A program made the translations under genes and the position numbers. The notes under the pieces were generated by a model, which saw nothing but the letters and a program-made list of their open reading frames with translations, did not search any database and had not been told where the DNA came from. A stretch of 64,000 bases of DNA from positions 1 through 64,000 of the forward strand of contig NZ_JAHXYW010000011.1 in assembly GCF_019969725.1 (NCBI RefSeq), written 5' to 3'. Positions within the stretch are counted from its first letter, which is position 1. Each line of letters starts with the position of its first letter. Positions 1 through 64,000 of the stretch are shown piece after piece. The stretch is from Neobacillus bataviensis (GTDB lineage Bacteria; Bacillota; Bacilli; Bacillales_B; DSM-18226).

Positions 1-55
1 GTATTAGGCACGCCGCCAGCGTTCGTCCTGAGCCAGGATCAAACTCTCCAAGAAA
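1..55 (-). rRNA. rrs: 16S ribosomal RNA, 5' end only (partial)
   Basis: Read on the minus strand, this is the universal 16S 5' terminus, including the 27F primer region (AGAGTTTGATCCTGGCTCAG). The mature 5' end is placed at about 55 by comparison with the Bacillus TTTATCGGAGAG start; here it reads TTTCTTGGAGAG. The rest of the gene lies outside the window. Confidence 0.97.
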
Positions 56-170
56 GTTGATTAGCTCATAAAATAAAACGTTGGCTTCGTTTCAAAAGAA
101 ACGAATATTATTGTTTGTTGACGTTTTGTTTGTTTAGTTTTCAAAGAACAATTTTTCGAGACAGGATATT
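56..170 (-). promoter_or_regulatory. rRNA operon leader with boxA-like antitermination element
   Basis: This is the transcribed leader between the proximal promoter and the 16S 5' end. On the minus strand, 149-132 reads GTTCTTTGAAAACTAAAC, which matches the boxA-type element (TGYTCTTTGAAAA) found in Bacillus rRNA leaders. An AT-rich spacer with several AAACAAAC runs follows. Assignment rests on that motif and the position. Confidence 0.7.
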
Positions 171-199
171 AATATATCATCTCGTCTTCGTTGTGTCAA
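171..199 (-). promoter_or_regulatory. rrn promoter P2 (proximal)
   Basis: On the minus strand the -35 is a consensus TTGACA (194-199). The -10 is TATATT (171-176), separated by exactly 17 bp. It lies about 115 bp upstream of the 16S 5' end, the usual place for the proximal promoter of a Bacillus rRNA operon. Confidence 0.8.
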
Positions 200-243
200 T
201 CTTTTTTTAAAAAACTTTCAAATCAACTCAGCGACAGTTATTA

Positions 244-272
244 ATATTATACTAGAATATTAATCTAGTCAA
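244..272 (-). promoter_or_regulatory. rrn promoter P1 (distal)
   Basis: The minus strand has TTGACT (267-272), 17 bp, then TAATAT (244-249). It lies about 73 bp upstream of P2, giving the tandem arrangement typical of Bacillus rRNA operons. A TATAAT with a 15-bp spacer overlaps it (246-251), so the exact -10 register is uncertain. Confidence 0.65.
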
Positions 273-426
273 GAGTTTTTTTGAAACCTGAAATAAGAAA
301 CATTTAATGCGGCGTTTCCCTCTCAGGGATTACTATATTACTATCATGCCACGGCAATGTCAACAACAGTTTTAAATTTTTTAAAATAAACTTCTAAGCT
401 ACCAATTTGTCCAATAGTCTATCCAT

Positions 427-457
427 AAAAAAACCTGACCACCATTAAGGGGCCAGG
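427..457 (-). terminator. Rho-independent terminator of the SRPBCC gene
   Basis: On the minus strand, CCTGGCC (451-457) pairs with GGTCAGG (434-440) and is followed by seven T (433-427). It sits 15 bases past the stop of the SRPBCC gene and separates that transcript from the rRNA promoters. Confidence 0.75.
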
Positions 458-471
458 CACTACTTTAATAA

Positions 472-912
472 TCAATTTTGATTTTCAAGAATGTCCTTTA
501 TTTTCTGGAGATCTTTGTTGTTTGCTCTTTTCATCATGGTGGACATGAAGGGGGCAGCTATTTTTGAAAAGCCGGTCGGATTTCCTTTGTTCCTTAATTT
601 CATTAAAGTACTGTTGTCAGAAAGAGTTTCCCACGTATAGGTGGTCTCCATTGGAAAAGGACCATCCGCTGTTCTCATTACAAGCTTCTTCCCAGGAATA
701 TACTCAGTAACTTCATAAACATAAGCTAATTCACGTCCAAGAAATTGAGCTTTAAAGGCAACTTTTGATCCAACTTTCAAGGGCTTAGGAGTTTGCCATT
801 CCGCTGATTGGATATTTACATACCACTCTGGTGCATTGTCCGGATTCGTTGCGTATGCTGATACGTGATCAACTGAGCGCTTAATTTTTATTTCTGTAAA
901 AACATCTACCAA
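472..912 (-). CDS. SRPBCC-family (polyketide cyclase/START-like) protein
   Basis: The protein has 146 residues. Length and pattern fit the SRPBCC/Bet v1-like fold that binds small hydrophobic ligands: an N-terminal strand with 'EIKIKRSVDHV', a 'NAPEWY' turn, central strands and a long C-terminal helix. The start is TTG (912) because a GGGGGGAA ribosome site lies 7 bases upstream. It follows the ArsR/AHSA1 gene by 23 bases, so the two form one operon, and both products carry a START-like fold. No catalytic residues are evident. The ligand is unknown; a role in binding or detoxifying a small molecule is inference. Confidence 0.75.
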   Translation of the reverse strand: MVDVFTEIKIKRSVDHVSAYATNPDNAPEWYVNIQSAEWQTPKPLKVGSKVAFKAQFLGRELAYVYEVTEYIPGKKLVMRTADGPFPMETTYTWETLSDNSTLMKLRNKGNPTGFSKIAAPFMSTMMKRANNKDLQKIKDILENQN

Positions 913-935
913 GTATGTTCCCCCCTAAGTTCCTC

Positions 936-1733
936 TTATGATTGTTCACAATATTTTTTAAGCAAAGTTCCAAGCAGGTATTTCCAACCCTCTGCATGGT
1001 CTTGTTTCCAGCTATCTCTAAGGACTCCCGATGCAGTATGAGAAAGCTGCAGTAAAGTTGCTCCTTCTTTTTCTAGAAGTCGATAGGTATAGGAACTGTT
1101 TACAGCCCCTTGCATTCCTAAGTGGCCATGCAAACGGATTTCTTCCGGGGCGTTCACATAATAAACATTTCCCCAGACAGCCCCCTCATTTTCACGCCAT
1201 CTCTCGATAAATTGACCGCCAGGGACTGGATCGAATGTAAAATGTGATGGTACTCCTTTGGGAGCGATACGGAATTCCCACCAATCACCCGCATTTTCAG
1301 TTAATGCCTTGAAAACTTGTTCACGTGGGGCATTGATAAGCACCTCTTGCTCGATACGAAAAGCTTTGCTTTGTTCTTGATTGGTTATTTCCACGGCTGA
1401 CTCTCCTTCTATTTTATTAGTTTCAACTACTGTACGCAGATTTAGTAATGAAGTGGCCGTTGTCTGCATATATTTCCCAACCCAGCGGTTATGCACTTCC
1501 TGAAGCGGGACCGCGTTAAGAAAATTCCGCCGGTATTTCCCCTCACGCCTGACGATGACCAAATTTCCTTCTTCCAAAATTGATAAATGCTTCATAATCG
1601 CAAATCTTGTGACTTCTGGAAAATATTCAATTAGTTCGCCTGTTGTTTTGGCTGATTGTTTAAGGATATCCAATATCTGTCTTCGTATGGGGTGTCCTAA
1701 AGCTTTGAATAAAGTTGAAAGTTCGTCACTCAT
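936..1733 (-). CDS. ArsR-type HTH regulator fused to an AHSA1/SRPBCC domain
   Basis: The protein has 265 residues. Residues 1-90 form an ArsR-type winged helix ('LFKALGHPIRRQILDIL', 'MKHLSILEEGNLV'). Residues about 115-265 form an AHSA1/SRPBCC domain ('VLINAPREQVFKALT', 'WWEF'). The ATG at 1733 is chosen because AAAGGA lies just upstream; an open frame continues further upstream without a ribosome site. No Cys cluster typical of metal-sensing ArsR proteins is seen, so the START-like domain is the likelier ligand sensor (inference). A perfect palindrome at the start site of its own promoter suggests autorepression. It is the first gene of a two-gene operon. Confidence 0.85.
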   Translation of the reverse strand: MSDELSTLFKALGHPIRRQILDILKQSAKTTGELIEYFPEVTRFAIMKHLSILEEGNLVIVRREGKYRRNFLNAVPLQEVHNRWVGKYMQTTATSLLNLRTVVETNKIEGESAVEITNQEQSKAFRIEQEVLINAPREQVFKALTENAGDWWEFRIAPKGVPSHFTFDPVPGGQFIERWRENEGAVWGNVYYVNAPEEIRLHGHLGMQGAVNSSYTYRLLEKEGATLLQLSHTASGVLRDSWKQDHAEGWKYLLGTLLKKYCEQS

Positions 1734-1783
1734 TACAACGATCCTTTCTATACTAACTCCAAATTTATTATATGTGAATAAAT

Positions 1784-1835
1784 GGTCACATATAATATGT
1801 GACCAAATAGTAACATGTAAAATATAATGAGTCAA
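1784..1835 (-). promoter_or_regulatory. Promoter and palindromic operator of the ArsR/AHSA1 gene
   Basis: On the minus strand the -35 is TTGACT (1830-1835) and the -10 TACTAT (1807-1812), 17 bp apart. A perfect 10-bp inverted repeat with a single central base, GGTCACATAT-A-ATATGTGACC (1784-1804), covers the predicted transcription start. A further TATGTGA half-site lies at 1771-1777. This position suits repression by the gene's own ArsR domain. Confidence 0.75.
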
Positions 1836-1974
1836 GTTGCAAAACAGATAGCTTTATCATATTTTAATTTACCCATTTATTATTTGAATCACAGTGAAAC
1901 TTGGATGGCCTGCATAAGTTCGGCTTCCTGAAAATATGATTAAAATAAGAATCTCCAATAAAGGGGTTGTACGA

Positions 1975-2169
1975 ATGAACATTTTTAATAAAATCGCTTT
2001 ATTTTTCGTTCTTCTATATTCAGTTTTCATTATTATCAATACTTACTTAGGAGAAACCGAACGGATCCAATCCAATGTTGTTTACCTCTTTATGAATGGA
2101 TTTGCCTATATTGTCTCAGCTTTAGAACTTGAAAAAGAAAAGCAGAAAATTGAAGTGAATTTGCTTTAG
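1975..2169 (+). CDS. Small membrane protein of unknown function (64 residues)
   Basis: The start ATG at 1975 is set by AAAGGGG at 1960-1966; an earlier in-frame ATG at 1936 has no ribosome site. Residues about 6-24 form one clear membrane segment ('IALFFVLLYSVFIIINTY'). A second hydrophobic stretch at about 36-50 and a charged tail ('EKEKQKIEV') follow. I recognise no family. It is monocistronic and ends in a perfect-palindrome terminator. Confidence 0.6.
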   Translation: MNIFNKIALFFVLLYSVFIIINTYLGETERIQSNVVYLFMNGFAYIVSALELEKEKQKIEVNLL

Positions 2170-2196
2170 TTTCTATTGGAATATCTATAACGAAAT

Positions 2197-2230
2197 GAAA
2201 AAACTAATCAAACGTTTGATTAGTTTTTTC
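2197..2230. terminator. Perfect-palindrome bidirectional terminator
   Basis: This is a 34-bp perfect palindrome with A6 on one side and T6 on the other. Its core is TAATCAAACGTTTGATTA (2205-2222). It works in either direction on paper and follows the small membrane protein gene. The same 18-bp core recurs at 51943-51960 and 52010-52027. Confidence 0.7.
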
Positions 2231-2326
2231 AAATTTCGCCATTATGACCCCACCGCCCATTTCAATTCGTCCTTCGAAGTATTTTGTTTCGAATAAAGCT
2301 CTTTATAATAACCATTCCGTTTTAAC

Positions 2327-2475
2327 TGACCCAAAAGTGGGGGAAGCACGCGGTTCGGTCACGTAGGCGGTGTCTACGTGACCCAAAAGTGGAGGAAGCT
2401 CGCGTTTCAGTCACGTAGGCGATATCTACGTGACCCAAAAGTGGGAGAGGCAAGCATTTCAGTCACGTAGACTCC
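2327..2475. repeat. 52-bp tandem hairpin repeat, about 2.8 copies
   Basis: Units start at 2327, 2379 and 2431, a period of exactly 52 bp. Each begins TGACCCAAAAGTGG. The unit junctions form hairpins: GTCACGTAG, a 7-base loop, CTACGTGAC (for example 2358-2382). The third copy decays after about 2472. The remainder of the gap 2231-2532 shows no gene I can support. The period and GTCAC/GTGAC stem ends match the arrays at 5281-5790. Confidence 0.85.
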
Positions 2476-2532
2476 CCATTAAACAATTTAAATACATAAA
2501 GCCCCAAAAAAGATTCTACCGTTTTGATAGAA

Positions 2533-3585
2533 TCACAATTTCTTCATTAATAAGTTTTTCGCAATGTAGGCCGCATCCTCTCCTACTCCCAAAAGAAGAG
2601 CAGAGCCCCGGCGATGCTGCCATGGCAACCCAAGGAAGTAGAGTCCATCAATCTCCGTTATACCTCTATGATGCTTAACACCCCCATTAGCAGCCACAAG
2701 ATTCTTAACATCAATCCATGAATAATCTCGAAGGAAACCAGTAGCCCATATCACATTCTCTACTCTAATGGTTGAAAGATCATCAAATTCAATCTCATTC
2801 TCATTTTGTACAATTGATTTTGTTCTGCTCTTTAACTTAACCGTATGATTTTTTATTTTCTCCTTCAGTTCATACCCAAATATCGGATCAGGTTGACTTT
2901 GCACCTTTTTTCCGATCCAAGAGTCCCGACCGGCCTGTAAAATCCCCAGTTTATCAAACCACCAAAAGATACTCCTGCCAGCAATGGTTAAAGGAAGAAA
3001 TCGAATTTTTTGGCCAATAGATAAGTACGTTTCATGATGTTGTGATACTTCTACTGCTATTTGCGCGCCAGAATTCCCGCCCCCGACAACTAAGACGGAT
3101 CCTTGGTTAAGTTGGGCTGGATTTTTATATTCAGATGAATGAATCTGAACAACGTGATTGGGCAGCTTTTTTGCAAACGGGGGAATATTAGGGGTTTGAA
3201 AAGGCCCTGAGGCAACGACCACTTTCTTTGTTCTTATAACAGAGTTACTAGTGAATATAGTAAAGGAATCATTTTCTTTCTGTACTTTTTGAACATGACA
3301 GTTCAAATGAATCAGTAAATCAAATGTTTTGGCATATCGCTCCAAGTAATCAGCAATTTCATCTTTAGTTGGAAACCCGGCTGGGTCCCCTTCTAATGCC
3401 AAACCTGGCAAAGAACTATAAGCACGTGGTGTGAACAATACAAGGGAGTCATACCTTTTTCGCCACACTTCCCCTATCGCAGCATGGTTTTCGAGAATGA
3501 TAAAAGATAAAGAGGTTTGCATAAGGTAATACCCCATAGATAATCCCGCTTGGCCGGCACCAATAACCACCACATCATAGATCAT
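2533..3585 (-). CDS. Flavin-containing monooxygenase/NAD(P)-binding oxidoreductase
   Basis: The protein has 350 residues. It has an N-terminal FAD-binding Rossmann motif 'VVIGAGQAGLSMG' (residues 6-18), an NADPH-binding 'VVGGGNSGAQIA' near 167 and a closing 'WATGF' near 282. This is the layout of CzcO/YrpB-type flavoprotein monooxygenases, which oxidise small substrates using NADPH and O2. The ATG at 3585 follows GGGGAGA. It stands alone after a terminator (3613-3639). The substrate cannot be told from sequence. Confidence 0.85.
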   Translation of the reverse strand: MIYDVVVIGAGQAGLSMGYYLMQTSLSFIILENHAAIGEVWRKRYDSLVLFTPRAYSSLPGLALEGDPAGFPTKDEIADYLERYAKTFDLLIHLNCHVQKVQKENDSFTIFTSNSVIRTKKVVVASGPFQTPNIPPFAKKLPNHVVQIHSSEYKNPAQLNQGSVLVVGGGNSGAQIAVEVSQHHETYLSIGQKIRFLPLTIAGRSIFWWFDKLGILQAGRDSWIGKKVQSQPDPIFGYELKEKIKNHTVKLKSRTKSIVQNENEIEFDDLSTIRVENVIWATGFLRDYSWIDVKNLVAANGGVKHHRGITEIDGLYFLGLPWQHRRGSALLLGVGEDAAYIAKNLLMKKL

Positions 3586-3612
3586 AAATATCTCTCCCCT
3601 ACAAGATTACAT

Positions 3613-3639
3613 AAAAAACTACTGGCAGTTTCCCAGTAG
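3613..3639 (-). terminator. Terminator of the His-rich protein gene
   Basis: On the minus strand CTACTGG (3639-3633) and CCAGTAG (3625-3619) form a 7-bp stem with a 7-base loop, followed by T6. It lies 47 bases after the stop of the gene at 3686-4555. Confidence 0.75.
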
Positions 3640-3685
3640 CAGGTGTTAATACTATTCATACATACTAATTTCCATTTTTCCATGC

Positions 3686-4555
3686 TTATTCTTTTATTTC
3701 GATTACAAACGGGAAGGCTCTTACTTTCCCCTTTTGCTTGAATTCTGCCCAAATTTTGTAGATGCCTGGCTTTTCAAACTGTGTTTCAAAAATTGGTTCC
3801 TTTTCATTTGATGGATGAACATGGAGAAACTTTTTACCATATTCATCAAGAATTACAACATGCCCCATTGCTCCTAAATATGGTGTCAAATTTGTTTGAT
3901 CTAAATCAAAGGATAGTGTTACGGGTTCTCCTGCCTTAAAGGAGTTCACACTTAATGTTACCGTTTCATCATCTATCGTTTTGCTAAAATTAGTGTCAAG
4001 CACCAGCGCATGACCGTGTACTGAAGCGCTCGGATTGCCCACGATAAATGGAACTGGCTCTACCTCATATGCTAGATTCTTTGGTTTAATATCGATAAAA
4101 GCTTTGTAGAATCCTTCAGGGAGATTCTTTTCTATTGTAAATTCGCCTTTTCCTGTTCGTTCTGGGTGTACGTGGTAATACTTCTGCAATTGTTCATCTA
4201 CGATAATTAGATGCAAAATCTTCTCATGATTTACTTCTAATTCATCAACCGGGCTTCCTGCTTTATCTTTTAAGAAAATCTTGATCTTTCCTTGATTGTT
4301 TTGCACAAATGCATTGACTTGGCTGCCTTGCTGGTGTGCATTGCCTTCATGTGCATGGCTGCTTCCAGTTTCATCACCGTTATGTTTTCCATTCTCTTCT
4401 TCCTCGGTACCATGCCCTGCTTTTTGAGCCATTGATCCGTGGCTGTCTGCCTCGGCAGCCATTCCTTTATCATCTGCAATCCATTTATCATAAGCACCGA
4501 ATCCAAGCACGACTAAAGTAACGTAAAGAATTCCTGCAATTGCCCATTTTCTCAT
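3686..4555 (-). CDS. Membrane-anchored His-rich protein with two HVHP-containing domains
   Basis: The protein has 289 residues. The N-terminus has one membrane segment (residues about 4-22, uncleaved anchor or signal). A low-complexity His/Glu/Gly-rich linker ('KAGHGTEEEENGKHNGDE', 'SSHAHEGNAHQ') covers about 35-75. Two beta-rich extracytoplasmic domains follow, with 'YYHVHPE' near 133 and 'FLHVHPS' near 245. Paired His residues suggest metal binding, perhaps copper, as in other secreted HxHP proteins (inference). The ATG at 4555 follows AGGAG; a GTG at 4564 overlaps that site. Its promoter carries the ComA-like boxes shared with the kinase operon. Function unproven. Confidence 0.6.
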   Translation of the reverse strand: MRKWAIAGILYVTLVVLGFGAYDKWIADDKGMAAEADSHGSMAQKAGHGTEEEENGKHNGDETGSSHAHEGNAHQQGSQVNAFVQNNQGKIKIFLKDKAGSPVDELEVNHEKILHLIIVDEQLQKYYHVHPERTGKGEFTIEKNLPEGFYKAFIDIKPKNLAYEVEPVPFIVGNPSASVHGHALVLDTNFSKTIDDETVTLSVNSFKAGEPVTLSFDLDQTNLTPYLGAMGHVVILDEYGKKFLHVHPSNEKEPIFETQFEKPGIYKIWAEFKQKGKVRAFPFVIEIKE

Positions 4556-4597
4556 CCTTTTCACTCCTAAAGGTTTTCACCTGTATTAGATGATTAC

Positions 4598-4672
4598 ATT
4601 GTACGTCGTTTTTGTTTCTTTCAAACCGCAGATATTTTGAGTGAAACCGCAGAATTTTGTGGTAGGTGCCGC
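4598..4672 (-). promoter_or_regulatory. Promoter with three 21-bp-phased TGCGG boxes
   Basis: On the minus strand the -10 is TACAAT (4598-4603). CCGCA elements (TGCGG on the transcribed strand) start at 4626, 4647 and 4668, exactly 21 bp apart. The first lies 28 bp from the -10. The middle site is a fuller inverted repeat, CCGCA-N6-TGTGG. The same geometry occurs at 5949-6013 and 8965-9018. No good -35 is present, consistent with an activator-dependent promoter. Confidence 0.65.
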
Positions 4673-4705
4673 ACTGTGATTATTATTTAGAAACCATGAT
4701 AAACC

Positions 4706-5215
4706 TTAACTGGATGTGTTAAGGTCATTAATGATGGTTTTTTTACTTCTTTTTTGAAAGGTAAAAAATACGATTCCCATAGAAATTATTACTGCAATTA
4801 GGGTGATTTTCAAAAACAAAGGCAGAATCAGAAATGCTATGGCAAACCATGCAAACAGAAGTGCAATCGGGCTGGTTGACCTGAGTATTGTATATATAAC
4901 CTTACCCAAACCTGAACGAATGATTGACGTTGCTTCTAATAACAATATCGTCGGATTCATGATCGCCCCAAAGACCAACGGGATAACAACATATAGGGAA
5001 AACTCAGTTTTTAAGGCTAGCTCCAAAATATACGCAAAGCCCAATGCAAAAGCTTGCATGAAATAGTCGAGGTGTGCTGATTTAAGTTTCCTTGCATTGG
5101 TAAACAGCTTTGTCATTGGAGTATTCCTTTGATAATGGACCGCTGCAACCGGGAGGGATAAAACAATCCCGAGCATAAAAGTGAATAATCCCCACTGTAA
5201 TAGGTGAACATTCAT
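4706..5215 (-). CDS. Four-TM membrane protein, possibly HabA/styrene-oxide-isomerase-like
   Basis: The protein has 169 residues with four hydrophobic segments (about 5-25, 50-70, 78-95, 115-150) and a basic tail 'FQKRSKK'. A polar loop reading 'NARKLKSAHLDYFMQA' after the first segment resembles the 'R..lsaHl' loop of hydroxylaminobenzene mutase/styrene-oxide isomerase proteins. That likeness is weak, so the assignment is tentative. AAAGGATG precedes the ATG. It lies between the two boxed promoters and just downstream of the 52-bp repeat arrays. Confidence 0.45.
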   Translation of the reverse strand: MNVHLLQWGLFTFMLGIVLSLPVAAVHYQRNTPMTKLFTNARKLKSAHLDYFMQAFALGFAYILELALKTEFSLYVVIPLVFGAIMNPTILLLEATSIIRSGLGKVIYTILRSTSPIALLFAWFAIAFLILPLFLKITLIAVIISMGIVFFTFQKRSKKTIINDLNTSS

Positions 5216-5280
5216 TTAACTTCATCCTTTCCATCTTTTTTTAATTAGCTTAAAATTAATAAACCTGCTCTTATCAACCG

Positions 5281-5504
5281 TCACCACACTTTTTCCGGTC
5301 TAACGGGCTTTATGAATCGCTCTTATCGACTGCATTACATTTTTTCCGGTCTGCCGGGCTTTATGAACCGTTTTAATCGACCGGCACTACACTATTTCCA
5401 GTCTATCGGGCTTTATGAACCGTTTTTATCGACTAGCACTACACTTTTTCCAGTCTGTCGAGCTTTATGAATCGCTCTTATCGACCGGCACCGCACTTGT
5501 TCTA
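5281..5504. repeat. 52-bp tandem repeat array A, about 4 copies
   Basis: The anchor GCTTTATGA recurs at 5307, 5359, 5410 and 5462 (spacing 52, 51, 52). Each unit carries CACTACACTTTTTCC-like sequence and a TCGG...CCG region with limited pairing. No coding frame is supported. It runs directly into array B. Confidence 0.85.
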
Positions 5505-5790
5505 ATTTGACTGGCACTCTGAACCCCTCAGAGTGACCGGGACTCTTCTTCTTCAACCTTGACGAGCACTCTGAATCTCTCAGAGTGACTGCGGCACTTC
5601 TTTTTCAACCTACATGGTCACTCTGGGCCCATCTGAGTGACCACGATTCTTCTTTTTCAACCATGACGGTCACTCTGAACCTCTCAGAGCGACCGCAACT
5701 CTTCTTTTTCAACCTTGACGAGCACTCTGAACCCCTCAGAGTGACCACGGCACTTCTTTTTTAATCCTGATGGGCACTGTCCAAAAAAGT
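5505..5790. repeat. 52-bp tandem hairpin repeat array B, about 5 copies
   Basis: CACTCT recurs at 5515, 5568, 5619, 5671 and 5723 (spacing 53, 51, 52, 52). Each unit holds a hairpin such as CACTCTGA-acccc-TCAGAGTG plus a spacer like CGGCACTTCTTTTTCAACC. One copy has a changed stem (GGCCCATC loop side) that still pairs partly. Together with array A it fills the gene-free gap 5216-5800. Confidence 0.85.
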
Positions 5791-5800
5791 ACTAGTCTAT

Positions 5801-5908
5801 TTAAAACCGCGTGAATAGCACTACTGAAATAATTGTGGCTGCTAAAAGTCCAACGATCGACCAAATGACAATCTTCTTTTTACCCTTCTTTTTTTGTTTT
5901 GTATTCAT
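5801..5908 (-). CDS. 35-residue basic single-span membrane peptide
   Basis: The frame starts at ATG 5908 with a near-perfect ribosome site (GGAGGTAAGG, 5911-5920) and ends TAA at 5801. The product begins with ten residues rich in lysine ('KQKKKGKKK'), then one membrane helix ('IVIWSIVGLLAATIISVVLF') and 'TRF'. The layout equals the first 35 residues of many HlyD/MacA-type adaptor proteins, so it could be a remnant of one. The strong ribosome site and boxed promoter argue for a real small protein. It sits between a ComA-like-box promoter and the repeat arrays. Confidence 0.6.
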   Translation of the reverse strand: MNTKQKKKGKKKIVIWSIVGLLAATIISVVLFTRF

Positions 5909-5948
5909 TTCCTTACCTCCATTAATTGATGTTCATCAGAATAATTTC

Positions 5949-6013
5949 ATTTTATTTCCAATTGATATTTTCAAATCCGCACACTTTTGGAGAACTGCCG
6001 CAGATTTTTGCGG
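5949..6013 (-). promoter_or_regulatory. Promoter with two 21-bp-phased TGCGG boxes
   Basis: On the minus strand the -10 is TAAAAT (5949-5954). CCGCA (TGCGG) boxes start at 5977 and 5998, 21 bp apart. The first lies 28 bp from the -10, the same figure as in the promoter at 4598-4672. The second is a full inverted repeat CCGCA-N6-TGCGG (5998-6013). It drives the 35-residue peptide gene. Confidence 0.65.
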
Positions 6014-6054
6014 TAGCCCCCCCAGCAATTTGCATCTCAAAGGGTTTTTGCTCG

Positions 6055-6083
6055 AAAAAAAAGACCGGTACATTGTACCGGTC
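6055..6083 (-). terminator. Terminator of the kinase/regulator operon
   Basis: GACCGGTACA (6063-6072) and TGTACCGGTC (6074-6083) form a perfect stem. On the minus strand it is followed by T8 (6062-6055). It directly follows the ComA-like regulator gene. Confidence 0.85.
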
Positions 6084-6087
6084 CCGC

Positions 6088-6735
6088 CTAATATAAATCT
6101 TCTGCTGGCAGAATCCCCAGGCTTTTCGCTTTTTTGATGGCTTCCACCCGTGAATTCACATTTAGTTTTTGAAAAAGCTCTGTCAGGCTATATTCCAATG
6201 ATCGCTGGCTGATCAGCAAGGTCTTGGAAATTTCCTTATTGCTATGTCCCTTCGCCAATTCCCGCAGGAGTTTTTCTTCTTTTTTTCTGATGGTGGTCTT
6301 TTCAGTTGTGTTCTCGCCTTGGACCACAATTTCTTGGCGTCTCAACTGTTTCAGCAGCTGCATCGGGATGATAGCCTCTTTCCTAGCTGCACTTCTTATT
6401 GCCTGAACCAATTGCTCCCGGGTGGAGGTTTTGGAAATAAAGCCGGAAACACCTGAATCCATGAGCAAATTAAAATGCGGTGCAATATCGAATCCGGAAT
6501 AAATCAATATGATGGCATCCGGGGCATCGGCAAGCACCTTTCGTGCCAAATCGGCTCCGTTAATATTCGGCATATATAAGTCAAACAGAATCACATCAAA
6601 ATTCTTCAGACGCACAAGGTCAGAAACCAGATAGACATCTGTCTCAATTGTGACCTTCATATCCGGCTCTGCTTCAATTAACATTTTGGTTCCTTCGACA
6701 ACCGACCTATGATCATCAACCAATAGTATTTCCAT
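6088..6735 (-). CDS. NarL/LuxR-family response regulator, ComA-like
   Basis: The protein has 215 residues. The receiver domain (1-120) has 'VDDH' near the start, phospho-acceptor Asp in 'ILFDLYMPN' and Lys in 'ISKTS'. A GerE-type HTH covers about 150-215 ('HSNKEISKTLLISQRSLEYS', 'LNVNSRVEAIKKAK'). The HTH and the 'EGTKMLIE' helix resemble Bacillus ComA more than DegU or LiaR (from memory of those families). The ATG at 6735 is preferred over a GTG at 6744, because AAGGTGAT fits it. It overlaps the kinase gene by 20 bases, so the two are translationally coupled. Confidence 0.88.
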   Translation of the reverse strand: MEILLVDDHRSVVEGTKMLIEAEPDMKVTIETDVYLVSDLVRLKNFDVILFDLYMPNINGADLARKVLADAPDAIILIYSGFDIAPHFNLLMDSGVSGFISKTSTREQLVQAIRSAARKEAIIPMQLLKQLRRQEIVVQGENTTEKTTIRKKEEKLLRELAKGHSNKEISKTLLISQRSLEYSLTELFQKLNVNSRVEAIKKAKSLGILPAEDLY

Positions 6736-8923
6736 AGTAATCACCTTTTTGCTGCATAGTTGTTGGGATATAGATATTTACATGAAACCCTTTTTGAGGA
6801 GCAGAATTAAGTTCCACTTTTCCTTCTAAACTAAGAACTCTGTTTTCAATACCGGCAATCCCCATATGTTTAAATGAACCCCCAAAGCCGGATAAATCCA
6901 TTCCTATCCCATTATCAGCATAAGAAAAATGAATGATTTCCTCATTGCTGGTCAAATTCACCGTTACTTTCGTCGCCTTTGAATGCTTATTCGCATTATT
7001 TAACAGCTCTTGTACAATCCGATACAACCCCAGTATCTGATCTTCCGTCAGCGGATTTTGTAAGTCCGTTACTGAAAAATCAATTTCATAATTGGAAAAC
7101 ATTCGAGCGTATGAAAAAAGACTTTTTAACGATTCGACCAGACCCATTTTCAGGAGAAACGGAGGCCGCAATTCATTACAAGTAATTCTAATTTGGTGAA
7201 TCGCATCCAGCAGGCCTTCTTCTATTTGCATCAGTTCACCCTGTGTTTCCTCATTAAAATAAGATGAGGAGCGTAATGATTCAAGCTTGCGGTACCAGAT
7301 GATTAAATCCTGCAAAACAGAATCATGCAAGTCGCTCGAAAGCGATGCCCGTTCCTTTTCCGATAACCTATACAAAAGTTTTAATATCCATTTTGGGGTA
7401 GTGCTATAGGTGACCATATCCTCTAGACGTTTCATCAAATCTTCAGTCCGCTGCAAATTATCATAAAGGATGGTGACATAATGAACGGCAGTTTCAAGCC
7501 ACTCTTCCTCCATTTTTAGCAACGGTTGCTTGATGCCAATCCTTAAATAAATCCATTGCTCTTTTTCAGTAATCTTAACCCATTTTTCATTCTTGCTGCT
7601 CGGAACCCCTTCATGGTCTCTCGGTACTTCTTCAATAGATACTTCAGTAACTGGGAGTACCTGCTTTACTTCATCCATTAGCCGATTCTCAAGATCTGTT
7701 ACTTTCATGACGTTGGCAAGGTCGTTAGAGAAACGGTTGATGCTTTCTGTGAGTGACTTATATCTTTCTTCACTTTGGATTAACTCCTGCTCTTCCTTTT
7801 TTCGCTGGGTAATGTCTTTTACGATTCCATGTACACCATTGAGTTGTCCAGAAAGGAAGATAGGAACAAAGGTAATATTAACGATGCGCTGATCAGCATG
7901 CCTTGACCGAAGGATCCGACATTCGACATCCTTTGGCTCCCTCTTTTTCATAACCTCTGAAAGAACTTGATAAACATCGATATGGTCCTCATCATAAATC
8001 AACCCAAGAAAGCACCGGTCAGTAAGATTAGCAAACTCGATACCTGAAATTTTTTCAAATGACCGATTAGCGTTGACAAAATCCCCATTTAAATCAATGG
8101 AAAAAACCCCATCCAAATTATTTTCAAATAAGGACTTATATCGCTGTTCGCTCTCTTCTAATGCCAGCTCAGACCGTTTTTTCTCGGTAATATCCAAGCT
8201 TATGCCATCAAGGCGTTCAATCTCGCCCACATTATTCATATAAGGTTGGATGATCATTTGATTCCACCTTGTTTCTCCTTCTACATGGATGAATCGGATT
8301 TCGCTATTGACCGCCATACCTTGATCTAGTTTATTCTTCGCTTCTCCCATGAGCATCTCATTATCATCCGGATGGATATGGTCATGCATACGTATCGGAC
8401 TATTGACAATCTCATGTCTTGGGAGGCCAGCTAATTTTTCCATGCTTCCCGAGCAGAAGGTTAAGCGGGAAAAATCCTTATCCGTTGACCAGACAGCTGC
8501 GTTTACACTTTCCAAAATATTTTCGAGTAATTGCTCCGTCTTTTTTCTCTCCGTTATATCTCTCACAACGGCTACAACATATTTTACATTCCCAAAACTA
8601 TCGAAAACAGGCTTAACCTTTGTTTCAACATAAACGGTTGTACCCTGTGGGTGCAGCAAGCGATATTCCAAATCCATTGGCATTTTAGTTTGAACCACTT
8701 GAACGTGTAAGGAGCGGACGCGTTCTCGGTCCTCGGGATGAATAATTTCGAAGGCATCCATACCCACATATTGTTGAACGGTAAAACCTGAAATTTGTTG
8801 AATCGATGGTGATACATAACGAACAATTGCCTGATTATCAACAAGAACTATACCGTCAGATGTGTGATCAGCCACAATTTTGTACCTTATTTCTTCATTA
8901 AGAAGATCCGATTCACTTTTCAT
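6716..8923 (-). CDS. PAS-rich sensor histidine kinase (HisKA_3 type, ComP-like core)
   Basis: The protein has 735 residues and no membrane segment, so it should be cytoplasmic. Three PAS/PAC modules are visible ('RYVSPSIQQISGF', 'TFCSGSMEKLAGL', 'VNANRSFEKISGI'), each closing with a 'DITERKK/DITEKKR/DITQRKK' signature. A linker domain (about 385-515), a HisKA_3 dimerisation region with phospho-acceptor His in 'SSDLHDSVLQD' (near 532) and an ATPase domain ('NNANKHS', 'DNGIGMD') follow. Bacillus ComP has a similar kinase core behind a membrane domain; here PAS domains replace it. AAAGGGGAGAG precedes the ATG. Confidence 0.9.
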   Translation of the reverse strand: MKSESDLLNEEIRYKIVADHTSDGIVLVDNQAIVRYVSPSIQQISGFTVQQYVGMDAFEIIHPEDRERVRSLHVQVVQTKMPMDLEYRLLHPQGTTVYVETKVKPVFDSFGNVKYVVAVVRDITERKKTEQLLENILESVNAAVWSTDKDFSRLTFCSGSMEKLAGLPRHEIVNSPIRMHDHIHPDDNEMLMGEAKNKLDQGMAVNSEIRFIHVEGETRWNQMIIQPYMNNVGEIERLDGISLDITEKKRSELALEESEQRYKSLFENNLDGVFSIDLNGDFVNANRSFEKISGIEFANLTDRCFLGLIYDEDHIDVYQVLSEVMKKREPKDVECRILRSRHADQRIVNITFVPIFLSGQLNGVHGIVKDITQRKKEEQELIQSEERYKSLTESINRFSNDLANVMKVTDLENRLMDEVKQVLPVTEVSIEEVPRDHEGVPSSKNEKWVKITEKEQWIYLRIGIKQPLLKMEEEWLETAVHYVTILYDNLQRTEDLMKRLEDMVTYSTTPKWILKLLYRLSEKERASLSSDLHDSVLQDLIIWYRKLESLRSSSYFNEETQGELMQIEEGLLDAIHQIRITCNELRPPFLLKMGLVESLKSLFSYARMFSNYEIDFSVTDLQNPLTEDQILGLYRIVQELLNNANKHSKATKVTVNLTSNEEIIHFSYADNGIGMDLSGFGGSFKHMGIAGIENRVLSLEGKVELNSAPQKGFHVNIYIPTTMQQKGDYYGNTIG

Positions 8924-8964
8924 TCTCTCTCCCCTTTGCTCTCCGTCTCTATTCTTTAATAATT

Positions 8965-9018
8965 ATTATAATAGAAGAAAAATATCGAAAACACGCAAAA
9001 TTATGGGGAAGGAACGCA
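8965..9018 (-). promoter_or_regulatory. Promoter of the kinase/regulator operon with phased boxes
   Basis: On the minus strand the -10 is a consensus TATAAT (8965-8970). ACGCA elements start at 8993 and 9014, 21 bp apart. The first is 28 bp from the -10 and reads ACGCA-N6-TGGGG, two mismatches from the CCGCA-N6-TGYGG sites downstream. The arrangement implies autoregulation by the ComA-like regulator. The RNase J gene lies on the other side. Confidence 0.6.
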
Positions 9019-9100
9019 ATTTATTAAAAGAACTTCCTAAATAAAGAAATTCTATAAGGGGATACTAATGTTAATCAATGGGAATTAGGAGGGTATCAAC

Positions 9101-10774
9101 TTGCAAAACAATGAAAACACATTATCCATTTTCGCCTTGGGCGGCATCAATGAAATCGGTAAAAACATGTACGTGGTTCAATATGGTGACGATATTATTG
9201 TCGTCGACTGCGGCGGTAAGTTTCCCGATGAAAGCTTGTTAGGTATCGATTTGATCATCCCTGATTTAACCTACTTAGAAGAGAATCAGGAAAAAATAAG
9301 AGCCTTAATTGTGACGCATGGACACGAAGACCATATCGGCGGGATCCCTTACTTTTTAAAAAAATTAAATGTACCCATTTATGCGACCCAATTTACTTTA
9401 GGGTTAATCGAATTAAAAGTGGATGAGCATCGCCTTAAAGGGGATAGCAAACTGATCCCAATTGACTCGGAGTCCAGGCTTGAGCTGGGGCAGATAGATG
9501 TTTCCTTTTTCCGTGTCAGTCACAGTATTCCTGACTGCCTGGGCATTGTTTTTCATACACCTGAAGGAAACGTTGTCCATACCGGGGATTTCAAATTTGA
9601 TTTAACACCAGCTAATAACCAATTTTCAGATATTCATAAAATGGCCGATATCGGCAGCAAGGGTGTATTAGTTTTAATTTCGGAAAGTACCAATGCCGAA
9701 CGAACTGGACTATCCCCATCAGAACAAATGGTAGGACACCATATGGAAGAGGCATTTATGGATGCGCCAGGAAAAATAATCGTATCGACCTTTGCATCTA
9801 ATGTGAATCGAGTTCAGCAAGTCGTCCAGGCAGCTATCAAAACAAACCGGAAGCTGGCACTTTTAGGCCGGAGCATGGTGAATGTGGTTTCCGTCGCCAT
9901 TGAACGGGGATATCTCGATGTGCCGGAAGGAATGCTGATCGAGGCAATGGAAGTTGATAAACTTGCTCCTGAAAAGGTCGCGATTCTCTGTACCGGAAGT
10001 CAGGGGGAACCAATGGCCGCCCTAGCCCGCCTTGCAAGCGGCAACTATCGTGATGTAGCGATTTACCCTGGAGATACGGTTATTTTAGCGGCATCCCCGA
10101 TACCCGGTAATGAAAAGGATGTTTCAAAGATCATCGACAACTTATTTCAACTGGGGGCAAAAGTGATTTATGGTTCTGGCAGTACCACCGGAATGCATGT
10201 TTCCGGACATGGCTATCAGGAGGACTTGAAGCTGATGCTTACCTTTATGAAACCAACCTATTTTATCCCGATCCATGGTGAGTATCGAATGCTGCACCAT
10301 CACCGACTCCTCGCCGAAGCGATTGGAGTGGAGAAAGGAAATACCTTCATTATTAAAAATGGAGATGTCGTCGATATTGAAAACGGGGTGGCCAGGCAGA
10401 CTAGGAGAATACCTGCTGGAGATACGTATGTAGACGGAATGGGTGTCGGTGATATTGGAGAAATTGTGCTGCGCGACCGGAGGCAGCTTTCTGAGGACGG
10501 AATGCTTGTGATTGTTGTAACCATTAGTAAAGCAGACCGGAAAATTATTTCAGGTCCTGACACCATTACCCGCGGTTTCGTTTATGCGAGAAATTCCGAT
10601 GAGCTCCTGAAAGAAGTGAATCGTCTTGTAAAGAAAACCGTCACCGACCTGCAGGAAGAAAACAGACATCAATGGAATGTCATGAAACAAAGCATCAAAA
10701 AATCTGTCGGACAATATTTATTCACCCAAACAAAACGCAAACCAATGATCCTCCCCATCATTATCGAAATTTGA
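9101..10774 (+). CDS. rnj: Ribonuclease J family (5'-3' exo/endoribonuclease)
   Basis: The protein has 557 residues, the usual RNase J length. A metallo-beta-lactamase/beta-CASP catalytic core runs from residue 8, with zinc ligands in 'THGHEDHIGG' (near 72-81), 'HSIPD' and 'HTGDFKFD'. The beta-CASP segment includes 'CTGSQGEPMAAL' and 'PIHGEYRM', and the C-terminal domain ends 'KRKPMILPIIIEI', as in RnjA. The start is TTG (9101) with AGGAGGG 7 bases upstream. It stands alone and lacks the rpoY neighbour usual for Bacillus rnjA, so it may be an extra paralogue. Role: RNA decay and maturation. Confidence 0.9.
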   Translation: MQNNENTLSIFALGGINEIGKNMYVVQYGDDIIVVDCGGKFPDESLLGIDLIIPDLTYLEENQEKIRALIVTHGHEDHIGGIPYFLKKLNVPIYATQFTLGLIELKVDEHRLKGDSKLIPIDSESRLELGQIDVSFFRVSHSIPDCLGIVFHTPEGNVVHTGDFKFDLTPANNQFSDIHKMADIGSKGVLVLISESTNAERTGLSPSEQMVGHHMEEAFMDAPGKIIVSTFASNVNRVQQVVQAAIKTNRKLALLGRSMVNVVSVAIERGYLDVPEGMLIEAMEVDKLAPEKVAILCTGSQGEPMAALARLASGNYRDVAIYPGDTVILAASPIPGNEKDVSKIIDNLFQLGAKVIYGSGSTTGMHVSGHGYQEDLKLMLTFMKPTYFIPIHGEYRMLHHHRLLAEAIGVEKGNTFIIKNGDVVDIENGVARQTRRIPAGDTYVDGMGVGDIGEIVLRDRRQLSEDGMLVIVVTISKADRKIISGPDTITRGFVYARNSDELLKEVNRLVKKTVTDLQEENRHQWNVMKQSIKKSVGQYLFTQTKRKPMILPIIIEI

Positions 10775-10793
10775 TACGGTACCCCCGTATAGC

Positions 10794-10849
10794 GGTGTCA
10801 GGCACCACCCGTGGACAAATGTCCACGGAGGGTGCCTGACACCTTTTTT
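10794..10849 (+). terminator. Terminator made from a GGTGTCAGGCACC repeat hairpin
   Basis: GGTGTCAGGCACC (10794-10806) pairs with GGTGCCTGACACC (10831-10843). A second inner stem CGTGGAC/GTCCACG lies inside and T6 follows. It ends the RNase J transcript. A decayed relative lies at 28463-28516. Confidence 0.85.
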
Positions 10850-10862
10850 AATTCCAAAGTGG

Positions 10863-10926
10863 TTGACCGAAATAATAATTCGCAGTATAATCTAAACATA
10901 AGTTTAATACTTAAACAAAAGTTTAA
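10863..10926 (+). promoter_or_regulatory. Promoter and GTTTAA operator cluster of the pseudouridine operon
   Basis: The -35 is TTGACC (10863-10868) and the -10 a consensus TATAAT (10886-10891), 17 bp apart. Immediately downstream lies GTTTAA-tac-TTAAAC (10902-10916), with a third GTTTAA at 10921-10926. The inverted repeat sits in the early transcribed region, a repressor-type position. The HTH domain on PsuK is a candidate binder (inference). Confidence 0.65.
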
Positions 10927-10973
10927 AACGAATTACCGCATCATAAATCAATCATCCTAAGGGGGAACATAAA

Positions 10974-12047
10974 GTGAAAAAACGTAAAATTGGAATAGCA
11001 TTATCACTTGTTCTTGCAGCCGGCACGCTATTAGGTGCTTGCGGTAAAAGTAATGATAGTAAAGGTAACGGAGCAGATAATAAAAAGACTTTCTCTGTAG
11101 GTATGGTAACTGACATCGGCGGTGTTGATGACAAATCCTTTAACCAATCTTCTTGGGAAGGTCTCAAAAATTTTGGTAAAGAAAATAGCTTAAAGAAAGG
11201 CAAGGGCGGCTATGATTACCTTCAATCCAAATCGGATGCCGATTATACAACAAACTTAAATACACTTGTCCGCCAAGGATTTGATTTAGTTTATGCGATC
11301 GGATTCTTAATGCCATCAGCAGTTGAGGAAATTGCTAAACAACAAAAAGATTCTAAATTTGCGATTGTCGATGCCGAAGTAAAACTGCCAAACGTTGCAA
11401 GTATTTTATTTAAAGAGCAAGAAGCAGGATTCCTTGCGGGTATAGCAGCCGCTAAAACAACAAAATCCGATCATATCGGTTTTATTGGCGGGATGGAGAT
11501 TCCTGTTGTCGAGCGCTTCGAAACTGGATTTTTAGCCGGAGTAAAAGCGGCTAAACCAGAGGTAAAAGTTGATGTTCAATATGCAGGAGCATTTGACAAG
11601 GCGGAGGTTGGTCAAGCGATCGCTTCTAAAATGTATTCTTCTGGAGCGGACGTAATCTTCCACGCAGCAGGAGCATCCGGTGTCGGTCTATTCAAAGAAG
11701 CCAATGACCGCAAGAAAAAAGATCCGAGTAAAGACATTTGGGCCATTGGTGTAGACCGTGACCAAGCAGACATGGGTCAGGATGTTGTCCTTACCTCCGC
11801 TTTAAAACGTGTTGACGTAGCCGTTAAAGATCTTGCAACCAAAACAAAAGCTGGCAATTTTCCTGGTGGAGAAGTCGCGTTATACGGTTTAACAGAAGAT
11901 GGTGTAGGCTTAGCACCAATCAATGCAAAAGCTGCTAACAAAGCTGAAATTGAAGCTGTAGTTAAAGAATGGATTGAAAAGATTAAGTCTGGTGCAGTAA
12001 AAGTTCCTGAAACACAGGAAGAATTAAAAGCCTTCAATCCAAAGTAA
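10974..12047 (+). CDS. BMP-family (PnrA/Med-like) nucleoside-binding lipoprotein
   Basis: The protein has 357 residues. It has a lipoprotein signal peptide with lipobox 'LLGAC' (Cys23) and a BMP fold with 'VGMVTDIGGVDDKSFNQSSW', 'GFIGGMEIPVVERFETGF' and 'IGVDRDQADMG'. BMP proteins are the receptors of nucleoside ABC importers. The GTG at 10974 is chosen because AAGGGGGAAC precedes it. psuK follows 33 bases on, so the natural ligand is likely pseudouridine (inference from context). No permease or ATPase gene is in the window; those must be encoded elsewhere. Confidence 0.88.
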   Translation: MKKRKIGIALSLVLAAGTLLGACGKSNDSKGNGADNKKTFSVGMVTDIGGVDDKSFNQSSWEGLKNFGKENSLKKGKGGYDYLQSKSDADYTTNLNTLVRQGFDLVYAIGFLMPSAVEEIAKQQKDSKFAIVDAEVKLPNVASILFKEQEAGFLAGIAAAKTTKSDHIGFIGGMEIPVVERFETGFLAGVKAAKPEVKVDVQYAGAFDKAEVGQAIASKMYSSGADVIFHAAGASGVGLFKEANDRKKKDPSKDIWAIGVDRDQADMGQDVVLTSALKRVDVAVKDLATKTKAGNFPGGEVALYGLTEDGVGLAPINAKAANKAEIEAVVKEWIEKIKSGAVKVPETQEELKAFNPK

Positions 12048-12080
12048 TAGCTTATTTACAAGATAAATGGGGTGATTTCT

Positions 12081-13184
12081 GTGCCTGAAAGTATGACAGA
12101 AAAAGAACAAACGATTTTGGATTTAATACGCAAGAACCCCTATGTTTCACAGCAAGAGCTTGCTCAAATATTAGGATTATCCCGGCCTTCTATTGCCAAT
12201 ATTATTTCTGGTTTAATTAAGAAAGGAAATATTTTAGGCAGAGCTTATATTTTAAATGAATCACAGCACGTAATCTGTATCGGCGGGGCTAATATTGACC
12301 GTAAATTCCACGTCAAGGAAAAAGCCCAGTTAGGTACCTCGAATCCGATTTATGCTACACAAAATGCAGGCGGGGTTGCTCGGAATATCGCCGAAAACCT
12401 TGGACGGCTTGGGTTAGAAGTGTCACTTATCTCTACAAGCGGCGCCGATAAGGACTGGTCAATTATTGAGGAAGCATCCTCTCTTTACATGAACTTAGAA
12501 ACGGTGACCCAATTCCCTGAAAAATCAACTGGCTCCTACACGGCTGTATTGGACTCGACCGGAGAATTAATTATTGCGTTAGCGGATATGGAAGTATATG
12601 AGGCGATTACACCGGATCTGCTGCTTAAGCATGATGTCATCCTGAGTAGATCGAAATGTATTATGGTCGATTTAAATTGTCCGAAAGAAACGGTCCAATT
12701 CTTGTGTCATTTCGCCAAAAGCCATGACATTCCGATCGTTTTAATTCCCGTTTCTTCTCCAAAGATGAATCGGTTACCTGATGATTTAGACGGTGTTACA
12801 TGGCTTATTACGAACCGGGATGAATCAGAATCCTACTTCCATATGGAAATTAATAATGAAGAAGATTGGAAAAATGCTGTAGGAAAGTGGTTATCACTTG
12901 GGATAGCCAACGTGGTCATAACCAATGGAAAAAAAGGATCAATGATTGGGAATAAAACTGAGGGGATTTTTCAGGTACCTTCTATTGAAACGAAGGAAAT
13001 TGTCGACGTAACAGGGGCAGGGGATGCTTTTTCCTCCGCAGTTATTTACTCCTGGTTAGAAGGTAAATCTCTAATTGAAATTGCTAAAGCCGGAAGCATT
13101 AATGCATCGAAAACACTGCAATCATCTTATACCGTAAGACAGGATTTATCCGCAGAAAAATTACAAAAAGACATGGAGGAATAA
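12081..13184 (+). CDS. psuK: Pseudouridine kinase with N-terminal HTH (PfkB family)
   Basis: The protein has 367 residues. The first 55 form a winged helix ('[20 protein letters not shown]'). Residues about 60-360 are a PfkB sugar kinase: an N-terminal '[12 protein letters not shown]', glycine-rich '[17 protein letters not shown]', and the catalytic Asp in '[12 protein letters not shown]'. It phosphorylates pseudouridine to pseudouridine 5'-phosphate. The GTG at 12081 follows GGGGTGA; in-frame GTG 12072 lies within that site, and ATG 12093 is a possible alternative. psuG follows after 2 bases. The HTH suggests the kinase may also regulate the operon (inference). Confidence 0.88.
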
Positions 13185-13186
13185 TC

Positions 13187-14101
13187 ATGAAACAATATAT
13201 TACATTATCAGAAGAAGTACGTGCTGCTAAGGAACAAGGAAAACCAATCGTTGCCCTGGAGTCTACGATTATCTCTCACGGTATGCCTTATCCACAGAAT
13301 GTGCAAACTGCCCGCGAAGTGGAACAAATTGTCCGTGATCATGGAGCCGTACCAGCTACTATTGCGATTATTGATGGGAAAATTAAAATCGGTCTATCCG
13401 ATGAAGAGCTTGAAATGTTCGGTAAAAGTTCAGATGTTGCCAAAGCATCACGACGCGATTTAGCCTATTTAATCGCGACTAAAAAACTTGGGGCTACAAC
13501 GGTTGCCGCAACCATGATTTGCGCAGAAGCAGCAGGAATTAACATCTTCGTAACGGGTGGTATTGGCGGTGCGCACCGCGGTGCTGAGACTACGATGGAT
13601 ATCTCTGCAGACCTTGAAGAGCTTGGTCAAACAAACGTCGCGGTTATTTGTGCGGGTGCCAAATCAATTTTAGATTTAGGTTTAACCATGGAATATCTTG
13701 AAACAAAAGGTGTGCCTGTTATTGGCTATCAAACTGATGTGCTCCCTGCTTTCTATACACGCAGTAGTGAATTCGCGCTAAACTTACGTGCTGATGATGT
13801 CGACACAATCGCCTCTACGTTAAAAGTAAAATGGGATTTAAACCTTAAAGGCGGAGCCGTTATCGCCAACCCAATTCCTGAAGAATTTGCTATGGATGAA
13901 AAAGTCATTAATGGTGTCATTGAAGCAGCCTTAAAAGAGGCTGAAGAAAAGCATATTTCTGGTAAAGATGTAACACCATTCTTACTAGGCAAAGTCAAAG
14001 ACTTAACAGAAGGCAAAAGCTTGGATGCCAACATTGCTTTAGTGAAAAACAATGCCGTTGTCGGAGCTAAAATAGCAGTTAGTTTCAATGCAATGAAATA
14101 A
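13187..14101 (+). CDS. psuG: Pseudouridine-5'-phosphate glycosidase
   Basis: The protein has 304 residues, full length for PsuG. Family landmarks include '[17 protein letters not shown]' (residues 23-39), '[13 protein letters not shown]', '[14 protein letters not shown]', '[18 protein letters not shown]' and '[21 protein letters not shown]' with the conserved Lys. It cleaves the C-C glycosidic bond of pseudouridine 5'-phosphate to uracil and ribose 5-phosphate. A GGAGGA site precedes the ATG, 2 bases after psuK. It ends the operon at a GC-rich terminator. Confidence 0.95.
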
Positions 14102-14109
14102 TTTATTTT

Positions 14110-14135
14110 GGGGAGCGGATCGCTCCCCATTTTTT
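14110..14135 (+). terminator. Terminator of the pseudouridine operon
   Basis: GGGGAGCG (14110-14117) and CGCTCCCC (14121-14128) form a perfect 8-bp stem with a 3-base loop, followed by T6. It overlaps the stop codon of the convergent add gene by two bases. Confidence 0.85.
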
Positions 14136-15126
14136 ATAGATACTTTCTGAGCTTTTCCTTAGTTTCTTGGTCAGCAAAGGATGCTTCAACACTGTTGATG
14201 TAGATTTGTCTATATTCCTCGTAATTAGCCTTAAATTCTTCAAAAACGATATTGCATTCATTCGTCATCGTTGTATTGGAAACGGTTCTGTTGTCTGTAT
14301 TTACGGTGACTTTGATGCCATCCTTGTGGAAATCATAGATGGGATGATCGCTATATTGATTCACTGCTTTTGTTTGGACATTGCTTGTCGGGCACATTTC
14401 CAGCACGACTTGTTTTTCCTTAACGATGTTATAGGCCGCCTCGCAGTCTCTGATAAAAACCCCATGGCCGATTCTTTCAGCACCTAAAAGCTCAACGGCT
14501 TCCAGCACATTTTCGCCGATTCCCGTTTCACCTGCATGAATGGTGACTCTGTAGCCATATTCTCTGGCAAGAGCGATTGGTTCTACGAATTTTCTAGAGA
14601 ATCCAGCCTCTTCAGAAGCACATAAGTCGATCGCCACTACCCCTTTACCTAGGAATCTCTTTCCTTTTTCAACAACCTCAAAAGCACTTACTGGAGACAT
14701 CGTTCTCATGCATGACAGGATTAGGTTTCCCTTAATATCGAATTGGGCTTCTGCATCCTTCATTCCCTCTATCACACTTTGGATGATTTCTTCAACGTCT
14801 AATCCTTTTTTCGTATGAAGTAAAGGTGCATACCGAACCTCCATATATTTCACATTTTCCTTTGCCGCATCTTCAAACAGCTCAAACGTAATTCTTTTTA
14901 GATTTTCCTTTGACTGCATGACCAAATTGGGGATTGCAAATTTCTCCAAATATTCATCGAGTGATTCGCATTCCAATGGTGCAATGAGATCCCTTTGGAG
15001 TTTTTCCGCTTCAAAAGACGGAAGTTGTATGCCCTCTTTCTTTGCAATATCAATAATCGTTTCCGGTCTAAGACTGCCATCTAAATGGCAATGTAGTTCT
15101 ATTTTAGGTAAAGTTTCGAAGTTCAT
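14134..15126 (-). CDS. add: Adenosine deaminase
   Basis: The protein has 330 residues, the usual length. The metal-dependent deaminase fold shows 'KIELHCHLDGS' (two zinc His), 'VTIHAGETG' with catalytic Glu, 'GAERIGHGVF' with zinc-site His, 'CPTSNVQT' and 'VNTDNRTVS' with the zinc-site Asp. It converts adenosine to inosine in purine salvage. AAGGAGGT precedes the ATG. A U74-type purine riboswitch lies upstream, tying expression to adenine. An adenine-specific deaminase cannot be fully excluded from sequence alone. Confidence 0.92.
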   Translation of the reverse strand: MNFETLPKIELHCHLDGSLRPETIIDIAKKEGIQLPSFEAEKLQRDLIAPLECESLDEYLEKFAIPNLVMQSKENLKRITFELFEDAAKENVKYMEVRYAPLLHTKKGLDVEEIIQSVIEGMKDAEAQFDIKGNLILSCMRTMSPVSAFEVVEKGKRFLGKGVVAIDLCASEEAGFSRKFVEPIALAREYGYRVTIHAGETGIGENVLEAVELLGAERIGHGVFIRDCEAAYNIVKEKQVVLEMCPTSNVQTKAVNQYSDHPIYDFHKDGIKVTVNTDNRTVSNTTMTNECNIVFEEFKANYEEYRQIYINSVEASFADQETKEKLRKYL

Positions 15127-15154
15127 TGTGGACCTCCTTAAATTTTTTTAAAAT

Positions 15155-15216
15155 AAAAAAAATTCCTGATTACGAAGAAAATACAGTTACGTGTACCTTC
15201 TTCGTAATCAGGAATT
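15155..15216 (-). terminator. Riboswitch-controlled terminator of add
   Basis: On the minus strand, 15216-15198 pairs perfectly over 19 bp with 15179-15161, and T-rich sequence follows (15162-15155). The 5' arm contains the 3' halves of riboswitch stems P3 and P1. A folded, ligand-bound aptamer should therefore block the terminator and turn add on. Confidence 0.85.
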
Positions 15217-15266
15217 ATTGGTTCCTGGTAGAAACCTCCAAACCATATTATTGGAGTTATACGAAA
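15200..15266 (-). ncRNA. Purine riboswitch, adenine class
   Basis: On the minus strand P1 (TTCGTA/TACGAA), P2 (CTCCAA/TTGGAG, loop TAATATGG), the conserved J2/3 GTTTCTACC and P3 (AGGAA/TTCCT, loop CCAATAA) are all present. The J3/1 segment reads GAT-TACGAA. The U at the position equivalent to 74 specifies adenine rather than guanine in this class. The layout equals the pbuE (ydhL) type 'on' switch. Confidence 0.93.
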
Positions 15267-15288
15267 TTTTTTTCATCAATTTTTATAA

Positions 15289-15317
15289 AGGATAATAGAA
15301 TTTATTTTTATTGTCAA
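15289..15317 (-). promoter_or_regulatory. Promoter of the add riboswitch transcript
   Basis: On the minus strand the -35 is consensus TTGACA (15312-15317). The -10 is TATCCT (15289-15294) at 17 bp; a TATTAT lies just upstream at shorter spacing. It is about 20 bp upstream of the aptamer. Confidence 0.6.
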
Positions 15318-15401
15318 GCAGCTCACTCAAACAAGTAATGTTTACTAGAGCATTCTGCTATAATTTTTATAACAATATTAAGAATAAGAAAGGCTGACTT
15401 T

Positions 15402-16109
15402 ATGAAAAAAATAATACTCTCTTTCGGAGTAGCAATTTTTATTATTTTCCTATTATTATTTGGTACCTATAAATTAATGAATGCTAGAACATTCCAGCTA
15501 TTCGGCGGCTTAACCAATCAAGTGGTGACCAATCAAAAAGTGGTTGCCCTAACGTTTGATGATGGTCCTACCAAAAATGTTGAGCAAATCCTTCCTTTAT
15601 TAAAAAAATACAATGCGAAGGCTACCTTTTTTCTAATTGGTAACGAGATCGAGAAATCTCCTGAAGAGGCAGCAATGATTGTGAAAGCTGGCCACCAGGT
15701 TGGCAATCATACTTATTCCCATAATCGAATGGTCTTTAAGTCTCCTTCTTATATCAAAGAAGAAATTGAAAAAACCGATCGATTATTACGGAAGGCTGGG
15801 TATAAGGGAGAAATCGATTTTCGACCGCCAAACGGAAAAAAATTATTCGGGCTTCCCTTTTACTTAAGCAAACATGATCGAGATACGATTACTTGGAATC
15901 TGGAGCCAGATACCTACTACACCACTGCCTCTGATAAAGTAAAGTATGTAGCGGATCGTATCAAACCAGGTTCGATTATCCTCATGCATCCGATGTATGA
16001 TAACACTGGCAGCGAGCTGGAGGCTATCGAAGGGATAATTAAGTCCCTGACGGAAAAAGGATATACGTTTGTAACTGTTAATGAACTTCAGAATATGGGA
16101 AGCAAATGA
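15402..16109 (+). CDS. Polysaccharide deacetylase (NodB homology), membrane-anchored
   Basis: The protein has 235 residues with an N-terminal membrane segment (4-25). The NodB domain (about 45-225) shows the motifs of carbohydrate esterase family 4: 'LTFDDGPT', 'GNHTYSHNRM' (metal His pair), 'FRPPNGK' and 'ILMHPM'. These enzymes remove acetyl groups from N-acetylglucosamine or N-acetylmuramic acid in peptidoglycan or similar polymers. A TATAAT lies at 15359-15364. The LacI gene starts 18 bases after the stop, so cotranscription is possible. The exact substrate is not determined. Confidence 0.88.
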   Translation: MKKIILSFGVAIFIIFLLLFGTYKLMNARTFQLFGGLTNQVVTNQKVVALTFDDGPTKNVEQILPLLKKYNAKATFFLIGNEIEKSPEEAAMIVKAGHQVGNHTYSHNRMVFKSPSYIKEEIEKTDRLLRKAGYKGEIDFRPPNGKKLFGLPFYLSKHDRDTITWNLEPDTYYTTASDKVKYVADRIKPGSIILMHPMYDNTGSELEAIEGIIKSLTEKGYTFVTVNELQNMGSK

Positions 16110-16127
16110 TTTTAAAAAGGTGATACC

Positions 16128-17093
16128 ATGACAAATATTAGAGATTTAGCAAAAATGGCCGGCGTATCTGTAACGACTGTATCCCGTGTGCTAAATAATC
16201 ATCCATATGTGAGCGAGGAAAAACGGAATGCTGTTTTTGATGCCATCAAGCAAAGTAACTACCAGCAAAATATTAATGCCGTCCATTTAAGTATGGGTAA
16301 GACTTTCCTAATTGGCGTGGTAGTTCCTTTTATTGAGCATCCTTATTTTTACTTGCTTATAAAAGGAATGTCAGTTGAAGCCTTAGAAAACAATTATAAA
16401 CTGGTTTTAATTCAGACGAACTACATGGAATCCAGAGAACTGGAAGCCATGCAAATGTTAAAACAAAAGCAAATTGATGCGTTAATTATTTGTTCAAGAA
16501 AATGCGATTGGCAAACTGTCGAAGAATACCTGCCATATGGACCCATTATTTTATGTGAAGATACACGAGGGAAAAACGTCCCTTCCACCTTTGTGGATCA
16601 TTACAAAACCTTCCTGTTTGCTTTCGACTATTTATTTCAAAAAGGGCATAGAAAAATTGGCTACTGTATTGGCCGGCGATCTGGTACAAATAGCAAACAT
16701 AGAGAAATGGCGTTTAAGGAATTTACAGCGAACCATCATTTTCCTTATGAACCTGATTATATTTTTAATCATTGCCTTCATTTTGAAGATGGGGAACAAG
16801 TCATTCATCGAATAACACAAATGATTGATCCTCCTACTGCCTTATTGGTGACCAATGATGATGTCGCTGCCGGCATTGTCATGTGCGCCCAAAACCGAAA
16901 CATTTCTATTCCTGGTGACCTTGCCATCATTGGCTTCAATAACCAGCCTATCGCGAAAATGATGAATATCACGACAATCGAGATCCCACTAGTGGATATT
17001 GGGAGAAAACTGTTTCAACAAGCGATAAGACAAAACAGCAAGCTTGTCTATGATGAAATACCCGTGAAACTAATTGAGCGTAAAACTGTTTAG
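16128..17093 (+). CDS. LacI/GalR-family transcriptional regulator
   Basis: The protein has 321 residues. The HTH with hinge is at 1-58 ('IRDLAKMAGVSVTTVSRVLN'), and a periplasmic-binding-like effector domain covers 60-321 ('LIGVVVPF', 'LLVTNDDVAAGIV', 'IIGFNNQP'). AAAAAGGTGATACC precedes the ATG. A palindrome of the type these proteins bind, TGAAACGCGTTTCA, lies in the promoter of the next gene (17146-17159), so that HAD gene is the likely target. The effector is unknown, probably a sugar or sugar phosphate. Confidence 0.88.
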   Translation: MTNIRDLAKMAGVSVTTVSRVLNNHPYVSEEKRNAVFDAIKQSNYQQNINAVHLSMGKTFLIGVVVPFIEHPYFYLLIKGMSVEALENNYKLVLIQTNYMESRELEAMQMLKQKQIDALIICSRKCDWQTVEEYLPYGPIILCEDTRGKNVPSTFVDHYKTFLFAFDYLFQKGHRKIGYCIGRRSGTNSKHREMAFKEFTANHHFPYEPDYIFNHCLHFEDGEQVIHRITQMIDPPTALLVTNDDVAAGIVMCAQNRNISIPGDLAIIGFNNQPIAKMMNITTIEIPLVDIGRKLFQQAIRQNSKLVYDEIPVKLIERKTV

Positions 17094-17128
17094 ACTTGCA
17101 GCCATAAGTGGCTGCAAGTCTTTTTTTC
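17092..17128 (+). terminator. Terminator of the LacI gene
   Basis: AGACTTGCAGCCA (17092-17104) and TGGCTGCAAGTCT (17109-17121) form a 13-bp perfect stem with a 4-base loop, followed by T7. Confidence 0.9.
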
Positions 17129-17139
17129 CTCAAAAACGC

Positions 17140-17168
17140 TTGACCTGAAACGCGTTTCATAAATTATT
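17140..17168 (+). promoter_or_regulatory. HAD-gene promoter with LacI-type operator in the spacer
   Basis: TTGACC (17140-17145) and ATTATT (17163-17168) are 17 bp apart. The 14-bp perfect palindrome TGAAACGCGTTTCA (17146-17159) fills the spacer. Its centre is GC where the CcpA cre site has CG, so it is probably the site of the adjacent LacI regulator and not a cre. Confidence 0.7.
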
Positions 17169-17184
17169 CTCTAAATTGTAAGAC

Positions 17185-17245
17185 ATGCAACACCAAGCCG
17201 GCGTGATCAGGAATCCCTGAGCGTAACGGCGGTGTTGTATTTTTC
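17185..17245 (+). ncRNA. Structured 5' leader hairpin of the HAD gene
   Basis: ATGCAACACC (17185-17194) pairs with GGTGTTGTAT (17231-17240) through 10 bp with one G-U. GCCG/CGGC (17197-17200/17227-17230) stacks on it behind a 2-base AA bulge. A symmetric 6/6 internal loop (GCGTGA/GCGTAA) and TCAGG/CCTGA (17207-17211/17216-17220) follow, and TTTTT comes after. It could be an attenuator or an unrecognised riboswitch. I do not match it to a known class. Confidence 0.5.
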
Positions 17246-17260
17246 CCGGAGGTGTATGAA

Positions 17261-18052
17261 ATGCAAAAACCAATTGTGTTTTTTGATATTGATGGAACAT
17301 TATTAACCGAAGAAAAAACCATTCCCGATACCACAAAAAAAGCCGTTCGCTTGCTTCAGGAAAAAGGAATTCACACCGTTATTGCCACTGGGCGTGTGCC
17401 AAAGATGTTTTATTGGATTCAAAAGGAATTAAATATTGATTCCTATGTATCTATGAATGGACAATATGTTGTCTTTGAAGGGAAAGAAATTTACGCAAAC
17501 CCAATTGATCCGGAAAGACTGCAATCACTATCGGAAATGACTGAAAGCAACGGTCATGCATTGGCTTACTGCAGCCATAACGATTTTAAAGCAAGCGTTA
17601 AAAATCATCCGTTTATCGAATCTGGTTTTGATGCCTTAATGATGTCCTATCCTGAGGTAAACTCCGAGTTCTATAAGAATACTTCCATTTATCAAGGACA
17701 TCTATACTGCGAAGGTCATGATGAGAAAATGTATGCCGACAACTTCCCTGATTTTAATTTCGTAAAATGGCATGATTGTGCTTACGATATTCTCCCTAAA
17801 GGTGCATCAAAAGCAGTTGGCATCCGAAAAATGCTTGAAGTATTGGATATGAAGATTGAAGACAGTTTTGCCTTTGGGGATGGGTTGAACGATTTGGAGA
17901 TGCTGACAGAGATCGGGACGGGAATCGCGATGGGAAACGCTGTACCTGAAGCTAAGGCTGTCGCCGATATCATCACCACTTCCTCCTCCAATAACGGCAT
18001 TCTCAATGGTCTTATTCATGTTGGATTATTAGAGAGAAATCTTGTTTTATAA
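17261..18052 (+). CDS. Cof-type HAD hydrolase (sugar-phosphate phosphatase-like)
   Basis: The protein has 263 residues. Motif I 'VFFDIDGTLLTEE' gives the nucleophile Asp and acid/base Asp. Motif II 'VIATGR' lies near 45, motif III Lys is in 'LPKGASKAVGI', and motif IV is 'FGDGLNDLEML'. A Cof-type (C2b) cap lies between motifs II and III. Such enzymes hydrolyse sugar phosphates, FMN or other small phosphates; the substrate cannot be set here. The ATG at 17261 fits GGAGGT 7 bases upstream. The promoter carries the LacI-type operator and a structured leader. Confidence 0.85.
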   Translation: MQKPIVFFDIDGTLLTEEKTIPDTTKKAVRLLQEKGIHTVIATGRVPKMFYWIQKELNIDSYVSMNGQYVVFEGKEIYANPIDPERLQSLSEMTESNGHALAYCSHNDFKASVKNHPFIESGFDALMMSYPEVNSEFYKNTSIYQGHLYCEGHDEKMYADNFPDFNFVKWHDCAYDILPKGASKAVGIRKMLEVLDMKIEDSFAFGDGLNDLEMLTEIGTGIAMGNAVPEAKAVADIITTSSSNNGILNGLIHVGLLERNLVL

Positions 18053-18057
18053 ATAAG

Positions 18058-18092
18058 TAAAGGGTACCCACGGATCAAGCAGGTACCCTTTT
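18058..18092. terminator. Bidirectional terminator between HAD and LLM genes
   Basis: AAAGGGTACC (about 18059-18068) pairs with GGTACCCTTT (18082-18091) around a 13-base loop. T follows on the plus strand, and an A-rich start gives T on the minus strand. It serves the two convergent genes. Confidence 0.8.
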
Positions 18093-18094
18093 CA

Positions 18095-19171
18095 TTATTT
18101 TGCTCCAATTTCCCGGCGGACGACTGGCACTACTTTTGTGGCCAAAAGCTCGATGCTCTTCGCCACTTTTTCAAAAGGAAGACCTCCTATATCCATTTGG
18201 GCGATAAACCGTTTATGTCCAAATAACTCATATTGTCTGAGGACCTTTTCTATAATCTGCTGCGGACTTCCTACAAACAGCGCGGTTTCTGGACTCGCCA
18301 ACTGTTCAAAATCAGCTCTCGACATGCTGGCGTCCCTGCCTAGTTGAAAATTGAAGTATTCCCAGTAGTTAGCGTAATAAGGAAAAAATTCTTCTTTCGC
18401 CTTTTGAGTTGTTTCCGCTATATAGGTATGACCTGTCACACCCACCTTTAACACCTCAGGAGCATGACCTGCTTCACTTGCGGCCTGTCGGTATGCATCG
18501 ACTAAAGGCTTAAACCGAATTGGATCACCGCCGAGGATTGCTAATGCTAAGCCCGTTCCTAATCTGCCAGCTCTTGCAGCACTTTCAGGGGTCCCGCCAA
18601 CTCCAACCCATAATGGGATATTCTTTTGAGCTGGCCGGGGGGCAATTTCGGCATTGTACAATGGTGACCGAAAACGTCCTTTCCATGTAACCCTTTCGTT
18701 TGCGCTCAACTCTTGAAACAACTTAATGTTTTCTTCAAACAAATCATCATAATTTTCAAGGTCATATCCAAAAAGTGGGAAGGACTCAATAAAAGCCCCA
18801 CGCCCGGCCATAATTTCTGCCCGCCCATTGGACAAGAGATCGAGTGTTGCAAAATCTTCGAATAAACGAACGGGATCTACGGTACTTAATACTGTTGTCG
18901 TACTTATCAATCTAATTCTTTTTGTAACTTGAGAAATAGCAGACAAGACCACCGGCGGTGCTGATACTGCATAGTCTAGCCGGTGATGTTCACCAACACC
19001 GAATAAGTCGAGACCTGCCTGATCAGCGATTTTTGCTGCTTCGATGATTTCTTCGAGACGCTTTTGGGCACTTATTGTTTTACCTGTATGTGGGTCAGGA
19101 CCTAAATCAGCTAATGTATAAATGCCAAATTCTATTCCAGAATGTTCGTCCTGTTGCTTAACGTCCATCAT
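18095..19171 (-). CDS. LLM-class flavin-dependent oxidoreductase (luciferase-like)
   Basis: The protein has 358 residues in a single bacterial-luciferase TIM barrel. Landmarks are 'FGIYTLADLGPDPHTGK', 'DLFGVGEHHRLDYAVSAP', 'RIRLISTTTVLSTVDPVR', 'RAEIMAGRGAF' and 'PLWVGVGGTPESAARAG'. Members use FMNH2 or F420 to oxidise small substrates. GGGGGA lies 6 bases before ATG 19171. The CatE-like gene lies 20 bases upstream, so the two form an operon, probably for aromatic or quinone breakdown (inference). Confidence 0.88.
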   Translation of the reverse strand: MMDVKQQDEHSGIEFGIYTLADLGPDPHTGKTISAQKRLEEIIEAAKIADQAGLDLFGVGEHHRLDYAVSAPPVVLSAISQVTKRIRLISTTTVLSTVDPVRLFEDFATLDLLSNGRAEIMAGRGAFIESFPLFGYDLENYDDLFEENIKLFQELSANERVTWKGRFRSPLYNAEIAPRPAQKNIPLWVGVGGTPESAARAGRLGTGLALAILGGDPIRFKPLVDAYRQAASEAGHAPEVLKVGVTGHTYIAETTQKAKEEFFPYYANYWEYFNFQLGRDASMSRADFEQLASPETALFVGSPQQIIEKVLRQYELFGHKRFIAQMDIGGLPFEKVAKSIELLATKVVPVVRREIGAK

Positions 19172-19191
19172 TTGTTATCCCCCAAAATATG

Positions 19192-20037
19192 TTAAATCAC
19201 TAATCGAATTTGGTTTCCGGATGGATCACTTGTTACATAATAGTCGGCTTCTTTGGTAATTGGGACACCTATATGCATCAATTGGTTTATGATTCCCTCC
19301 CTAGTATATTCGTTCGGAAAAACAAGTGTGTACCAATTTAAACCGACACTGTTTTGCGGCGGAGCCTCTACACCCACCCCCTGCCACGTATTGATGGCTA
19401 TATGGTGATGGTAGCCGCCAGTAGAAAGGAACGCAGCCTGTGGATAGTAGCTAACAACCTTAAATCCAAGGCCTTTTGTATAGAACTCTTCTGCCTTTTG
19501 CAAATCACCTACGTGCAGGTGAATATGCCCCATAAGCGTCCCAGCCGGAAGGCCCTTCCATTCTGCATCGCTTTCGGCAAGGATTCCTTGCCCGTCAAGT
19601 TCTTCAGTAGCCATTGAGACGAATCCGTTGTTCCAGGTCCACACTGATGAAGGGCGGTCGCGGTAAACCTCAATCCCATTTCCGTCTGGATCGTTCAGGT
19701 ACAACGCTTCACTAACATAATGGTCTGCAGCTCCTAATGGGTAGCCTGTTTGGAGCAAGTGCCGTAAGAAAACGGATAAATCCACACGGGATGGCAGCAA
19801 AATCGCAAAATGATAAAGCCCGGATGTGCGTCCTGCTTTTGGAATGACATCTGCGGGCTGTTCCAGCGTCAATAACGGTGTTTTCCCGTCGGTCGTTAGG
19901 ACTGCTTTCCGCTCCGTTTTCTCCAAGACTTGAAAACCGATAATATTTTGATAAAAATTTAGCGAGTAATCTAAGTTTTTCACCTTAATATTGACCTCGC
20001 CAACATATATATTTGGTGATTGATGAAATTTCTCCAT
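19192..20037 (-). CDS. catE: Catechol-2,3-dioxygenase-like VOC protein (CatE-like)
   Basis: The protein has 281 residues with two vicinal-oxygen-chelate halves. Metal ligands are suggested by 'GLYHFAILLP', 'GHIHLHVGDLQKAEEFY' and Glu in 'NGIEVYRDRP'. Sequence and length follow Bacillus CatE (YfiE), a ring-cleaving catechol-2,3-dioxygenase. The ATG at 20037 fits GAGGTG. A longer frame upstream lacks a ribosome site. The promoter is overlapped by an inverted repeat like those of quinone-sensing MarR regulators, so expression probably responds to quinones or catechol. Confidence 0.85.
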   Translation of the reverse strand: MEKFHQSPNIYVGEVNIKVKNLDYSLNFYQNIIGFQVLEKTERKAVLTTDGKTPLLTLEQPADVIPKAGRTSGLYHFAILLPSRVDLSVFLRHLLQTGYPLGAADHYVSEALYLNDPDGNGIEVYRDRPSSVWTWNNGFVSMATEELDGQGILAESDAEWKGLPAGTLMGHIHLHVGDLQKAEEFYTKGLGFKVVSYYPQAAFLSTGGYHHHIAINTWQGVGVEAPPQNSVGLNWYTLVFPNEYTREGIINQLMHIGVPITKEADYYVTSDPSGNQIRLVI

Positions 20038-20105
20038 AATCGTCACACCTCTTCCTATATTTTCATCCATATGGATATTTTTCTTTTTCCACATTATTCA
20101 TATTC

Positions 20106-20155
20106 ATTATACCTTGTATTTATCTCGAATTCAATTATTTAAAATTCAAGATAAA
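20106..20155 (-). promoter_or_regulatory. catE promoter overlapped by a MarR-type inverted repeat
   Basis: On the minus strand the -35 is TTGAAT (20129-20134) and the -10 TATAAT (20106-20111), 17 bp apart. TTTATCTCGAATT (20119-20131) is inversely repeated, with one change, at 20143-20155. Each arm resembles the ATCTCGAATTC half of the Bacillus MhqR operator as I recall it. The site covers the -35, a repressor position. Confidence 0.65.
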
Positions 20156-20179
20156 CTACGAACTACTGATAGAAAATCG

Positions 20180-20222
20180 AAAAGACCTGAAGGCCGTAAT
20201 GAGTAGAGCGGCCTCCAAGTCC
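20180..20222 (-). terminator. Terminator of aprX
   Basis: GACCTGAAGGCCG (20184-20196) pairs with CGGCCTCCAAGTCC (20209-20222) on the minus strand with a mismatch, followed by TTTTCG. Confidence 0.75.
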
Positions 20223-20249
20223 TTGTTTATTTATATTCGCTCAATCCAC

Positions 20250-21572
20250 CTATGAAGGAATTGAGTTATCTGCGTCGATATAACCTGCACCAAATGTATT
20301 GTAAGGATAGACTTTCTTGTCTTTCCATAAAACCGTTCCACCTGTTAATAATGTTTTTATATCCTTTGGTTTTAATTCGGGATTGTGCTGTTTCATTAAT
20401 GCGATGATTCCGGCACAAATTGGTGTTGCCATCGAGGTACCGGATAGAACAAAGTAATCATTCTCCACACGGCTTGATTTTTGCAGCTTGTCTAAATAGG
20501 AATTAGGCGACCGTAAAGAGACAATATTTACCCCCGGTGCTAAAATATCTGGTTTTTCCAGTCCATAAATCGTTGGTCCCCGACTTGAAAAATCAGGTAC
20601 AACATCATTACCTCTATCCAAAGTATTCCCGTCGTCTAGAGCCCCTACTGTTATGACTTCACTGCTGACACCGGGACTTGCAATCGTTCTGCTATTTGGG
20701 CCTTCATTTCCAGCTGCCACACAGACAACAATTCCCGCTGTCCATGCTGCTTCTACTATTTTCACCATAGGATCAGCATCATCACTGCCAAAGTTCTCTG
20801 CCTTACTGCCCAATGACATACTTATGATGTCTATTTTTTGAGGTGGATTAGCTTCATTGTATTGAATACACCACTCTACCCCGTCCATGACTGTCTCTAA
20901 AGAACCTGAGCCCATTTTATCCAGGACCTTTACACCAATTAGAAAAGCATCCGGTGCTGGACCCTTGTATCTTGCTCCCGATGCCGCTGCATCTCCAGCG
21001 CAGTGCGTCCCATGGCCATTATCATCATAAGGAACCTCTCGATTATTGATAAAATCCTTAAAATCAATAATTCTATCACCCAAATCCTTGTGTGGATATA
21101 TACCTGTATCTACAATTGCAATGGTAATTCCTTGTCCTGTTAATTTAGTATTATTTCTTATCACATTATGGGCATTCGCGGAAGGTACGGCCACATCAAG
21201 CAGTGCATTAACTTCTTTGTTTAAGTATATTTTTTTAATATGATTACAGCTTGAGAGCATTTCTTCTAACCCTTTTGGAGTGACGTGAGCACTTGCACAG
21301 GAAACTCTAGAGTATTCCCGTCTAAAACTATTTCGGAAGTGTTTTCCCAAAATATTTTTTACTTCATCACATCCAGCCACATGGCACTCCTGTTCAAATT
21401 CGATAATAACTGAGAGTTTTTTTCCATGTTTAAGGGTTCCTTCAAACATGTTATGCAAAAAACACGGTGTCCATTTAAAAGGGCGATAAAGATTCAAAAG
21501 CTTTTCACGTAAAGGCTTTTCCAACTTACCAGCATGGGCCCGGACCATTTGAACCATAGAAAAACCAAACAA
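20250..21572 (-). CDS. aprX: Subtilisin-like S8 serine protease AprX
   Basis: The protein has about 440 residues. The catalytic triad is Asp in 'IAIVDTGIYPH', His in 'DDNGHGTHCAG' and Ser in 'SGTSMATPICAG'; the oxyanion Asn is in 'VCVAAGNEGP'. There is no signal peptide, and a roughly 130-residue N-terminal region precedes the protease domain, as in Bacillus AprX. The TTG at 21572 ('FGFSMVQMV') matches the AprX start and fits AAAGGAAGAG. An in-frame ATG at 21593 overlaps that ribosome site. It is probably an intracellular protease of late growth. Confidence 0.92.
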   Translation of the reverse strand: MFGFSMVQMVRAHAGKLEKPLREKLLNLYRPFKWTPCFLHNMFEGTLKHGKKLSVIIEFEQECHVAGCDEVKNILGKHFRNSFRREYSRVSCASAHVTPKGLEEMLSSCNHIKKIYLNKEVNALLDVAVPSANAHNVIRNNTKLTGQGITIAIVDTGIYPHKDLGDRIIDFKDFINNREVPYDDNGHGTHCAGDAAASGARYKGPAPDAFLIGVKVLDKMGSGSLETVMDGVEWCIQYNEANPPQKIDIISMSLGSKAENFGSDDADPMVKIVEAAWTAGIVVCVAAGNEGPNSRTIASPGVSSEVITVGALDDGNTLDRGNDVVPDFSSRGPTIYGLEKPDILAPGVNIVSLRSPNSYLDKLQKSSRVENDYFVLSGTSMATPICAGIIALMKQHNPELKPKDIKTLLTGGTVLWKDKKVYPYNTFGAGYIDADNSIPS

Positions 21573-21640
21573 CCAAACATCTCTTCCTTTCATTTTTTTA
21601 ATAGACTATGAAAGATTGAAAAAATAGTAAGGGTGCTTGT

Positions 21641-21672
21641 CCTCTTTTTCAAAAAAAGAGGCTTCTGCCTCT
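21641..21672 (-). promoter_or_regulatory. Possible attenuator upstream of aprX
   Basis: On the minus strand AGAGGC-agaa-GCCTCT is followed by T7, a compact terminator (21672-21651). The same GCCTCTTTTT arm can instead pair with AAAAAGAGG (21649-21641). The two folds exclude each other, as in attenuators. It lies about 75 bases upstream of aprX; no promoter was located, so its action on aprX is unproven. Confidence 0.4.
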
Positions 21673-21724
21673 ATTGAAACAAGGTTACTATTAAAGTAAT
21701 GTTGTCCTAAAAGGGGGCTTTATA

Positions 21725-23191
21725 GTGAAAAAAAGAAATCTAGCATTGCTTGTATTTGGCGGCATAGTTTTGTTATTCATAATTGTAACCGGTTACAAAA
21801 CATTGGCCATTAAATCGAAACAACCTTTGCCACATTCTTCGAATGCGACAATAAACCAAGATGAAGCGGTTCAACATTTATCCAAAGCGATCACATTTAA
21901 AACCGTTTCTTATTAAGACCGCAGTAAATTTGATTTTAAGGAGTTTAATAGGTTTATTACTTTTTTACAAGAAAGTTTTCCAGAGGTTCATCAGAAGCTT
22001 TCGTTTGAAAAAGTAAATGGCTATGCCCTAGTCTATAAATGGAAAGGTTCCGATGCTAGTAAAAACCCTATCGGCCTGACGAGCCATTATGATGTTGTCC
22101 CTGTATTAAAAGGAACGGAAGCCAATTGGGAGCAGGATCCCTTCAGCGGTGCAGTTGTTGACGGCCGAATTTGGGGACGGGGAACCTTAGATGACAAAAT
22201 TGGCGTTATTGGCATTCTGCAAGCTGTTGATTATCTATTAAAAGAAGGTTATGAGCCCGACCGGGATATGTATTTAATGTTTGGCTTCGACGAAGAAATC
22301 GGCGGTGACGAAGGGGCAAGCAAAATCGTCGATACTCTTAAGGCTAGAGGAATTACGTTTGAATATGTTTTAGACGAAGGCGGAGCAATTGTTGAAAATA
22401 TGGTACCAGGTGTGACTCAGCCAGTTGGTGTGGTCGGTATTTCTGAGAAGGGATCTGCAACGGCCGAATTATCGATTGAAAGCAGCGGCGGTCACTCCTC
22501 CCAGCCAAAGGATCACACTAATATTGGAAGAATAGCCAGTGCGATTGCTAAATTAGAGGATACCCAGTTTAAAGGCGACCTTAGAGGTCCTGGGGAAGAC
22601 ATGTTTGAATTCGTTGCTCCTGAAATGAGCTTCGGAATGAAATATGTATTTGCCAACAAAGCGATTTTTGAGCCGGTTATTGAAAAAATTTTACTTGGTC
22701 AGCCTGCATCTGCCGCTTTAATTCGGACTACAATTGCTCCAACGATTTTTCAAGCTGGAGAGCAATACAATGCCTTGCCTGAAAAGGCCACTGCCATTAT
22801 CAACCTTCGGCTTATGCCTGGGGATTCTTTGAATGAAGTAAAACGATTCATTGAAGATACGATTGAAGATGATGATATAAAGGTAACAGTGACTGGGAGC
22901 GAAGCCTCAAAGGTATCCTCTGTTAACAGCTGGCAATTCAAGTCGATTCAGCAGGCGGCTAGAAATGTTTACAGTGATGCTGTTATTGCACCCTATTTAA
23001 TGTTTGCTGGCTCTGATGCGCGCCAATATGATCCTGTCTCCAAAAATACCTACCGGTTTCTCCCTGTGCAAATTACCTCCGAGGACCTGAACCGGATGCA
23101 TGGTACGAACGAACATGTTTCTATTGAAAATTACATCAACGCGATTAAGTTTTATGTGGAAGTGATTAGGGAAAGTAATAAAGGACTGTAA
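21725..23191 (+). pseudogene. M20-family metallopeptidase broken by one in-frame TAA
   Basis: A GTG start (21725, AGGGGG upstream) opens a 63-codon frame with an N-terminal membrane anchor. It ends at TAA 21914-21916, and the same frame then runs open to 23191 for about 489 codons in all. The M20 metal sites lie after the stop: 'TSHYDVVP' near 22085, 'GTLDDK' near 22190 and 'FGFDEEIGG' near 22290. The next good internal ATG (22268) would leave out the first two. TAA could come from CAA or GAA by one change. Homology is to carboxypeptidase PM20D1-like peptidases. Confidence 0.88.
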
Positions 23192-23207
23192 AGAAATTTT
23201 TGTTATT

Positions 23208-23246
23208 GAGGACACGAGGCTTTTGTTTTTAGCTGGCCGTGTCCTC
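23208..23246 (+). terminator. Weak terminator after the M20 pseudogene
   Basis: GAGGACACG (23208-23216) pairs with CGTGTCCTC (23238-23246) around a 21-base loop. The following sequence (TATCGCTTTT) is only partly T-rich. Confidence 0.5.
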
Positions 23247-23295
23247 TATCGCTTTTATTACAGACTCGGCTCTCCCTTTTTGGGATCCAGTGTCC

Positions 23296-25047
23296 TTAAT
23301 GATTCGGAACTTTAGCTCCTTTTTTCTCTAACTGCTTTTGATGGGCACGGCTATGCGCTTTACTTCGATCCTCCTCCACTTCCGTTGAAAGCTGAATGCC
23401 CAAAGGAACTTTTGTTGTAGATACCTGCTTGAGTCCCTGCTCATCTTTTTCAAAAATAAACGAGGCTCTTGTTGAAACATCTGCTCCTGTTGAGGATACA
23501 TACGGAACCACGCGGTAGTCTGCCTGCCAGCGCTTAGGTGTCACCCGGCAGCGAACGTAGCCGCGATAATCGTTAAAGAATTTAATATGCGGGTTAAGGC
23601 CTAAAATTTTGTCGGTATCTGCCCGCTTATCGGCACCGTTCCCACCTGAAGTGATGGAGCTACCTACGAATTCAGCACCAAAGATTCTTGAGTTTAAATC
23701 ATTAAAATCTTCTATTAAGTTAGATGCCCAATTTGCATGAACATCCCCCGTTAACACAATCATGTTATTTAACCGGTTGGCTTTGGCATAATCGAGCACA
23801 TGCTGGCGTGCCGCCGGATAACCATCCCATGAATCCATGCTGTATTTTGGTGAAGTGGCTGTTCCGTAATTGCGCTGGGCAAAGAAGATTTGCTGTGCCA
23901 ATACATTCCAGTCTGTGTTGGAGCTATCGAGTTTGTTAAACAGCCACTCTTCTTGTTCCGCTCCCATTAATGTCCGTTTCGGATCTAGAGATTCCGCAGT
24001 CTGCGGCGAGCTCGTATCTCCGTTTGCCTGGTCATCACGGTATTGGCGTGTATCCAGTACGAAGAAGGAAGCGAGATCGCCGTATTCAAAATTGCGATAG
24101 ATTTTCATATCTGCCCCATGTGGAAGTGACGACCTGCGAAGCGGCATATGTTCATAATAGGCTTGGTACGCAGCAGCTCTGCGGATAATGAATTCCTCAA
24201 CCGACTGCCCCTTTTCAGGAATGACATTCGCATAATTGTTTTCCACCTCATGGTCATCCCAAGTAACAACCCATGGGAATGCCGCATGTGCCGCCTTTAA
24301 ATGTTCATCAGAACGGTACTGGGCATATCGGTTTCGGTAATCCTCAATGGTCTTAATTTCAGGTCCGCTGTGGGTACGGACATTTCCTGTTGATGCAACA
24401 TATTCATTTGGTCCGTATTCATATATGTAATCGCCAAGGTGAAAGACAAGGTCAAGTTCCTCTTTCGCAAGATGCTGGTAAGCAGTATAGTACCCATGCT
24501 CAAATTGCTGGCAGGAAACAAAGGCAAAGTTGAGATGCGAAACGCTTGTCCCCGCTTTTGGAAGTGTTTTTGTTCTTCCAACTGGACTTAGTTCATTGCC
24601 ACTTTTAAAACGGTAAAAGTACACTTGGTTTGCCTTCAGTCCACTCACTTCGACATGGATGGAGTGGCCGAGCTCAGGCCGCGCAAGTTCTGTTCCCCTT
24701 TGAACGATATTACGAAAATACTGATCTGTAGCGATTTCCCATTTTACTGGAACACTATGCGGCGGCATCCCCCCACCATTTAATGGATCCGGAGCGAGCC
24801 TTGTCCAAAGCACTACGCCATCAGGAAGCGGGTCGCCGGAAGCAACGCCAAGTGTAAAGGGATAGCCACTAAAGCTTGGGGCCGCATTAACCTCAAATCC
24901 TCCCATTGATTGAGCTATGGCTAATCCTAGTGAAATGCCGGCGATTTTGCTTGCTCCCTGTAAAAAACTGCGGCGGTCAATATTCTTTTGCAGACCTTCC
25001 GTATTAAAGTTCTTCATCCATTCGTTCAAAGGTATCTCACGCAACAT
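23296..25047 (-). CDS. phoD: Alkaline phosphatase D / phosphodiesterase, Tat-exported
   Basis: The protein has 583 residues. A twin-arginine signal ('DRRSFLQGASKIAGI', residues about 24-38) is followed by a hydrophobic stretch and 'VNA' cleavage region near 53. The PhoD domains follow: 'TLGVASGDPLPDGVVLWTRL', metal-site 'VFHLGDYIYEYG', 'VVTWDDHEVENNYAN' and 'VLTGDVHANWAS'. It releases phosphate from phosphodiesters, such as teichoic acid, outside the cell. AGGGGAT precedes ATG 25047. Three Pho boxes lie upstream. The tat genes that accompany phoD in B. subtilis are not adjacent. Confidence 0.93.
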   Translation of the reverse strand: MLREIPLNEWMKNFNTEGLQKNIDRRSFLQGASKIAGISLGLAIAQSMGGFEVNAAPSFSGYPFTLGVASGDPLPDGVVLWTRLAPDPLNGGGMPPHSVPVKWEIATDQYFRNIVQRGTELARPELGHSIHVEVSGLKANQVYFYRFKSGNELSPVGRTKTLPKAGTSVSHLNFAFVSCQQFEHGYYTAYQHLAKEELDLVFHLGDYIYEYGPNEYVASTGNVRTHSGPEIKTIEDYRNRYAQYRSDEHLKAAHAAFPWVVTWDDHEVENNYANVIPEKGQSVEEFIIRRAAAYQAYYEHMPLRRSSLPHGADMKIYRNFEYGDLASFFVLDTRQYRDDQANGDTSSPQTAESLDPKRTLMGAEQEEWLFNKLDSSNTDWNVLAQQIFFAQRNYGTATSPKYSMDSWDGYPAARQHVLDYAKANRLNNMIVLTGDVHANWASNLIEDFNDLNSRIFGAEFVGSSITSGGNGADKRADTDKILGLNPHIKFFNDYRGYVRCRVTPKRWQADYRVVPYVSSTGADVSTRASFIFEKDEQGLKQVSTTKVPLGIQLSTEVEEDRSKAHSRAHQKQLEKKGAKVPNH

Positions 25048-25087
25048 GTTTTATCCCCTCTCAGAATCAATTATTACTACGGTTTTC

Positions 25088-25130
25088 ATTATAGAGGGGG
25101 AATTTTAAGCACATGTAAAGATTTGTAAAG
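25088..25130 (-). promoter_or_regulatory. phoD promoter with PhoP boxes
   Basis: On the minus strand TTTACA (25125-25130), TTTACA (25114-25119) and TTAAAA (25103-25108) repeat with an exact 11-bp period. A consensus TATAAT -10 follows at 25088-25093. This is the direct-repeat pattern bound by phosphorylated PhoP under phosphate starvation. Confidence 0.8.
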
Positions 25131-25314
25131 CAAGTGGGCTTTACCATTGCTAAAATTAGGTATTTTTTAACAGATCATAAATTCATGAAACTGGATTAAA
25201 CTGATTTTTATGTCATTCTATGACTCTGTACATAATGCTAAATTCCTAGTTTTCTTTATCATTTCTTCATAAAAATCGAACAAAACACTTTTGTTCATCC
25301 TTCTATACATAGAC

Positions 25315-25368
25315 TTTACACTCTCTTAACACCGGGTTAAGAAAAAATTCATCATTACCTAATAAAAT
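25315..25368 (+). promoter_or_regulatory. Promoter with PhoP boxes of the UGD/PAP2/GT4 operon
   Basis: TTTACA (25315), TTAACA (25326), TTAAGA (25337) and TTCATC (25348) repeat with an 11-bp period. A TAATAA/TAAAAT -10-like stretch follows (25360-25368). The first three match the TT(A/T/C)A(C/A)A PhoP box well. The rest of the gap 25131-25314 shows no gene. Confidence 0.75.
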
Positions 25369-25397
25369 GGAATTATCAAACTCATTGGAGGGATTGG

Positions 25398-26741
25398 ATG
25401 AAGATTACCGTTGCTGGAGCAGGATATGTAGGACTTGTCACAAGTGCAGGTTTAGCAGATATAGGACATAACGTAACATGCATAGACATTGAAAAAGACA
25501 AAATTGACATGCTTCAAAACGGCCGTTCTCCGATTTATGAGCCTGGACTGGAATCACTCATTGAAAAAAATCTGCTTAACGGACAGCTGCAATTTACCAT
25601 GAATCCCGAGCAGGCCTATTCAGGAGCTGATATCATTTTCATTGCGGTTGGTACTCCTGAACAGCAGGATGGTTCAGTAGATTTAAAATACATTCATGTG
25701 GTTTCACATACGATTGCTCATTATATCGATAAGGATGTAATTGTCTGTACAAAAAGCACAGTCCCGGTTGGAACGAATGAGTTAATTAAACAAATTATTC
25801 ACAGCCGCAAGTCTTCTGCTATAAAAGCCGAGGTGGTCGTAAGTCCTGAGTTTCTCCGCGAGGGATCTGCTGTCCTTGATTTTTTTCAAGGAGACCGGAT
25901 CGTGATTGGTGCTGATGATCCTGATGCAGCATCGATTATGGAGCAAATTTATCTGCCATTGAAGATTCCCATAATGAAAACGGATATTCGAAGTGCAGAA
26001 ATGATTAAGTACGCCTCTAATGCCTTTTTAGCTGCAAAGATAAGCTTTATCAATGAAATTGCTAATCTATGTGAAAAAGTTGGCGCCAATATCGAGGAAG
26101 TAGCATTTGGAATTGGTCAAGATAAACGGATCGGCCATGATTTTCTTAAGGCCGGCATTGGGTATGGGGGCTCTTGTTTTCCAAAAGATACGAGAGCACT
26201 TGTGCAGCTTGCGGGAAATGCTAAGCATCAATTCGAATTGCTCGAGGCCGTCATAAAAGTAAATAATCGGCAGCAAACCCTTCCGGTTATAAAAGCGAAG
26301 GAAATGCTTGGCTCGTTAAAAAATAAAAAAGTAGCTGTGCTAGGTTTAGCCTTTAAACCTGATACCGATGATGTTCGGGAAGCTGCTTCGTTGAAAATTA
26401 TCAAAGAACTCCTTGAGGAGGGCGCTAATGTTAGAGCATATGACCCGATTGCAATCCCGAATGCTAAAAAGGTTTTAGGGGATAGCATCGAATATGCATA
26501 CAATATTCACTACGCTCTTTATGAAGCCGACATAGCTATGATTCTGACAGAGTGGGAACAAATAAAGCATGTACGGCTGAATATGTTTCAAACTTATATG
26601 AAAGAACCTATTGTTATCGATGGGAGAAATTGTTACTCACTTGAGGAAATACAAAAGTATCCAATAACGTATCTTTCGATTGGAAGACCTGATGTTTATA
26701 GAGATAGACCAAAAGATGAGTTGCGTATTATTAATTTATAA
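25398..26741 (+). CDS. tuaD: UDP-glucose 6-dehydrogenase
   Basis: The protein has 447 residues, full length for the family. It has an N-terminal NAD-binding 'VAGAGYVGLVTSAGLA', central 'VVSPEFLREGSAVLDF' and catalytic Cys in 'GIGYGGSCFPKDTRAL' near 260. A C-terminal UDP-binding domain includes 'VLGLAFKPDTDDVREA'. It oxidises UDP-glucose to UDP-glucuronate. In B. subtilis the same enzyme (TuaD) feeds teichuronic acid made under phosphate starvation. Here the Pho boxes are kept, but the neighbours are a PAP2 phosphatase and one GT4 enzyme, not the tua genes. TuaD or Ugd are both acceptable names. Confidence 0.93.
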   Translation: MKITVAGAGYVGLVTSAGLADIGHNVTCIDIEKDKIDMLQNGRSPIYEPGLESLIEKNLLNGQLQFTMNPEQAYSGADIIFIAVGTPEQQDGSVDLKYIHVVSHTIAHYIDKDVIVCTKSTVPVGTNELIKQIIHSRKSSAIKAEVVVSPEFLREGSAVLDFFQGDRIVIGADDPDAASIMEQIYLPLKIPIMKTDIRSAEMIKYASNAFLAAKISFINEIANLCEKVGANIEEVAFGIGQDKRIGHDFLKAGIGYGGSCFPKDTRALVQLAGNAKHQFELLEAVIKVNNRQQTLPVIKAKEMLGSLKNKKVAVLGLAFKPDTDDVREAASLKIIKELLEEGANVRAYDPIAIPNAKKVLGDSIEYAYNIHYALYEADIAMILTEWEQIKHVRLNMFQTYMKEPIVIDGRNCYSLEEIQKYPITYLSIGRPDVYRDRPKDELRIINL

Positions 26742-26753
26742 GGGGAATTGGCG

Positions 26754-27284
26754 ATGATGAGATGGATCAATGTGTTTTATGGCTTCGACTGCCGTGTGTT
26801 TCAAACGGTGAATCGGCATTTTGATAAAAAGCTGTTAAATCTATTTTTCCGTGTAGTCACACATTTTGGCGGAGCGGACATTACCATCGCTGCATCCTTC
26901 GTTCTGCTTCTCATCTCACCAGGGGAAACTAGATTGATTGCCATTGCCAGTGCTCTCGCTTTATCGGCCAGCCATATTCCTGTACAGCTTGCTAAGCGGC
27001 TGCTGCCAAGAAAAAGACCCTATTTGATAATCGAAAAAACAAAGTTCTCATCCAATCCATTACAGGATCATTCGTTCCCTTCGGGACATACAACGGCGTT
27101 TTTTGCCGTTGTGACCCCTTATATATTATTCCTGCCGCAGCTTTCTTTTTTCCTCATCCCTCTAGGGCTGTGTGTTGGAATATCAAGAATTTACTTAGGT
27201 CTCCACTATCCTTCTGATGTTCTTGCAGGCAGTATTCTTGGAATTGGCTCGGGAATTTTATGCTTCTGTTTATTATGGTTGTGA
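26754..27284 (+). CDS. PAP2-family membrane phosphatase
   Basis: The protein has 176 residues. The PAP2 signature is complete: 'KRLLPRKRP' (motif 1), 'SFPSGHTTAFF' (motif 2) and 'SRIYLGLHYPSDVLAG' (motif 3), set among about five membrane segments. Substrates of the family are phosphatidate, phosphatidylglycerol phosphate or undecaprenyl pyrophosphate. The ATG at 26754 fits AGGGGAA; an upstream TTG overlaps that site. Placed between UDP-glucuronate formation and a GT4 enzyme, it could release diacylglycerol as an acceptor (inference). Undecaprenyl pyrophosphate recycling is the main alternative. Confidence 0.88.
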   Translation: MMRWINVFYGFDCRVFQTVNRHFDKKLLNLFFRVVTHFGGADITIAASFVLLLISPGETRLIAIASALALSASHIPVQLAKRLLPRKRPYLIIEKTKFSSNPLQDHSFPSGHTTAFFAVVTPYILFLPQLSFFLIPLGLCVGISRIYLGLHYPSDVLAGSILGIGSGILCFCLLWL

Positions 27285-27307
27285 GAGATTCGGTGAGGAG
27301 GGATTTT

Positions 27308-28453
27308 ATGAAGATTGCTATTTTCACTGATACCTTTTATCCCGATGTCAATGGGGTTGCCAGGACACTTAAGCGGCTGACGGATTATTTTGAAACGAAG
27401 GGGATTACTTTTAAAATTTTTGCACCTGATTCGAATGGCAGAGATTATGTCTCTAACAATTTTCATCGCTTAAGGAGCCTCTCTTTTTTCCTTTATCCTG
27501 AATGCCGTTTGGCTTTTCCAAATCCTTTTTCCCTCAAATCAGAATTACAACGTTTTTCGCCAGATTTAATTCACGTGGCTACTCCGTTTAGTGCCGGGCT
27601 CTGTGGCGTCTATTATGCAAAAAAATTAAACATCCCCCTCGTTGGTTCCTATCACACCAATTTCGATGATTATTTGAAATACTATGGCCTTCAATTTCTT
27701 ACCACTATCGTCTGGAAATATATGCATTGGTTTCATCGATCATGTGAAAAGCTTTTCGTTCCCTCTAGTGAAACATTAAGGCTTCTCAAGCACCGTGGAT
27801 TTTCAAACTTAGAAATATGGCCTCGCGGCGTGGATTGCCAGCTTTTCCATCCTCATTATAATAAAACTGCAGTTTATGAACGCTACGGCCTAAATCAAAA
27901 ATACCTGCTGACTTTTGTTGGCAGATTGGCCCCAGAGAAAGATATCGAAACACTACTTGCTATTGCAAAGTCAATGCCTGCAGACTTTAATGAAAAAATA
28001 CATTGGCTGATTGTCGGGGATGGTCCGTTACGCGAGGAAATGGAGGCTCGTCAAACATCCTCCAACATGACGTTTACGGGATACCTAAGCGGAAGTCGTT
28101 TAGCTGAAGTCTACGCAGCTTCCGATTTATTTGTATTTCCCTCCCCTACGGAAACATTCGGGAATGTTGTTCTTGAAGCGCTCGCAAGTGGAACCCCCGT
28201 AATCGGGGCGAATGCTGGAGGTGTGAAGAACATTATTCAAACTGGGGTTACTGGCCATCTATGCCCAGCGGGGAATGTGGAGGAATTCAATAAATCCATA
28301 ATCCATCTATTAATAAATAACGAGCAAAGGAAACAAATGGGGATTGAAGGAAGAAACTACGCCCTAAAACAAAGTTGGGATCAAATATTCGAAAACCTAA
28401 CCACGCACTACACCAAAACACTCAAAGAACATAACCAACAAAAATATGCCTAA
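27308..28453 (+). CDS. GT4-family glycosyltransferase (MgtA/SqdX-like)
   Basis: The protein has 381 residues. The GT-B fold opens with 'IAIFTDTFYPDVNGVARTL', as in MgtA, SqdX and similar lipid glycosyltransferases. The donor site carries the E-x7-E motif in 'PSPTETFGNVVLEALASG', with 'GRLAPEKDI' and 'VGDGPLREEME' before it. The ATG at 27308 follows GAGGAGGG and starts just past the PAP2 stop, with an open frame overlapping upstream. Together with UDP-glucuronate synthesis, a glucuronosyl-diacylglycerol synthase role is plausible, but donor and acceptor cannot be read from sequence. Confidence 0.85.
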   Translation: MKIAIFTDTFYPDVNGVARTLKRLTDYFETKGITFKIFAPDSNGRDYVSNNFHRLRSLSFFLYPECRLAFPNPFSLKSELQRFSPDLIHVATPFSAGLCGVYYAKKLNIPLVGSYHTNFDDYLKYYGLQFLTTIVWKYMHWFHRSCEKLFVPSSETLRLLKHRGFSNLEIWPRGVDCQLFHPHYNKTAVYERYGLNQKYLLTFVGRLAPEKDIETLLAIAKSMPADFNEKIHWLIVGDGPLREEMEARQTSSNMTFTGYLSGSRLAEVYAASDLFVFPSPTETFGNVVLEALASGTPVIGANAGGVKNIIQTGVTGHLCPAGNVEEFNKSIIHLLINNEQRKQMGIEGRNYALKQSWDQIFENLTTHYTKTLKEHNQQKYA

Positions 28454-28462
28454 AAAGTGAGT

Positions 28463-28516
28463 AATGGTGTCAGGCACCACTTGTGGACAAATGTTCGCGA
28501 GTGGTGCACACCATTG
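28463..28516. repeat. Decayed GTGTCAGGCACC hairpin repeat
   Basis: AATGGTGTCAGGCACCACT is imperfectly mirrored by AGTGGTGCACACCATT across a loop containing TGTGGACAAATG, the same inner sequence as at 10794-10843. It lies between the convergent GT4 and lacZ genes and probably acts as a two-way terminator. T-runs are lacking. Confidence 0.7.
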
Positions 28517-28524
28517 AAACTATA

Positions 28525-32412
<3,888 letters not shown>

Positions 32413-32416
<4 letters not shown>

Positions 32417-33342
32417 TCCTCATCACCTACCAGCTTCATTTGAATCCAGGAAACGATGGCCGTAATGATAACAAGAACATAGGCAATCGCGGACGCATAG
32501 CCAAAATCGAAAAACTTAAATCCTGTTTCATATAGATAGAGCGTAATCGTCATCGTAGCGGCATTTGGACCGCCATTGGTCAAAATAAACGGCTCATCAA
32601 ATAGCTGCAGCGTTCCAATGGTGGACATCACAACGGTAAAAATAAACACCGGCTTCAATTGCGGAATCGTAATCATGAAAAATTGCTTCACTTTTCCTGC
32701 TCCATCAATACTCGCTGCCTCATATAAATCATCCGGGATATTTTGCAAGCCCGCTAAAAAAATCACCATGTTATATCCGGTCCATCTCCAGGTCATAACG
32801 AGAATAACTGAGACCTTTGCCCAAAATGGGGTGTTTAACCAAGAAATGGCATCCAATCCTAGGAATGATAAGAAATAGTTAACAAGCCCGAAATGCTCAT
32901 CTAATAGAATCATAAAGACAATCGAGGCGGCTGCTAGCGCTGTAATCGCAGGCATGAAATAAGAGATTCGAAAAAAAGCCTTGCCTCTTAACATCGAAGA
33001 ATGGAGCCCCACCGCGATTAATAATGATAAAAAGAGCATGATTGGGACTTGGACAATCAAAATCTGAAAGGTATTTAAAAGAGATTTATAGAAAATGGGA
33101 TCATGGAATAAGCGAGAATAATTAGCAAATCCCACAAATGATTTCTGGACACCACGAACCTCTTGAAAGCTTAAAATAAATGAAGAGATAACCGGATAGA
33201 CAGTAAATATCAAAATTAATAGAAATGCCGGCCCGATAAAGAAATAGGGAGCATTTTTTGGAGTTAACACATTTTTTCTCGTTTTGACTCGAAGGTTTGC
33301 CGTGGTATTTACCACCTTTTCTGTTTGATCCAAACGAGCCAC
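32413..33342 (-). CDS. Carbohydrate ABC transporter permease (MalF/LacF type)
   Basis: The protein has 309 residues. A cytoplasmic N-terminal stretch of about 30 residues leads into six membrane segments. The EAA motif 'EAASIDGAGKVKQFFMITIPQ' is near 215. It is partner of the next permease and is separated from its binding-protein gene by a hairpin (33368-33400). Confidence 0.9.
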
Positions 33343-33367
33343 CTCCCTAACTTAGGTAAAATGAGAA

Positions 33368-33400
33368 AGCTGAGAGGAGTGGGAACACCGCCTCTCAGCT
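33368..33400 (-). promoter_or_regulatory. Intercistronic hairpin after the binding-protein gene
   Basis: AGCTGAGAGG (33368-33377) and CCTCTCAGCT (33391-33400) form a perfect 10-bp stem with a 13-base loop. Following sequence on the minus strand (TTCTCATTTT) is not a clean T-run. Position between binding-protein and permease genes is typical of elements that protect or part-terminate the message so that binding protein is made in excess. Confidence 0.65.
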
Positions 33401-33410
33401 CTCCTTAAAA

Positions 33411-34706
33411 TTATTTTTTGACTTCATTTTCTAATTGTTTTTGTGCATCCTTTAAACCAGACTCTACCGATTTATTTTCAAGTAAAATAGCTGCCTGGGC
33501 ATTACTTGTTAGGGCACTTGCTTTTGCTAGGTGTTCATTTACATTGATTTTTGGTACTTGATCGACAATATCGGCAAACTTTTTGAAAATCGGACTATTA
33601 TGAAAGTACTCGCTATTGGCTGTAAATTGTGGTGCACTATAGGTCTCCTTCAAGGATGGGAAAAGTCCATATTTTTCAAAACCTAACAATTGTGATGCGT
33701 GATCGGTCGTAAAAAATTCGACGAAGGCATAGGCTGCTGATTGATTTTTGCTTGTTGAAGGAACCAACAAGGACGAGCCTCCGACGTTCGCAAACCTCGT
33801 GCCGCCCTTTTCAAAGCTTGGTAAATAGAAGACATCCCATTTCCCCTTTAAATCTGGAGCTTGGTCCATAATCGAACCTGCATACCAAACACCATAAGGA
33901 ACAGTGGCGACACTTCCATTTACAGTGGCGGTCACAATCCCATCCCAGCCTTTATTATTCAGGATTAGATCAGCATCATGAAGCTTTTTGATGACCTCCA
34001 TTGCCCTGATGGCTTCTTTGGACCCGAGGGTAATTTTCCCGTCCTTATCAAAATACGAGAGCCCTTGCTGCTGCATCATCATTTGGAAAACACCGTCATA
34101 ATTCGGGATATCAATCGGAAGCAGCTGAGCACCCGTTGCGGCTTTAATTTTCTTACCTGCTTCAATGTAATCATCCCAAGTTTGGATGGAATTAGGGTCC
34201 ACATTGGCCTTTTCAAAGTAGTCTACACGGTAAAACACACCTGCCGGGCCAATATCCCATGGAGCCGCAATGAAATCTCCATCTTTATTCTGAACAGCCG
34301 CTACTTTTGCTGGATTGAATGAATCCTTGTATTTGTCATACCCAAGCTTGTTTAACTTTAAAAATCCTTCAGGAAACTGGTGCAGGTAGCCTGGGATTCG
34401 TTCATCCTCCATCAACACCACATCAGGAAGTCCGGAGCCACGTGCCGCCAGACCAACCGTTAACTTGTCATAAAGGTCAGAGCTATTAAAATCCTCCACC
34501 TTCACTTTTACGTCCGGATATTTTTTCTGAAAGTCCTTTACCGCTGCTTTCATCGTTGCAGCCGCAACGTCCCATCCCCAGACTGTAATAGTTCCAGCTG
34601 GATTTTTTGAATCCCCTGATTTCCCTTCATTCCCTGCTGTTTTATTGGAGCAGGCGGATAACAATAACAAAAGCAAGACTAGCATCATCGACATGTACTT
34701 TTTCAT
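33411..34706 (-). CDS. Sugar ABC transporter substrate-binding lipoprotein
   Basis: The protein has 431 residues. A lipoprotein signal with lipobox 'LLSAC' (Cys near 19) is followed by a family-1 extracellular solute-binding fold ('TITVWGWDVAAATMKAAVKDF', 'AAPWDIGPAGVFYR', 'FVEFFTTDHASQLLGF'). It is probably the receptor for the galactoside importer coupled to LacZ. It starts 35 bases after the GcvPB-like gene with no terminator, so transcription likely continues through. Confidence 0.88.
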   Translation of the reverse strand: MKKYMSMMLVLLLLLLSACSNKTAGNEGKSGDSKNPAGTITVWGWDVAAATMKAAVKDFQKKYPDVKVKVEDFNSSDLYDKLTVGLAARGSGLPDVVLMEDERIPGYLHQFPEGFLKLNKLGYDKYKDSFNPAKVAAVQNKDGDFIAAPWDIGPAGVFYRVDYFEKANVDPNSIQTWDDYIEAGKKIKAATGAQLLPIDIPNYDGVFQMMMQQQGLSYFDKDGKITLGSKEAIRAMEVIKKLHDADLILNNKGWDGIVTATVNGSVATVPYGVWYAGSIMDQAPDLKGKWDVFYLPSFEKGGTRFANVGGSSLLVPSTSKNQSAAYAFVEFFTTDHASQLLGFEKYGLFPSLKETYSAPQFTANSEYFHNSPIFKKFADIVDQVPKINVNEHLAKASALTSNAQAAILLENKSVESGLKDAQKQLENEVKK

Positions 34707-34741
34707 TTTATTGCCCCCTATTTTCTAAAAATAATGTCGTT

Positions 34742-36316
34742 TTATTTAACCGATTCACAGGCTTCCGTATTTTTTAAATACGTGCGCCAGGTGATGCACC
34801 ATTTCTCAGGATGATCCAAGTAATCCTGCTCGTCGATTTTGTGAATGGTGCTATTATGCGGGGCCGTTTTGACGATTGCTGGATTGTCATAAGCTTCTTT
34901 AGAAATTTGCTCGAGCGCATGGATATATTCATCTAAATCTTCTTTGGAATACGATTCCGTTGGCTCAAGGGTGAATGGCTGCTTGACGATATATGGATGA
35001 TGGCTGGTCCAATAATGGAGGCCAAAATCCGTCATTCGTAACGTAACATCCTCAGTGGTTACTCCTGTTTCCTTTGTCAGCTGCTCCCAGCTGTAGCGCA
35101 CCTGCTCAAGGCGGTGTCCTTTGACATATGGTGCACCTGCGCCGCGAATCGCCAAAACCTTGTGATACATATAGTTATTGTTTAATACGGCTATTTTCGC
35201 CACTTCCTTCAGACCGTCTGCACCGAGGGCGCGAATCCAGGCATAAGCGCGCAGCACCGTTTGGGCGACACCGTGGAAGGAGCGGACCTTTCCAATCGAA
35301 TGCTCTAAATCGTTCTTCAGAGTGTATTTTCCATTGGCAAATTCCACAATCGGCGCTGGCAAAAACTCTTTCAATTCTGCTGTCACTCCAAGGGCGCCGG
35401 TTGCCGGCCCGCCGCACATATGGGGGGCTGCAAAGGTTTTGTGCAGATTAAAGAAGCACATATCAAAGCCTGCCTCTTTTGCACGGGTGATTCCTAAGAG
35501 ACCGTTGGCATTCGCCTGATCGTAAAAACAAAGACCGCCGGCTTGGTGAATAATGTCAGTAAACTCTTTTATCTTCGAATTGAAAATGCCTGTATCTTCT
35601 GGATTGGCTACAACAAATCCCGCTGTCCGTTCGGATACTGCCGCTTTTAATTTTTCAATATCAGGAAAGCCGTTTTCGTCTGGATGCAGAGTAATAATCT
35701 TATAGCCCTTTACCGCTGCTGTTGCTGCTTGAGATGGGTGGGAGAAAATCGTTGTAATGATTTCATCCCGCTTTTCGCCCTCGCCCTTTTGTTCATGATA
35801 TTTTCTAACGATCGATGCCATGGCAAATAGCGCCTGCGTGCCGCTGCTCGGCTGGAAGGAGAAATAGTCCATTCCGGAAATTTCCCTCATGCATAGATCG
35901 AGCTTATGGAAAATCTCCAGCATTCCCTGAACGGTAACTTCAGGCTGCAGAGGATGCAGCTCCATCATTTTCGGATCACGAATCAGCAATTCATTGATTT
36001 TCGGAATGTATTTCATCGTACAGGTCCCTTGCCCGATTTCGACGTTAAAGTCGGAACCAAGCGTTTCCTGTGAAAGTCTTAAGTAATGTCTTAATACACG
36101 GGCCTGGCCAATTTCCGGAAGGTTCGGCTTGTTTTTCCGCTGCATTGACGCCGGAATCGCCGATGTCCCATTACCTACTGCCAAGGCAATATGTTCATTG
36201 ACAGGCGGCAGCTCTACTCCCTTTTCCCCAGGCTGATGAAGTTCGAAAATAATCGGTTCATTCCATTTTGCCTGATGAAAGTCGCGGGTCTTGCTCGTAC
36301 GTTGAATCCTTTGCAT
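34742..36316 (-). CDS. gcvPB: GcvPB-like PLP-dependent glycine decarboxylase subunit 2 homologue
   Basis: The protein has 524 residues, about 35 longer than typical GcvPB. The PLP-binding Lys in 'FFNLHKTFAAPH' and 'GTCTMKYIPKINE' are kept. The usual 'SAHGTNPAS' active-site stretch is changed to 'FSHPSQAATAA', and 'TGPHGGGGPGSGP' to 'AAPHMCGGPATGA'. True GcvPB lies beside gcvT; here it sits in a sugar operon with no gcvT or gcvH. A specialised decarboxylase acting on another amino acid, or a moonlighting paralogue, is possible. GAGGAG precedes the ATG. Fold assignment is firm; glycine as substrate is not. Confidence 0.75.
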   Translation of the reverse strand: MQRIQRTSKTRDFHQAKWNEPIIFELHQPGEKGVELPPVNEHIALAVGNGTSAIPASMQRKNKPNLPEIGQARVLRHYLRLSQETLGSDFNVEIGQGTCTMKYIPKINELLIRDPKMMELHPLQPEVTVQGMLEIFHKLDLCMREISGMDYFSFQPSSGTQALFAMASIVRKYHEQKGEGEKRDEIITTIFSHPSQAATAAVKGYKIITLHPDENGFPDIEKLKAAVSERTAGFVVANPEDTGIFNSKIKEFTDIIHQAGGLCFYDQANANGLLGITRAKEAGFDMCFFNLHKTFAAPHMCGGPATGALGVTAELKEFLPAPIVEFANGKYTLKNDLEHSIGKVRSFHGVAQTVLRAYAWIRALGADGLKEVAKIAVLNNNYMYHKVLAIRGAGAPYVKGHRLEQVRYSWEQLTKETGVTTEDVTLRMTDFGLHYWTSHHPYIVKQPFTLEPTESYSKEDLDEYIHALEQISKEAYDNPAIVKTAPHNSTIHKIDEQDYLDHPEKWCITWRTYLKNTEACESVK

Positions 36317-36332
36317 GTGAAAAAACTCCTCT

Positions 36333-37721
36333 CTATTTCGTTAAAATCTCTTGAATGGATTGAACGAGATGGTCGATATCCTCTTTTGTGTGAACCTCTG
36401 TTACACAAAACAATGCCGACTGGCCAAACTCAGGAAACTCTTGTGAAAGATCTTTGCCGCCAAAAACCTTCTTTTCTAGCAGCCTTTGATTAATTTGTTC
36501 TACTGTGCAGCCCGTTTGATTGAAATCAACAATAAATTCTTTAAAAAATGGTGAGTCTAAACGGGAGCCTTTTACACCTTCGATTTGGTTTAATTGCTGT
36601 ACCGCATATTGGCTATTTTGCATAATGGTTTGACCCACTTCCTGCATGCCATCTGGACCCAGCAGCGCTAAATAGACCCCGGCCGTAATTCCCCATAATG
36701 CTGTCTGGGTTCCCACCGATTCTTTGCCCTTCTCTCTTTGGGCGAATGAGGTCCGCTCATAGGCGACATCGCCAAAGCCATATTCTCCTTCCTTCACAGT
36801 AGGGACGATCCCAAACAATCTGGATGGATATTCATGAACAAACTTCTCCTCATTACGGGATGCGATGAAGCCTGCCTGACCGCCGCTGTAATTCATGTGC
36901 ATGCCAAGCGGCTGCAAGTCGCCGCAGACAATATCTGCTCCATAATGACTTGGCGGTGCAAGAACACCAAGTGAAATTGGGTCAACCCCAACCACCATTA
37001 AACTCCCATTTGCCTTAAGCAGTTTAGAAATTTCCAAGCCCTGCGCCTCAATAAAACCAAGATAGGATGGATTTTCAAAATAAACGGCGGCCACATCTTC
37101 GGTTAATTTTGACTGTAGGTCTCCTAAATCCATCGCACCGGATGTTGTATCAAATTGTACAAATTCGAATTCTAATTGCGGTGTGCCGTAGTTAATGATA
37201 ATTTTACTCCGTTCTGGTGCAACCGTTCTCGCTAATAAAACCTTCTTCCTTCCCGTAATACGGGCAGCCATTCTAATAGCCGTCGCTGCTGCCTGACCCC
37301 AGTCAAAGGTTGGAACATTGACCACATCCATATCAACTAATTCGGCTACCAAGCTTTGATACTCAAAAAGTGCCTGAAATCTTCCATGATCCTCATAAGG
37401 CTCGCCTGCATAGGCGGTTAAAAATTCGGAGCGCTGATTAATTTCATCACAAACCGCCGGAATAAAATGCTGCCAGCAGCCGGCTCCGAGGAAGTTGATA
37501 TATTCCTTTGTACTGGTGTTTTTACCCAGAATTCCTTCAATATGCCGTCTGAGCTCGTATTCCGTTAAAGCCGGCGGAAGGACTAGCGCTTCCTTTAGCT
37601 GAAGCTCCTCAGGAATACAAGAATATAACTCCATAATCGATTCGGCTCCGATGACCTTTAGCATCTCGGCTTGTACTTCTGGTACCATATTCGGTATATA
37701 AGGGTGCACCTTTTGTGCCAT
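36333..37721 (-). CDS. gcvPA: GcvPA-like glycine decarboxylase subunit 1 homologue
   Basis: The protein has 462 residues, normal for GcvPA. It keeps 'FLGAGCWQHFIPAV' and 'RSEFLTAYAGEPYEDHGRFQ', but ordinary GcvPA reads 'YTPYQPEISQG' at the latter place, so the active-site face differs. The following helix is 'ALFEYQSLVAELVDMDV'. It is the partner of the next gene, 16 bases downstream. The second ATG (37721) is chosen because AGGAGG lies 8 bases upstream; the first ATG is too close. An unusual P-protein clade in a sugar locus. Confidence 0.75.
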   Translation of the reverse strand: MAQKVHPYIPNMVPEVQAEMLKVIGAESIMELYSCIPEELQLKEALVLPPALTEYELRRHIEGILGKNTSTKEYINFLGAGCWQHFIPAVCDEINQRSEFLTAYAGEPYEDHGRFQALFEYQSLVAELVDMDVVNVPTFDWGQAAATAIRMAARITGRKKVLLARTVAPERSKIIINYGTPQLEFEFVQFDTTSGAMDLGDLQSKLTEDVAAVYFENPSYLGFIEAQGLEISKLLKANGSLMVVGVDPISLGVLAPPSHYGADIVCGDLQPLGMHMNYSGGQAGFIASRNEEKFVHEYPSRLFGIVPTVKEGEYGFGDVAYERTSFAQREKGKESVGTQTALWGITAGVYLALLGPDGMQEVGQTIMQNSQYAVQQLNQIEGVKGSRLDSPFFKEFIVDFNQTGCTVEQINQRLLEKKVFGGKDLSQEFPEFGQSALFCVTEVHTKEDIDHLVQSIQEILTK

Positions 37722-37767
37722 GACCATTACCTCCTGTAGTGGATTTATTTTTGAATTTTTAGAAAAA

Positions 37768-38547
37768 TTAAGCTAGTCCGCCGCCGTCCACAATTAAATC
37801 TGTCCCAGTTACCCATGTTGATAGTTCACTCGCGAGGAATAAAACGCCTTTGGCAATATCCCTTGGGGTGCCTAGTCTTTCCAGTGGCCGGCCTTTTGCC
37901 GATGAAACTAGGAAAGCATCCTCTTTAAGGTTTAATTGCTTCGCTTCATCCCTTAATAACGGGGTATCAGTATCCCCTGGACAAATACAATTCACGCGGA
38001 TATTTTGAGGGCCATGGTCGATCGCCATTGCTTTTGTTAAATTGACAACCCCTGCTTTGGCCGCACAGTAGGCTGCTGCTTGATCGCCGCCCTTGATTCC
38101 CCAGCCAGAGCCTGTATTGATAATACTGCCGCCTCCGCTCTCTGCCATTAATGGAATGAGGTATTTGGATAGTAAATAGATTCCTTTTAAAGAAACGTCA
38201 ATCACTAAATCCCAGTCAGCCTCTTCCAAATCCACAACCGTTTTTCTTCTAATAACACCGGCATTGTTAAAAAGAACCTCAACCGAACCGTGTTCTTTTT
38301 CAAGATAGTCTTTTACGGCAATACAATCCGATGCCTTGGTTACATCACAGCGGAAAAACGCAGCCTTATAATCTTTTGATTGCAGGTCAGCCGCTGCCTT
38401 TTGGCCATTTTCTTCATTAATATCTAACATCACTACCTTTGCGCCGACTTCTGCTAACAGAGTAGCCGTTGCCAATCCAATCCCTGATGCTCCTCCTGTT
38501 ACGACACATACTTTATCCTTTAAGCCAAAATAATCATTCGTCACCAT
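37768..38547 (-). CDS. Short-chain dehydrogenase/reductase (SDR)
   Basis: The protein has 259 residues, classical SDR. The cofactor motif 'VTGGASGIG' (residues 15-23), 'NNAGV', catalytic Ser in 'INTGSGWG' and 'YCAAKAG' (Tyr and Lys) are present, as is the C-terminal 'TGTDLIVDGG'. Asp in 'VVMLDIN' after the second strand suggests NAD preference. Within the operon it probably oxidises a sugar or its aglycone before the GcvP-like step (inference). AGGAGGT precedes the ATG. Confidence 0.88.
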   Translation of the reverse strand: MVTNDYFGLKDKVCVVTGGASGIGLATATLLAEVGAKVVMLDINEENGQKAAADLQSKDYKAAFFRCDVTKASDCIAVKDYLEKEHGSVEVLFNNAGVIRRKTVVDLEEADWDLVIDVSLKGIYLLSKYLIPLMAESGGGSIINTGSGWGIKGGDQAAAYCAAKAGVVNLTKAMAIDHGPQNIRVNCICPGDTDTPLLRDEAKQLNLKEDAFLVSSAKGRPLERLGTPRDIAKGVLFLASELSTWVTGTDLIVDGGGLA

Positions 38548-38562
38548 CGTAATACCTCCTGT

Positions 38563-40245
38563 TTAATCCATTAGTGAATGAGCCAAAAGCAGAAAGACAC
38601 TGGATGTCCACGTGAAAGCCGGGTCCCGTAAGCCTTCACCCGTAATGGCATGGAAATTTTCAGCCATTCCTGACTTATTAGCCATAGTGCAAAACTTTTC
38701 AGCAATTTCTCGGGCCAATTCCGTTTCACCTGAATCTATTAAACCTTTGTAAATCAGCAAAGTAGTCGGAGCCCAAATCGGTCCTCTCCAGTAGCCATCC
38801 TCCCGAAAAAATGGGCTGCTAGGCTTTTCGGTAGCCAGACCAAAATCGGTTAAAAAGCCATTTGAAACCAATTCTTCAACTAAACTTTTTCTAAACGATT
38901 CTGGTAATCTTTTACCTAGAATTATAGGAACATAGAGAACTAGGCTGTCGGATTGAATTTCAGCGTGATTTCCAGACCTAACGGCGATAAACCGATCATC
39001 CTGCCAAAACATCCCTATCATTCGTCCTAGCAAGTGCATAGATTCACTTGTCCATTTTTCTGCTTCCTCTTTTTTTCCTAATTCTTCGGCAATCTCTGCC
39101 AGCACTTCCATTTGTATAAGTAAGAATGCTGATAAATCCGGGCTTTTCACCGGTGTTCCTTTATGAAAAATCGTGCTGTTATCCCAGCCGCTGTCATTGC
39201 CATGATTATAGTGCGGGAGCCCTTCCCCATCATCATCCCTATACTTGAACCACCATTCCGTCCACTTAACTAGTGGTTCATATACCTCTTGAAGTTTTTC
39301 CTTTGTTACGAAAGCACGATTTTTCATTAGCTGCTTTAATGTCCAGCCATGGATCGGCGGTTTCGTAAAATTCCATAAGGCAAAGCGGTTATTCAGAAAA
39401 TCAGGCAGCATTCCCGATTCATCCTGATGGTCGAAAAATATCATGAATTGGTCCCATGCTAATTCCGGTGAATTCTCAGCAAGTGCCAGCGCGTTAAAGC
39501 AATGGTCCCAGCTCCAAATGTTCGTCATCCAATTTTTTGACATATACATAGCAGGCCTGTTTAGCAGTCCCTCAGGCTGCACCACACAGGACCAAGTAAT
39601 ATAGGAAGCTAGCTCTCTCCCATTTCTCCACCTAGAATCACATTCAAGAACGTGTTCAATCCAGGTCTGATATTCCTTCTGGACCAATTTTTGTCCCTCT
39701 GAAAAAGACAGGTAGGAACGTTCGGTGTTTACCGTAAAGAACTCCTCTATCGCTCCCTCCATTTCCTGCGTTTCGGGATCTGGTAAAAAGTCAGCGGTAA
39801 TTTCTAAACAGCGTTGTTCTTGAAAGGGAGCATCCACCAGGAGAGGACCTTTAATCGGCGTTAACAAATAGCGGATTTCCTGACTGGAATGGTTAACCTC
39901 CCATCGACCGCTCCGGGCTGGAACTGCATAATCGTAGGCTCCAGTCATTCCGGTTAGGCGGAGTCCTGCCCCTAGACCTCTAACCTGTAACACCCTTGCT
40001 TCAGAGATAATGATTTCTACAAAGCCCCCATCAGCCTCCAGCCTTAAAGCATCAGGGGACATTTGGGATTGATAAGGTAAAACCTGACCTTCCAATAGAA
40101 GCTCGAGGCGAAAAACTTCCCCTAAACCGTTATCTCCATTTCGGATATTACGCAAATAAAGATGGTTTTCATCCTTTCCATGCAGCGGGGAAATCACGAT
40201 ATACGAACCGTAACGGCTGAACGGAACCTTTGAAATATCAAACAT
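38563..40245 (-). CDS. GH63/MGH1-like (alpha/alpha)6-barrel glycoside hydrolase
   Basis: The protein has 560 residues. An N-terminal beta-sandwich (1-about 180) precedes a helical barrel with 'NIWSWDHCFNALALAE', 'PHYNHGNDSGWDNST', 'YWRGPIWAPTTLLIYKGL' and 'HAITGEGLRDPAFTWTSS'. These patterns are shared by GH63-type trehalase-like enzymes, including mannosylglycerate and glucosylglycerate hydrolases. A cytoplasmic enzyme acting on an imported alpha-glycoside is expected, since no signal peptide is present. Exact substrate unknown. AAGGAG precedes the ATG. Confidence 0.8.
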   Translation of the reverse strand: MFDISKVPFSRYGSYIVISPLHGKDENHLYLRNIRNGDNGLGEVFRLELLLEGQVLPYQSQMSPDALRLEADGGFVEIIISEARVLQVRGLGAGLRLTGMTGAYDYAVPARSGRWEVNHSSQEIRYLLTPIKGPLLVDAPFQEQRCLEITADFLPDPETQEMEGAIEEFFTVNTERSYLSFSEGQKLVQKEYQTWIEHVLECDSRWRNGRELASYITWSCVVQPEGLLNRPAMYMSKNWMTNIWSWDHCFNALALAENSPELAWDQFMIFFDHQDESGMLPDFLNNRFALWNFTKPPIHGWTLKQLMKNRAFVTKEKLQEVYEPLVKWTEWWFKYRDDDGEGLPHYNHGNDSGWDNSTIFHKGTPVKSPDLSAFLLIQMEVLAEIAEELGKKEEAEKWTSESMHLLGRMIGMFWQDDRFIAVRSGNHAEIQSDSLVLYVPIILGKRLPESFRKSLVEELVSNGFLTDFGLATEKPSSPFFREDGYWRGPIWAPTTLLIYKGLIDSGETELAREIAEKFCTMANKSGMAENFHAITGEGLRDPAFTWTSSVFLLLAHSLMD

Positions 40246-40260
40246 GTTCTTTCTCCTTTC

Positions 40261-41091
40261 TTATCCCTTCACACCAGATCTTGAGGTATCTTCGACAATA
40301 TAGCGCTGGGCAAAGAAGAATAAGATCAGCGGCGGAATGCTGATTAAGAATGTGACCGCCATGATGCCCTCCATATCGACGCCAAACATTCCCTTAAATT
40401 GTGCCAAACCAAGCGTCAGCGTATATTTACTTTGATCATTTAAGAAAACCAGCGGACCGAGATAATCATTCCAGCAGGTTAAAATATTAAAGACCGCCAC
40501 CAGTATCAAAGAAGGCTTCATTAATGGCAGATAGATTTTATAGTAGATCTGAAACGGATTCGCTCCGTCCATTCTCGCTGCCTCATCCAGTTCCTTTGGA
40601 ATTGACATGATGAATTGGCGCATTAAGAAAATATAGAACGGGGCCCCGAACCAGGATGGAACAAACAACGGCTTCAAGGTATTGATCCAGCCAAGATAAT
40701 TAAATTCCATATACTGCGGAATCATCGTTACCTCCCATGGAATCATCATCGATGAAAGGAGGACGATAAATAAAAAATCCCTTCCCTTGAACTTGAATCT
40801 AGCAAAGCCATAGGCTACTAATGAAGATGAAAGAAGCTGTCCAATCGTCGACATTCCTGTCACGATCACGGTATTCATAAAAAATTGATTAAACGGCTGC
40901 GACATCCAAGCCTCTTTAAAATTGCTCCATTCAAACGTGGACGGAATCCATTTTGGCGGGAACAGGTAAAGTTCCTCCGGCGATTTCACTGAAGTGCTCA
41001 GCATCCAGAAAAACGGTGCTAAAAACAAGAGTGAAAAAAAGATTAATAGGATATAAATGGTTGTTTTTTCAATTCTTCTTTTAGTTTTCAT
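40261..41091 (-). CDS. Carbohydrate ABC transporter permease (MalG type)
   Basis: The protein has 276 residues, with six membrane segments and an EAA loop 'EAARMDGANPFQIYYKIYLP' near 190. It belongs to the first importer of the operon, together with the next two genes upstream. AGGAG precedes the ATG. Confidence 0.9.
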   Translation of the reverse strand: MKTKRRIEKTTIYILLIFFSLLFLAPFFWMLSTSVKSPEELYLFPPKWIPSTFEWSNFKEAWMSQPFNQFFMNTVIVTGMSTIGQLLSSSLVAYGFARFKFKGRDFLFIVLLSSMMIPWEVTMIPQYMEFNYLGWINTLKPLFVPSWFGAPFYIFLMRQFIMSIPKELDEAARMDGANPFQIYYKIYLPLMKPSLILVAVFNILTCWNDYLGPLVFLNDQSKYTLTLGLAQFKGMFGVDMEGIMAVTFLISIPPLILFFFAQRYIVEDTSRSGVKG

Positions 41092-41124
41092 GAGACGCTC
41101 CTGCCTAGTCTTGGGTCATGCCGA

Positions 41125-42063
41125 CTATTTATTTTTGACTTCTCCTTCGTAATACACCCAAGCAGATGATGACTTAAATACAATAAGCGTTAACACTAAG
41201 ACAATGACAAACATAAACCAAGCATTAGCAGAGGAATAGCCCATTTTAAAATACTTAAACGCATTCTCATATACATACATCGCATAGAAGTAGGTGGATT
41301 TGAGCGGGCCTCCTCCCGTTAATACAAGAGCCAGCGTTAATTGCTGAAAGGCGCTGATGATCGTTGTTATTAAATTGAACAAAATCGTCGGCGTAAGCAT
41401 CGGAATCGTAATTTTGAAAAATTGCTGAATTTTATTTGCTCCATCAATCGAAGCCGCTTCGTATAACTCGCCGGGAATCGCCTTTAGTCCTGCTAAAAAG
41501 ATGAGCATCATCGTGCCCTGTCCCCACAGGCTGGCAATAACCATTGCGATTAAAGCCCAGTTCGGGTCATTGAGCCAATCGGGACCCTTTACCCCGATAA
41601 GGGACAAAAAGTAATTGAGAATCCCATATTCTCCGTTATAGACCCATGCCCAGATCATCGCGAGAGCGACACCTGAGATAACTGACGGCAAATAGAAGAA
41701 AGTACGGAAGAACGAATATCCTTTTACCTTTTGGTTTAATAAAATGGCCAAGAAAAGAGCGGTAATGATATTAAGCGGGACAAAAAGGGCAGCAAACTTT
41801 ATTGTTACCCCTAGTGACTCCCAAAATAACGGGTCTTCGGTAAACATAGTCTTATAGTTATCTAGACCAATAAACTTTGCCTCGCCAACGATCGGCCAAT
41901 CAAAGAAACTAATAAATAGGGAGTAAAGCAATGGTCCGAGCGTGAAAGCTAAAAATCCGATGATCCATGGTGCGATAAAAAGGAGGGGGACAATGATGTC
42001 CCACCGTTTTTTTGTTTTTTTGATGGTTTCGACAGGTGCAGCTGCGGCATAAACGGGTTTCAA
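41125..42063 (-). CDS. Carbohydrate ABC transporter permease (MalF type)
   Basis: The protein has 312 residues, with six membrane segments after a short basic N-terminus and EAA loop 'EAASIDGANKIQQFFKITIP'. The TTG at 42063 is chosen because GAGGTG lies 6 bases upstream; the in-frame GTG at 42072 is part of that site. It pairs with the MalG-type permease 33 bases downstream. Confidence 0.88.
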   Translation of the reverse strand: MKPVYAAAAPVETIKKTKKRWDIIVPLLFIAPWIIGFLAFTLGPLLYSLFISFFDWPIVGEAKFIGLDNYKTMFTEDPLFWESLGVTIKFAALFVPLNIITALFLAILLNQKVKGYSFFRTFFYLPSVISGVALAMIWAWVYNGEYGILNYFLSLIGVKGPDWLNDPNWALIAMVIASLWGQGTMMLIFLAGLKAIPGELYEAASIDGANKIQQFFKITIPMLTPTILFNLITTIISAFQQLTLALVLTGGGPLKSTYFYAMYVYENAFKYFKMGYSSANAWFMFVIVLVLTLIVFKSSSAWVYYEGEVKNK

Positions 42064-42085
42064 AAAAAACACCTCTTTTTAATTT

Positions 42086-43351
42086 TTACTGCCCAACGTA
42101 TTTCTCTGAGTCCTTCACTGCTTTGTTCATTAATTTATCGGCGTCCTGGCCAAGCATGACGGCATTTATGGCAGCTGATAGATTTCGGTTGATTTCATCC
42201 CAGTTTTTGTTTAACAGGAATGCGGGTGTATCATTGGATCTCTCTAGCATTTTGTAGAAAGGACTGATTAATGGGTCTTGTTCCGTTTTCATTTCTTTTA
42301 CGACACTGATGCGAACTGGTAAGTCTGCTGTTCTCATTTTGATCGCTTCAGCGGAGGAATAGAATTTGACAAATTCCCATGCTAACTTTTTGTTTTTAGA
42401 ATCCTTTGCAACGGAAACTGCTGAAGAAGCAATGACCCCTTTGACTGGTTTCCCTTTAAAGGCTGGCATTTCCACTGTTCCAAAATTTACCTTTGCTTCT
42501 TTAAAGCCCTCTAATGGCCAAATTCCGCTTTCCCACATTGCAAGCTTCCCTGCTTTAAAAATATCGTCGCCGCTTTGTTGGTTTTTGCCGCCAACAAGTA
42601 CAGCACTTTTATCCTTCACCATATCTCCGAACATTTTGATGGATTCAATCGTTTCCGGGCTATTCATGTAGCCATTGATTTTCTTTCCATCTTCACTGAT
42701 AAAGCTTGAGCCATTGCTCCATACAAATCCTTGAAGATCATAGGTATCCGGCTCTGGTCTTACCCCAAATCCATATTGCTTCTTCGCTGGATCGGATAAT
42801 TTCTTAGCTGCTGCTTTAAAGTCATCCCAGGTCCAGCCATCCTTAGGGTAAGGAACACCCGCTGCATCAAATAAATCCTTGTTGTAGTAAACTACCCTTG
42901 TCGTAAATCCAGCCGGCATGCCGTATACTTTTCCATACATGCTTGAATAGTTGAAAAGGCCTTGGTAAAAGTCGTCCATGTCCATTTCTGCATCGCTTTT
43001 GATAAAGTTATCGAGTGGCTCAAGCGATTGAAAATAGGCCGGAAAATTCCACATATACATAACATCAGGAGGATTTTTCGCTCCAAAGGATGCGGCCAGC
43101 TTTTGATCAAATCCATCGCCGTACGCTTCAACCTGCACTTTTACATTCGGATTTTTTTCTTCAAATTTCTTTGCAATTTCTTCTTGAATTTTCAAGGCTT
43201 CACCTGAATCCCAGGTTGCAAAACGAAGGGTGGTTTTTCCTTTGCTATCCTTTGCTGTTTGGTCAGATCCGCTGCTTGATTTATTGTCTGAACAAGCGGC
43301 TAGAGCAAAGACCAAAATTAATACCAGTAATGTCGTGAGCCATTTTCTCAT
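42086..43351 (-). CDS. Sugar ABC transporter substrate-binding lipoprotein
   Basis: The protein has 421 residues. The lipobox 'LAACS' (Cys20) is followed by a family-1 solute-binding fold ('TTLRFATWDSGEALKIQEEIA', 'GMPAGFTTRVVYYNKDLF', 'KLAMWESGIWPLEGF'). It is the first gene of the 11-gene sugar operon. AAGGGGGAT precedes the ATG. The YesMN-type system just upstream probably controls its promoter, as these systems usually regulate an adjacent sugar importer. Confidence 0.9.
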   Translation of the reverse strand: MRKWLTTLLVLILVFALAACSDNKSSSGSDQTAKDSKGKTTLRFATWDSGEALKIQEEIAKKFEEKNPNVKVQVEAYGDGFDQKLAASFGAKNPPDVMYMWNFPAYFQSLEPLDNFIKSDAEMDMDDFYQGLFNYSSMYGKVYGMPAGFTTRVVYYNKDLFDAAGVPYPKDGWTWDDFKAAAKKLSDPAKKQYGFGVRPEPDTYDLQGFVWSNGSSFISEDGKKINGYMNSPETIESIKMFGDMVKDKSAVLVGGKNQQSGDDIFKAGKLAMWESGIWPLEGFKEAKVNFGTVEMPAFKGKPVKGVIASSAVSVAKDSKNKKLAWEFVKFYSSAEAIKMRTADLPVRISVVKEMKTEQDPLISPFYKMLERSNDTPAFLLNKNWDEINRNLSAAINAVMLGQDADKLMNKAVKDSEKYVGQ

Positions 43352-43387
43352 CTAAAATCCCCCTTTTTTTCTGTAAACATAATAGAA

Positions 43388-43419
43388 ACCGCTTTCATTG
43401 TAACGTGAATGAAAGCGGT
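43388..43419 (-). promoter_or_regulatory. 12-bp inverted repeat between regulator and sugar operon
   Basis: ACCGCTTTCATT (43388-43399) and AATGAAAGCGGT (43408-43419) form a perfect 12-bp inverted repeat with an 8-base centre. On the minus strand TTTCTATTATG follows, so termination of the regulator gene would be weak. It may end that transcript, or be a binding site in the promoter of the sugar operon. Confidence 0.55.
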
Positions 43420-43488
43420 CTTGAACTTAATTTCATCTTATTCTTTTGGTAATATTGTTTGAATTTTCCCAAAATCGAGGGAAATTTG

Positions 43489-44613
43489 TTAGCTTCTATT
43501 CGTCTTTTTGTTTTGCCGGTAATCCGATGGGGTAACACCGATACATTTTTTAAACCATTTGCTTAAATATTTTCCGTCCTGAATGCCTATTTTCTCCCCG
43601 ATTTCCTGAAGGGTCAATGACGTATTTTCAAGCAGGTCGCAAGCTGCCTGTATTTTTAGTTTTTCAGTAAAGGAAATAAAGCTTTCCCCAACCGTTTTTT
43701 TAAACATCGTACTAAAGTGACTCCGGCTTAATCCAACTTCATTTGCGATAAAAGTAGAGGAAAGGGATTCATGCAAATGCTCCATGATGATTTGCACAGC
43801 TTTTTGGATTGGCTGCGGCCAGTCCTTCATCGAAATCTTAAATTGTTTTTCAAACTTTAACTGCCGGTATAGGGCTGATACTCCGTTCATCCATTCCGTT
43901 ATCCCTTGATTAGGGCCATTTACGTTCCAGCGGATGGAGGCATCTTTACTTCTGGCTTCAACCAGTTGATGTTCAAACACCTCTTTGGCTGTTTCCGGGA
44001 TAAAGATAAAGGCTTGGTCTTGCCCGCAATGAATCTTTGCCAATTGTTTTTCCCCAACAGGCCACTTTTTATGAAAATTTAGTCCATTTACGAGAAAAAT
44101 GGAAAAGGGTTCCTTCATCCATTTCCAATCCTCATGAAATTTCTCGTCTAATTGTTCGAGAAAGGAGTTTTCAAAACCACATAGCCATTCATAAAAATCC
44201 TTTTCTAATGATGTGGAAGATTGAGTTTTCCCGGAACCTGTTAATTCATTTTCAAAACGTTCGAGATATTCCTCAAACTGCTGGTCTTGGAAGGCTGTTT
44301 TCAAAATATACCCGGAAGCACCAATATTCATCCCTTCTTGTGCATAAGTAAAATCCCGGTGACAGCTTAACAATAATATTTTTACAGCAGGGGAAGTCTG
44401 TTTTATTTTTCTCGCGAGTTCAATTCCAGTCATTTCAGGCATGACAATATCTGTTATGACTACTTCAGGGGAATGCTCCTGAAAAAGCTCCCATGCCTTT
44501 TGCCCATTTGGGGCATCGGCAATAACCTCCATATTAAATTTTGCCCAATCCACTGTGGCGATTAATCCCTTTCTTACAATCAACTCATCATCTGCAAGTA
44601 ATACTTTGATCAT
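43489..44613 (-). CDS. YesN-type response regulator with AraC HTH
   Basis: The protein has 374 residues. The receiver domain (1-120) has 'LLADDE', phospho-acceptor Asp in 'VVITDIVMPEMTG' and 'LLSCHRDFTYAQ'. A divergent middle region (about 125-265) links to a C-terminal AraC-type double HTH ('FIANEVGLSRSHFSTMFKK', 'LQEIGEKIGIQDGKYLSKWFKK'). ATG 44613 shares its A with the kinase TGA stop (TGATG), so the two are translationally coupled. Likely target: the downstream sugar operon. Confidence 0.92.
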   Translation of the reverse strand: MIKVLLADDELIVRKGLIATVDWAKFNMEVIADAPNGQKAWELFQEHSPEVVITDIVMPEMTGIELARKIKQTSPAVKILLLSCHRDFTYAQEGMNIGASGYILKTAFQDQQFEEYLERFENELTGSGKTQSSTSLEKDFYEWLCGFENSFLEQLDEKFHEDWKWMKEPFSIFLVNGLNFHKKWPVGEKQLAKIHCGQDQAFIFIPETAKEVFEHQLVEARSKDASIRWNVNGPNQGITEWMNGVSALYRQLKFEKQFKISMKDWPQPIQKAVQIIMEHLHESLSSTFIANEVGLSRSHFSTMFKKTVGESFISFTEKLKIQAACDLLENTSLTLQEIGEKIGIQDGKYLSKWFKKCIGVTPSDYRQNKKTNRS

Positions 44614-46325
44614 CACAGCTGCCTCCTTTTCGGCCATTTAATCCTAAAAATTGTCTTTATTCCTACTACAGATTCAATAGATAAGCCATACTCTGATCCA
44701 AAATGGAGCCTTACACGCTGATCGACATTATAAACGCCAATTCCTCTTCCTTTATCATCTGGATGTGCCGGGGCTAACAGTTTCGTTGCCGTTTCTTCAT
44801 TCATGCCCTTTCCATTATCCGTTAAGGTTAGTTCTAAATGGTCAGGTTTTTCGGATACCATGAGCTCGATTCTTCCCTGCCCGTCTTCAAAGGCATGGAA
44901 AAAGATATTTTCAAATAGCGGCTGCAGGGTCATTCTCGGGATCAAATCGTCCAAGCATTCAGAATCGATTTTTTCGATATATTCAAAGGTAGGTCCATAA
45001 CGAACCTCTTGAACTTTCAAATAATGCTTTATCGTCTCAAGTTCTTTTTTCAACGGAATTAACTCGTCCGAAAAATTTAAATTCTCATGGAGAACCTCTG
45101 TCAAATGATAGATCATTTCTTGAACCTCTTTTGTTCCTGACAGCCTAGCCTTCCATTGAATCGAGTTTAAGGTGTTAAATAATAAGTGCGGATTAATTTG
45201 ATAATGGAAAGCCCGCAGCTCCGCATGTCTTTTTAGCCGCTCTGTCTCGCTCATTTGCTCGATTAAGCCTTTAATTTGATTGACCATGTCATTGAAGCTT
45301 TGAGCCAATACCCCTAATTCATCCTTTGATGTAACCGCTATCTGGGTATTTAAATCCCCTTTACTTACTCGCTCCATCGAGAACTTCAGGCGTTTGATTC
45401 TTTTCGACAGCGGGACTGAAAGAAATACCGCCAGAATACAGACTAAGAGAATCGAAAATAAAATGGCCAATAATGTATATTGGTAGATGACATTGGAAGA
45501 TTGATAATAGTATTTTTGCGGTATCCGGACAACGATATCCCAGCCATAGGCTTCAAAATGATTATTCCAGACAATATCGGACTTTAATTTTTTAGGAGCG
45601 TTTTTTGTTTGATATACAACCTGATGCTTTCCATTTTTAAGAGTGATAGAGGCATGGAGTTTATTTTCTAAAAAGTTAATATAAGAAAACAATTCCTCTG
45701 CGTTTGTTTCGACCAACAGTTTACTTCCCTTTAATACACCAAACTGACTTTCAATCGGAAAAACAAGTCCCATAATCTTTTCATCTTTTCTTCCGGTATA
45801 ATAATGGTCAGAATTATAAAACCCGATCCACATGTCCCCCTCTTTTAGGCGATTCGCTTCTTTCCAGAAGGGCTTTTGAACGAGCTTATGAATATCAACA
45901 CGATCATTGCCATAATAGTAGCCTGTATTGGTGATTAAATAGATTCCCTTCGTATTAAACGTCTTATGTGCCTCTAAATACCTTTCAAAATTCTTATTTT
46001 CAATAAATCCCGCATACGTACGGGGGATTTCCTCTTTTAATATGACAAGGGTAGGATCTGATAAATAGTGGTTAATATCCTTTGAAATGACATACATTTG
46101 CTCAAAAGTATTTTCGATTTGTTTGTCGAGCTGGGAGACAGAAAACTTTTCATACTCGTTATATTGTTTATTTACGATTTCCGAGGATTTTTCATAGGAT
46201 AAATACCCAAAAAGCCCTAATGGAATTAAGGCTACCATCAGGAAAAACAACACCATTTTTGTACGAATGCTGCCAAAAGACAGCTTTTTCACCTTTAAAA
46301 CTATAATGTTTAGAAAATTTTTCAT
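44613..46325 (-). CDS. YesM-type sensor histidine kinase
   Basis: The protein has 570 residues. Two membrane segments (about 20-42 and 290-310) bracket an extracellular sensor domain. A HAMP linker ('SKGDLNTQIAVTSKDELGVL') follows, then a His_kinase domain with phospho-acceptor in 'RAFHYQINPHLLFNTLNS' and an ATPase ('TLTDNGKGMNEE', 'GRGIGVYNV'). Such kinases sense extracellular carbohydrates, often with a binding protein. The ATG at 46325 fits AAGGTGA; the GTG at 46334 lies within that site. Confidence 0.92.
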   Translation of the reverse strand: MKNFLNIIVLKVKKLSFGSIRTKMVLFFLMVALIPLGLFGYLSYEKSSEIVNKQYNEYEKFSVSQLDKQIENTFEQMYVISKDINHYLSDPTLVILKEEIPRTYAGFIENKNFERYLEAHKTFNTKGIYLITNTGYYYGNDRVDIHKLVQKPFWKEANRLKEGDMWIGFYNSDHYYTGRKDEKIMGLVFPIESQFGVLKGSKLLVETNAEELFSYINFLENKLHASITLKNGKHQVVYQTKNAPKKLKSDIVWNNHFEAYGWDIVVRIPQKYYYQSSNVIYQYTLLAILFSILLVCILAVFLSVPLSKRIKRLKFSMERVSKGDLNTQIAVTSKDELGVLAQSFNDMVNQIKGLIEQMSETERLKRHAELRAFHYQINPHLLFNTLNSIQWKARLSGTKEVQEMIYHLTEVLHENLNFSDELIPLKKELETIKHYLKVQEVRYGPTFEYIEKIDSECLDDLIPRMTLQPLFENIFFHAFEDGQGRIELMVSEKPDHLELTLTDNGKGMNEETATKLLAPAHPDDKGRGIGVYNVDQRVRLHFGSEYGLSIESVVGIKTIFRIKWPKRRQL

Positions 46326-46416
46326 CGGAATCACCTTGAGGTTTCTTTAAACCTAATAATATCAAAAACATTAAAAATAGAGTGAAAATATTATTGTGGA
46401 AAAAAAGGGGAAATAG

Positions 46417-46457
46417 AAAAAGTGAAACAGAAGGACGAACCCTTCCATTTCACTTTT
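46417..46457 (-). terminator. Terminator of the LivJ-type gene
   Basis: On the minus strand AAAAGTGAAA...GGAAGG pairs with CCTTC...TTTCACTTTT across a short loop (46457-46417), with T-rich sequence after it. It follows the stop at 46467. Confidence 0.75.
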
Positions 46458-46466
46458 CACGTTTCT

Positions 46467-47639
46467 TTAAGGATTAACTTTTGTGTTAAATACTTGTTTG
46501 CCGTCTTTATATTCTAAAACTGTTGCTGATTTTACTGGGTTATGATTTTTATCGATTGTTACAACACCGGTAACTAGAGATAAGTCTTTTGTTGCTGCTA
46601 AAGCATCTTTGATTTTAGCTGTATCTGTGCTGCCTGCACGCTTGATGGCATCTGCTAATAGATAAACAGTATCATAGCCTAGAGCGTTGAACGCATTTGG
46701 TGCTTCGCCATTGTACTTTTCTTTGAAGGTAGTAACGAAATCTTGAATCTTCTTATCTGGGTCTTCAGAAGAATAGTGGTTTGTGATGAATGTGTTATTT
46801 AATGCATCAGCACCAGCTAATTCTACTAGCTTTGGAGAATCCCAGCCATCTGCACCCATTAACGGAACATTAAGACCAAGTTCACGAGCCTGCTTAATGA
46901 TTAAGCCCACTTCTTCATAGTACCCTGGAATAAAGACGAATTCCGGATTCTTGGATTTGATACGAGTTAATGTAGCACGGAAGTCTGTGTCCTTCGCAAC
47001 ATAAGCTTCTTCTGCTACAACCTTGCCGCCTTCTTTTTCAAATGTTTCTTTGAAAGAAGCTGCCAGCCCTTTAGCATAGTCACTCGCACTGTCAGCAAAA
47101 ATAGCTACATTTTTAACCTTTAATTCTTTCGCCGCAAAGTTAGCAGCTACTGTTCCTTGGAATGGATCAATGAAAGAAGTACGGAAAACGTATTCGTTTA
47201 ATTTCCCTTTATCTGTCACCGTTACATTTGGGCTTGTCCCAGATGGAGTTAATAGAACTGTTTTTGTATCGTTCGCAATCTGCGCCTGTGCCACTGTATC
47301 GCCGCTTGTTGCAGCACCAATAATTGCAGTTACTTTGTCCTGGCTTGTTAGTTTCACTGCGCCGTTTGTTGCTTCGGCTGCTTCTGATTTATTATCTACC
47401 TTGACAAGATCTATCTTTTTGCCATCTACTCCGCCTTTTTTGTTGATTTCAGCAACGGCAATATCTATTCCTTTTTTCAGTGACTCCCCGTAAGAAGCAA
47501 CACCGCCTGAAAGCTCTAAGTTTACACCAACTTTTATTGTTTTGCCCCCCCCTGCATTTTCCTTTGGAGCGGAACAACCTGCTAATACACCGGCCAATAA
47601 TGCTGAGGCCATAAACGTCTTAGCCCATTTTTTCTTCAT
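46467..47639 (-). CDS. Branched-chain amino acid ABC transporter binding lipoprotein (LivJ-like)
   Basis: The protein has 390 residues. The lipobox 'LAGCS' (Cys near 22) leads into a type-I periplasmic binding fold: 'KVGVNLELSGGVASYGES', 'AIIGAATSGDTVAQ', 'FRTSFIDPFQG', 'FIPGYYEEVGLIIKQ', 'GADGWDSP'. Receptors of this family bind branched-chain or other amino acids. ATG 47639 follows AAGGAGGAG; an earlier in-frame start lacks a site. No permease or ATPase genes adjoin, so it works with components elsewhere. Confidence 0.9.
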   Translation of the reverse strand: MKKKWAKTFMASALLAGVLAGCSAPKENAGGGKTIKVGVNLELSGGVASYGESLKKGIDIAVAEINKKGGVDGKKIDLVKVDNKSEAAEATNGAVKLTSQDKVTAIIGAATSGDTVAQAQIANDTKTVLLTPSGTSPNVTVTDKGKLNEYVFRTSFIDPFQGTVAANFAAKELKVKNVAIFADSASDYAKGLAASFKETFEKEGGKVVAEEAYVAKDTDFRATLTRIKSKNPEFVFIPGYYEEVGLIIKQARELGLNVPLMGADGWDSPKLVELAGADALNNTFITNHYSSEDPDKKIQDFVTTFKEKYNGEAPNAFNALGYDTVYLLADAIKRAGSTDTAKIKDALAATKDLSLVTGVVTIDKNHNPVKSATVLEYKDGKQVFNTKVNP

Positions 47640-47982
47640 GTATGACTCCTCCTTATCTGATTTTTCTGACAAAACAAATCGTGGTATAGTACCCTATCAT
47701 TTTATAAATATTTTTGTTTAGTCAATTTACTTAATCTATAAATAGTATTCTAGTACAAGTTATTACTTTCGTCTAGTATATTATTTTATTTATTTAAATA
47801 TTTCTGAAATTATTGATTTATCTGTTATTTTGGTAGCGTTTTCATTTGGAATTGCTATATAGAAATCATATCAGTCAGGGATTTCCATTTATTCAAAAAA
47901 CACCAAGCCTATTTCTAAAATAATAGTTTCATTATGTAACGTTATCGAATAGAAGCGTTTTTATTATTGCATAACACAGAAA
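47640..47982. other. AT-rich gene-free intergenic region
   Basis: No coding frame with a ribosome site is seen on either strand. It must hold the promoter of the LivJ-type gene on the minus strand. TGAAAACGCTACCA (minus strand, 47844-47831) differs from the CcpA cre consensus at one position, but lies about 190 bp from the start codon, so its relevance is uncertain. Confidence 0.5.
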
Positions 47983-48007
47983 ACCCGCTGAATTAGATTC
48001 AGCGGGC
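47983..48007 (-). terminator. Terminator of the glyoxalase-like gene
   Basis: On the minus strand GCCCGCTGAATC and the mirrored ATTCAGCGGGTTT form a 10-bp stem (CCCGCTGAAT/ATTCAGCGGG) with a short loop and TTTT after it, just past the stop at 48021. Confidence 0.8.
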
Positions 48008-48020
48008 TTCCTACCTTAAA

Positions 48021-48833
48021 TTATTGAAAACTCAAATATCCATCTAGCTTTTTAAAAAAGCGACTCTGATTCGTTCCAAGGAGGTTTACCAAAAATGGTG
48101 TTTCCCCTTTTTCTTTTAACACCTCTTCTACATAACCTTCTCCTATAGGCGTACAGAACAACAGATTTGTTCCAGACAATTCGATTTTTCTGCATCTGGC
48201 ATTTAATTCTTGGTCAATAAACTCGGCACCTGGGTGAAGGTCCAGCATCCGCCCCCACGTTTTCATCGTTTGTTCTAAATCCCGGACGGCAAAACCGACG
48301 TCCGCAAATTTTGGCTGTCCCAGGCTATGATTTCCGATTAAACCTTGCTTCTCTAATTCGGACATTCTCTGTTCATCCGACTTTTCCCATTGAATAAAAA
48401 AGGGAAGAGCAAGCTCATTGCCGGTGATTTCCGGGAACAGCAGTGACCATTTAATGATTTCACCATCTGCCCGAGCTCTTTCTCCTGGGATTGGGCCATA
48501 AACTGAAAACCCATCCGCTTTCAGCTTTATTGCTAATTTCTCAATGCTATCGGTACGAATAGCTATTCTAGCAGGACCCTCCCCGCTTGCTTTTGGCAGT
48601 TGTTCGACGATATGGGTAATCAACCTGTTTTCATCATGTTTTTCAGCAATCGATTCATTTTCAATCCCTAAAAACTCGATATAGCTTAAGCCAAAATAGC
48701 TAAGCGTATTATAGGTCCCCCATTTTTCATGCCGGCCGCCATTCGCTGCGTGAATTCCCATTTGTTCAAGAATAGGAATCGCTTCTTCAGGCTTCTTAGA
48801 AAACCAGACTAGATGATCAAAAGAGAATTTCAT
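48021..48833 (-). CDS. Glyoxalase-like (VOC superfamily) protein
   Basis: The protein has 270 residues. It begins 'FSFDHLVWF', the usual first metal-site strand of VOC folds. A second module begins 'FADVGFAVRDLEQTMKTWGRML' near 175. The arrangement fits the glyoxalase_3-type proteins of Bacillus with no assigned reaction. It stands just downstream of the frameshifted GNAT gene (17 bases). Start ATG 48833 is preceded by AGAAGGTGC. Confidence 0.75.
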   Translation of the reverse strand: MKFSFDHLVWFSKKPEEAIPILEQMGIHAANGGRHEKWGTYNTLSYFGLSYIEFLGIENESIAEKHDENRLITHIVEQLPKASGEGPARIAIRTDSIEKLAIKLKADGFSVYGPIPGERARADGEIIKWSLLFPEITGNELALPFFIQWEKSDEQRMSELEKQGLIGNHSLGQPKFADVGFAVRDLEQTMKTWGRMLDLHPGAEFIDQELNARCRKIELSGTNLLFCTPIGEGYVEEVLKEKGETPFLVNLLGTNQSRFFKKLDGYLSFQ

Positions 48834-48850
48834 TGCTTATTGCACCTTCT

Positions 48851-49278
48851 TTATTTTTCTAATTCAAATTGATAGCAGGTTACACCCTCAACCTGTTTAA
48901 ACCCTTCCTGAATGTATAAGGCCTGTGTAATGGCTTATTTGCCAATGGGATAAAAATAAACACCTTATTTAATCCGCTAGTATGTTTTATAAGTGATTCT
49001 AGCAGCTGATCGTAGAGTTTTCGATCATCGATTTCTGAATGAAAAATACGAAAACGCGCCCTTTTGCCTCTTCGATTGTACTCATCCATTATCAGTGAGG
49101 CTGCGGCTCGGATCTCCCCTTGTTGGTTGGTCGCAATGTATGTAGGACTTTCGGAATCAGGCTCAAACTTTTTTAAATGCTCATCATATAAAAAGGAATC
49201 ATCGACTTCTTTTCTATGCCTCTTACAGTATTCAACGAAATCCTTTACTCTGGCACTTTGCAAGGCTTCTATTTTCAT
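48851..49278 (-). pseudogene. GNAT-like acetyltransferase with a frameshift near its C-terminus
   Basis: The frame from ATG 49278 (site GAGGGGC) runs 132 codons to 48880 and ends in an unlikely basic tail ('HRPYTFRKGLNRLRV'). Reading the +1 frame from about 48940 gives 'AITQALYIQEGFKQVEGV' and 'YQFELEK', a typical GNAT C-terminus, ending TAA at 48851. Restoring one A in AATAAGCC (about 48935-48941) joins both parts into about 142 residues. It is therefore either a recent single-base deletion or a sequence error. Upstream, 'SPTYIATNQQGEIRAAASLIMDEY' fits the GNAT core. Confidence 0.75.
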
Positions 49279-49364
49279 TTGCCCCTCACCCCTTTTATCG
49301 TTAAGCCATCACCATTTTATCACGAATGAATTTTATCAAAAACACTAAAAATTGCGAATAAAGA

Positions 49365-49386
49365 TGGAGCGTGAATACACGCTCCA
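49365..49386 (-). terminator. Terminator of the alpha-galactosidase gene
   Basis: TGGAGCGTG (49365-49373) and CACGCTCCA (49378-49386) form a perfect 9-bp stem with a 4-base loop, followed on the minus strand by TCTTTATT. Confidence 0.8.
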
Positions 49387-49391
49387 TTCGA

Positions 49392-51578
49392 TTAGGAGAC
49401 TATGAGCTGAAATATAAAGGAAGCATAATCATGTTTAATCAATGGAAGTCTGATGCCAATTTTCATTAGTTCATCACCAGAGTATTCGTTCAAGCCTTCG
49501 TCTATTCTGTATTTCATCGACGGATGAAGTCCGGACAGTTTAAGACGCATAAAGGGCGGGTTCGGTTCTGCCAGTGTTTTGTAGTAAAAAACAACCGCCT
49601 TTTTCTTATTTGGTGCTACATACATCCATGCTGTATCCATTCCTTCGAATGGACTTAACAGCCTGAACAGGTCGCCAAAGCAAACGAGATCTTTGATTTG
49701 ATGATAGAGTTTGATTTGCTCGGTAACGACCTGTTTATCAGGGCTGCTAAGCTTATCTATATTTAATTCAAAGCCAAAATTGGCGGCCATGGCCACATGG
49801 CATCTCATTGTTAATGGAGTTACTCTGCCTACCTGGTGGTTCGGGACATCGGAAACATGGGCCCCCATTGTAATCGCTGGGTAGACAATGCTTGTTCCAT
49901 ATTGGATTTTTAACCTTTCGACAGCATCGGTATCATCACTCGTCCAGGTTTGCGGCATGTAATAGAGCATGCCCGGATCAAAGCGTCCGCCGCCGCCGGA
50001 GCAGCTTTCAAATAAAATATGTGGAAAACGCGTTGTCAATGTTTCTAGTATCCGATACAGCCCAAGCATATAGCGGTGGGCTGTTTCCTGCTGTCTTTCA
50101 GGTGGCAGTCCAGCTGAGCCCACTTCGGTCATGTTTCGGTTCATGTCCCATTTCACATACGAAATACGTGCACTGGTGAAAATGTTGGTGAGTATTTCAA
50201 TTATATAATCGCATACATCTGCCCTGCTTAAATCTAAGATTAGCTGATTTCTTGAAAGTGTTCGGTTCCGTCCTGTCACATGTAGACACCAATCGGGGTG
50301 TTTCCGATATAAATCACTATCAGGCGAAACCATTTCCGGCTCTACCCATAGGCCGAATTTCATTCCCTTTTTTATGACATAATCAGCAAGTCCAGCTAAA
50401 CCATTAGGCAGTTTTTTCTGATAAACCTGCCAATCGCCGAGCGAGGTCTTATCATTGTCACGATGCCCAAACCAGCCGTCATCGAGGACAAACAGTTCGA
50501 TTCCAAGTTCTCTTCCGGCATCAGCAATTACCTTTAATTTTTTTTCGTTAAATTGAAAATAGGTAGCCTCCCAGTTGTTGATGAGAATCGGGCGTATTTT
50601 ATCGCGGTAAACGCCGCGGCATACTCTTGTGCGCATTAATTTATGACAGGTTCGCGACATTCCGCCAAGGCCCTCTGAAGAATAAACCATTATTGCTTCT
50701 GGTGTTTGGAAAGCTTCTCCTGGGTTTAACCGCCATTGAAAATTAAAGGGGTTAATGCCGATGGATAGTCTCGTGGTTTGAAATGGGTCTACTTCAATGG
50801 AGGCTTGGAAATTCCCGCTGTAAACCAGGCTGAAGCCATAAACTTCCCCCTGCTCCTCGTCGGCGTTTTTGGAAAGTAGGGCAACAAAAGGGTTATGCTG
50901 GTGGCTGCTCGCCCCTCTTGACGAGGAAATGGATTGAATTCCATGGGTTAATGACTTTCGCTCGATATGACGCTCGCGTCCCCATGTTCCATATAGATGG
51001 AGCCAGTCCCAATTCGATTGATGGAAATCGACTGACATGCTCATACATTTCAAGATTTCAACTTTCTGGGTGCCAAGGTGTTCAAACGAAACCGATCTAG
51101 TGACCACATCAAGGTCGCGGTAAATCGAATAATGGAGATTCATCCCCACTCCTTGCATGGAATCTACCAAGTTGATAATTAGAGTTTCCGCCTCAGACTC
51201 ATCTTCGATATATGCTTGCGGCAGTCCCTTTAGTCTCGGTTTCCCTTGAATGATCTCATGTGAATCATAGACAAATTCCGTAACAGTAGAACCATCTGCT
51301 GTACGAAGCTGGTATGCTGGTGTCCTGAAATCTCCGTTACCAGACGCTGGATATTCCTGTGGCAGGGTGTCGAGTGAAAATGCCGGTTTACTTGGTTCTG
51401 TTGTTGGCGAAAATGCCCTGCCTTTATATTGAAGGATGGAAGATGGCTGCAGCACCTGCACCCGCTTACCCCAGTATAAATGTGCCGGATACTTTCCATG
51501 AACAATTTGAATGAGATAGCTTATCTTGTTATTGTATAAATGGAAGATTCCTTCCTTTTCATTCCAAGTGATTGGCAA
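49392..51578 (-). CDS. Alpha-galactosidase, GH36
   Basis: The protein has 728 residues, as for AgaA/AgaN/RafA-type enzymes. An N-terminal beta-sandwich (to about 330) precedes a TIM barrel with 'ILINNWEATYFQFNEKK', 'FVLDDGWFGHRDND', nucleophile Asp in 'YVKWDMNRNMTE' and acid/base Asp in 'TWTSDDTDAVERL'; 'ESCSGGGGRFD' lies between. It cleaves alpha-1,6-galactosides such as melibiose and raffinose. TTG 51578 has AGGAGGG about 10 bases upstream. It is monocistronic, but could share substrates with the galactoside operon. Confidence 0.93.
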   Translation of the reverse strand: MPITWNEKEGIFHLYNNKISYLIQIVHGKYPAHLYWGKRVQVLQPSSILQYKGRAFSPTTEPSKPAFSLDTLPQEYPASGNGDFRTPAYQLRTADGSTVTEFVYDSHEIIQGKPRLKGLPQAYIEDESEAETLIINLVDSMQGVGMNLHYSIYRDLDVVTRSVSFEHLGTQKVEILKCMSMSVDFHQSNWDWLHLYGTWGRERHIERKSLTHGIQSISSSRGASSHQHNPFVALLSKNADEEQGEVYGFSLVYSGNFQASIEVDPFQTTRLSIGINPFNFQWRLNPGEAFQTPEAIMVYSSEGLGGMSRTCHKLMRTRVCRGVYRDKIRPILINNWEATYFQFNEKKLKVIADAGRELGIELFVLDDGWFGHRDNDKTSLGDWQVYQKKLPNGLAGLADYVIKKGMKFGLWVEPEMVSPDSDLYRKHPDWCLHVTGRNRTLSRNQLILDLSRADVCDYIIEILTNIFTSARISYVKWDMNRNMTEVGSAGLPPERQQETAHRYMLGLYRILETLTTRFPHILFESCSGGGGRFDPGMLYYMPQTWTSDDTDAVERLKIQYGTSIVYPAITMGAHVSDVPNHQVGRVTPLTMRCHVAMAANFGFELNIDKLSSPDKQVVTEQIKLYHQIKDLVCFGDLFRLLSPFEGMDTAWMYVAPNKKKAVVFYYKTLAEPNPPFMRLKLSGLHPSMKYRIDEGLNEYSGDELMKIGIRLPLIKHDYASFIFQLIVS

Positions 51579-51690
51579 TCGGCTTTTTCCCTCCTATTGT
51601 TAATTTATATTTAAAACAATGTAATATTATCTGTTTATGTTACCTGCTTTTTGTATATGCTATGTTCGATATGAATTTGGAGGTGTTTTT

Positions 51691-51933
51691 ATGTCAGAAC
51701 TAGAGCCAGTGGAATATGAAACAGGAACTGCCGTGCGTGATTATGACATTATTGAGGTTACCCAAACGGCAATGGGCTATGAAGTGCTGCTGGATATTAA
51801 CTTAGACAGCGGTTATTCATTAACCGGCACAAAGTTGGAAATTACGCATGAGGATTTACAGGGATATGAGACGAATGAAGTGGAAGAAGGCATTAAATAT
51901 GCGCTAGGGTTTTTTGGGCATTTATCTCATTAA
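51691..51933 (+). CDS. Conserved-looking hypothetical protein (80 residues)
   Basis: The ATG at 51691 follows TTTGGAGGTG; an upstream in-frame ATG at 51637 lacks a site. The product is acidic with no membrane segment ('LEPVEYETGTAVRDYDIIEVTQ', 'VEEGIKYALGFFGHL'). Alternating strand-like segments suggest a small beta-rich fold. I do not recognise a family. It diverges from the alpha-galactosidase gene and ends in a palindromic terminator. Confidence 0.6.
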   Translation: MSELEPVEYETGTAVRDYDIIEVTQTAMGYEVLLDINLDSGYSLTGTKLEITHEDLQGYETNEVEEGIKYALGFFGHLSH

Positions 51934-51935
51934 AA

Positions 51936-51966
51936 AAAAATGTAATCAAACGTTTGATTAGTTTTT
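51936..51966 (+). terminator. Palindromic terminator, TAATCAAACGTTTGATTA copy 2
   Basis: The 18-bp perfect palindrome (51943-51960) is followed by GTTTTTCT and preceded by nine A, just past the stop at 51933. Its core equals that at 2205-2222. Confidence 0.65.
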
Positions 51967-52009
51967 CTACAAACAAAAAACCGTTGTGTACCAAGGGTTT
52001 AAGTCTATT

Positions 52010-52027
52010 TAATCAAACGTTTGATTA
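52010..52027. repeat. Palindrome TAATCAAACGTTTGATTA copy 3
   Basis: This is an exact third copy of the 18-bp palindrome, four bases past the stop of the convergent NRDE gene and 67 bases from copy 2. It may terminate that gene, although T-runs on the minus strand are weak (TAAATAGACTT). Confidence 0.7.
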
Positions 52028-52031
52028 GTTC

Positions 52032-52787
52032 TTAAAGTTCAATTGTAAAGTGTTGGTCATTGACCTGACCATTTGTGAATACCCGCTCAATATACTTTAT
52101 TTCTTTATCTGACATTAGCATAATGGTAGAACTTCGAGTTCCATAATGCTCGCTTTTGATAAACAAAGGAGAGAGCATTCTTTCCAGATCTAATGGAACA
52201 CCTGTGTTTGGTAGAAGTTCATCAGAGGCCGCTTCGGAATATTGTAGAAGCGCAAAGAGATTTTCAACCATATCCTCTTGCTTTCCACCGATAATTTTTG
52301 ATAAGCCATCCTTACCTATCTTAACTTTAGGCCACACGGTATCTAGTAAATGATTGCTGACACCATAAATACCAGGCTCTAGCTTTTGGAGCTCCTGCCC
52401 AATATTTGAATAATAATAGAGCTCATCAGCGTCTCCTGCTAGTAAGTTATAGCCGGGATACTGGGCATTGTTTTCCGCAAGCATTGCCATATAGTTCTCT
52501 AGAACACCATCGTATTTGAGAGCATCTGCTACCAATTCACCTCGAGATCGTTTTCCCTCAGTTAACTCTTTGGGGTTGCGATAATTGGTTAAAGCAGCGA
52601 AACGACCTTGATCGGTCACTCCCATCCACGTTCCCATCTTTTCTAAATCCCTTCCGGCAAGAATTTCCGGGCTATCCTCCCAAAAATGAGCCGGTGCAGT
52701 AGGCCGATTATAAAACTCATCTCGATTTGCCGCCACAATCAACTTATATTCCGGATGAACATTGTAAGCAAACAAAATTAAACACAT
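52032..52787 (-). CDS. NRDE-family (TANGO2-like) protein
   Basis: The protein has 251 residues. It starts 'MCLILFAY', giving a Cys at position 2 like N-terminal nucleophile enzymes, and carries the signature 'VAANRDEFYNRPT' near 18-30. 'GRDLEKMGTWMGVTDQGRFAALTNYR' completes the family pattern. Members are linked to Golgi and heme trafficking in eukaryotes; the bacterial role is not settled. ATG 52787 is chosen by the conserved MCL start; an in-frame TTG lies two codons before it. Ribosome site is weak (AAAGG 13 bases away). Confidence 0.88.
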   Translation of the reverse strand: MCLILFAYNVHPEYKLIVAANRDEFYNRPTAPAHFWEDSPEILAGRDLEKMGTWMGVTDQGRFAALTNYRNPKELTEGKRSRGELVADALKYDGVLENYMAMLAENNAQYPGYNLLAGDADELYYYSNIGQELQKLEPGIYGVSNHLLDTVWPKVKIGKDGLSKIIGGKQEDMVENLFALLQYSEAASDELLPNTGVPLDLERMLSPLFIKSEHYGTRSSTIMLMSDKEIKYIERVFTNGQVNDQHFTIEL

Positions 52788-52825
52788 TAACAACCACAGC
52801 CTTTATGTCAATTTTACAAAAAAAC

Positions 52826-54466
52826 TTATTTTACCAGTGGCAGCTTGATTCGAACTAGAGTTCCTTCATTTTCCTTACTAGTGTAGGTGATGGTGCCGTT
52901 GTGCTGTTTGATGATTTTGTGGCAGATCATGACGCCGAGGCCTGTTCCTTTTTCTTTTAGGCTATAAAATGGTTCACCTAATCTTGGAAGCAGATCTTCA
53001 GGAATCCCGCAGCCTTGGTCCTGAACAGAAATAACACAATCTCCTTCTGCCCCCTTTGAAAGACTGATGTGAATATCGCCGCCATCCTTCATGGCTTCCA
53101 TCGCATTTTTAAGGATGTTTAGAATCACCTGCTTTAATTGATTCTTCTCACCGGTAATAAAATAAGAGGATTCTTCGGACTTTAGCTGAAATTGAATGCC
53201 GTACATTAAAGCCTCCGGAGCCATCAACTCAAGAGTATTTTCAATTAAATCCCGTACATTTATCCGATTAAGCTGGACCGCTTGCGGCTTTCCTAATGAT
53301 AACAGTTCAGTCGTAATCGATTCAATCCGTTCTAGTTCACTCAATAACAATTCATTAAAATCAAAGGTCTGAATTCCGCTTTTATAAAGCTGAACAAACC
53401 CTTTTATCGTTGTAAGAGGATTTCTGATTTCATGCGCCACTCCGGCCGCTAACTCTCCAACAATCGATAACTTTTCAGACTGTAGAAGAATTTCTTCCGA
53501 TTTTTTTCGTTCAGAGATGTCTCGGCTAATGATCACAATATGCTCAATGGTTTGTCTGTTACCTTCTACTGGCATACACCGAGACTCAAATTCGATCCAA
53601 TTTCCTTTACGATGCCGGAGACGGAATTCCATCGAGTAAGACTCTTTATTGTCAAACATCCTATTTAAAGCAGTTTTAAACAGGCAGACATCATCCGGGT
53701 GGATAAACTTACATAATTCAACCTTTTCCAGTTCAGCACTTTGGTAACCTAACACTACCTCATGGGAAGGAGAAAAATAACTAATGCTATGATCTTGGTT
53801 CATCAGCATGATCAGGTCTGATGTGTTTTCGGCAATCAACCGGTATTTGGATTCACTCGCCGCAAGTGTCATCTCCATTTGCTTTTTCTCTGATATGATT
53901 CTGTACAATTTCATATAGGACTCGATTAATAGTCCCCCAAGGATAACTCCCAGCATCACAAACAACATATAAGTAATATGAAAAAATGGCTTATCCCTAA
54001 ATACATTAAAAATGAATGGCACCGTAATGACATATATGGCCACATACGCACTAAATAAAATGAAGCATCTTTTTACTGGTGTAAAACGCTTACAGGAGAA
54101 ATGGACAATTAAAAAAACAATCAAAATGAATAGCCAGCCACTAATGGCAGGTGACCAATGACCGCTGGAAAACAGCCTTGCCGCCAGTGCACAAGTCCCA
54201 GCAAGCGCTCCTGCTGCTGGCCCTAGGTAGGCAAAGGTTAAAATAACCGATGCATATCGTATATCATATGAATACCCTTGCTGTTGAAACGATAACATAA
54301 CAAGAATAATTGATACCAATCCGGCATATAAACCGCCCCAAAGGCGTACCTGCTTTATCAGCTTGTCATTAAAGATTGACTGGATCACTAATGGAGCGCT
54401 TACCAGTAGTGAAAAAATTGAGAGATTACTAATATAGTCTAATAGAATCAACAGACTCCCACCCAT
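52826..54466 (-). CDS. Membrane sensor histidine kinase with PAS domain (sporulation-kinase-like)
   Basis: The protein has 546 residues. Five to six membrane segments cover 1-185, resembling the 5TM sensor of LytS/KinB-type kinases. One PAS/PAC domain ('YRLIAENTSDLIMLMNQ', 'DISERKKSEE') is near 205-325. HisKA phospho-acceptor His lies in 'AAGVAHEIRNPLTTIKGF', and the ATPase has 'NILKNAMEAMKDGG', 'DQGCGIPED' and 'GTGLGV'. No regulator gene is next to it, typical of kinases feeding the Spo0F phosphorelay (inference). Start at 54466 is uncertain; a TTG at 54451 fits GTGGGAG better. Confidence 0.88.
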   Translation of the reverse strand: MGGSLLILLDYISNLSIFSLLVSAPLVIQSIFNDKLIKQVRLWGGLYAGLVSIILVMLSFQQQGYSYDIRYASVILTFAYLGPAAGALAGTCALAARLFSSGHWSPAISGWLFILIVFLIVHFSCKRFTPVKRCFILFSAYVAIYVITVPFIFNVFRDKPFFHITYMLFVMLGVILGGLLIESYMKLYRIISEKKQMEMTLAASESKYRLIAENTSDLIMLMNQDHSISYFSPSHEVVLGYQSAELEKVELCKFIHPDDVCLFKTALNRMFDNKESYSMEFRLRHRKGNWIEFESRCMPVEGNRQTIEHIVIISRDISERKKSEEILLQSEKLSIVGELAAGVAHEIRNPLTTIKGFVQLYKSGIQTFDFNELLLSELERIESITTELLSLGKPQAVQLNRINVRDLIENTLELMAPEALMYGIQFQLKSEESSYFITGEKNQLKQVILNILKNAMEAMKDGGDIHISLSKGAEGDCVISVQDQGCGIPEDLLPRLGEPFYSLKEKGTGLGVMICHKIIKQHNGTITYTSKENEGTLVRIKLPLVK

Positions 54467-54561
54467 ACTTCGTTGAATTCATCGTATTTTCTTTAATGAT
54501 AAACTAGTGAATTAACTATTTCCATACTATTTAACAGCTTTTATCTGGTAACTTATAAAAG

Positions 54562-54603
54562 CAAAAAAGGGGCACTATCCTTCTTTGGATATGCCCCTTT
54601 TTC
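54562..54603 (-). terminator. Terminator of the GntR/ABC/sigma operon
   Basis: On the minus strand AAGGGGCATATCC pairs with GGATAGTGCCCC with a mismatch, followed by T6. It lies next to the stop of the sigma gene (54605). Confidence 0.85.
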
Positions 54604-54604
54604 C

Positions 54605-55126
54605 TTATGCGGATTCCTTCACTGCAAAGACCTGCTTTAGTTGTTTTCTAGCCCGGTAAAGCCGGGTCTTCACGGTTGCAGCCTTCAAATCGAGCAGGCT
54701 GGCAATTTCATTTTCCTTTAAACCATATGTCACTTTTAGAATAAGCACCTCTTGGAATTCTTTAGATAGGTGCTCCATCGAACGGCCTAAGTCCTCTTGG
54801 AAAAGGCGGATGCCAACTGCTTCCTCCGTGTTTATCCCGTTATAATCATGTCCCATCATAAGTTCTATATCAGCGATGTCAACAGGTATCCGTTTGTTTC
54901 TTTTTTCTGACCTTAGAAAGTCGATGGCCGTCCTGGCAGTGATGGCAGACAGCCAAGCACCTAATTTTCCAGTATCTTCTATTGTATCTATTTTTTTAAA
55001 GGCTTTTATAAATGATTCCTGGACGATATCTTCAGCCCAAAGCCAGTCTTTTGTATATTTATAGGCAAGACCGTGCAGGCGCTTCGCGTAAATAGAATAC
55101 ACTTGATTAAAATCGATGGAGTTCAA
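54605..55126 (-). CDS. ECF-type RNA polymerase sigma factor
   Basis: The protein has 173 residues. Region 2 holds 'YKYTKDWLWAEDIVQESFIKAFKKID' (residues 24-49) and 'AWLSAITARTAIDFLR'. Region 4 holds 'EVLILKVTYGLKENEIASLLDLKAATVKTRLYRA'-like HTH, residues about 130-163. No region 3, as in ECF sigmas. The TTG at 55126 follows AGGGGGG. It is the last gene of an operon with GntR, ABC ATPase and permease. No anti-sigma gene is adjacent, so the large extracytoplasmic domain of the permease, 12 bases upstream, is a candidate controller (inference). Confidence 0.9.
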   Translation of the reverse strand: MNSIDFNQVYSIYAKRLHGLAYKYTKDWLWAEDIVQESFIKAFKKIDTIEDTGKLGAWLSAITARTAIDFLRSEKRNKRIPVDIADIELMMGHDYNGINTEEAVGIRLFQEDLGRSMEHLSKEFQEVLILKVTYGLKENEIASLLDLKAATVKTRLYRARKQLKQVFAVKESA

Positions 55127-55138
55127 ACTGCTGCCCCC

Positions 55139-57091
55139 CTATTTAAAATGTTCTTTAATAAAATCCGGAGCATGCTTTTCATCAAAAAACATGACCTCAA
55201 AATAATCGCCAAAATGATAATAAAAGACAGCCATGTATTCGTGCTTAGAGTTCGGGCTTGCGTTATCTAACATTTTTTGAATTTGTTCCTTATCGGTTAT
55301 GTCTAATTTATCCGTGCTTTTTTCCACTTCATTTTTTATATTTTCAAGCTCTGCCGTTTTGGACGTATCCCTTTTGGCAACAAGGACATGAGTGATATCA
55401 TCAGCCGTTACCATCGTTCCTTTTAACAATTCTTTTTGTTTCAGCCATTCGGTAAAGTGCTGATAAGTAGGCCTAATTTCAAAGTTTAAATAGTGGTCGC
55501 TGCCTACATATACCTCCACCATAGAGCCTTTTCCTTCAAAATATAGGCTGTCTTCATAGGATTCTGCCAGAACATCTTGTCTTAATGCCGTAATCGCTGC
55601 TTTAATTTCGTCTGGATTCGATAAGGTAACACCTTTTGTAATCGGGCCATTCCCGCCAATAGTAAGCTTCTTAATTTTATTATCCTTTAATTTAAAAACC
55701 TCTTTATTCGTCAGCTTATATTCCTTTGATTCATAAATAGGCTTGAAAAAGTCCTCATAAAGCTGCTCATTTATGGTATATCCTCTAGTTATATAGCTGC
55801 CATCTTTCATTTCATAGCGAAAAAAGAAATTTACTGATCGATCGTCTTGCCTTTGCTGATTGATTTTTTTATCTGCAACAATCTGCTTATGAAGTTTCCG
55901 AACTGCCTCAATGTTGGCTTTTTCCTTCATTGGCAACGGAGAATAGTACTCTGAATAAACATCATCATTGGCCATATAATAACCGAGATTATTACTTAGA
56001 ATAACGTTCTTAATTTCAGCCTCTTCCGGTATTTTATTTTCATAGATTCCAAGAATTCGTACACCTATCCCGACAACGGCAATGATTGCTAAATAGATGA
56101 TTAGCCCTTTTACACGGCCGAAAACCCTCCAGGTTTTTTGCAAGATCATTTCAGCGGCTAAATAGCCAAGCACAGCCCCAATGGCATACCCAAAGATCGT
56201 CCAGTTATTATTGTTAAAGGAAACTTCATGAAAGTACGAACCCCCAAGCAGCATCATGCAAAACGTAACCCCATATTTAAAAACGGAACGTAATTTTGGG
56301 AAAGCAATCGCTTCTGAGGCTGTTTCTAGGTTTCTTTTTTTATAAAAAAGCATCGCGAGTCCATACAGGACTATTATTAAAATGATGTAGAGCACCCCAT
56401 CGTTCCAATGAAACGTTTTGCTGTCAAGGACAGCCGCATACGTAATCGGGGACAATTTTTCTAACTGCCGACTAATGAAATAGTCGCTAGGAAATCCATA
56501 TAGTAATATTTTCAAATTATAAAACATCAATAACGTTATCCCTACTGGAAAAAAGAGAAACACATACGCTAAGACTGCCTGAACGGTCGACATTCCGGTC
56601 ATCATCGCGATAAACACAGCTGCTGTGTACAAAAGCAGGGTAATTACAGTTGTCGTGCCTGCCCAGTAAAATATATCCTTTACACTAAACAAGCTGCTTA
56701 GGTCTAGGGTGGTATGCATAAGAAGGATAATAAAAGTGACGGCGGCGACAGGTATGATTAAAAATAGCATCCCTGTCAGAGCATAATGATGAAAAATCCT
56801 GTCTCTTTTTAGCGGGAGGCTGTGCATAAGGTCAGCAGCCTGTTTTGCATGCAAAAAGCGGAGCAGGAACACAGCCAGGATGACTGGCACAACCGCAATA
56901 ATTCCAATTTGAAATTCAAAATTATAGCGGAAGAGATTGTCTGTATCTTGGTGAACCCAATTTGTCTCATCGGAGTAAATCATTAATAGTTGAATGGGAA
57001 GGATAAAGAGCAAGCCAAGGAAGTAGACAACGGAAACCCAGCCTGTACTTCGTCCAATTTGAAGCATTATTTCTTTATTAAACCATGACAT
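55139..57091 (-). CDS. ABC transporter permease with large C-terminal extracytoplasmic domain
   Basis: The protein has 650 residues. About eight to ten membrane segments fill 1-375. A soluble region of about 260 residues follows, mixing strands and helices ('KKLTIGGNGPITKGVTL', 'EVYVGSDHYLNFEIRP'). Related Bacillus permeases partner YtrB-like ATPases. The ATG at 57091 ('SWFNKEIM') is chosen because it overlaps the end of the ATPase gene by 14 bases, as in coupled pairs; the open frame extends upstream with no homology. Likely role: peptide or cell-wall antibiotic response, by analogy with YtrBCD. Confidence 0.8.
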   Translation of the reverse strand: MSWFNKEIMLQIGRSTGWVSVVYFLGLLFILPIQLLMIYSDETNWVHQDTDNLFRYNFEFQIGIIAVVPVILAVFLLRFLHAKQAADLMHSLPLKRDRIFHHYALTGMLFLIIPVAAVTFIILLMHTTLDLSSLFSVKDIFYWAGTTTVITLLLYTAAVFIAMMTGMSTVQAVLAYVFLFFPVGITLLMFYNLKILLYGFPSDYFISRQLEKLSPITYAAVLDSKTFHWNDGVLYIILIIVLYGLAMLFYKKRNLETASEAIAFPKLRSVFKYGVTFCMMLLGGSYFHEVSFNNNNWTIFGYAIGAVLGYLAAEMILQKTWRVFGRVKGLIIYLAIIAVVGIGVRILGIYENKIPEEAEIKNVILSNNLGYYMANDDVYSEYYSPLPMKEKANIEAVRKLHKQIVADKKINQQRQDDRSVNFFFRYEMKDGSYITRGYTINEQLYEDFFKPIYESKEYKLTNKEVFKLKDNKIKKLTIGGNGPITKGVTLSNPDEIKAAITALRQDVLAESYEDSLYFEGKGSMVEVYVGSDHYLNFEIRPTYQHFTEWLKQKELLKGTMVTADDITHVLVAKRDTSKTAELENIKNEVEKSTDKLDITDKEQIQKMLDNASPNSKHEYMAVFYYHFGDYFEVMFFDEKHAPDFIKEHFK

Positions 57092-57980
57092 TTTTGATGG
57101 CATAGCCGATATCCCCCATTTCGTAAATAAAGATCTCCTCGAGCGTGAGAGGCAGCAAGTCAAAAATGACAGGGTTCGTCTGACGAATTTGTTTTGTGAT
57201 GGCTGCCTCGAAGCCTCTGACAATGAAAAGGTAGACGCTTCCCCTTTTCTCTGTATGAAGTGGATTGAGATTTAGAAGCAGCTTGTCTGGAGGAGTTCCG
57301 TCTTTATACGCCACCTGTATTTTATGAATATCAGCTTTCAGGTCGTCCAGTTCTTTTTCCATTAAGAGAGTTCCTTTATGGATAATTCCGATATAGTCAC
57401 ATATGTCTTCTATCTCGCGAAGATTATGTGATGATATGAGAATCGTCATTTCTCTTTCGGCGACATCATGAATTAATAGGTTCTTGACCTTTTTCCTTAC
57501 AACAGGATCAAGGCCATCCAGCGGCTCATCCAATATGAGAATTTCGGGATTGGAGGAAAGGGCGAGAATGAAAGCAATCTGTCTCTGCCAGCCTTTTGAA
57601 AAGGTGTGGATTTTTTTGTTCAGGTTCACTTCAAATAGCTCAACAAGTCTCTGAAAACGGTCCTCTTCCCAGCCTGGGTAACAGCTTTTATAAAACCGGG
57701 CCATTTGCTTTGTTGTATATTGCGAGAAAAAATAGGGCTGATCTGGTATGTAAAAGATCTTTTGCTTTATGCCGATATTTTCATAGACTAGTTCATTATT
57801 AATGGTCACTTCCCCGAAATCCTGGCGGTAGATCCCTGCAAGAAGCTTAATTAATGTCGTCTTTCCGGCCCCGTTTGACCCGATAAGACCGTAAATCGAT
57901 CCTTTTTGGATGGATAAATTGACCTTTTCCAGTGCGGTAAAACGGTCAAATTTCTTGCTAACCTCTCTCATTTCAATCAT
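57078..57980 (-). CDS. ABC transporter ATP-binding protein (YtrB-like)
   Basis: The protein has 300 residues. Walker A 'GLIGSNGAGKTTLIK', signature 'TFSKGWQRQIAFILAL' (weak LSGGQ), Walker B 'EILILDEPLDGLDP' and H-loop 'ILISSHNL' are present. A C-terminal extension of about 80 residues follows. ATG 57980 overlaps the GntR stop by 8 bases, and AAAGGGGGAGGGG precedes it. It powers the adjoining permease. Confidence 0.92.
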   Translation of the reverse strand: MIEMREVSKKFDRFTALEKVNLSIQKGSIYGLIGSNGAGKTTLIKLLAGIYRQDFGEVTINNELVYENIGIKQKIFYIPDQPYFFSQYTTKQMARFYKSCYPGWEEDRFQRLVELFEVNLNKKIHTFSKGWQRQIAFILALSSNPEILILDEPLDGLDPVVRKKVKNLLIHDVAEREMTILISSHNLREIEDICDYIGIIHKGTLLMEKELDDLKADIHKIQVAYKDGTPPDKLLLNLNPLHTEKRGSVYLFIVRGFEAAITKQIRQTNPVIFDLLPLTLEEIFIYEMGDIGYAIKNVMV

Positions 57981-58362
57981 TGCTTTCCCCTCCCCCTTTT
58001 GATGCGTCCAGCTCTTCGATTAATTTGATAAGCTTACTTGCCGGGATTCCAAGATATAAGGCTTCGATGACAAGTTTTTCAAGTTCCTTTTTAACTGTCT
58101 CTATTTTCTCCAAATCCTTTATTTGATTGTTTGGATTAACGAAGCTTCCTTTGCCTTTAATGGAGTAAATAAATCCTTGGGTTTCAAGCTCCCGATAAGC
58201 CTTTTGGATGGTATTCGGGTTAATGGTAAGCTCTGTTGCTAATGTTCTAACTGATGGCAGCTGTTCATCCGGCTTGATTACCTCATTCATAATTAGCTCC
58301 TTCATTTTATCCACCAACTGTTCATAAATAGGTTTTCGGCTCCTCATGTCCAGTTCAAACAT
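57973..58362 (-). CDS. GntR-family regulator, YtrA subfamily
   Basis: The protein has 129 residues, the short YtrA length. The winged helix ('PIYEQLVDKMKELIMNEVIKPDEQLPSVRTLA'-region, then 'LTINPNTIQKAYRELETQGF') fills 8-80. A short dimerisation tail without a ligand domain ends in 'KLIKLIEELDASKGG'. ATG 58362 is chosen by homology; the upstream GGGGCC site is weak, and the frame is open to 58428. It heads the ABC/sigma operon and probably represses it through the inverted repeats upstream. Confidence 0.85.
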   Translation of the reverse strand: MFELDMRSRKPIYEQLVDKMKELIMNEVIKPDEQLPSVRTLATELTINPNTIQKAYRELETQGFIYSIKGKGSFVNPNNQIKDLEKIETVKKELEKLVIEALYLGIPASKLIKLIEELDASKGGGESND

Positions 58363-58403
58363 AACGGGAGGCCCCCAATCTGTACTAAGTGTACTATCAT
58401 TCG

Positions 58404-58422
58404 TAATACAGTTTGTATTATA
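58404..58422 (-). promoter_or_regulatory. Candidate GntR operator over the operon -10
   Basis: TAATACA-gtt-TGTATTA (58404-58420) is a perfect 7-bp inverted repeat. It overlaps a minus-strand TATAAT (58417-58422). GTAC-taagt-GTAC (58382-58394) lies next to it toward the gene. The -35 is poor. Position fits repression by the operon's own GntR. Confidence 0.6.
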
Positions 58423-58471
58423 TTCCATCTCTTACCAAAAGAAAAGGGTTTTTAATAATATTTTTTTTAGT

Positions 58472-58650
58472 CTCTGTTAAACTTTGTTGTTGATTTGCGC
58501 TCCAGGTGCGAGCTTTCCGCGGGCGTGCCGGGGAGCCTCCTCGGCGCTTTGGCGCCTGCGGGGTCTCCCCTGCCCCGTACTCCCGCAGGAGTCTTCGCAC
58601 CTTCCGCTCCAATCAACTGTGTTAAAAATCAAAATGGCCCTTTAACAGAG
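58472..58650. mobile_element. GC-rich intergenic repeat element with terminal inverted repeats
   Basis: A 179-bp block is bounded by perfect 10-bp inverted repeats, CTCTGTTAAA (58472-58481) and TTTAACAGAG (58641-58650). Its core (about 58495-58615) is far richer in GC than the surroundings and full of hairpins, such as GGCGC...GCGCC and CTCCCGCAGGAG. I recognise it as a non-coding repeat family common in Bacillaceae genomes. No credible gene lies inside it. Confidence 0.7.
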
Positions 58651-58671
58651 CCTTTTATTGATATAAACATC

Positions 58672-58706
58672 AAAAAACCCCCATCCGGTTCATGTTCGGA
58701 TAGAGG
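58672..58706 (-). terminator. Terminator of the GH65/PgmB operon
   Basis: On the minus strand CCTCTATCCG (58706-58697) pairs with CGGATGGGGG (58687-58678) through 10 bp with two G-U pairs, followed by T6. It ends the operon that finishes with pgmB. Confidence 0.8.
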
Positions 58707-58727
58707 CTGTCAAAATTGATATTGTGT

Positions 58728-59420
58728 TTATTTAATAGAATTTTTTAACCACTCTTCGTATGTTTCCTTTATTTTATCCCAATCCAACTGATTGGTGGAA
58801 TCGACCAAATAATCCGCACCCTGAAGGGATTTTCCAACGCCAACAGCAAACATTCCGCTTGCTTTGATTGCTTCAATTCCAGCGGCAGCATCCTCGATTC
58901 CGATGGCCCTTACTGGTGCGGCCCCCAGTCCTTCACAGGCAGTCAGGAATATTTCGGGATCTGGTTTGGATCTTTTAATTTTTGCCGCATCGGCAATGAA
59001 ATTAAAAGCATCTTCCAACTCTAATGCCTTTAATACCGTCCCTGCATTCTTCGAAACAGATGCTAAACCAATAGGAAGTCCTTCTGCTTTTATTTTGGCG
59101 AGTAATTCTAAGATTCCTGGCAAAACATCGTTAGCTGTCAATTGCTTCAAAAGGTCACAATAATGGAGGTTTTTCTTTGCGGCCATCTCTTCCTTTTCCG
59201 TTAAGGTGAAGTCGTTTTCCCGATTTCCTTCTTGCAAAATTAATTCAAGGGAATCCATCCGGCTTACGCCTTTCAGCCGTTCATTGAAAACCTCATCAAT
59301 CGTAATGCCCACTTCCGCCGCAAGTTGTTTCCACGCCAAATAATGAAAATGGGCGGTATCCGTAATAACACCATCGAGATCAAAGACGACTGCCTCAATC
59401 TTATTGTTTATCATTTTCAA
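58728..59420 (-). CDS. pgmB: Beta-phosphoglucomutase
   Basis: The protein has 230 residues. The HAD nucleophile motif 'VVFDLDGVITDTAHFHY' (residues 11-27), 'ERLKGVSRMDSL' cap residues, 'LASVSKNAG' and 'KPDPEIFLTA' with 'GIEDAAAGIEA' are all typical of PgmB. It converts beta-glucose 1-phosphate to glucose 6-phosphate. TTG 59420 with AGGAG 5 bases upstream is preferred over ATG 59414. The GH65 phosphorylase gene lies 62 bases upstream, which fits: an inverting phosphorylase makes its substrate. Confidence 0.93.
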   Translation of the reverse strand: MKMINNKIEAVVFDLDGVITDTAHFHYLAWKQLAAEVGITIDEVFNERLKGVSRMDSLELILQEGNRENDFTLTEKEEMAAKKNLHYCDLLKQLTANDVLPGILELLAKIKAEGLPIGLASVSKNAGTVLKALELEDAFNFIADAAKIKRSKPDPEIFLTACEGLGAAPVRAIGIEDAAAGIEAIKASGMFAVGVGKSLQGADYLVDSTNQLDWDKIKETYEEWLKNSIK

Positions 59421-59482
59421 TTCATCTCCTCTTCGAAGCAGCGATGCAATATTGCGGGCTGTTCTCTCAATATTGGCAAAGG

Positions 59483-61711
59483 TTATAAAGTCACTTCAAT
59501 TTTGTCTGTCAAATAGTATTCAGTCCCGTTAATTTCTAGTAAAAGTTCAGGACCTAAATACTTTGAAACTATTATTTTCTCATGCGTTAACTTTATTTCT
59601 AAACGAGACCCGAGCAATGTGACCGGAATGACAAGCTCTGCCCAATTTTCAGGTAATTTCGGATTGAGTTTTATACGATTATCTTTTAAAGAAAGATTGG
59701 CAAACCCAAACATGGCTGTGAGCCAGATCGCTCCAAGGGAAGCAGCATGAAGACCTTCATCAGATGAATGAGGGTTTGGCCCCAAATCAATCAGGCATGC
59801 CTCTTGGAAAAATCGATAAGCTGCCTCGCTCTCATCACATCTTGCAGCAACGATCGCATGAATGGCTTTGCTGAGTGAAGAGTCATGAATGGTGTGTTCT
59901 TCGTAATAGTGCAAATTTTTCGCAGTGACATCACTGGAGAAAAGTTCTGGGAACAAATACAATAACATGACAACATCCGCTTGTTTCAGGATCTGCATTT
60001 CATTGACTTCCGCCCGGGAATGATCCAATAATATACCTTGGCTGCCTTGATTCTTCTTATATTTGGATAAGTCAATCTCCGGCTTGCTTAAGAAGGTATC
60101 ATCCTGTGGAAGGATGAATTGTTCATTCGGCTTCGGTAAATACAGACGGTTTAAGAACGTCCGTCCTTTTTCCTGCAGTACATCGTCAACATCCTTCAGC
60201 TTCTCCATAAAATAAAGAGCCTGTTCGACATTGTAATAAGCCATATAGTTTGTATAGGCATTATTATCAATATGCTCCGTATACTCATCAGGACCGATGA
60301 CATTTTTGATGGAAAGCTGTCCATTCTCTTCGACGGCTCGGCTGATCCAAAAGCGGGCCGTTTCTTTCAGTAACGCAAGCCCTTCTTTTTTCATAAATTC
60401 TTCATCAAGGGTTGTTTGATAATATTGAATAACGGCATACGCAATATCTGCTACAATGTGATGTTCGGCAATTGCGGACGCCACTTTTTGCCTTTTCCCC
60501 GTCCTGATATTGATGGCGGCAAATTCTGGAGTCTCTTCTTCTCCGGAATATGCGCTTTCCCAAGGGAACAATGCCCCTTCATAGCCATTGCGTTCGGCCT
60601 TTTCCTTTGCCTGCTGCAAATGTAAGTATCGGTAGGTTAATAGTTTTTTAGCCTTTTCAGGATTTGTGAATAGATGAAAAGGGGCAAGGAAGATTTCCGT
60701 ATCCCAAAACACATGCCCCTTATACCCTTCTCCGGTCAAACCTTTTGCCCCAATACTAAATCGCTCGTCATGTCCAGGTGTCATGATCTCGATATGATAG
60801 ATGGCGAAATCCATTGCCAGCTGGTCAAATGGGTTGGCCGACGTAATTTGAACACGTTTTTCCTTCCAAAACTCCTGCCATTTAAGGGCGGATTTCTCGA
60901 GTAAGGCATCATAACCGTATGGCGCATTTACCTTTAACTCCTGAATACTTGCGGCTTCAGGATCTTGTCCTGCCTCACCTTGATCCAACGAGGTGAAAAC
61001 AGTTGCGAATTTTTCAACCATGAATGGAGTTTGTATTTCCAAGTCGTGCCTAATAGTAGTTAGCAGCTGGCGATTTTTCGCTGCAAATGAGACATCACTT
61101 GAAGCTGAGCATTGACAACTTACTGCAAGTGCAATCGTATGTCCGGATTCCGTCGTTTTATAGACTCCCAGCATCACTTCTTCATCGATTACACGAACTT
61201 TATCTTCCAATACATGCTGTTTTCCAAAGTTTGTTTGTTGAGCATTGATACCGGTAATAATTTTGAGCGCTGCGTTTGTATCCAGGCTCGTTACGGTCAT
61301 TCTCGATGCCAGTAAATGCAGATTGTCTTTCGCAACAAAGCGTTGAAAAACAAATTGGAACCTGCTGCCTTGATTGCTTTTCCATGTCAGCTCGCGTTTC
61401 AATTCCCCTGTTTCCAGATTCAAACTGCGTTGATAGGAAACAATTTCACCGCTCATCATCGAGAAAATTTCACCGTCAATTTCAATTTTCATACCTAATA
61501 AATCAGGCATATTTACTAAATCGGATGGTTCATTTACAGAAGCTTTATTGTAAATGCCCGCGACATACATCCCGCGGGTTTGCTCAAAATAATCTTCCTC
61601 AAATGTGCCACGCTGGCCGAGGTAACCATTTCCCAAAGTCATTAAACTGGCATATTTATTTATCGCATGTAAATCAAATTGATTGTCGTAAATTACTTGA
61701 TTTCTTTTCAT
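59483..61711 (-). CDS. GH65 glycoside phosphorylase (maltose/kojibiose/trehalose-type)
   Basis: The protein has 742 residues. An N-terminal beta-sandwich (to about 270) precedes an (alpha/alpha)6 barrel with 'GHVFWDTEIFLAPF' and the acid Glu in 'NVIGPDEYTEHIDNNAYTN'. 'LLDHSRAEVNEMQILKQADVVMLL' and 'GPNPHSSDEGLHAASLG' follow. Such enzymes phosphorolyse alpha-glucobioses to glucose and beta-glucose 1-phosphate; the type cannot be set. It overlaps the Gfo/Idh gene by 4 bases (ATGA). Confidence 0.9.
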   Translation of the reverse strand: MKRNQVIYDNQFDLHAINKYASLMTLGNGYLGQRGTFEEDYFEQTRGMYVAGIYNKASVNEPSDLVNMPDLLGMKIEIDGEIFSMMSGEIVSYQRSLNLETGELKRELTWKSNQGSRFQFVFQRFVAKDNLHLLASRMTVTSLDTNAALKIITGINAQQTNFGKQHVLEDKVRVIDEEVMLGVYKTTESGHTIALAVSCQCSASSDVSFAAKNRQLLTTIRHDLEIQTPFMVEKFATVFTSLDQGEAGQDPEAASIQELKVNAPYGYDALLEKSALKWQEFWKEKRVQITSANPFDQLAMDFAIYHIEIMTPGHDERFSIGAKGLTGEGYKGHVFWDTEIFLAPFHLFTNPEKAKKLLTYRYLHLQQAKEKAERNGYEGALFPWESAYSGEEETPEFAAINIRTGKRQKVASAIAEHHIVADIAYAVIQYYQTTLDEEFMKKEGLALLKETARFWISRAVEENGQLSIKNVIGPDEYTEHIDNNAYTNYMAYYNVEQALYFMEKLKDVDDVLQEKGRTFLNRLYLPKPNEQFILPQDDTFLSKPEIDLSKYKKNQGSQGILLDHSRAEVNEMQILKQADVVMLLYLFPELFSSDVTAKNLHYYEEHTIHDSSLSKAIHAIVAARCDESEAAYRFFQEACLIDLGPNPHSSDEGLHAASLGAIWLTAMFGFANLSLKDNRIKLNPKLPENWAELVIPVTLLGSRLEIKLTHEKIIVSKYLGPELLLEINGTEYYLTDKIEVTL

Positions 61712-62745
61712 AGGGATACACTTTCACCTTTTTCAGCAGATTGATATAGAGCTTCGATTAGTTGTTGGATGATGTATCCTTGTCTTGCATCCGCGACCAA
61801 TGCCTTTTTCCCCAAACATTTGTCGATAAAAGCAGCCATACTTTTTTGATGGCGGTCCTGGTCGGCCTCTTCTCTTGATAAAAGTGTCACTAGTTCCCCG
61901 CTTTCATCCGTATAAATGTGGGCAGGGAAAAGAGTTGCTCCTGCTTGATCGCCGCAAAACTCTACATTCATGATCGAGGTTTCTTTTATATTTAAGGCAA
62001 ATGATGTTTCCAGCTGTAACAGCCGACCGCCTTCGAGCTCAATAAACCCAAACAGGGAATCCTCGACTTCAAATTTTGCCGGATCCCATTCGCCAAGGGT
62101 TCCATGAGATTTTTTTGTGCCGATTTTCTGGAACATCTTTGCTGTTACCTTCTCAATTTTCGGGTAGCCAAGCACATATAAAGCCGCATCAAGCATGTGG
62201 ACACCTAAATCAATAAGTGGTCCCCCGCCTTGAATCGCCTTATTCGTAAAACTGCCCCAGCCAGGTATTCCACAGCGGCGCAATGCTTGTACTTTGGTGA
62301 CATAGATATCACCAAGGACCCCTTCTTTTACTTTTTCGCGAAGGATTGAAACATCCTCAGCAAAACGATGATGAAAATTATAGGCGAGGAGGCAGTTATT
62401 TTTTTCAGCCGTCTCCTGCATCAATTTTGCTTCATCAGCCGAGATGGCTGGAGGTTTTTCACACATCACATCACAGCCGGCTTCCAAAGCCTGCATAACA
62501 TTTTCAAAATGAAATCGATTGGGCGTACAGACACTAACAATATCCGGCTTTTCAACTGCATACATTTCGGCAGCATCTGTATAAAATCGAGGGATGCTAT
62601 TTCGCTCCGCGAAACTTTTCACACGCTCTAAGGTTGGGCCAACAGCAGCGACTATTTCTAATTCTTCATTAGCCTGATAGTTAGGAACATGGACCTTTTC
62701 TGCTACCTGTCCGGCTCCAATGATCGCGACTCTCTTCTTTTTCAC
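61708..62745 (-). CDS. Gfo/Idh/MocA-family oxidoreductase
   Basis: The protein has 345 residues. An NAD(P)-binding domain 'VAIIGAGQVAEKVHVP' and 'VSVCTPNRFHFENVMQALEAG' with 'CEKPPAIS' (catalytic Lys in the EKP motif) is followed by the C-terminal catalytic fold with 'GGGPLIDLGVHMLDAALYVLG'. It oxidises or reduces a sugar, inositol or sugar acid. The start is GTG 62745 with GAGAGG. Between an isomerase and a phosphorylase, a keto-sugar intermediate is likely (inference). Confidence 0.9.
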   Translation of the reverse strand: MKKKRVAIIGAGQVAEKVHVPNYQANEELEIVAAVGPTLERVKSFAERNSIPRFYTDAAEMYAVEKPDIVSVCTPNRFHFENVMQALEAGCDVMCEKPPAISADEAKLMQETAEKNNCLLAYNFHHRFAEDVSILREKVKEGVLGDIYVTKVQALRRCGIPGWGSFTNKAIQGGGPLIDLGVHMLDAALYVLGYPKIEKVTAKMFQKIGTKKSHGTLGEWDPAKFEVEDSLFGFIELEGGRLLQLETSFALNIKETSIMNVEFCGDQAGATLFPAHIYTDESGELVTLLSREEADQDRHQKSMAAFIDKCLGKKALVADARQGYIIQQLIEALYQSAEKGESVSL

Positions 62746-62758
62746 AATAGATCGCCTC

Positions 62759-63553
62759 TCAAATTAATGATTCTTTTAGGTGATGTAAGGCTTTTCTATA
62801 TTCAGCTTCTGGATCATTGCCTCTGACACGGCACTCAATCGTTAAGAACCCGTCATACCCATCTTCCTTTAACTGATTAAAATGCTTTTTGAAATCAAGG
62901 GATCCGCTTCCTGGCTGATAACGGTGATTATCTGCTAGGTGGATATGGCCAATTAAATCACGGTGTTGATGCAGGGCTTCCGAAATGCCATCTTCCTCGA
63001 TATTCATATGATAAAAATCAGCTATGATTTTTACATGTTTTAAGTTATTCTCTTCGATATAGCTTCTTGCATCGGCAAGAGTGTTAATCATATGGTCTTG
63101 ATAGCGGTTTAATGGTTCGAGGAAAATCGTTGTTCCTGTTTCTTCCGCCATCCGATCCAAATAAATAAGGGAATCACTGACAGCCTTTCGATCACCTGCC
63201 TGGCTCCGGGGTGACGCCATCGGCGGGAGGCGGTATGTGAACATGCCCCATGCGGCAGGCACGACAATTCCTTTACCTCCGACTTCCTTTAGTGCTTCAA
63301 GTATTTGTTTTATTTCTTTTAAACCGTTCAGTCTGCGTTCTTCAATGAAATCCCCGATCCAGCCGCTGTAGCCGCCGCAGGCTGTCGTAACAGGAATTCC
63401 TGTTTCCGCAATCGCTTCTTTTATTTCATCTAAATGGTCGACTAAAAATTTGCCGTCGATTTCAAAGCCTTCAAAGCCAACTTCTTTTAAATAACGGAAT
63501 TTTTCTCTTATATTCTCAGGAAAAAACGCCTGGTTTTGTGTACCGATTTTCAC
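62759..63553 (-). CDS. Sugar phosphate isomerase/epimerase (TIM barrel, IolE/IolI-like)
   Basis: The protein has 264 residues in an AP-endonuclease-2-like TIM barrel. Putative metal ligands: Glu in 'IFLEPLNRYQDHMINTL', Asp/His in 'IIADFYHMNIEED', His in 'HIHLADNHRYQPGSGSLD' and Glu in 'GFLTIECRV'. 'EVGFEGFEIDGKFL' opens the barrel. It isomerises or dehydrates a sugar or keto-inositol. The start is GTG 63553 with GGGAGGA. The next gene follows after 13 bases. Confidence 0.88.
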   Translation of the reverse strand: MKIGTQNQAFFPENIREKFRYLKEVGFEGFEIDGKFLVDHLDEIKEAIAETGIPVTTACGGYSGWIGDFIEERRLNGLKEIKQILEALKEVGGKGIVVPAAWGMFTYRLPPMASPRSQAGDRKAVSDSLIYLDRMAEETGTTIFLEPLNRYQDHMINTLADARSYIEENNLKHVKIIADFYHMNIEEDGISEALHQHRDLIGHIHLADNHRYQPGSGSLDFKKHFNQLKEDGYDGFLTIECRVRGNDPEAEYRKALHHLKESLI

Positions 63554-63642
63554 GATAAATTCCTCCCAATTACGGAATTCCAGCTAAAACCCGTTAAAAT
63601 GGATCTTAGCTGGATGATATGGTGATGAATCTTGAAACCAGA

Positions 63643-64000
63643 TTATTTTTTATATTCGATTCCCATCTTAATGCTTAGCTCCGGATGCTGGTCTACATAT
63701 TCCATGTACGCTTCTGCACTACTCTCAAATGTAACAATTGGTTCAATGATATCTTCGCAATTAAGGTATCCGTTCATTAACATTTCCCAGCATGTATCTT
63801 CAATTCGCTTGCGGTTCCAGCGAGGGTAATCTGGGTTTGGTTCGCTGGCAGCACGTGAGAAGACAATTTTTGCATTATTAAAATGGGCTTCACGTCCAAA
63901 GTTCAAGTCTGTGAAAGGTTTGGCAAAAGCCACATAGGAAATCGTTCCCCCATAGGCGATGCCTCTTAATGCGCCTTGAAGGGCAGCAGAATTACCGCTT
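63643..64000 (-). CDS. Zinc-type alcohol dehydrogenase-like protein, C-terminal part (cut by window edge)
   Basis: About 118 residues run open to the edge. 'SGNSAALQGALRGIAYGGTIS' followed by 'YVAFAKPF' is the second half of an ADH Rossmann domain; the C-terminal lid reads 'NCEDIIEPIVTFESSAEAYMEY'. The start lies outside the window, and the catalytic zinc site cannot be seen. It lies 89 bases upstream of the isomerase, likely as part of the same sugar operon. A CCAGCTAA/TTAGCTGG hairpin in between may modulate expression. Confidence 0.75.
   Translation of the reverse strand, partial: SGNSAALQGALRGIAYGGTISYVAFAKPFTDLNFGREAHFNNAKIVFSRAASEPNPDYPRWNRKRIEDTCWEMLMNGYLNCEDIIEPIVTFESSAEAYMEYVDQHPELSIKMGIEYKK

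Follow-up and report, generated by a model that had tools for sequence, protein, structure and literature searches.

The locus studied here raises the question of which regulator reads the regularly spaced boxes in front of three of its minus-strand genes, and what such control might serve. The window, a stretch of 64,000 nucleotides of Neobacillus bataviensis DNA, carries these boxes around a two-component system resembling ComA/ComP (Table 1). On the present comparisons it is highly probable that the ComA-type response regulator encoded there, once phosphorylated, binds the 21-bp arrays and activates its own operon together with efflux, metal and redox genes.

The box geometry at the three promoters, the core of the original prediction, is real, its coordinates having been checked letter by letter. 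Counted between plus-strand starts, the -10 element and the nearest box are 28 bp apart in each case, and the next box follows after exactly 21 bp. On the coding (minus) strand, TGCGG and the -10 are 27 nt apart, counted between their first bases. The third box of the His-rich protein's promoter had been placed at 4668; it starts at 4669, i.e. after a 22-bp step. The proposed extension to CCGCA-N6-TG(T/C)GG is found at the His-rich promoter (4647-4662, with TGTGG) and before the 35-codon ORF (5998-6013, with TGCGG), whereas the kinase promoter has the weaker ACGCA-N6-TGGGG (8993-9008). TGCGK-N16-TGCGK occurs exactly three times in the 64-kb window, each time with a -10 in register and always at one of these promoters; in 300 first-order Markov simulations of the window, such pairs numbered 0.16 on average and three at most, and a pair with an in-register -10 never arose. 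A sigma-70 scan demanding a -35 reported none of the three promoters, as is expected if they depend on an activator.

Table 1. Features of the window around the kinase/regulator operon.
Feature	Position	Strand	Remark
Flavin monooxygenase-like gene	2533..3585	-	behind terminator-like hairpin
Terminator-like hairpin	3618..3640	-	after His-rich gene
His-rich protein	3686..4555	-	predicted N-terminal helix, disordered His-rich linker, two beta-sandwich regions
-10 TACAAT, His-rich protein gene	4598..4603	-	plus strand ATTGTA
Three TGCGG boxes, His-rich promoter	4626..4673	-	4626-4630, 4647-4651, 4669-4673
Inverted half-site CCACA	4658-4662		within His-rich array
169-aa membrane protein	4706..5215	-	no family
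52-bp minisatellite	5262..5502	.	4.6 copies; downstream of adaptor relic
Second 52-bp minisatellite	5507..5778	.	5.2 copies
35-codon ORF	5801..5908	-	putative N-terminal relic of MacA/HlyD-type efflux adaptor
-10 TAAAAT, before 35-codon ORF	5949..5954	-	plus strand ATTTTA
Two TGCGG boxes, 35-codon ORF promoter	5977..6013	-	5977-5981, 5998-6002
Inverted half-site CCGCA	6009-6013		plus strand TGCGG; 35-codon ORF array
Strong terminator-like hairpin	6061..6085	-	after regulator gene
NarL/FixJ-type response regulator	6088..6735	-	ComA-like HTH; ATG at 6735, longer GTG start 6744
Histidine kinase	6716..8923	-	PAS domains, HisKA_3, HATPase; H-box His 533
-10 TATAAT, kinase/regulator operon	8965..8970	-	plus strand ATTATA
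Two TGCGT boxes, kinase/regulator operon	8993..9018	-	8993-8997, 9014-9018
Weak inverted half-site CCCCA	9004-9008		kinase/regulator array

One test set by the original prediction was conservation of the 21-bp spacing in related genomes, and it is conserved there. TGCGK-N16-TGCGK gave 52 matches in 22 stretches around close relatives of the regulator, against at most five at unrelated spacings and with a low background elsewhere, and 34 matches in 11 stretches around regulators of about 50% identity. The spacing spectrum of TGCGK pairs has harmonics at two units; at ten Brevibacillus, Paenibacillus and Ammoniphilus loci, TTGCG recurred with period 21 in 24 matches versus zero to two at other periods, except seven at 42. 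In 44 of 59 non-redundant arrays a -10 follows the last box at 26-28 nt (at exactly 27 nt in 39), as it does in 17 of 19 arrays of a second set, versus 1 of 40 chance box pairs elsewhere. The other fifteen of the 59 arrays have no -10 at this distance; at least L008, L010, L011 and L015 among them carry an extra TGCGC box 21 bp further on that is followed by a -10. Among the genomes searched, 8 of 193 from one family and 24 of 296 from an order have a regulator of this clade (at least 79% identity).

The regulator has Pfam Response_reg and GerE domains above cutoff, that is a receiver domain and a LuxR/GerE-type HTH. The predicted ComA-like nature of the latter is borne out by its best PDB match, ComA (2krf/3ulq; 31 of 63 residues identical); for the full-length protein the top match is VraR. 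The kinase was rightly described as cytoplasmic and PAS-sensing: it contains PAS domains and no membrane segment, with a maximum hydropathy of 1.3 over 19 aa. In this it differs from ComP, which is a membrane sensor kinase. No quorum genes of the kind that accompany the ComQXPA operon, comX for the pheromone and comQ for the transferase, were noticed among the recurrent neighbours, and the putative targets, pumps, metal and redox genes plus the own operon, are unlike the ComA quorum response.

The boxes in the arrays (TGCGK/TTGCG) do resemble the B. subtilis ComA half-site, TTGCGG (Wolf et al., 2015, PMC4797271). That paper describes an inverted repeat with an optimal spacer of 4 (5 being tolerated) plus an 11-bp direct repeat; at the concentrations tried, B. 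subtilis ComA did not bind a direct repeat that stood alone with a 15-nt spacer (21-bp period). The array must therefore depend on an inverted half-site or on cooperativity. Common to both systems are a NarL-type regulator with the same recognition-helix segment, the TTGCGG half-site and further half-sites adjoining the -35, with an inverted repeat that is explicit in some of the present arrays; the B. subtilis pel promoter likewise has several clustered ComA sites. They differ in the inverted-repeat spacer, 5 where the repeat is explicit here versus the optimum of 4, and in the direct half-sites, which recur every 21 bp rather than at 11 bp. The 11-bp repeat is ruled out as the array unit by its counts: TGCGG-N6-TGCGG was absent from 22 group-I stretches and occurred twice in 11 group-II stretches, whereas TGCGG-N16-TGCGG occurred 30 times in each set. 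TTGCG-N7-CGCAA gave eight matches versus none or one at other spacings, and seven of the eight were followed by an in-register box at +21. A spacer-5 inverted repeat is explicit in seven non-kinase arrays of Brevibacillus, Paenibacillus and Ammoniphilus, and its exact form is absent from the kinase arrays listed. In Bacillaceae, the window included, the inverted half-site is degenerate, with a mean match of 3.06 of 6, a value to be read knowing that a reversed control motif was also above the shuffle null (2.51). A direct ComA half-site within the 16-nt spacer was rejected as near null (best 1.77 of 6, matched in 37 of 2000 shuffles of 35 spacers). Judged from these sequences, the 21-bp array appears to be a variant of the ComA layout rather than the B. 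subtilis arrangement itself.

Could the arrays be sites of another regulator in the same genomes, to which the local ComA-like regulator is merely linked? Box pairs without a -10 do occur in genomes lacking a close regulator, and the large loci were gathered through the regulator gene. At short loci (about 1.5 kb on each side) an array with a -10 accompanied 19 of 32 close regulators and 5 of the 28 distant ones, versus 1 of 27 background loci, counts in which the linkage of array and regulator is partly built in because the loci were picked via the regulator gene. We nevertheless consider this explanation unlikely. Of 14 box pairs from 20 genomes that lack a regulator at E ≤ 1e-60, none had an in-register -10; in regulator-bearing genomes 10 of 30 scored pairs had one, mostly inside the clusters themselves. 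An array with a -10 precedes the kinase gene at 20 of 21 loci from several genera as it does in the window, in keeping with the self-directed array originally proposed, and the half-site is that of ComA, the closest solved relative of the regulator.

In the mechanism that we favour, the cytoplasmic PAS-sensing kinase would phosphorylate the ComA-type regulator, which would then bind TTGCG(G/T/C) half-sites recurring every 21 bp. Since this period corresponds to two DNA turns, all strong half-sites would lie on one helical face. An inverted, CGCAA-like half-site would sit between them at about 10.5 bp, so that one period could amount to an inverted repeat of the ComA type with a 5-nt spacer. 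Directly upstream of the -35 position, at about -39 to -35 and 27 nt from the -10, would lie the last half-site; as a normal -35 is missing, the bound regulator, probably a cooperative oligomer, should recruit RNA polymerase. Such a circuit would activate its own operon in positive feedback as well as efflux, metal and redox genes in varying combination. In the window its outputs would be the kinase/regulator operon, the gene of the His-rich protein and an adaptor gene that is dead. As for the signal, our guess is metal stress or a compound active on membranes or in redox reactions. The boxes abut the core promoter, and NarL-family proteins are often both repressors and activators; the same regulator might thus use them as operators for repression, with negative autoregulation. 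This is improbable, as at none of the three promoters did the scan find a -35/-10 pair, the array lies upstream of the -35 position and not across the -10 or the start, and ComA activates from sites adjoining the -35 (PMC4797271).

The 35-residue product had been taken for a small membrane peptide, and with a ComP-like kinase nearby it might be a functional signalling or regulatory peptide, the more so as its boxed promoter, RBS and start codon are intact in the window. We hold this to be very improbable and reject a signal peptide on adaptor homology and on the state of the ORF in the closest relative (L001). The product is 75.8% identical over 33 aa to residues 1-33 of L085:7451-8323, a full-length adaptor with a promoter of the same kind, and in relatives the same N-terminus opens HlyD/MacA adaptors of about 290 aa, with at least ten full-length-size homologues among the matches listed. 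L001 has lost the -10 and the start codon, and the DNA directly after its box is 80-87% identical to the minisatellite of the window; moreover, the kinase has no membrane segment. Within positions 2001-9100 of the window, no significant match to the rest of the adaptor (barrel-sandwich domain) was found beyond residues 1-33. By all appearances the ORF is what is left, at the N-terminal end, of a MacA/HlyD-type adaptor gene that is dead in the window, displaced by the 52-bp minisatellites. That the arrays are a product of chance or composition has a negligible probability and is rejected on the spacing spectrum, the -10 register, the control genomes and the Markov simulations.

In relatives, the products of the genes behind boxes are MacA/MacB- and MsbA-type exporters, MFS pumps, CopA/CopZ and DJ-1-like proteins. 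This set looks like an efflux/stress regulon in which efflux pumps, metal transporters and redox genes predominate. Of the proposed self-regulated local regulon, the array at its own operon is supported; the membrane peptide drops out, and the targets in relatives are efflux, metal and redox genes, a few candidates being at distal loci. The His-rich protein matches no Pfam family above cutoff and has invariant histidines in its beta-sandwich regions. Some homologues of the 169-aa membrane protein are preceded by an array in relatives, and the flavin monooxygenase-like gene is a recurrent neighbour (seven loci including the window).

LytTR-type regulators such as ComE, AgrA and PlnD have promoters with a pair of direct repeats, spaced by about 21-22 bp and placed immediately before the core promoter. 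Repeat spacing and position are alike, whereas the DNA-binding domain here is GerE/LuxR and the box sequence differs; a Pfam scan of the regulator up to E = 1 gave no LytTR match. LiaRS/VraRS and LnrJK also pair a HisKA_3-type kinase with a NarL-type regulator and govern stress genes or exporters and themselves. Their kinases are membrane-embedded, unlike the one here, and we know of no such box sequence or phased arrays in these systems.

A limited literature search returned no description of this control circuit. We tentatively propose, as quite possible, that it represents a widespread, undescribed non-quorum branch of the ComA family, in which a cytoplasmic PAS kinase and a regulator reading up to four in-phase half-sites by cooperative assembly on one DNA face would run a self-amplifying regulon for efflux, metal and redox stress in bacteria of the Bacillus, Paenibacillus and Brevibacillus types. 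If so, the promoter code would be older and belong to stress responses, and the control of competence by ComA would be one use derived from it; the name 'ComA', which these proteins receive automatically, would then mislead. Among 120 close homologues listed, at least 23 carry the JGI label 'competence regulator ComA'. For this regulator clade the code is precise and testable (half-site, 21-bp period, 27 nt to the -10) and makes targets predictable from the sequences of hitherto unstudied soil bacteria, the predicted role being in pumps and metal handling rather than competence. The natural arrays could also serve to study cooperation between ComA-type activators on DNA and the way in which these bring in polymerase.

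The sequence comparisons point to a real, conserved regulon that appears to be a variation on the ComA type. The original prediction of a local regulon around the kinase and its regulator is partly supported, with the important correction that the peptide counted among its members is a relic. The three minus-strand promoters and their boxes were recovered as described, with one exception: at the His-rich protein promoter, box three is present but starts 22 bp from its neighbour and not at 4668. The pattern TGCGK-N16-TGCGK (K = G/T) occurs three times in the window, each time with a TATAAT-like hexamer in register; first-order Markov windows (n=300) contained 0.16 pairs on average, and not one of them had a pair with an in-register -10. 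None of the three array promoters was reported by a sigma-70 scan in which a -35 is obligatory.

Promoters, genes and repeats of the cluster and its surroundings in the window
Feature	Position	Strand	-10	Box starts
His-rich protein promoter		-	4598	4626, 4647, 4669
169-aa membrane protein (P0051)	4706-5215
Two 52-bp minisatellites	5262-5778
35-codon ORF	5801..5908	-	5949	5977, 5998
NarL/FixJ-type response regulator	6088..6735	-
PAS histidine kinase	6716..8923	-
Kinase/regulator operon promoter		-	8965	8993, 9014
Ribonuclease J-like gene	9101-10774

The regulator consists of receiver and GerE domains, and the likeness of its HTH to ComA is borne out: B. subtilis ComA is the closest among solved structures (31/63 residues identical), the two share an SxRSxEYSLT segment, and at least 23 of the 120 close homologues listed carry the JGI label 'competent response regulator ComA'. 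As far as the excerpts of the ComA study go (PMC4797271), the half-site TTGCGG is bound as an inverted repeat with a spacer of 4 (5 is tolerated) or as a direct repeat with a spacer of 5; they report no binding, at the tested concentrations, to a direct repeat with a spacer of 15, which has the same 21-bp period as the arrays here, taken alone. In ten loci from Brevibacillus, Paenibacillus and Ammoniphilus the box form shifts to TTGCG(C/T/G), with a period of 21 in 24 matches and of 42 in seven (no other period in the 10-49 range exceeds two). The same loci contain eight matches of TTGCG-N7-CGCAA (other spacings, 0-1), which is the spacer-5 form of the ComA inverted repeat. An in-register box follows at +21 in seven of these matches, spread singly over 7/10 loci; all seven belong to non-kinase arrays, and the kinase arrays there lack the motif. 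The middle half-site of Bacillaceae is degenerate: among 44 promoters, 84% have C at -9 and 77% have A at -6. It matched CCGCAA better than 2000/2000 shuffles did, but because a reversed control motif also beat the shuffles, less strongly, a dyad in Bacillaceae arrays is only moderately supported. If it holds, half-sites would lie on one face of the DNA with their orientation alternating about every 10.5 bp.

Relatives were gathered with the regulator as query. At E <= 1e-60 it was found in 28/193 genomes of one family and 85/296 of an order, with 79% or more identity in 8 and 24 cases, respectively, and mostly 46-56% in the remainder. The first search yielded 22 loci, and a full-length relative is encoded at 19 of them (L001-L019); one locus is present twice, as L004 and L005, on two contigs of Bacillus sp. 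FJAT-49736 with identical match statistics, either a true duplication or an assembly artefact. The 21-bp spacing is kept: in 22 orthologue stretches (349 kb; two genomes contribute two stretches each and one stretch, L084, holds an additional 51%-identical regulator) N16 occurs in 52 pairs, N17 in 7 and the two-unit N37 in 11, and any other spacing between 0 and 59 in at most 5. Around ~50-60% identical regulators (11 stretches, 215 kb) the counts are 34 for N16, 13 for N17, 14 for N37 and 11 for N38, others reaching at most 4. In one genome (G003, contig C15, 350001-390000; L083 and L084) two regulators, sharing 88% and 51% identity with that of the window, lie 24 kb apart in a cluster with seven arrays having a -10 in register.

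After removal of arrays 70% or more identical (81 reduced to 59), the -10 lies exactly 27 nt from the last box start in 39/59 arrays and at 26-28 nt in 44/59; other distances account for 0-7 of the 59. At least four of the 15 misses (L008, L010, L011, L015) have a further TGCGC box at 21 bp with a -10. The 59 include non-cluster pairs chosen by eye, among them L103, L104, L108 and L109 without a -10 and L105 with one. In the Brevibacillus/Paenibacillus/Ammoniphilus set the -10 is in register at 17/19 last boxes. Only 1/40 control pairs from other places in three genomes had it; 32/40 lie inside stop-free stretches of 90 codons or more, and the controls comprise 16 of 35 listed places (total 54) in G003 and, once L103, L105 and L107 (chosen by eye) are set aside, every other listed place in G004 and G016. 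Many non-kinase promoters in the promoter alignment share TACAATGAAATCATC-like bases after the -10, perhaps a discriminator preference or a trace of shared descent.

Co-occurrence was examined with TGCGG-N16-TGCGGNTT in genome sets not matched by kinship. Twenty family genomes without a regulator at E <= 1e-60, which may hold more distant relatives, gave 14 matches, 0/14 with an in-register -10 or the spacer signature; 20 regulator-bearing genomes gave 43, with a -10 in 10 of the 30 scored (those with DNA returned), and eight of the 13 unscored lie inside regulator clusters. Since most of the ten -10 matches also fall inside such clusters, this test is only partly independent. Within ~1.5 kb beyond the regulator only, an array with a -10 is present at 19/32 close and 5/28 distant regulators, and at 1/27 background loci, which were preselected for having a pair.

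An array with a -10 stands directly upstream of the kinase gene at 20/21 orthologue loci, with a box spacing of 21 (20 in L015) and the -10 at 26-27; L009 and L016 have a split kinase reading frame. The exception, L010, retains only the C-terminal kinase part, and its array precedes the gene for a 231-aa protein. Divergent from the operon in the window is the ribonuclease J-like gene, which may be a paralogue because its score (775.9) is under the RNase J1 cutoff of 820. At the sequence level phased arrays, a fixed register, association with the regulator, an autoregulatory position and a ComA-type HTH with its half-site are all evident. The regulator could bind the arrays cooperatively on one DNA face, the proximal half-site, near -39 to -35, placing it for polymerase recruitment where a -35 is absent; at its own operon promoter such recruitment would create positive feedback.

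Array-led genes were called with a simple script and named from Pfam/NCBIfam matches, either their own or those of homologues within the same cluster. In relatives they encode HlyD/MacA adaptors, MacB-type ATPases with FtsX-type permeases downstream, an MsbA-type ABC exporter, an ABC-2 protein, MFS transporters, a CopA-type ATPase and an HMA copper chaperone, DJ-1/PfpI proteins, an alpha/beta hydrolase, the His-rich protein, a membrane protein of 162-169 aa and the PAS kinases themselves. Malate:quinone oxidoreductase follows 400-500 bp behind an array in two cases. Two distal candidates chosen by eye, a DJ-1-like gene (L105; a homologue is also array-led in L152) and an MsbA-type exporter (L107), are homologous to cluster targets. 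A flavin monooxygenase recurs at seven loci; in the window a terminator-like hairpin stands before its gene. As the targets concern efflux, copper and redox functions, they suggest membrane/redox or metal stress as the signal. The kinase PAS domains weakly match oxygen- and light-sensing proteins, among others, and do not decide the ligand.

The supposed 35-residue membrane peptide is instead a remnant of the MacA/HlyD-type efflux adaptor, full length in relatives, with 75.8% identity to its first 33 residues. Beyond it lie the two adjacent minisatellites, different in sequence but identical in period (4.6 and 5.2 copies). In L001, whose regulator is 98% identical, the box pair is kept, the relic's -10 and start codon are gone, and the DNA abutting the pair shares 80-87% identity with the second minisatellite. 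The adaptor target is therefore decaying in the window. The L001 record is named Paenibacillus sp. BSR1-1, probably wrongly, because the locus is nearly identical to the Neobacillus-like one of the window. The His-rich protein is predicted to have a helix at its N-terminus, a linker that is disordered and rich in His, and beta-sandwich regions; histidines 110, 115, 128, 130, 232, 245 and 247 are invariant in 17 aligned sequences and several homologues look, by eye, lipoprotein-like without the linker, so one may reasonably guess that it binds metal on the cell surface. A homologue of the 169-aa membrane protein, 46% identical, is deposited under the amoeba Willaertia magna, reflecting gene transfer or contamination.
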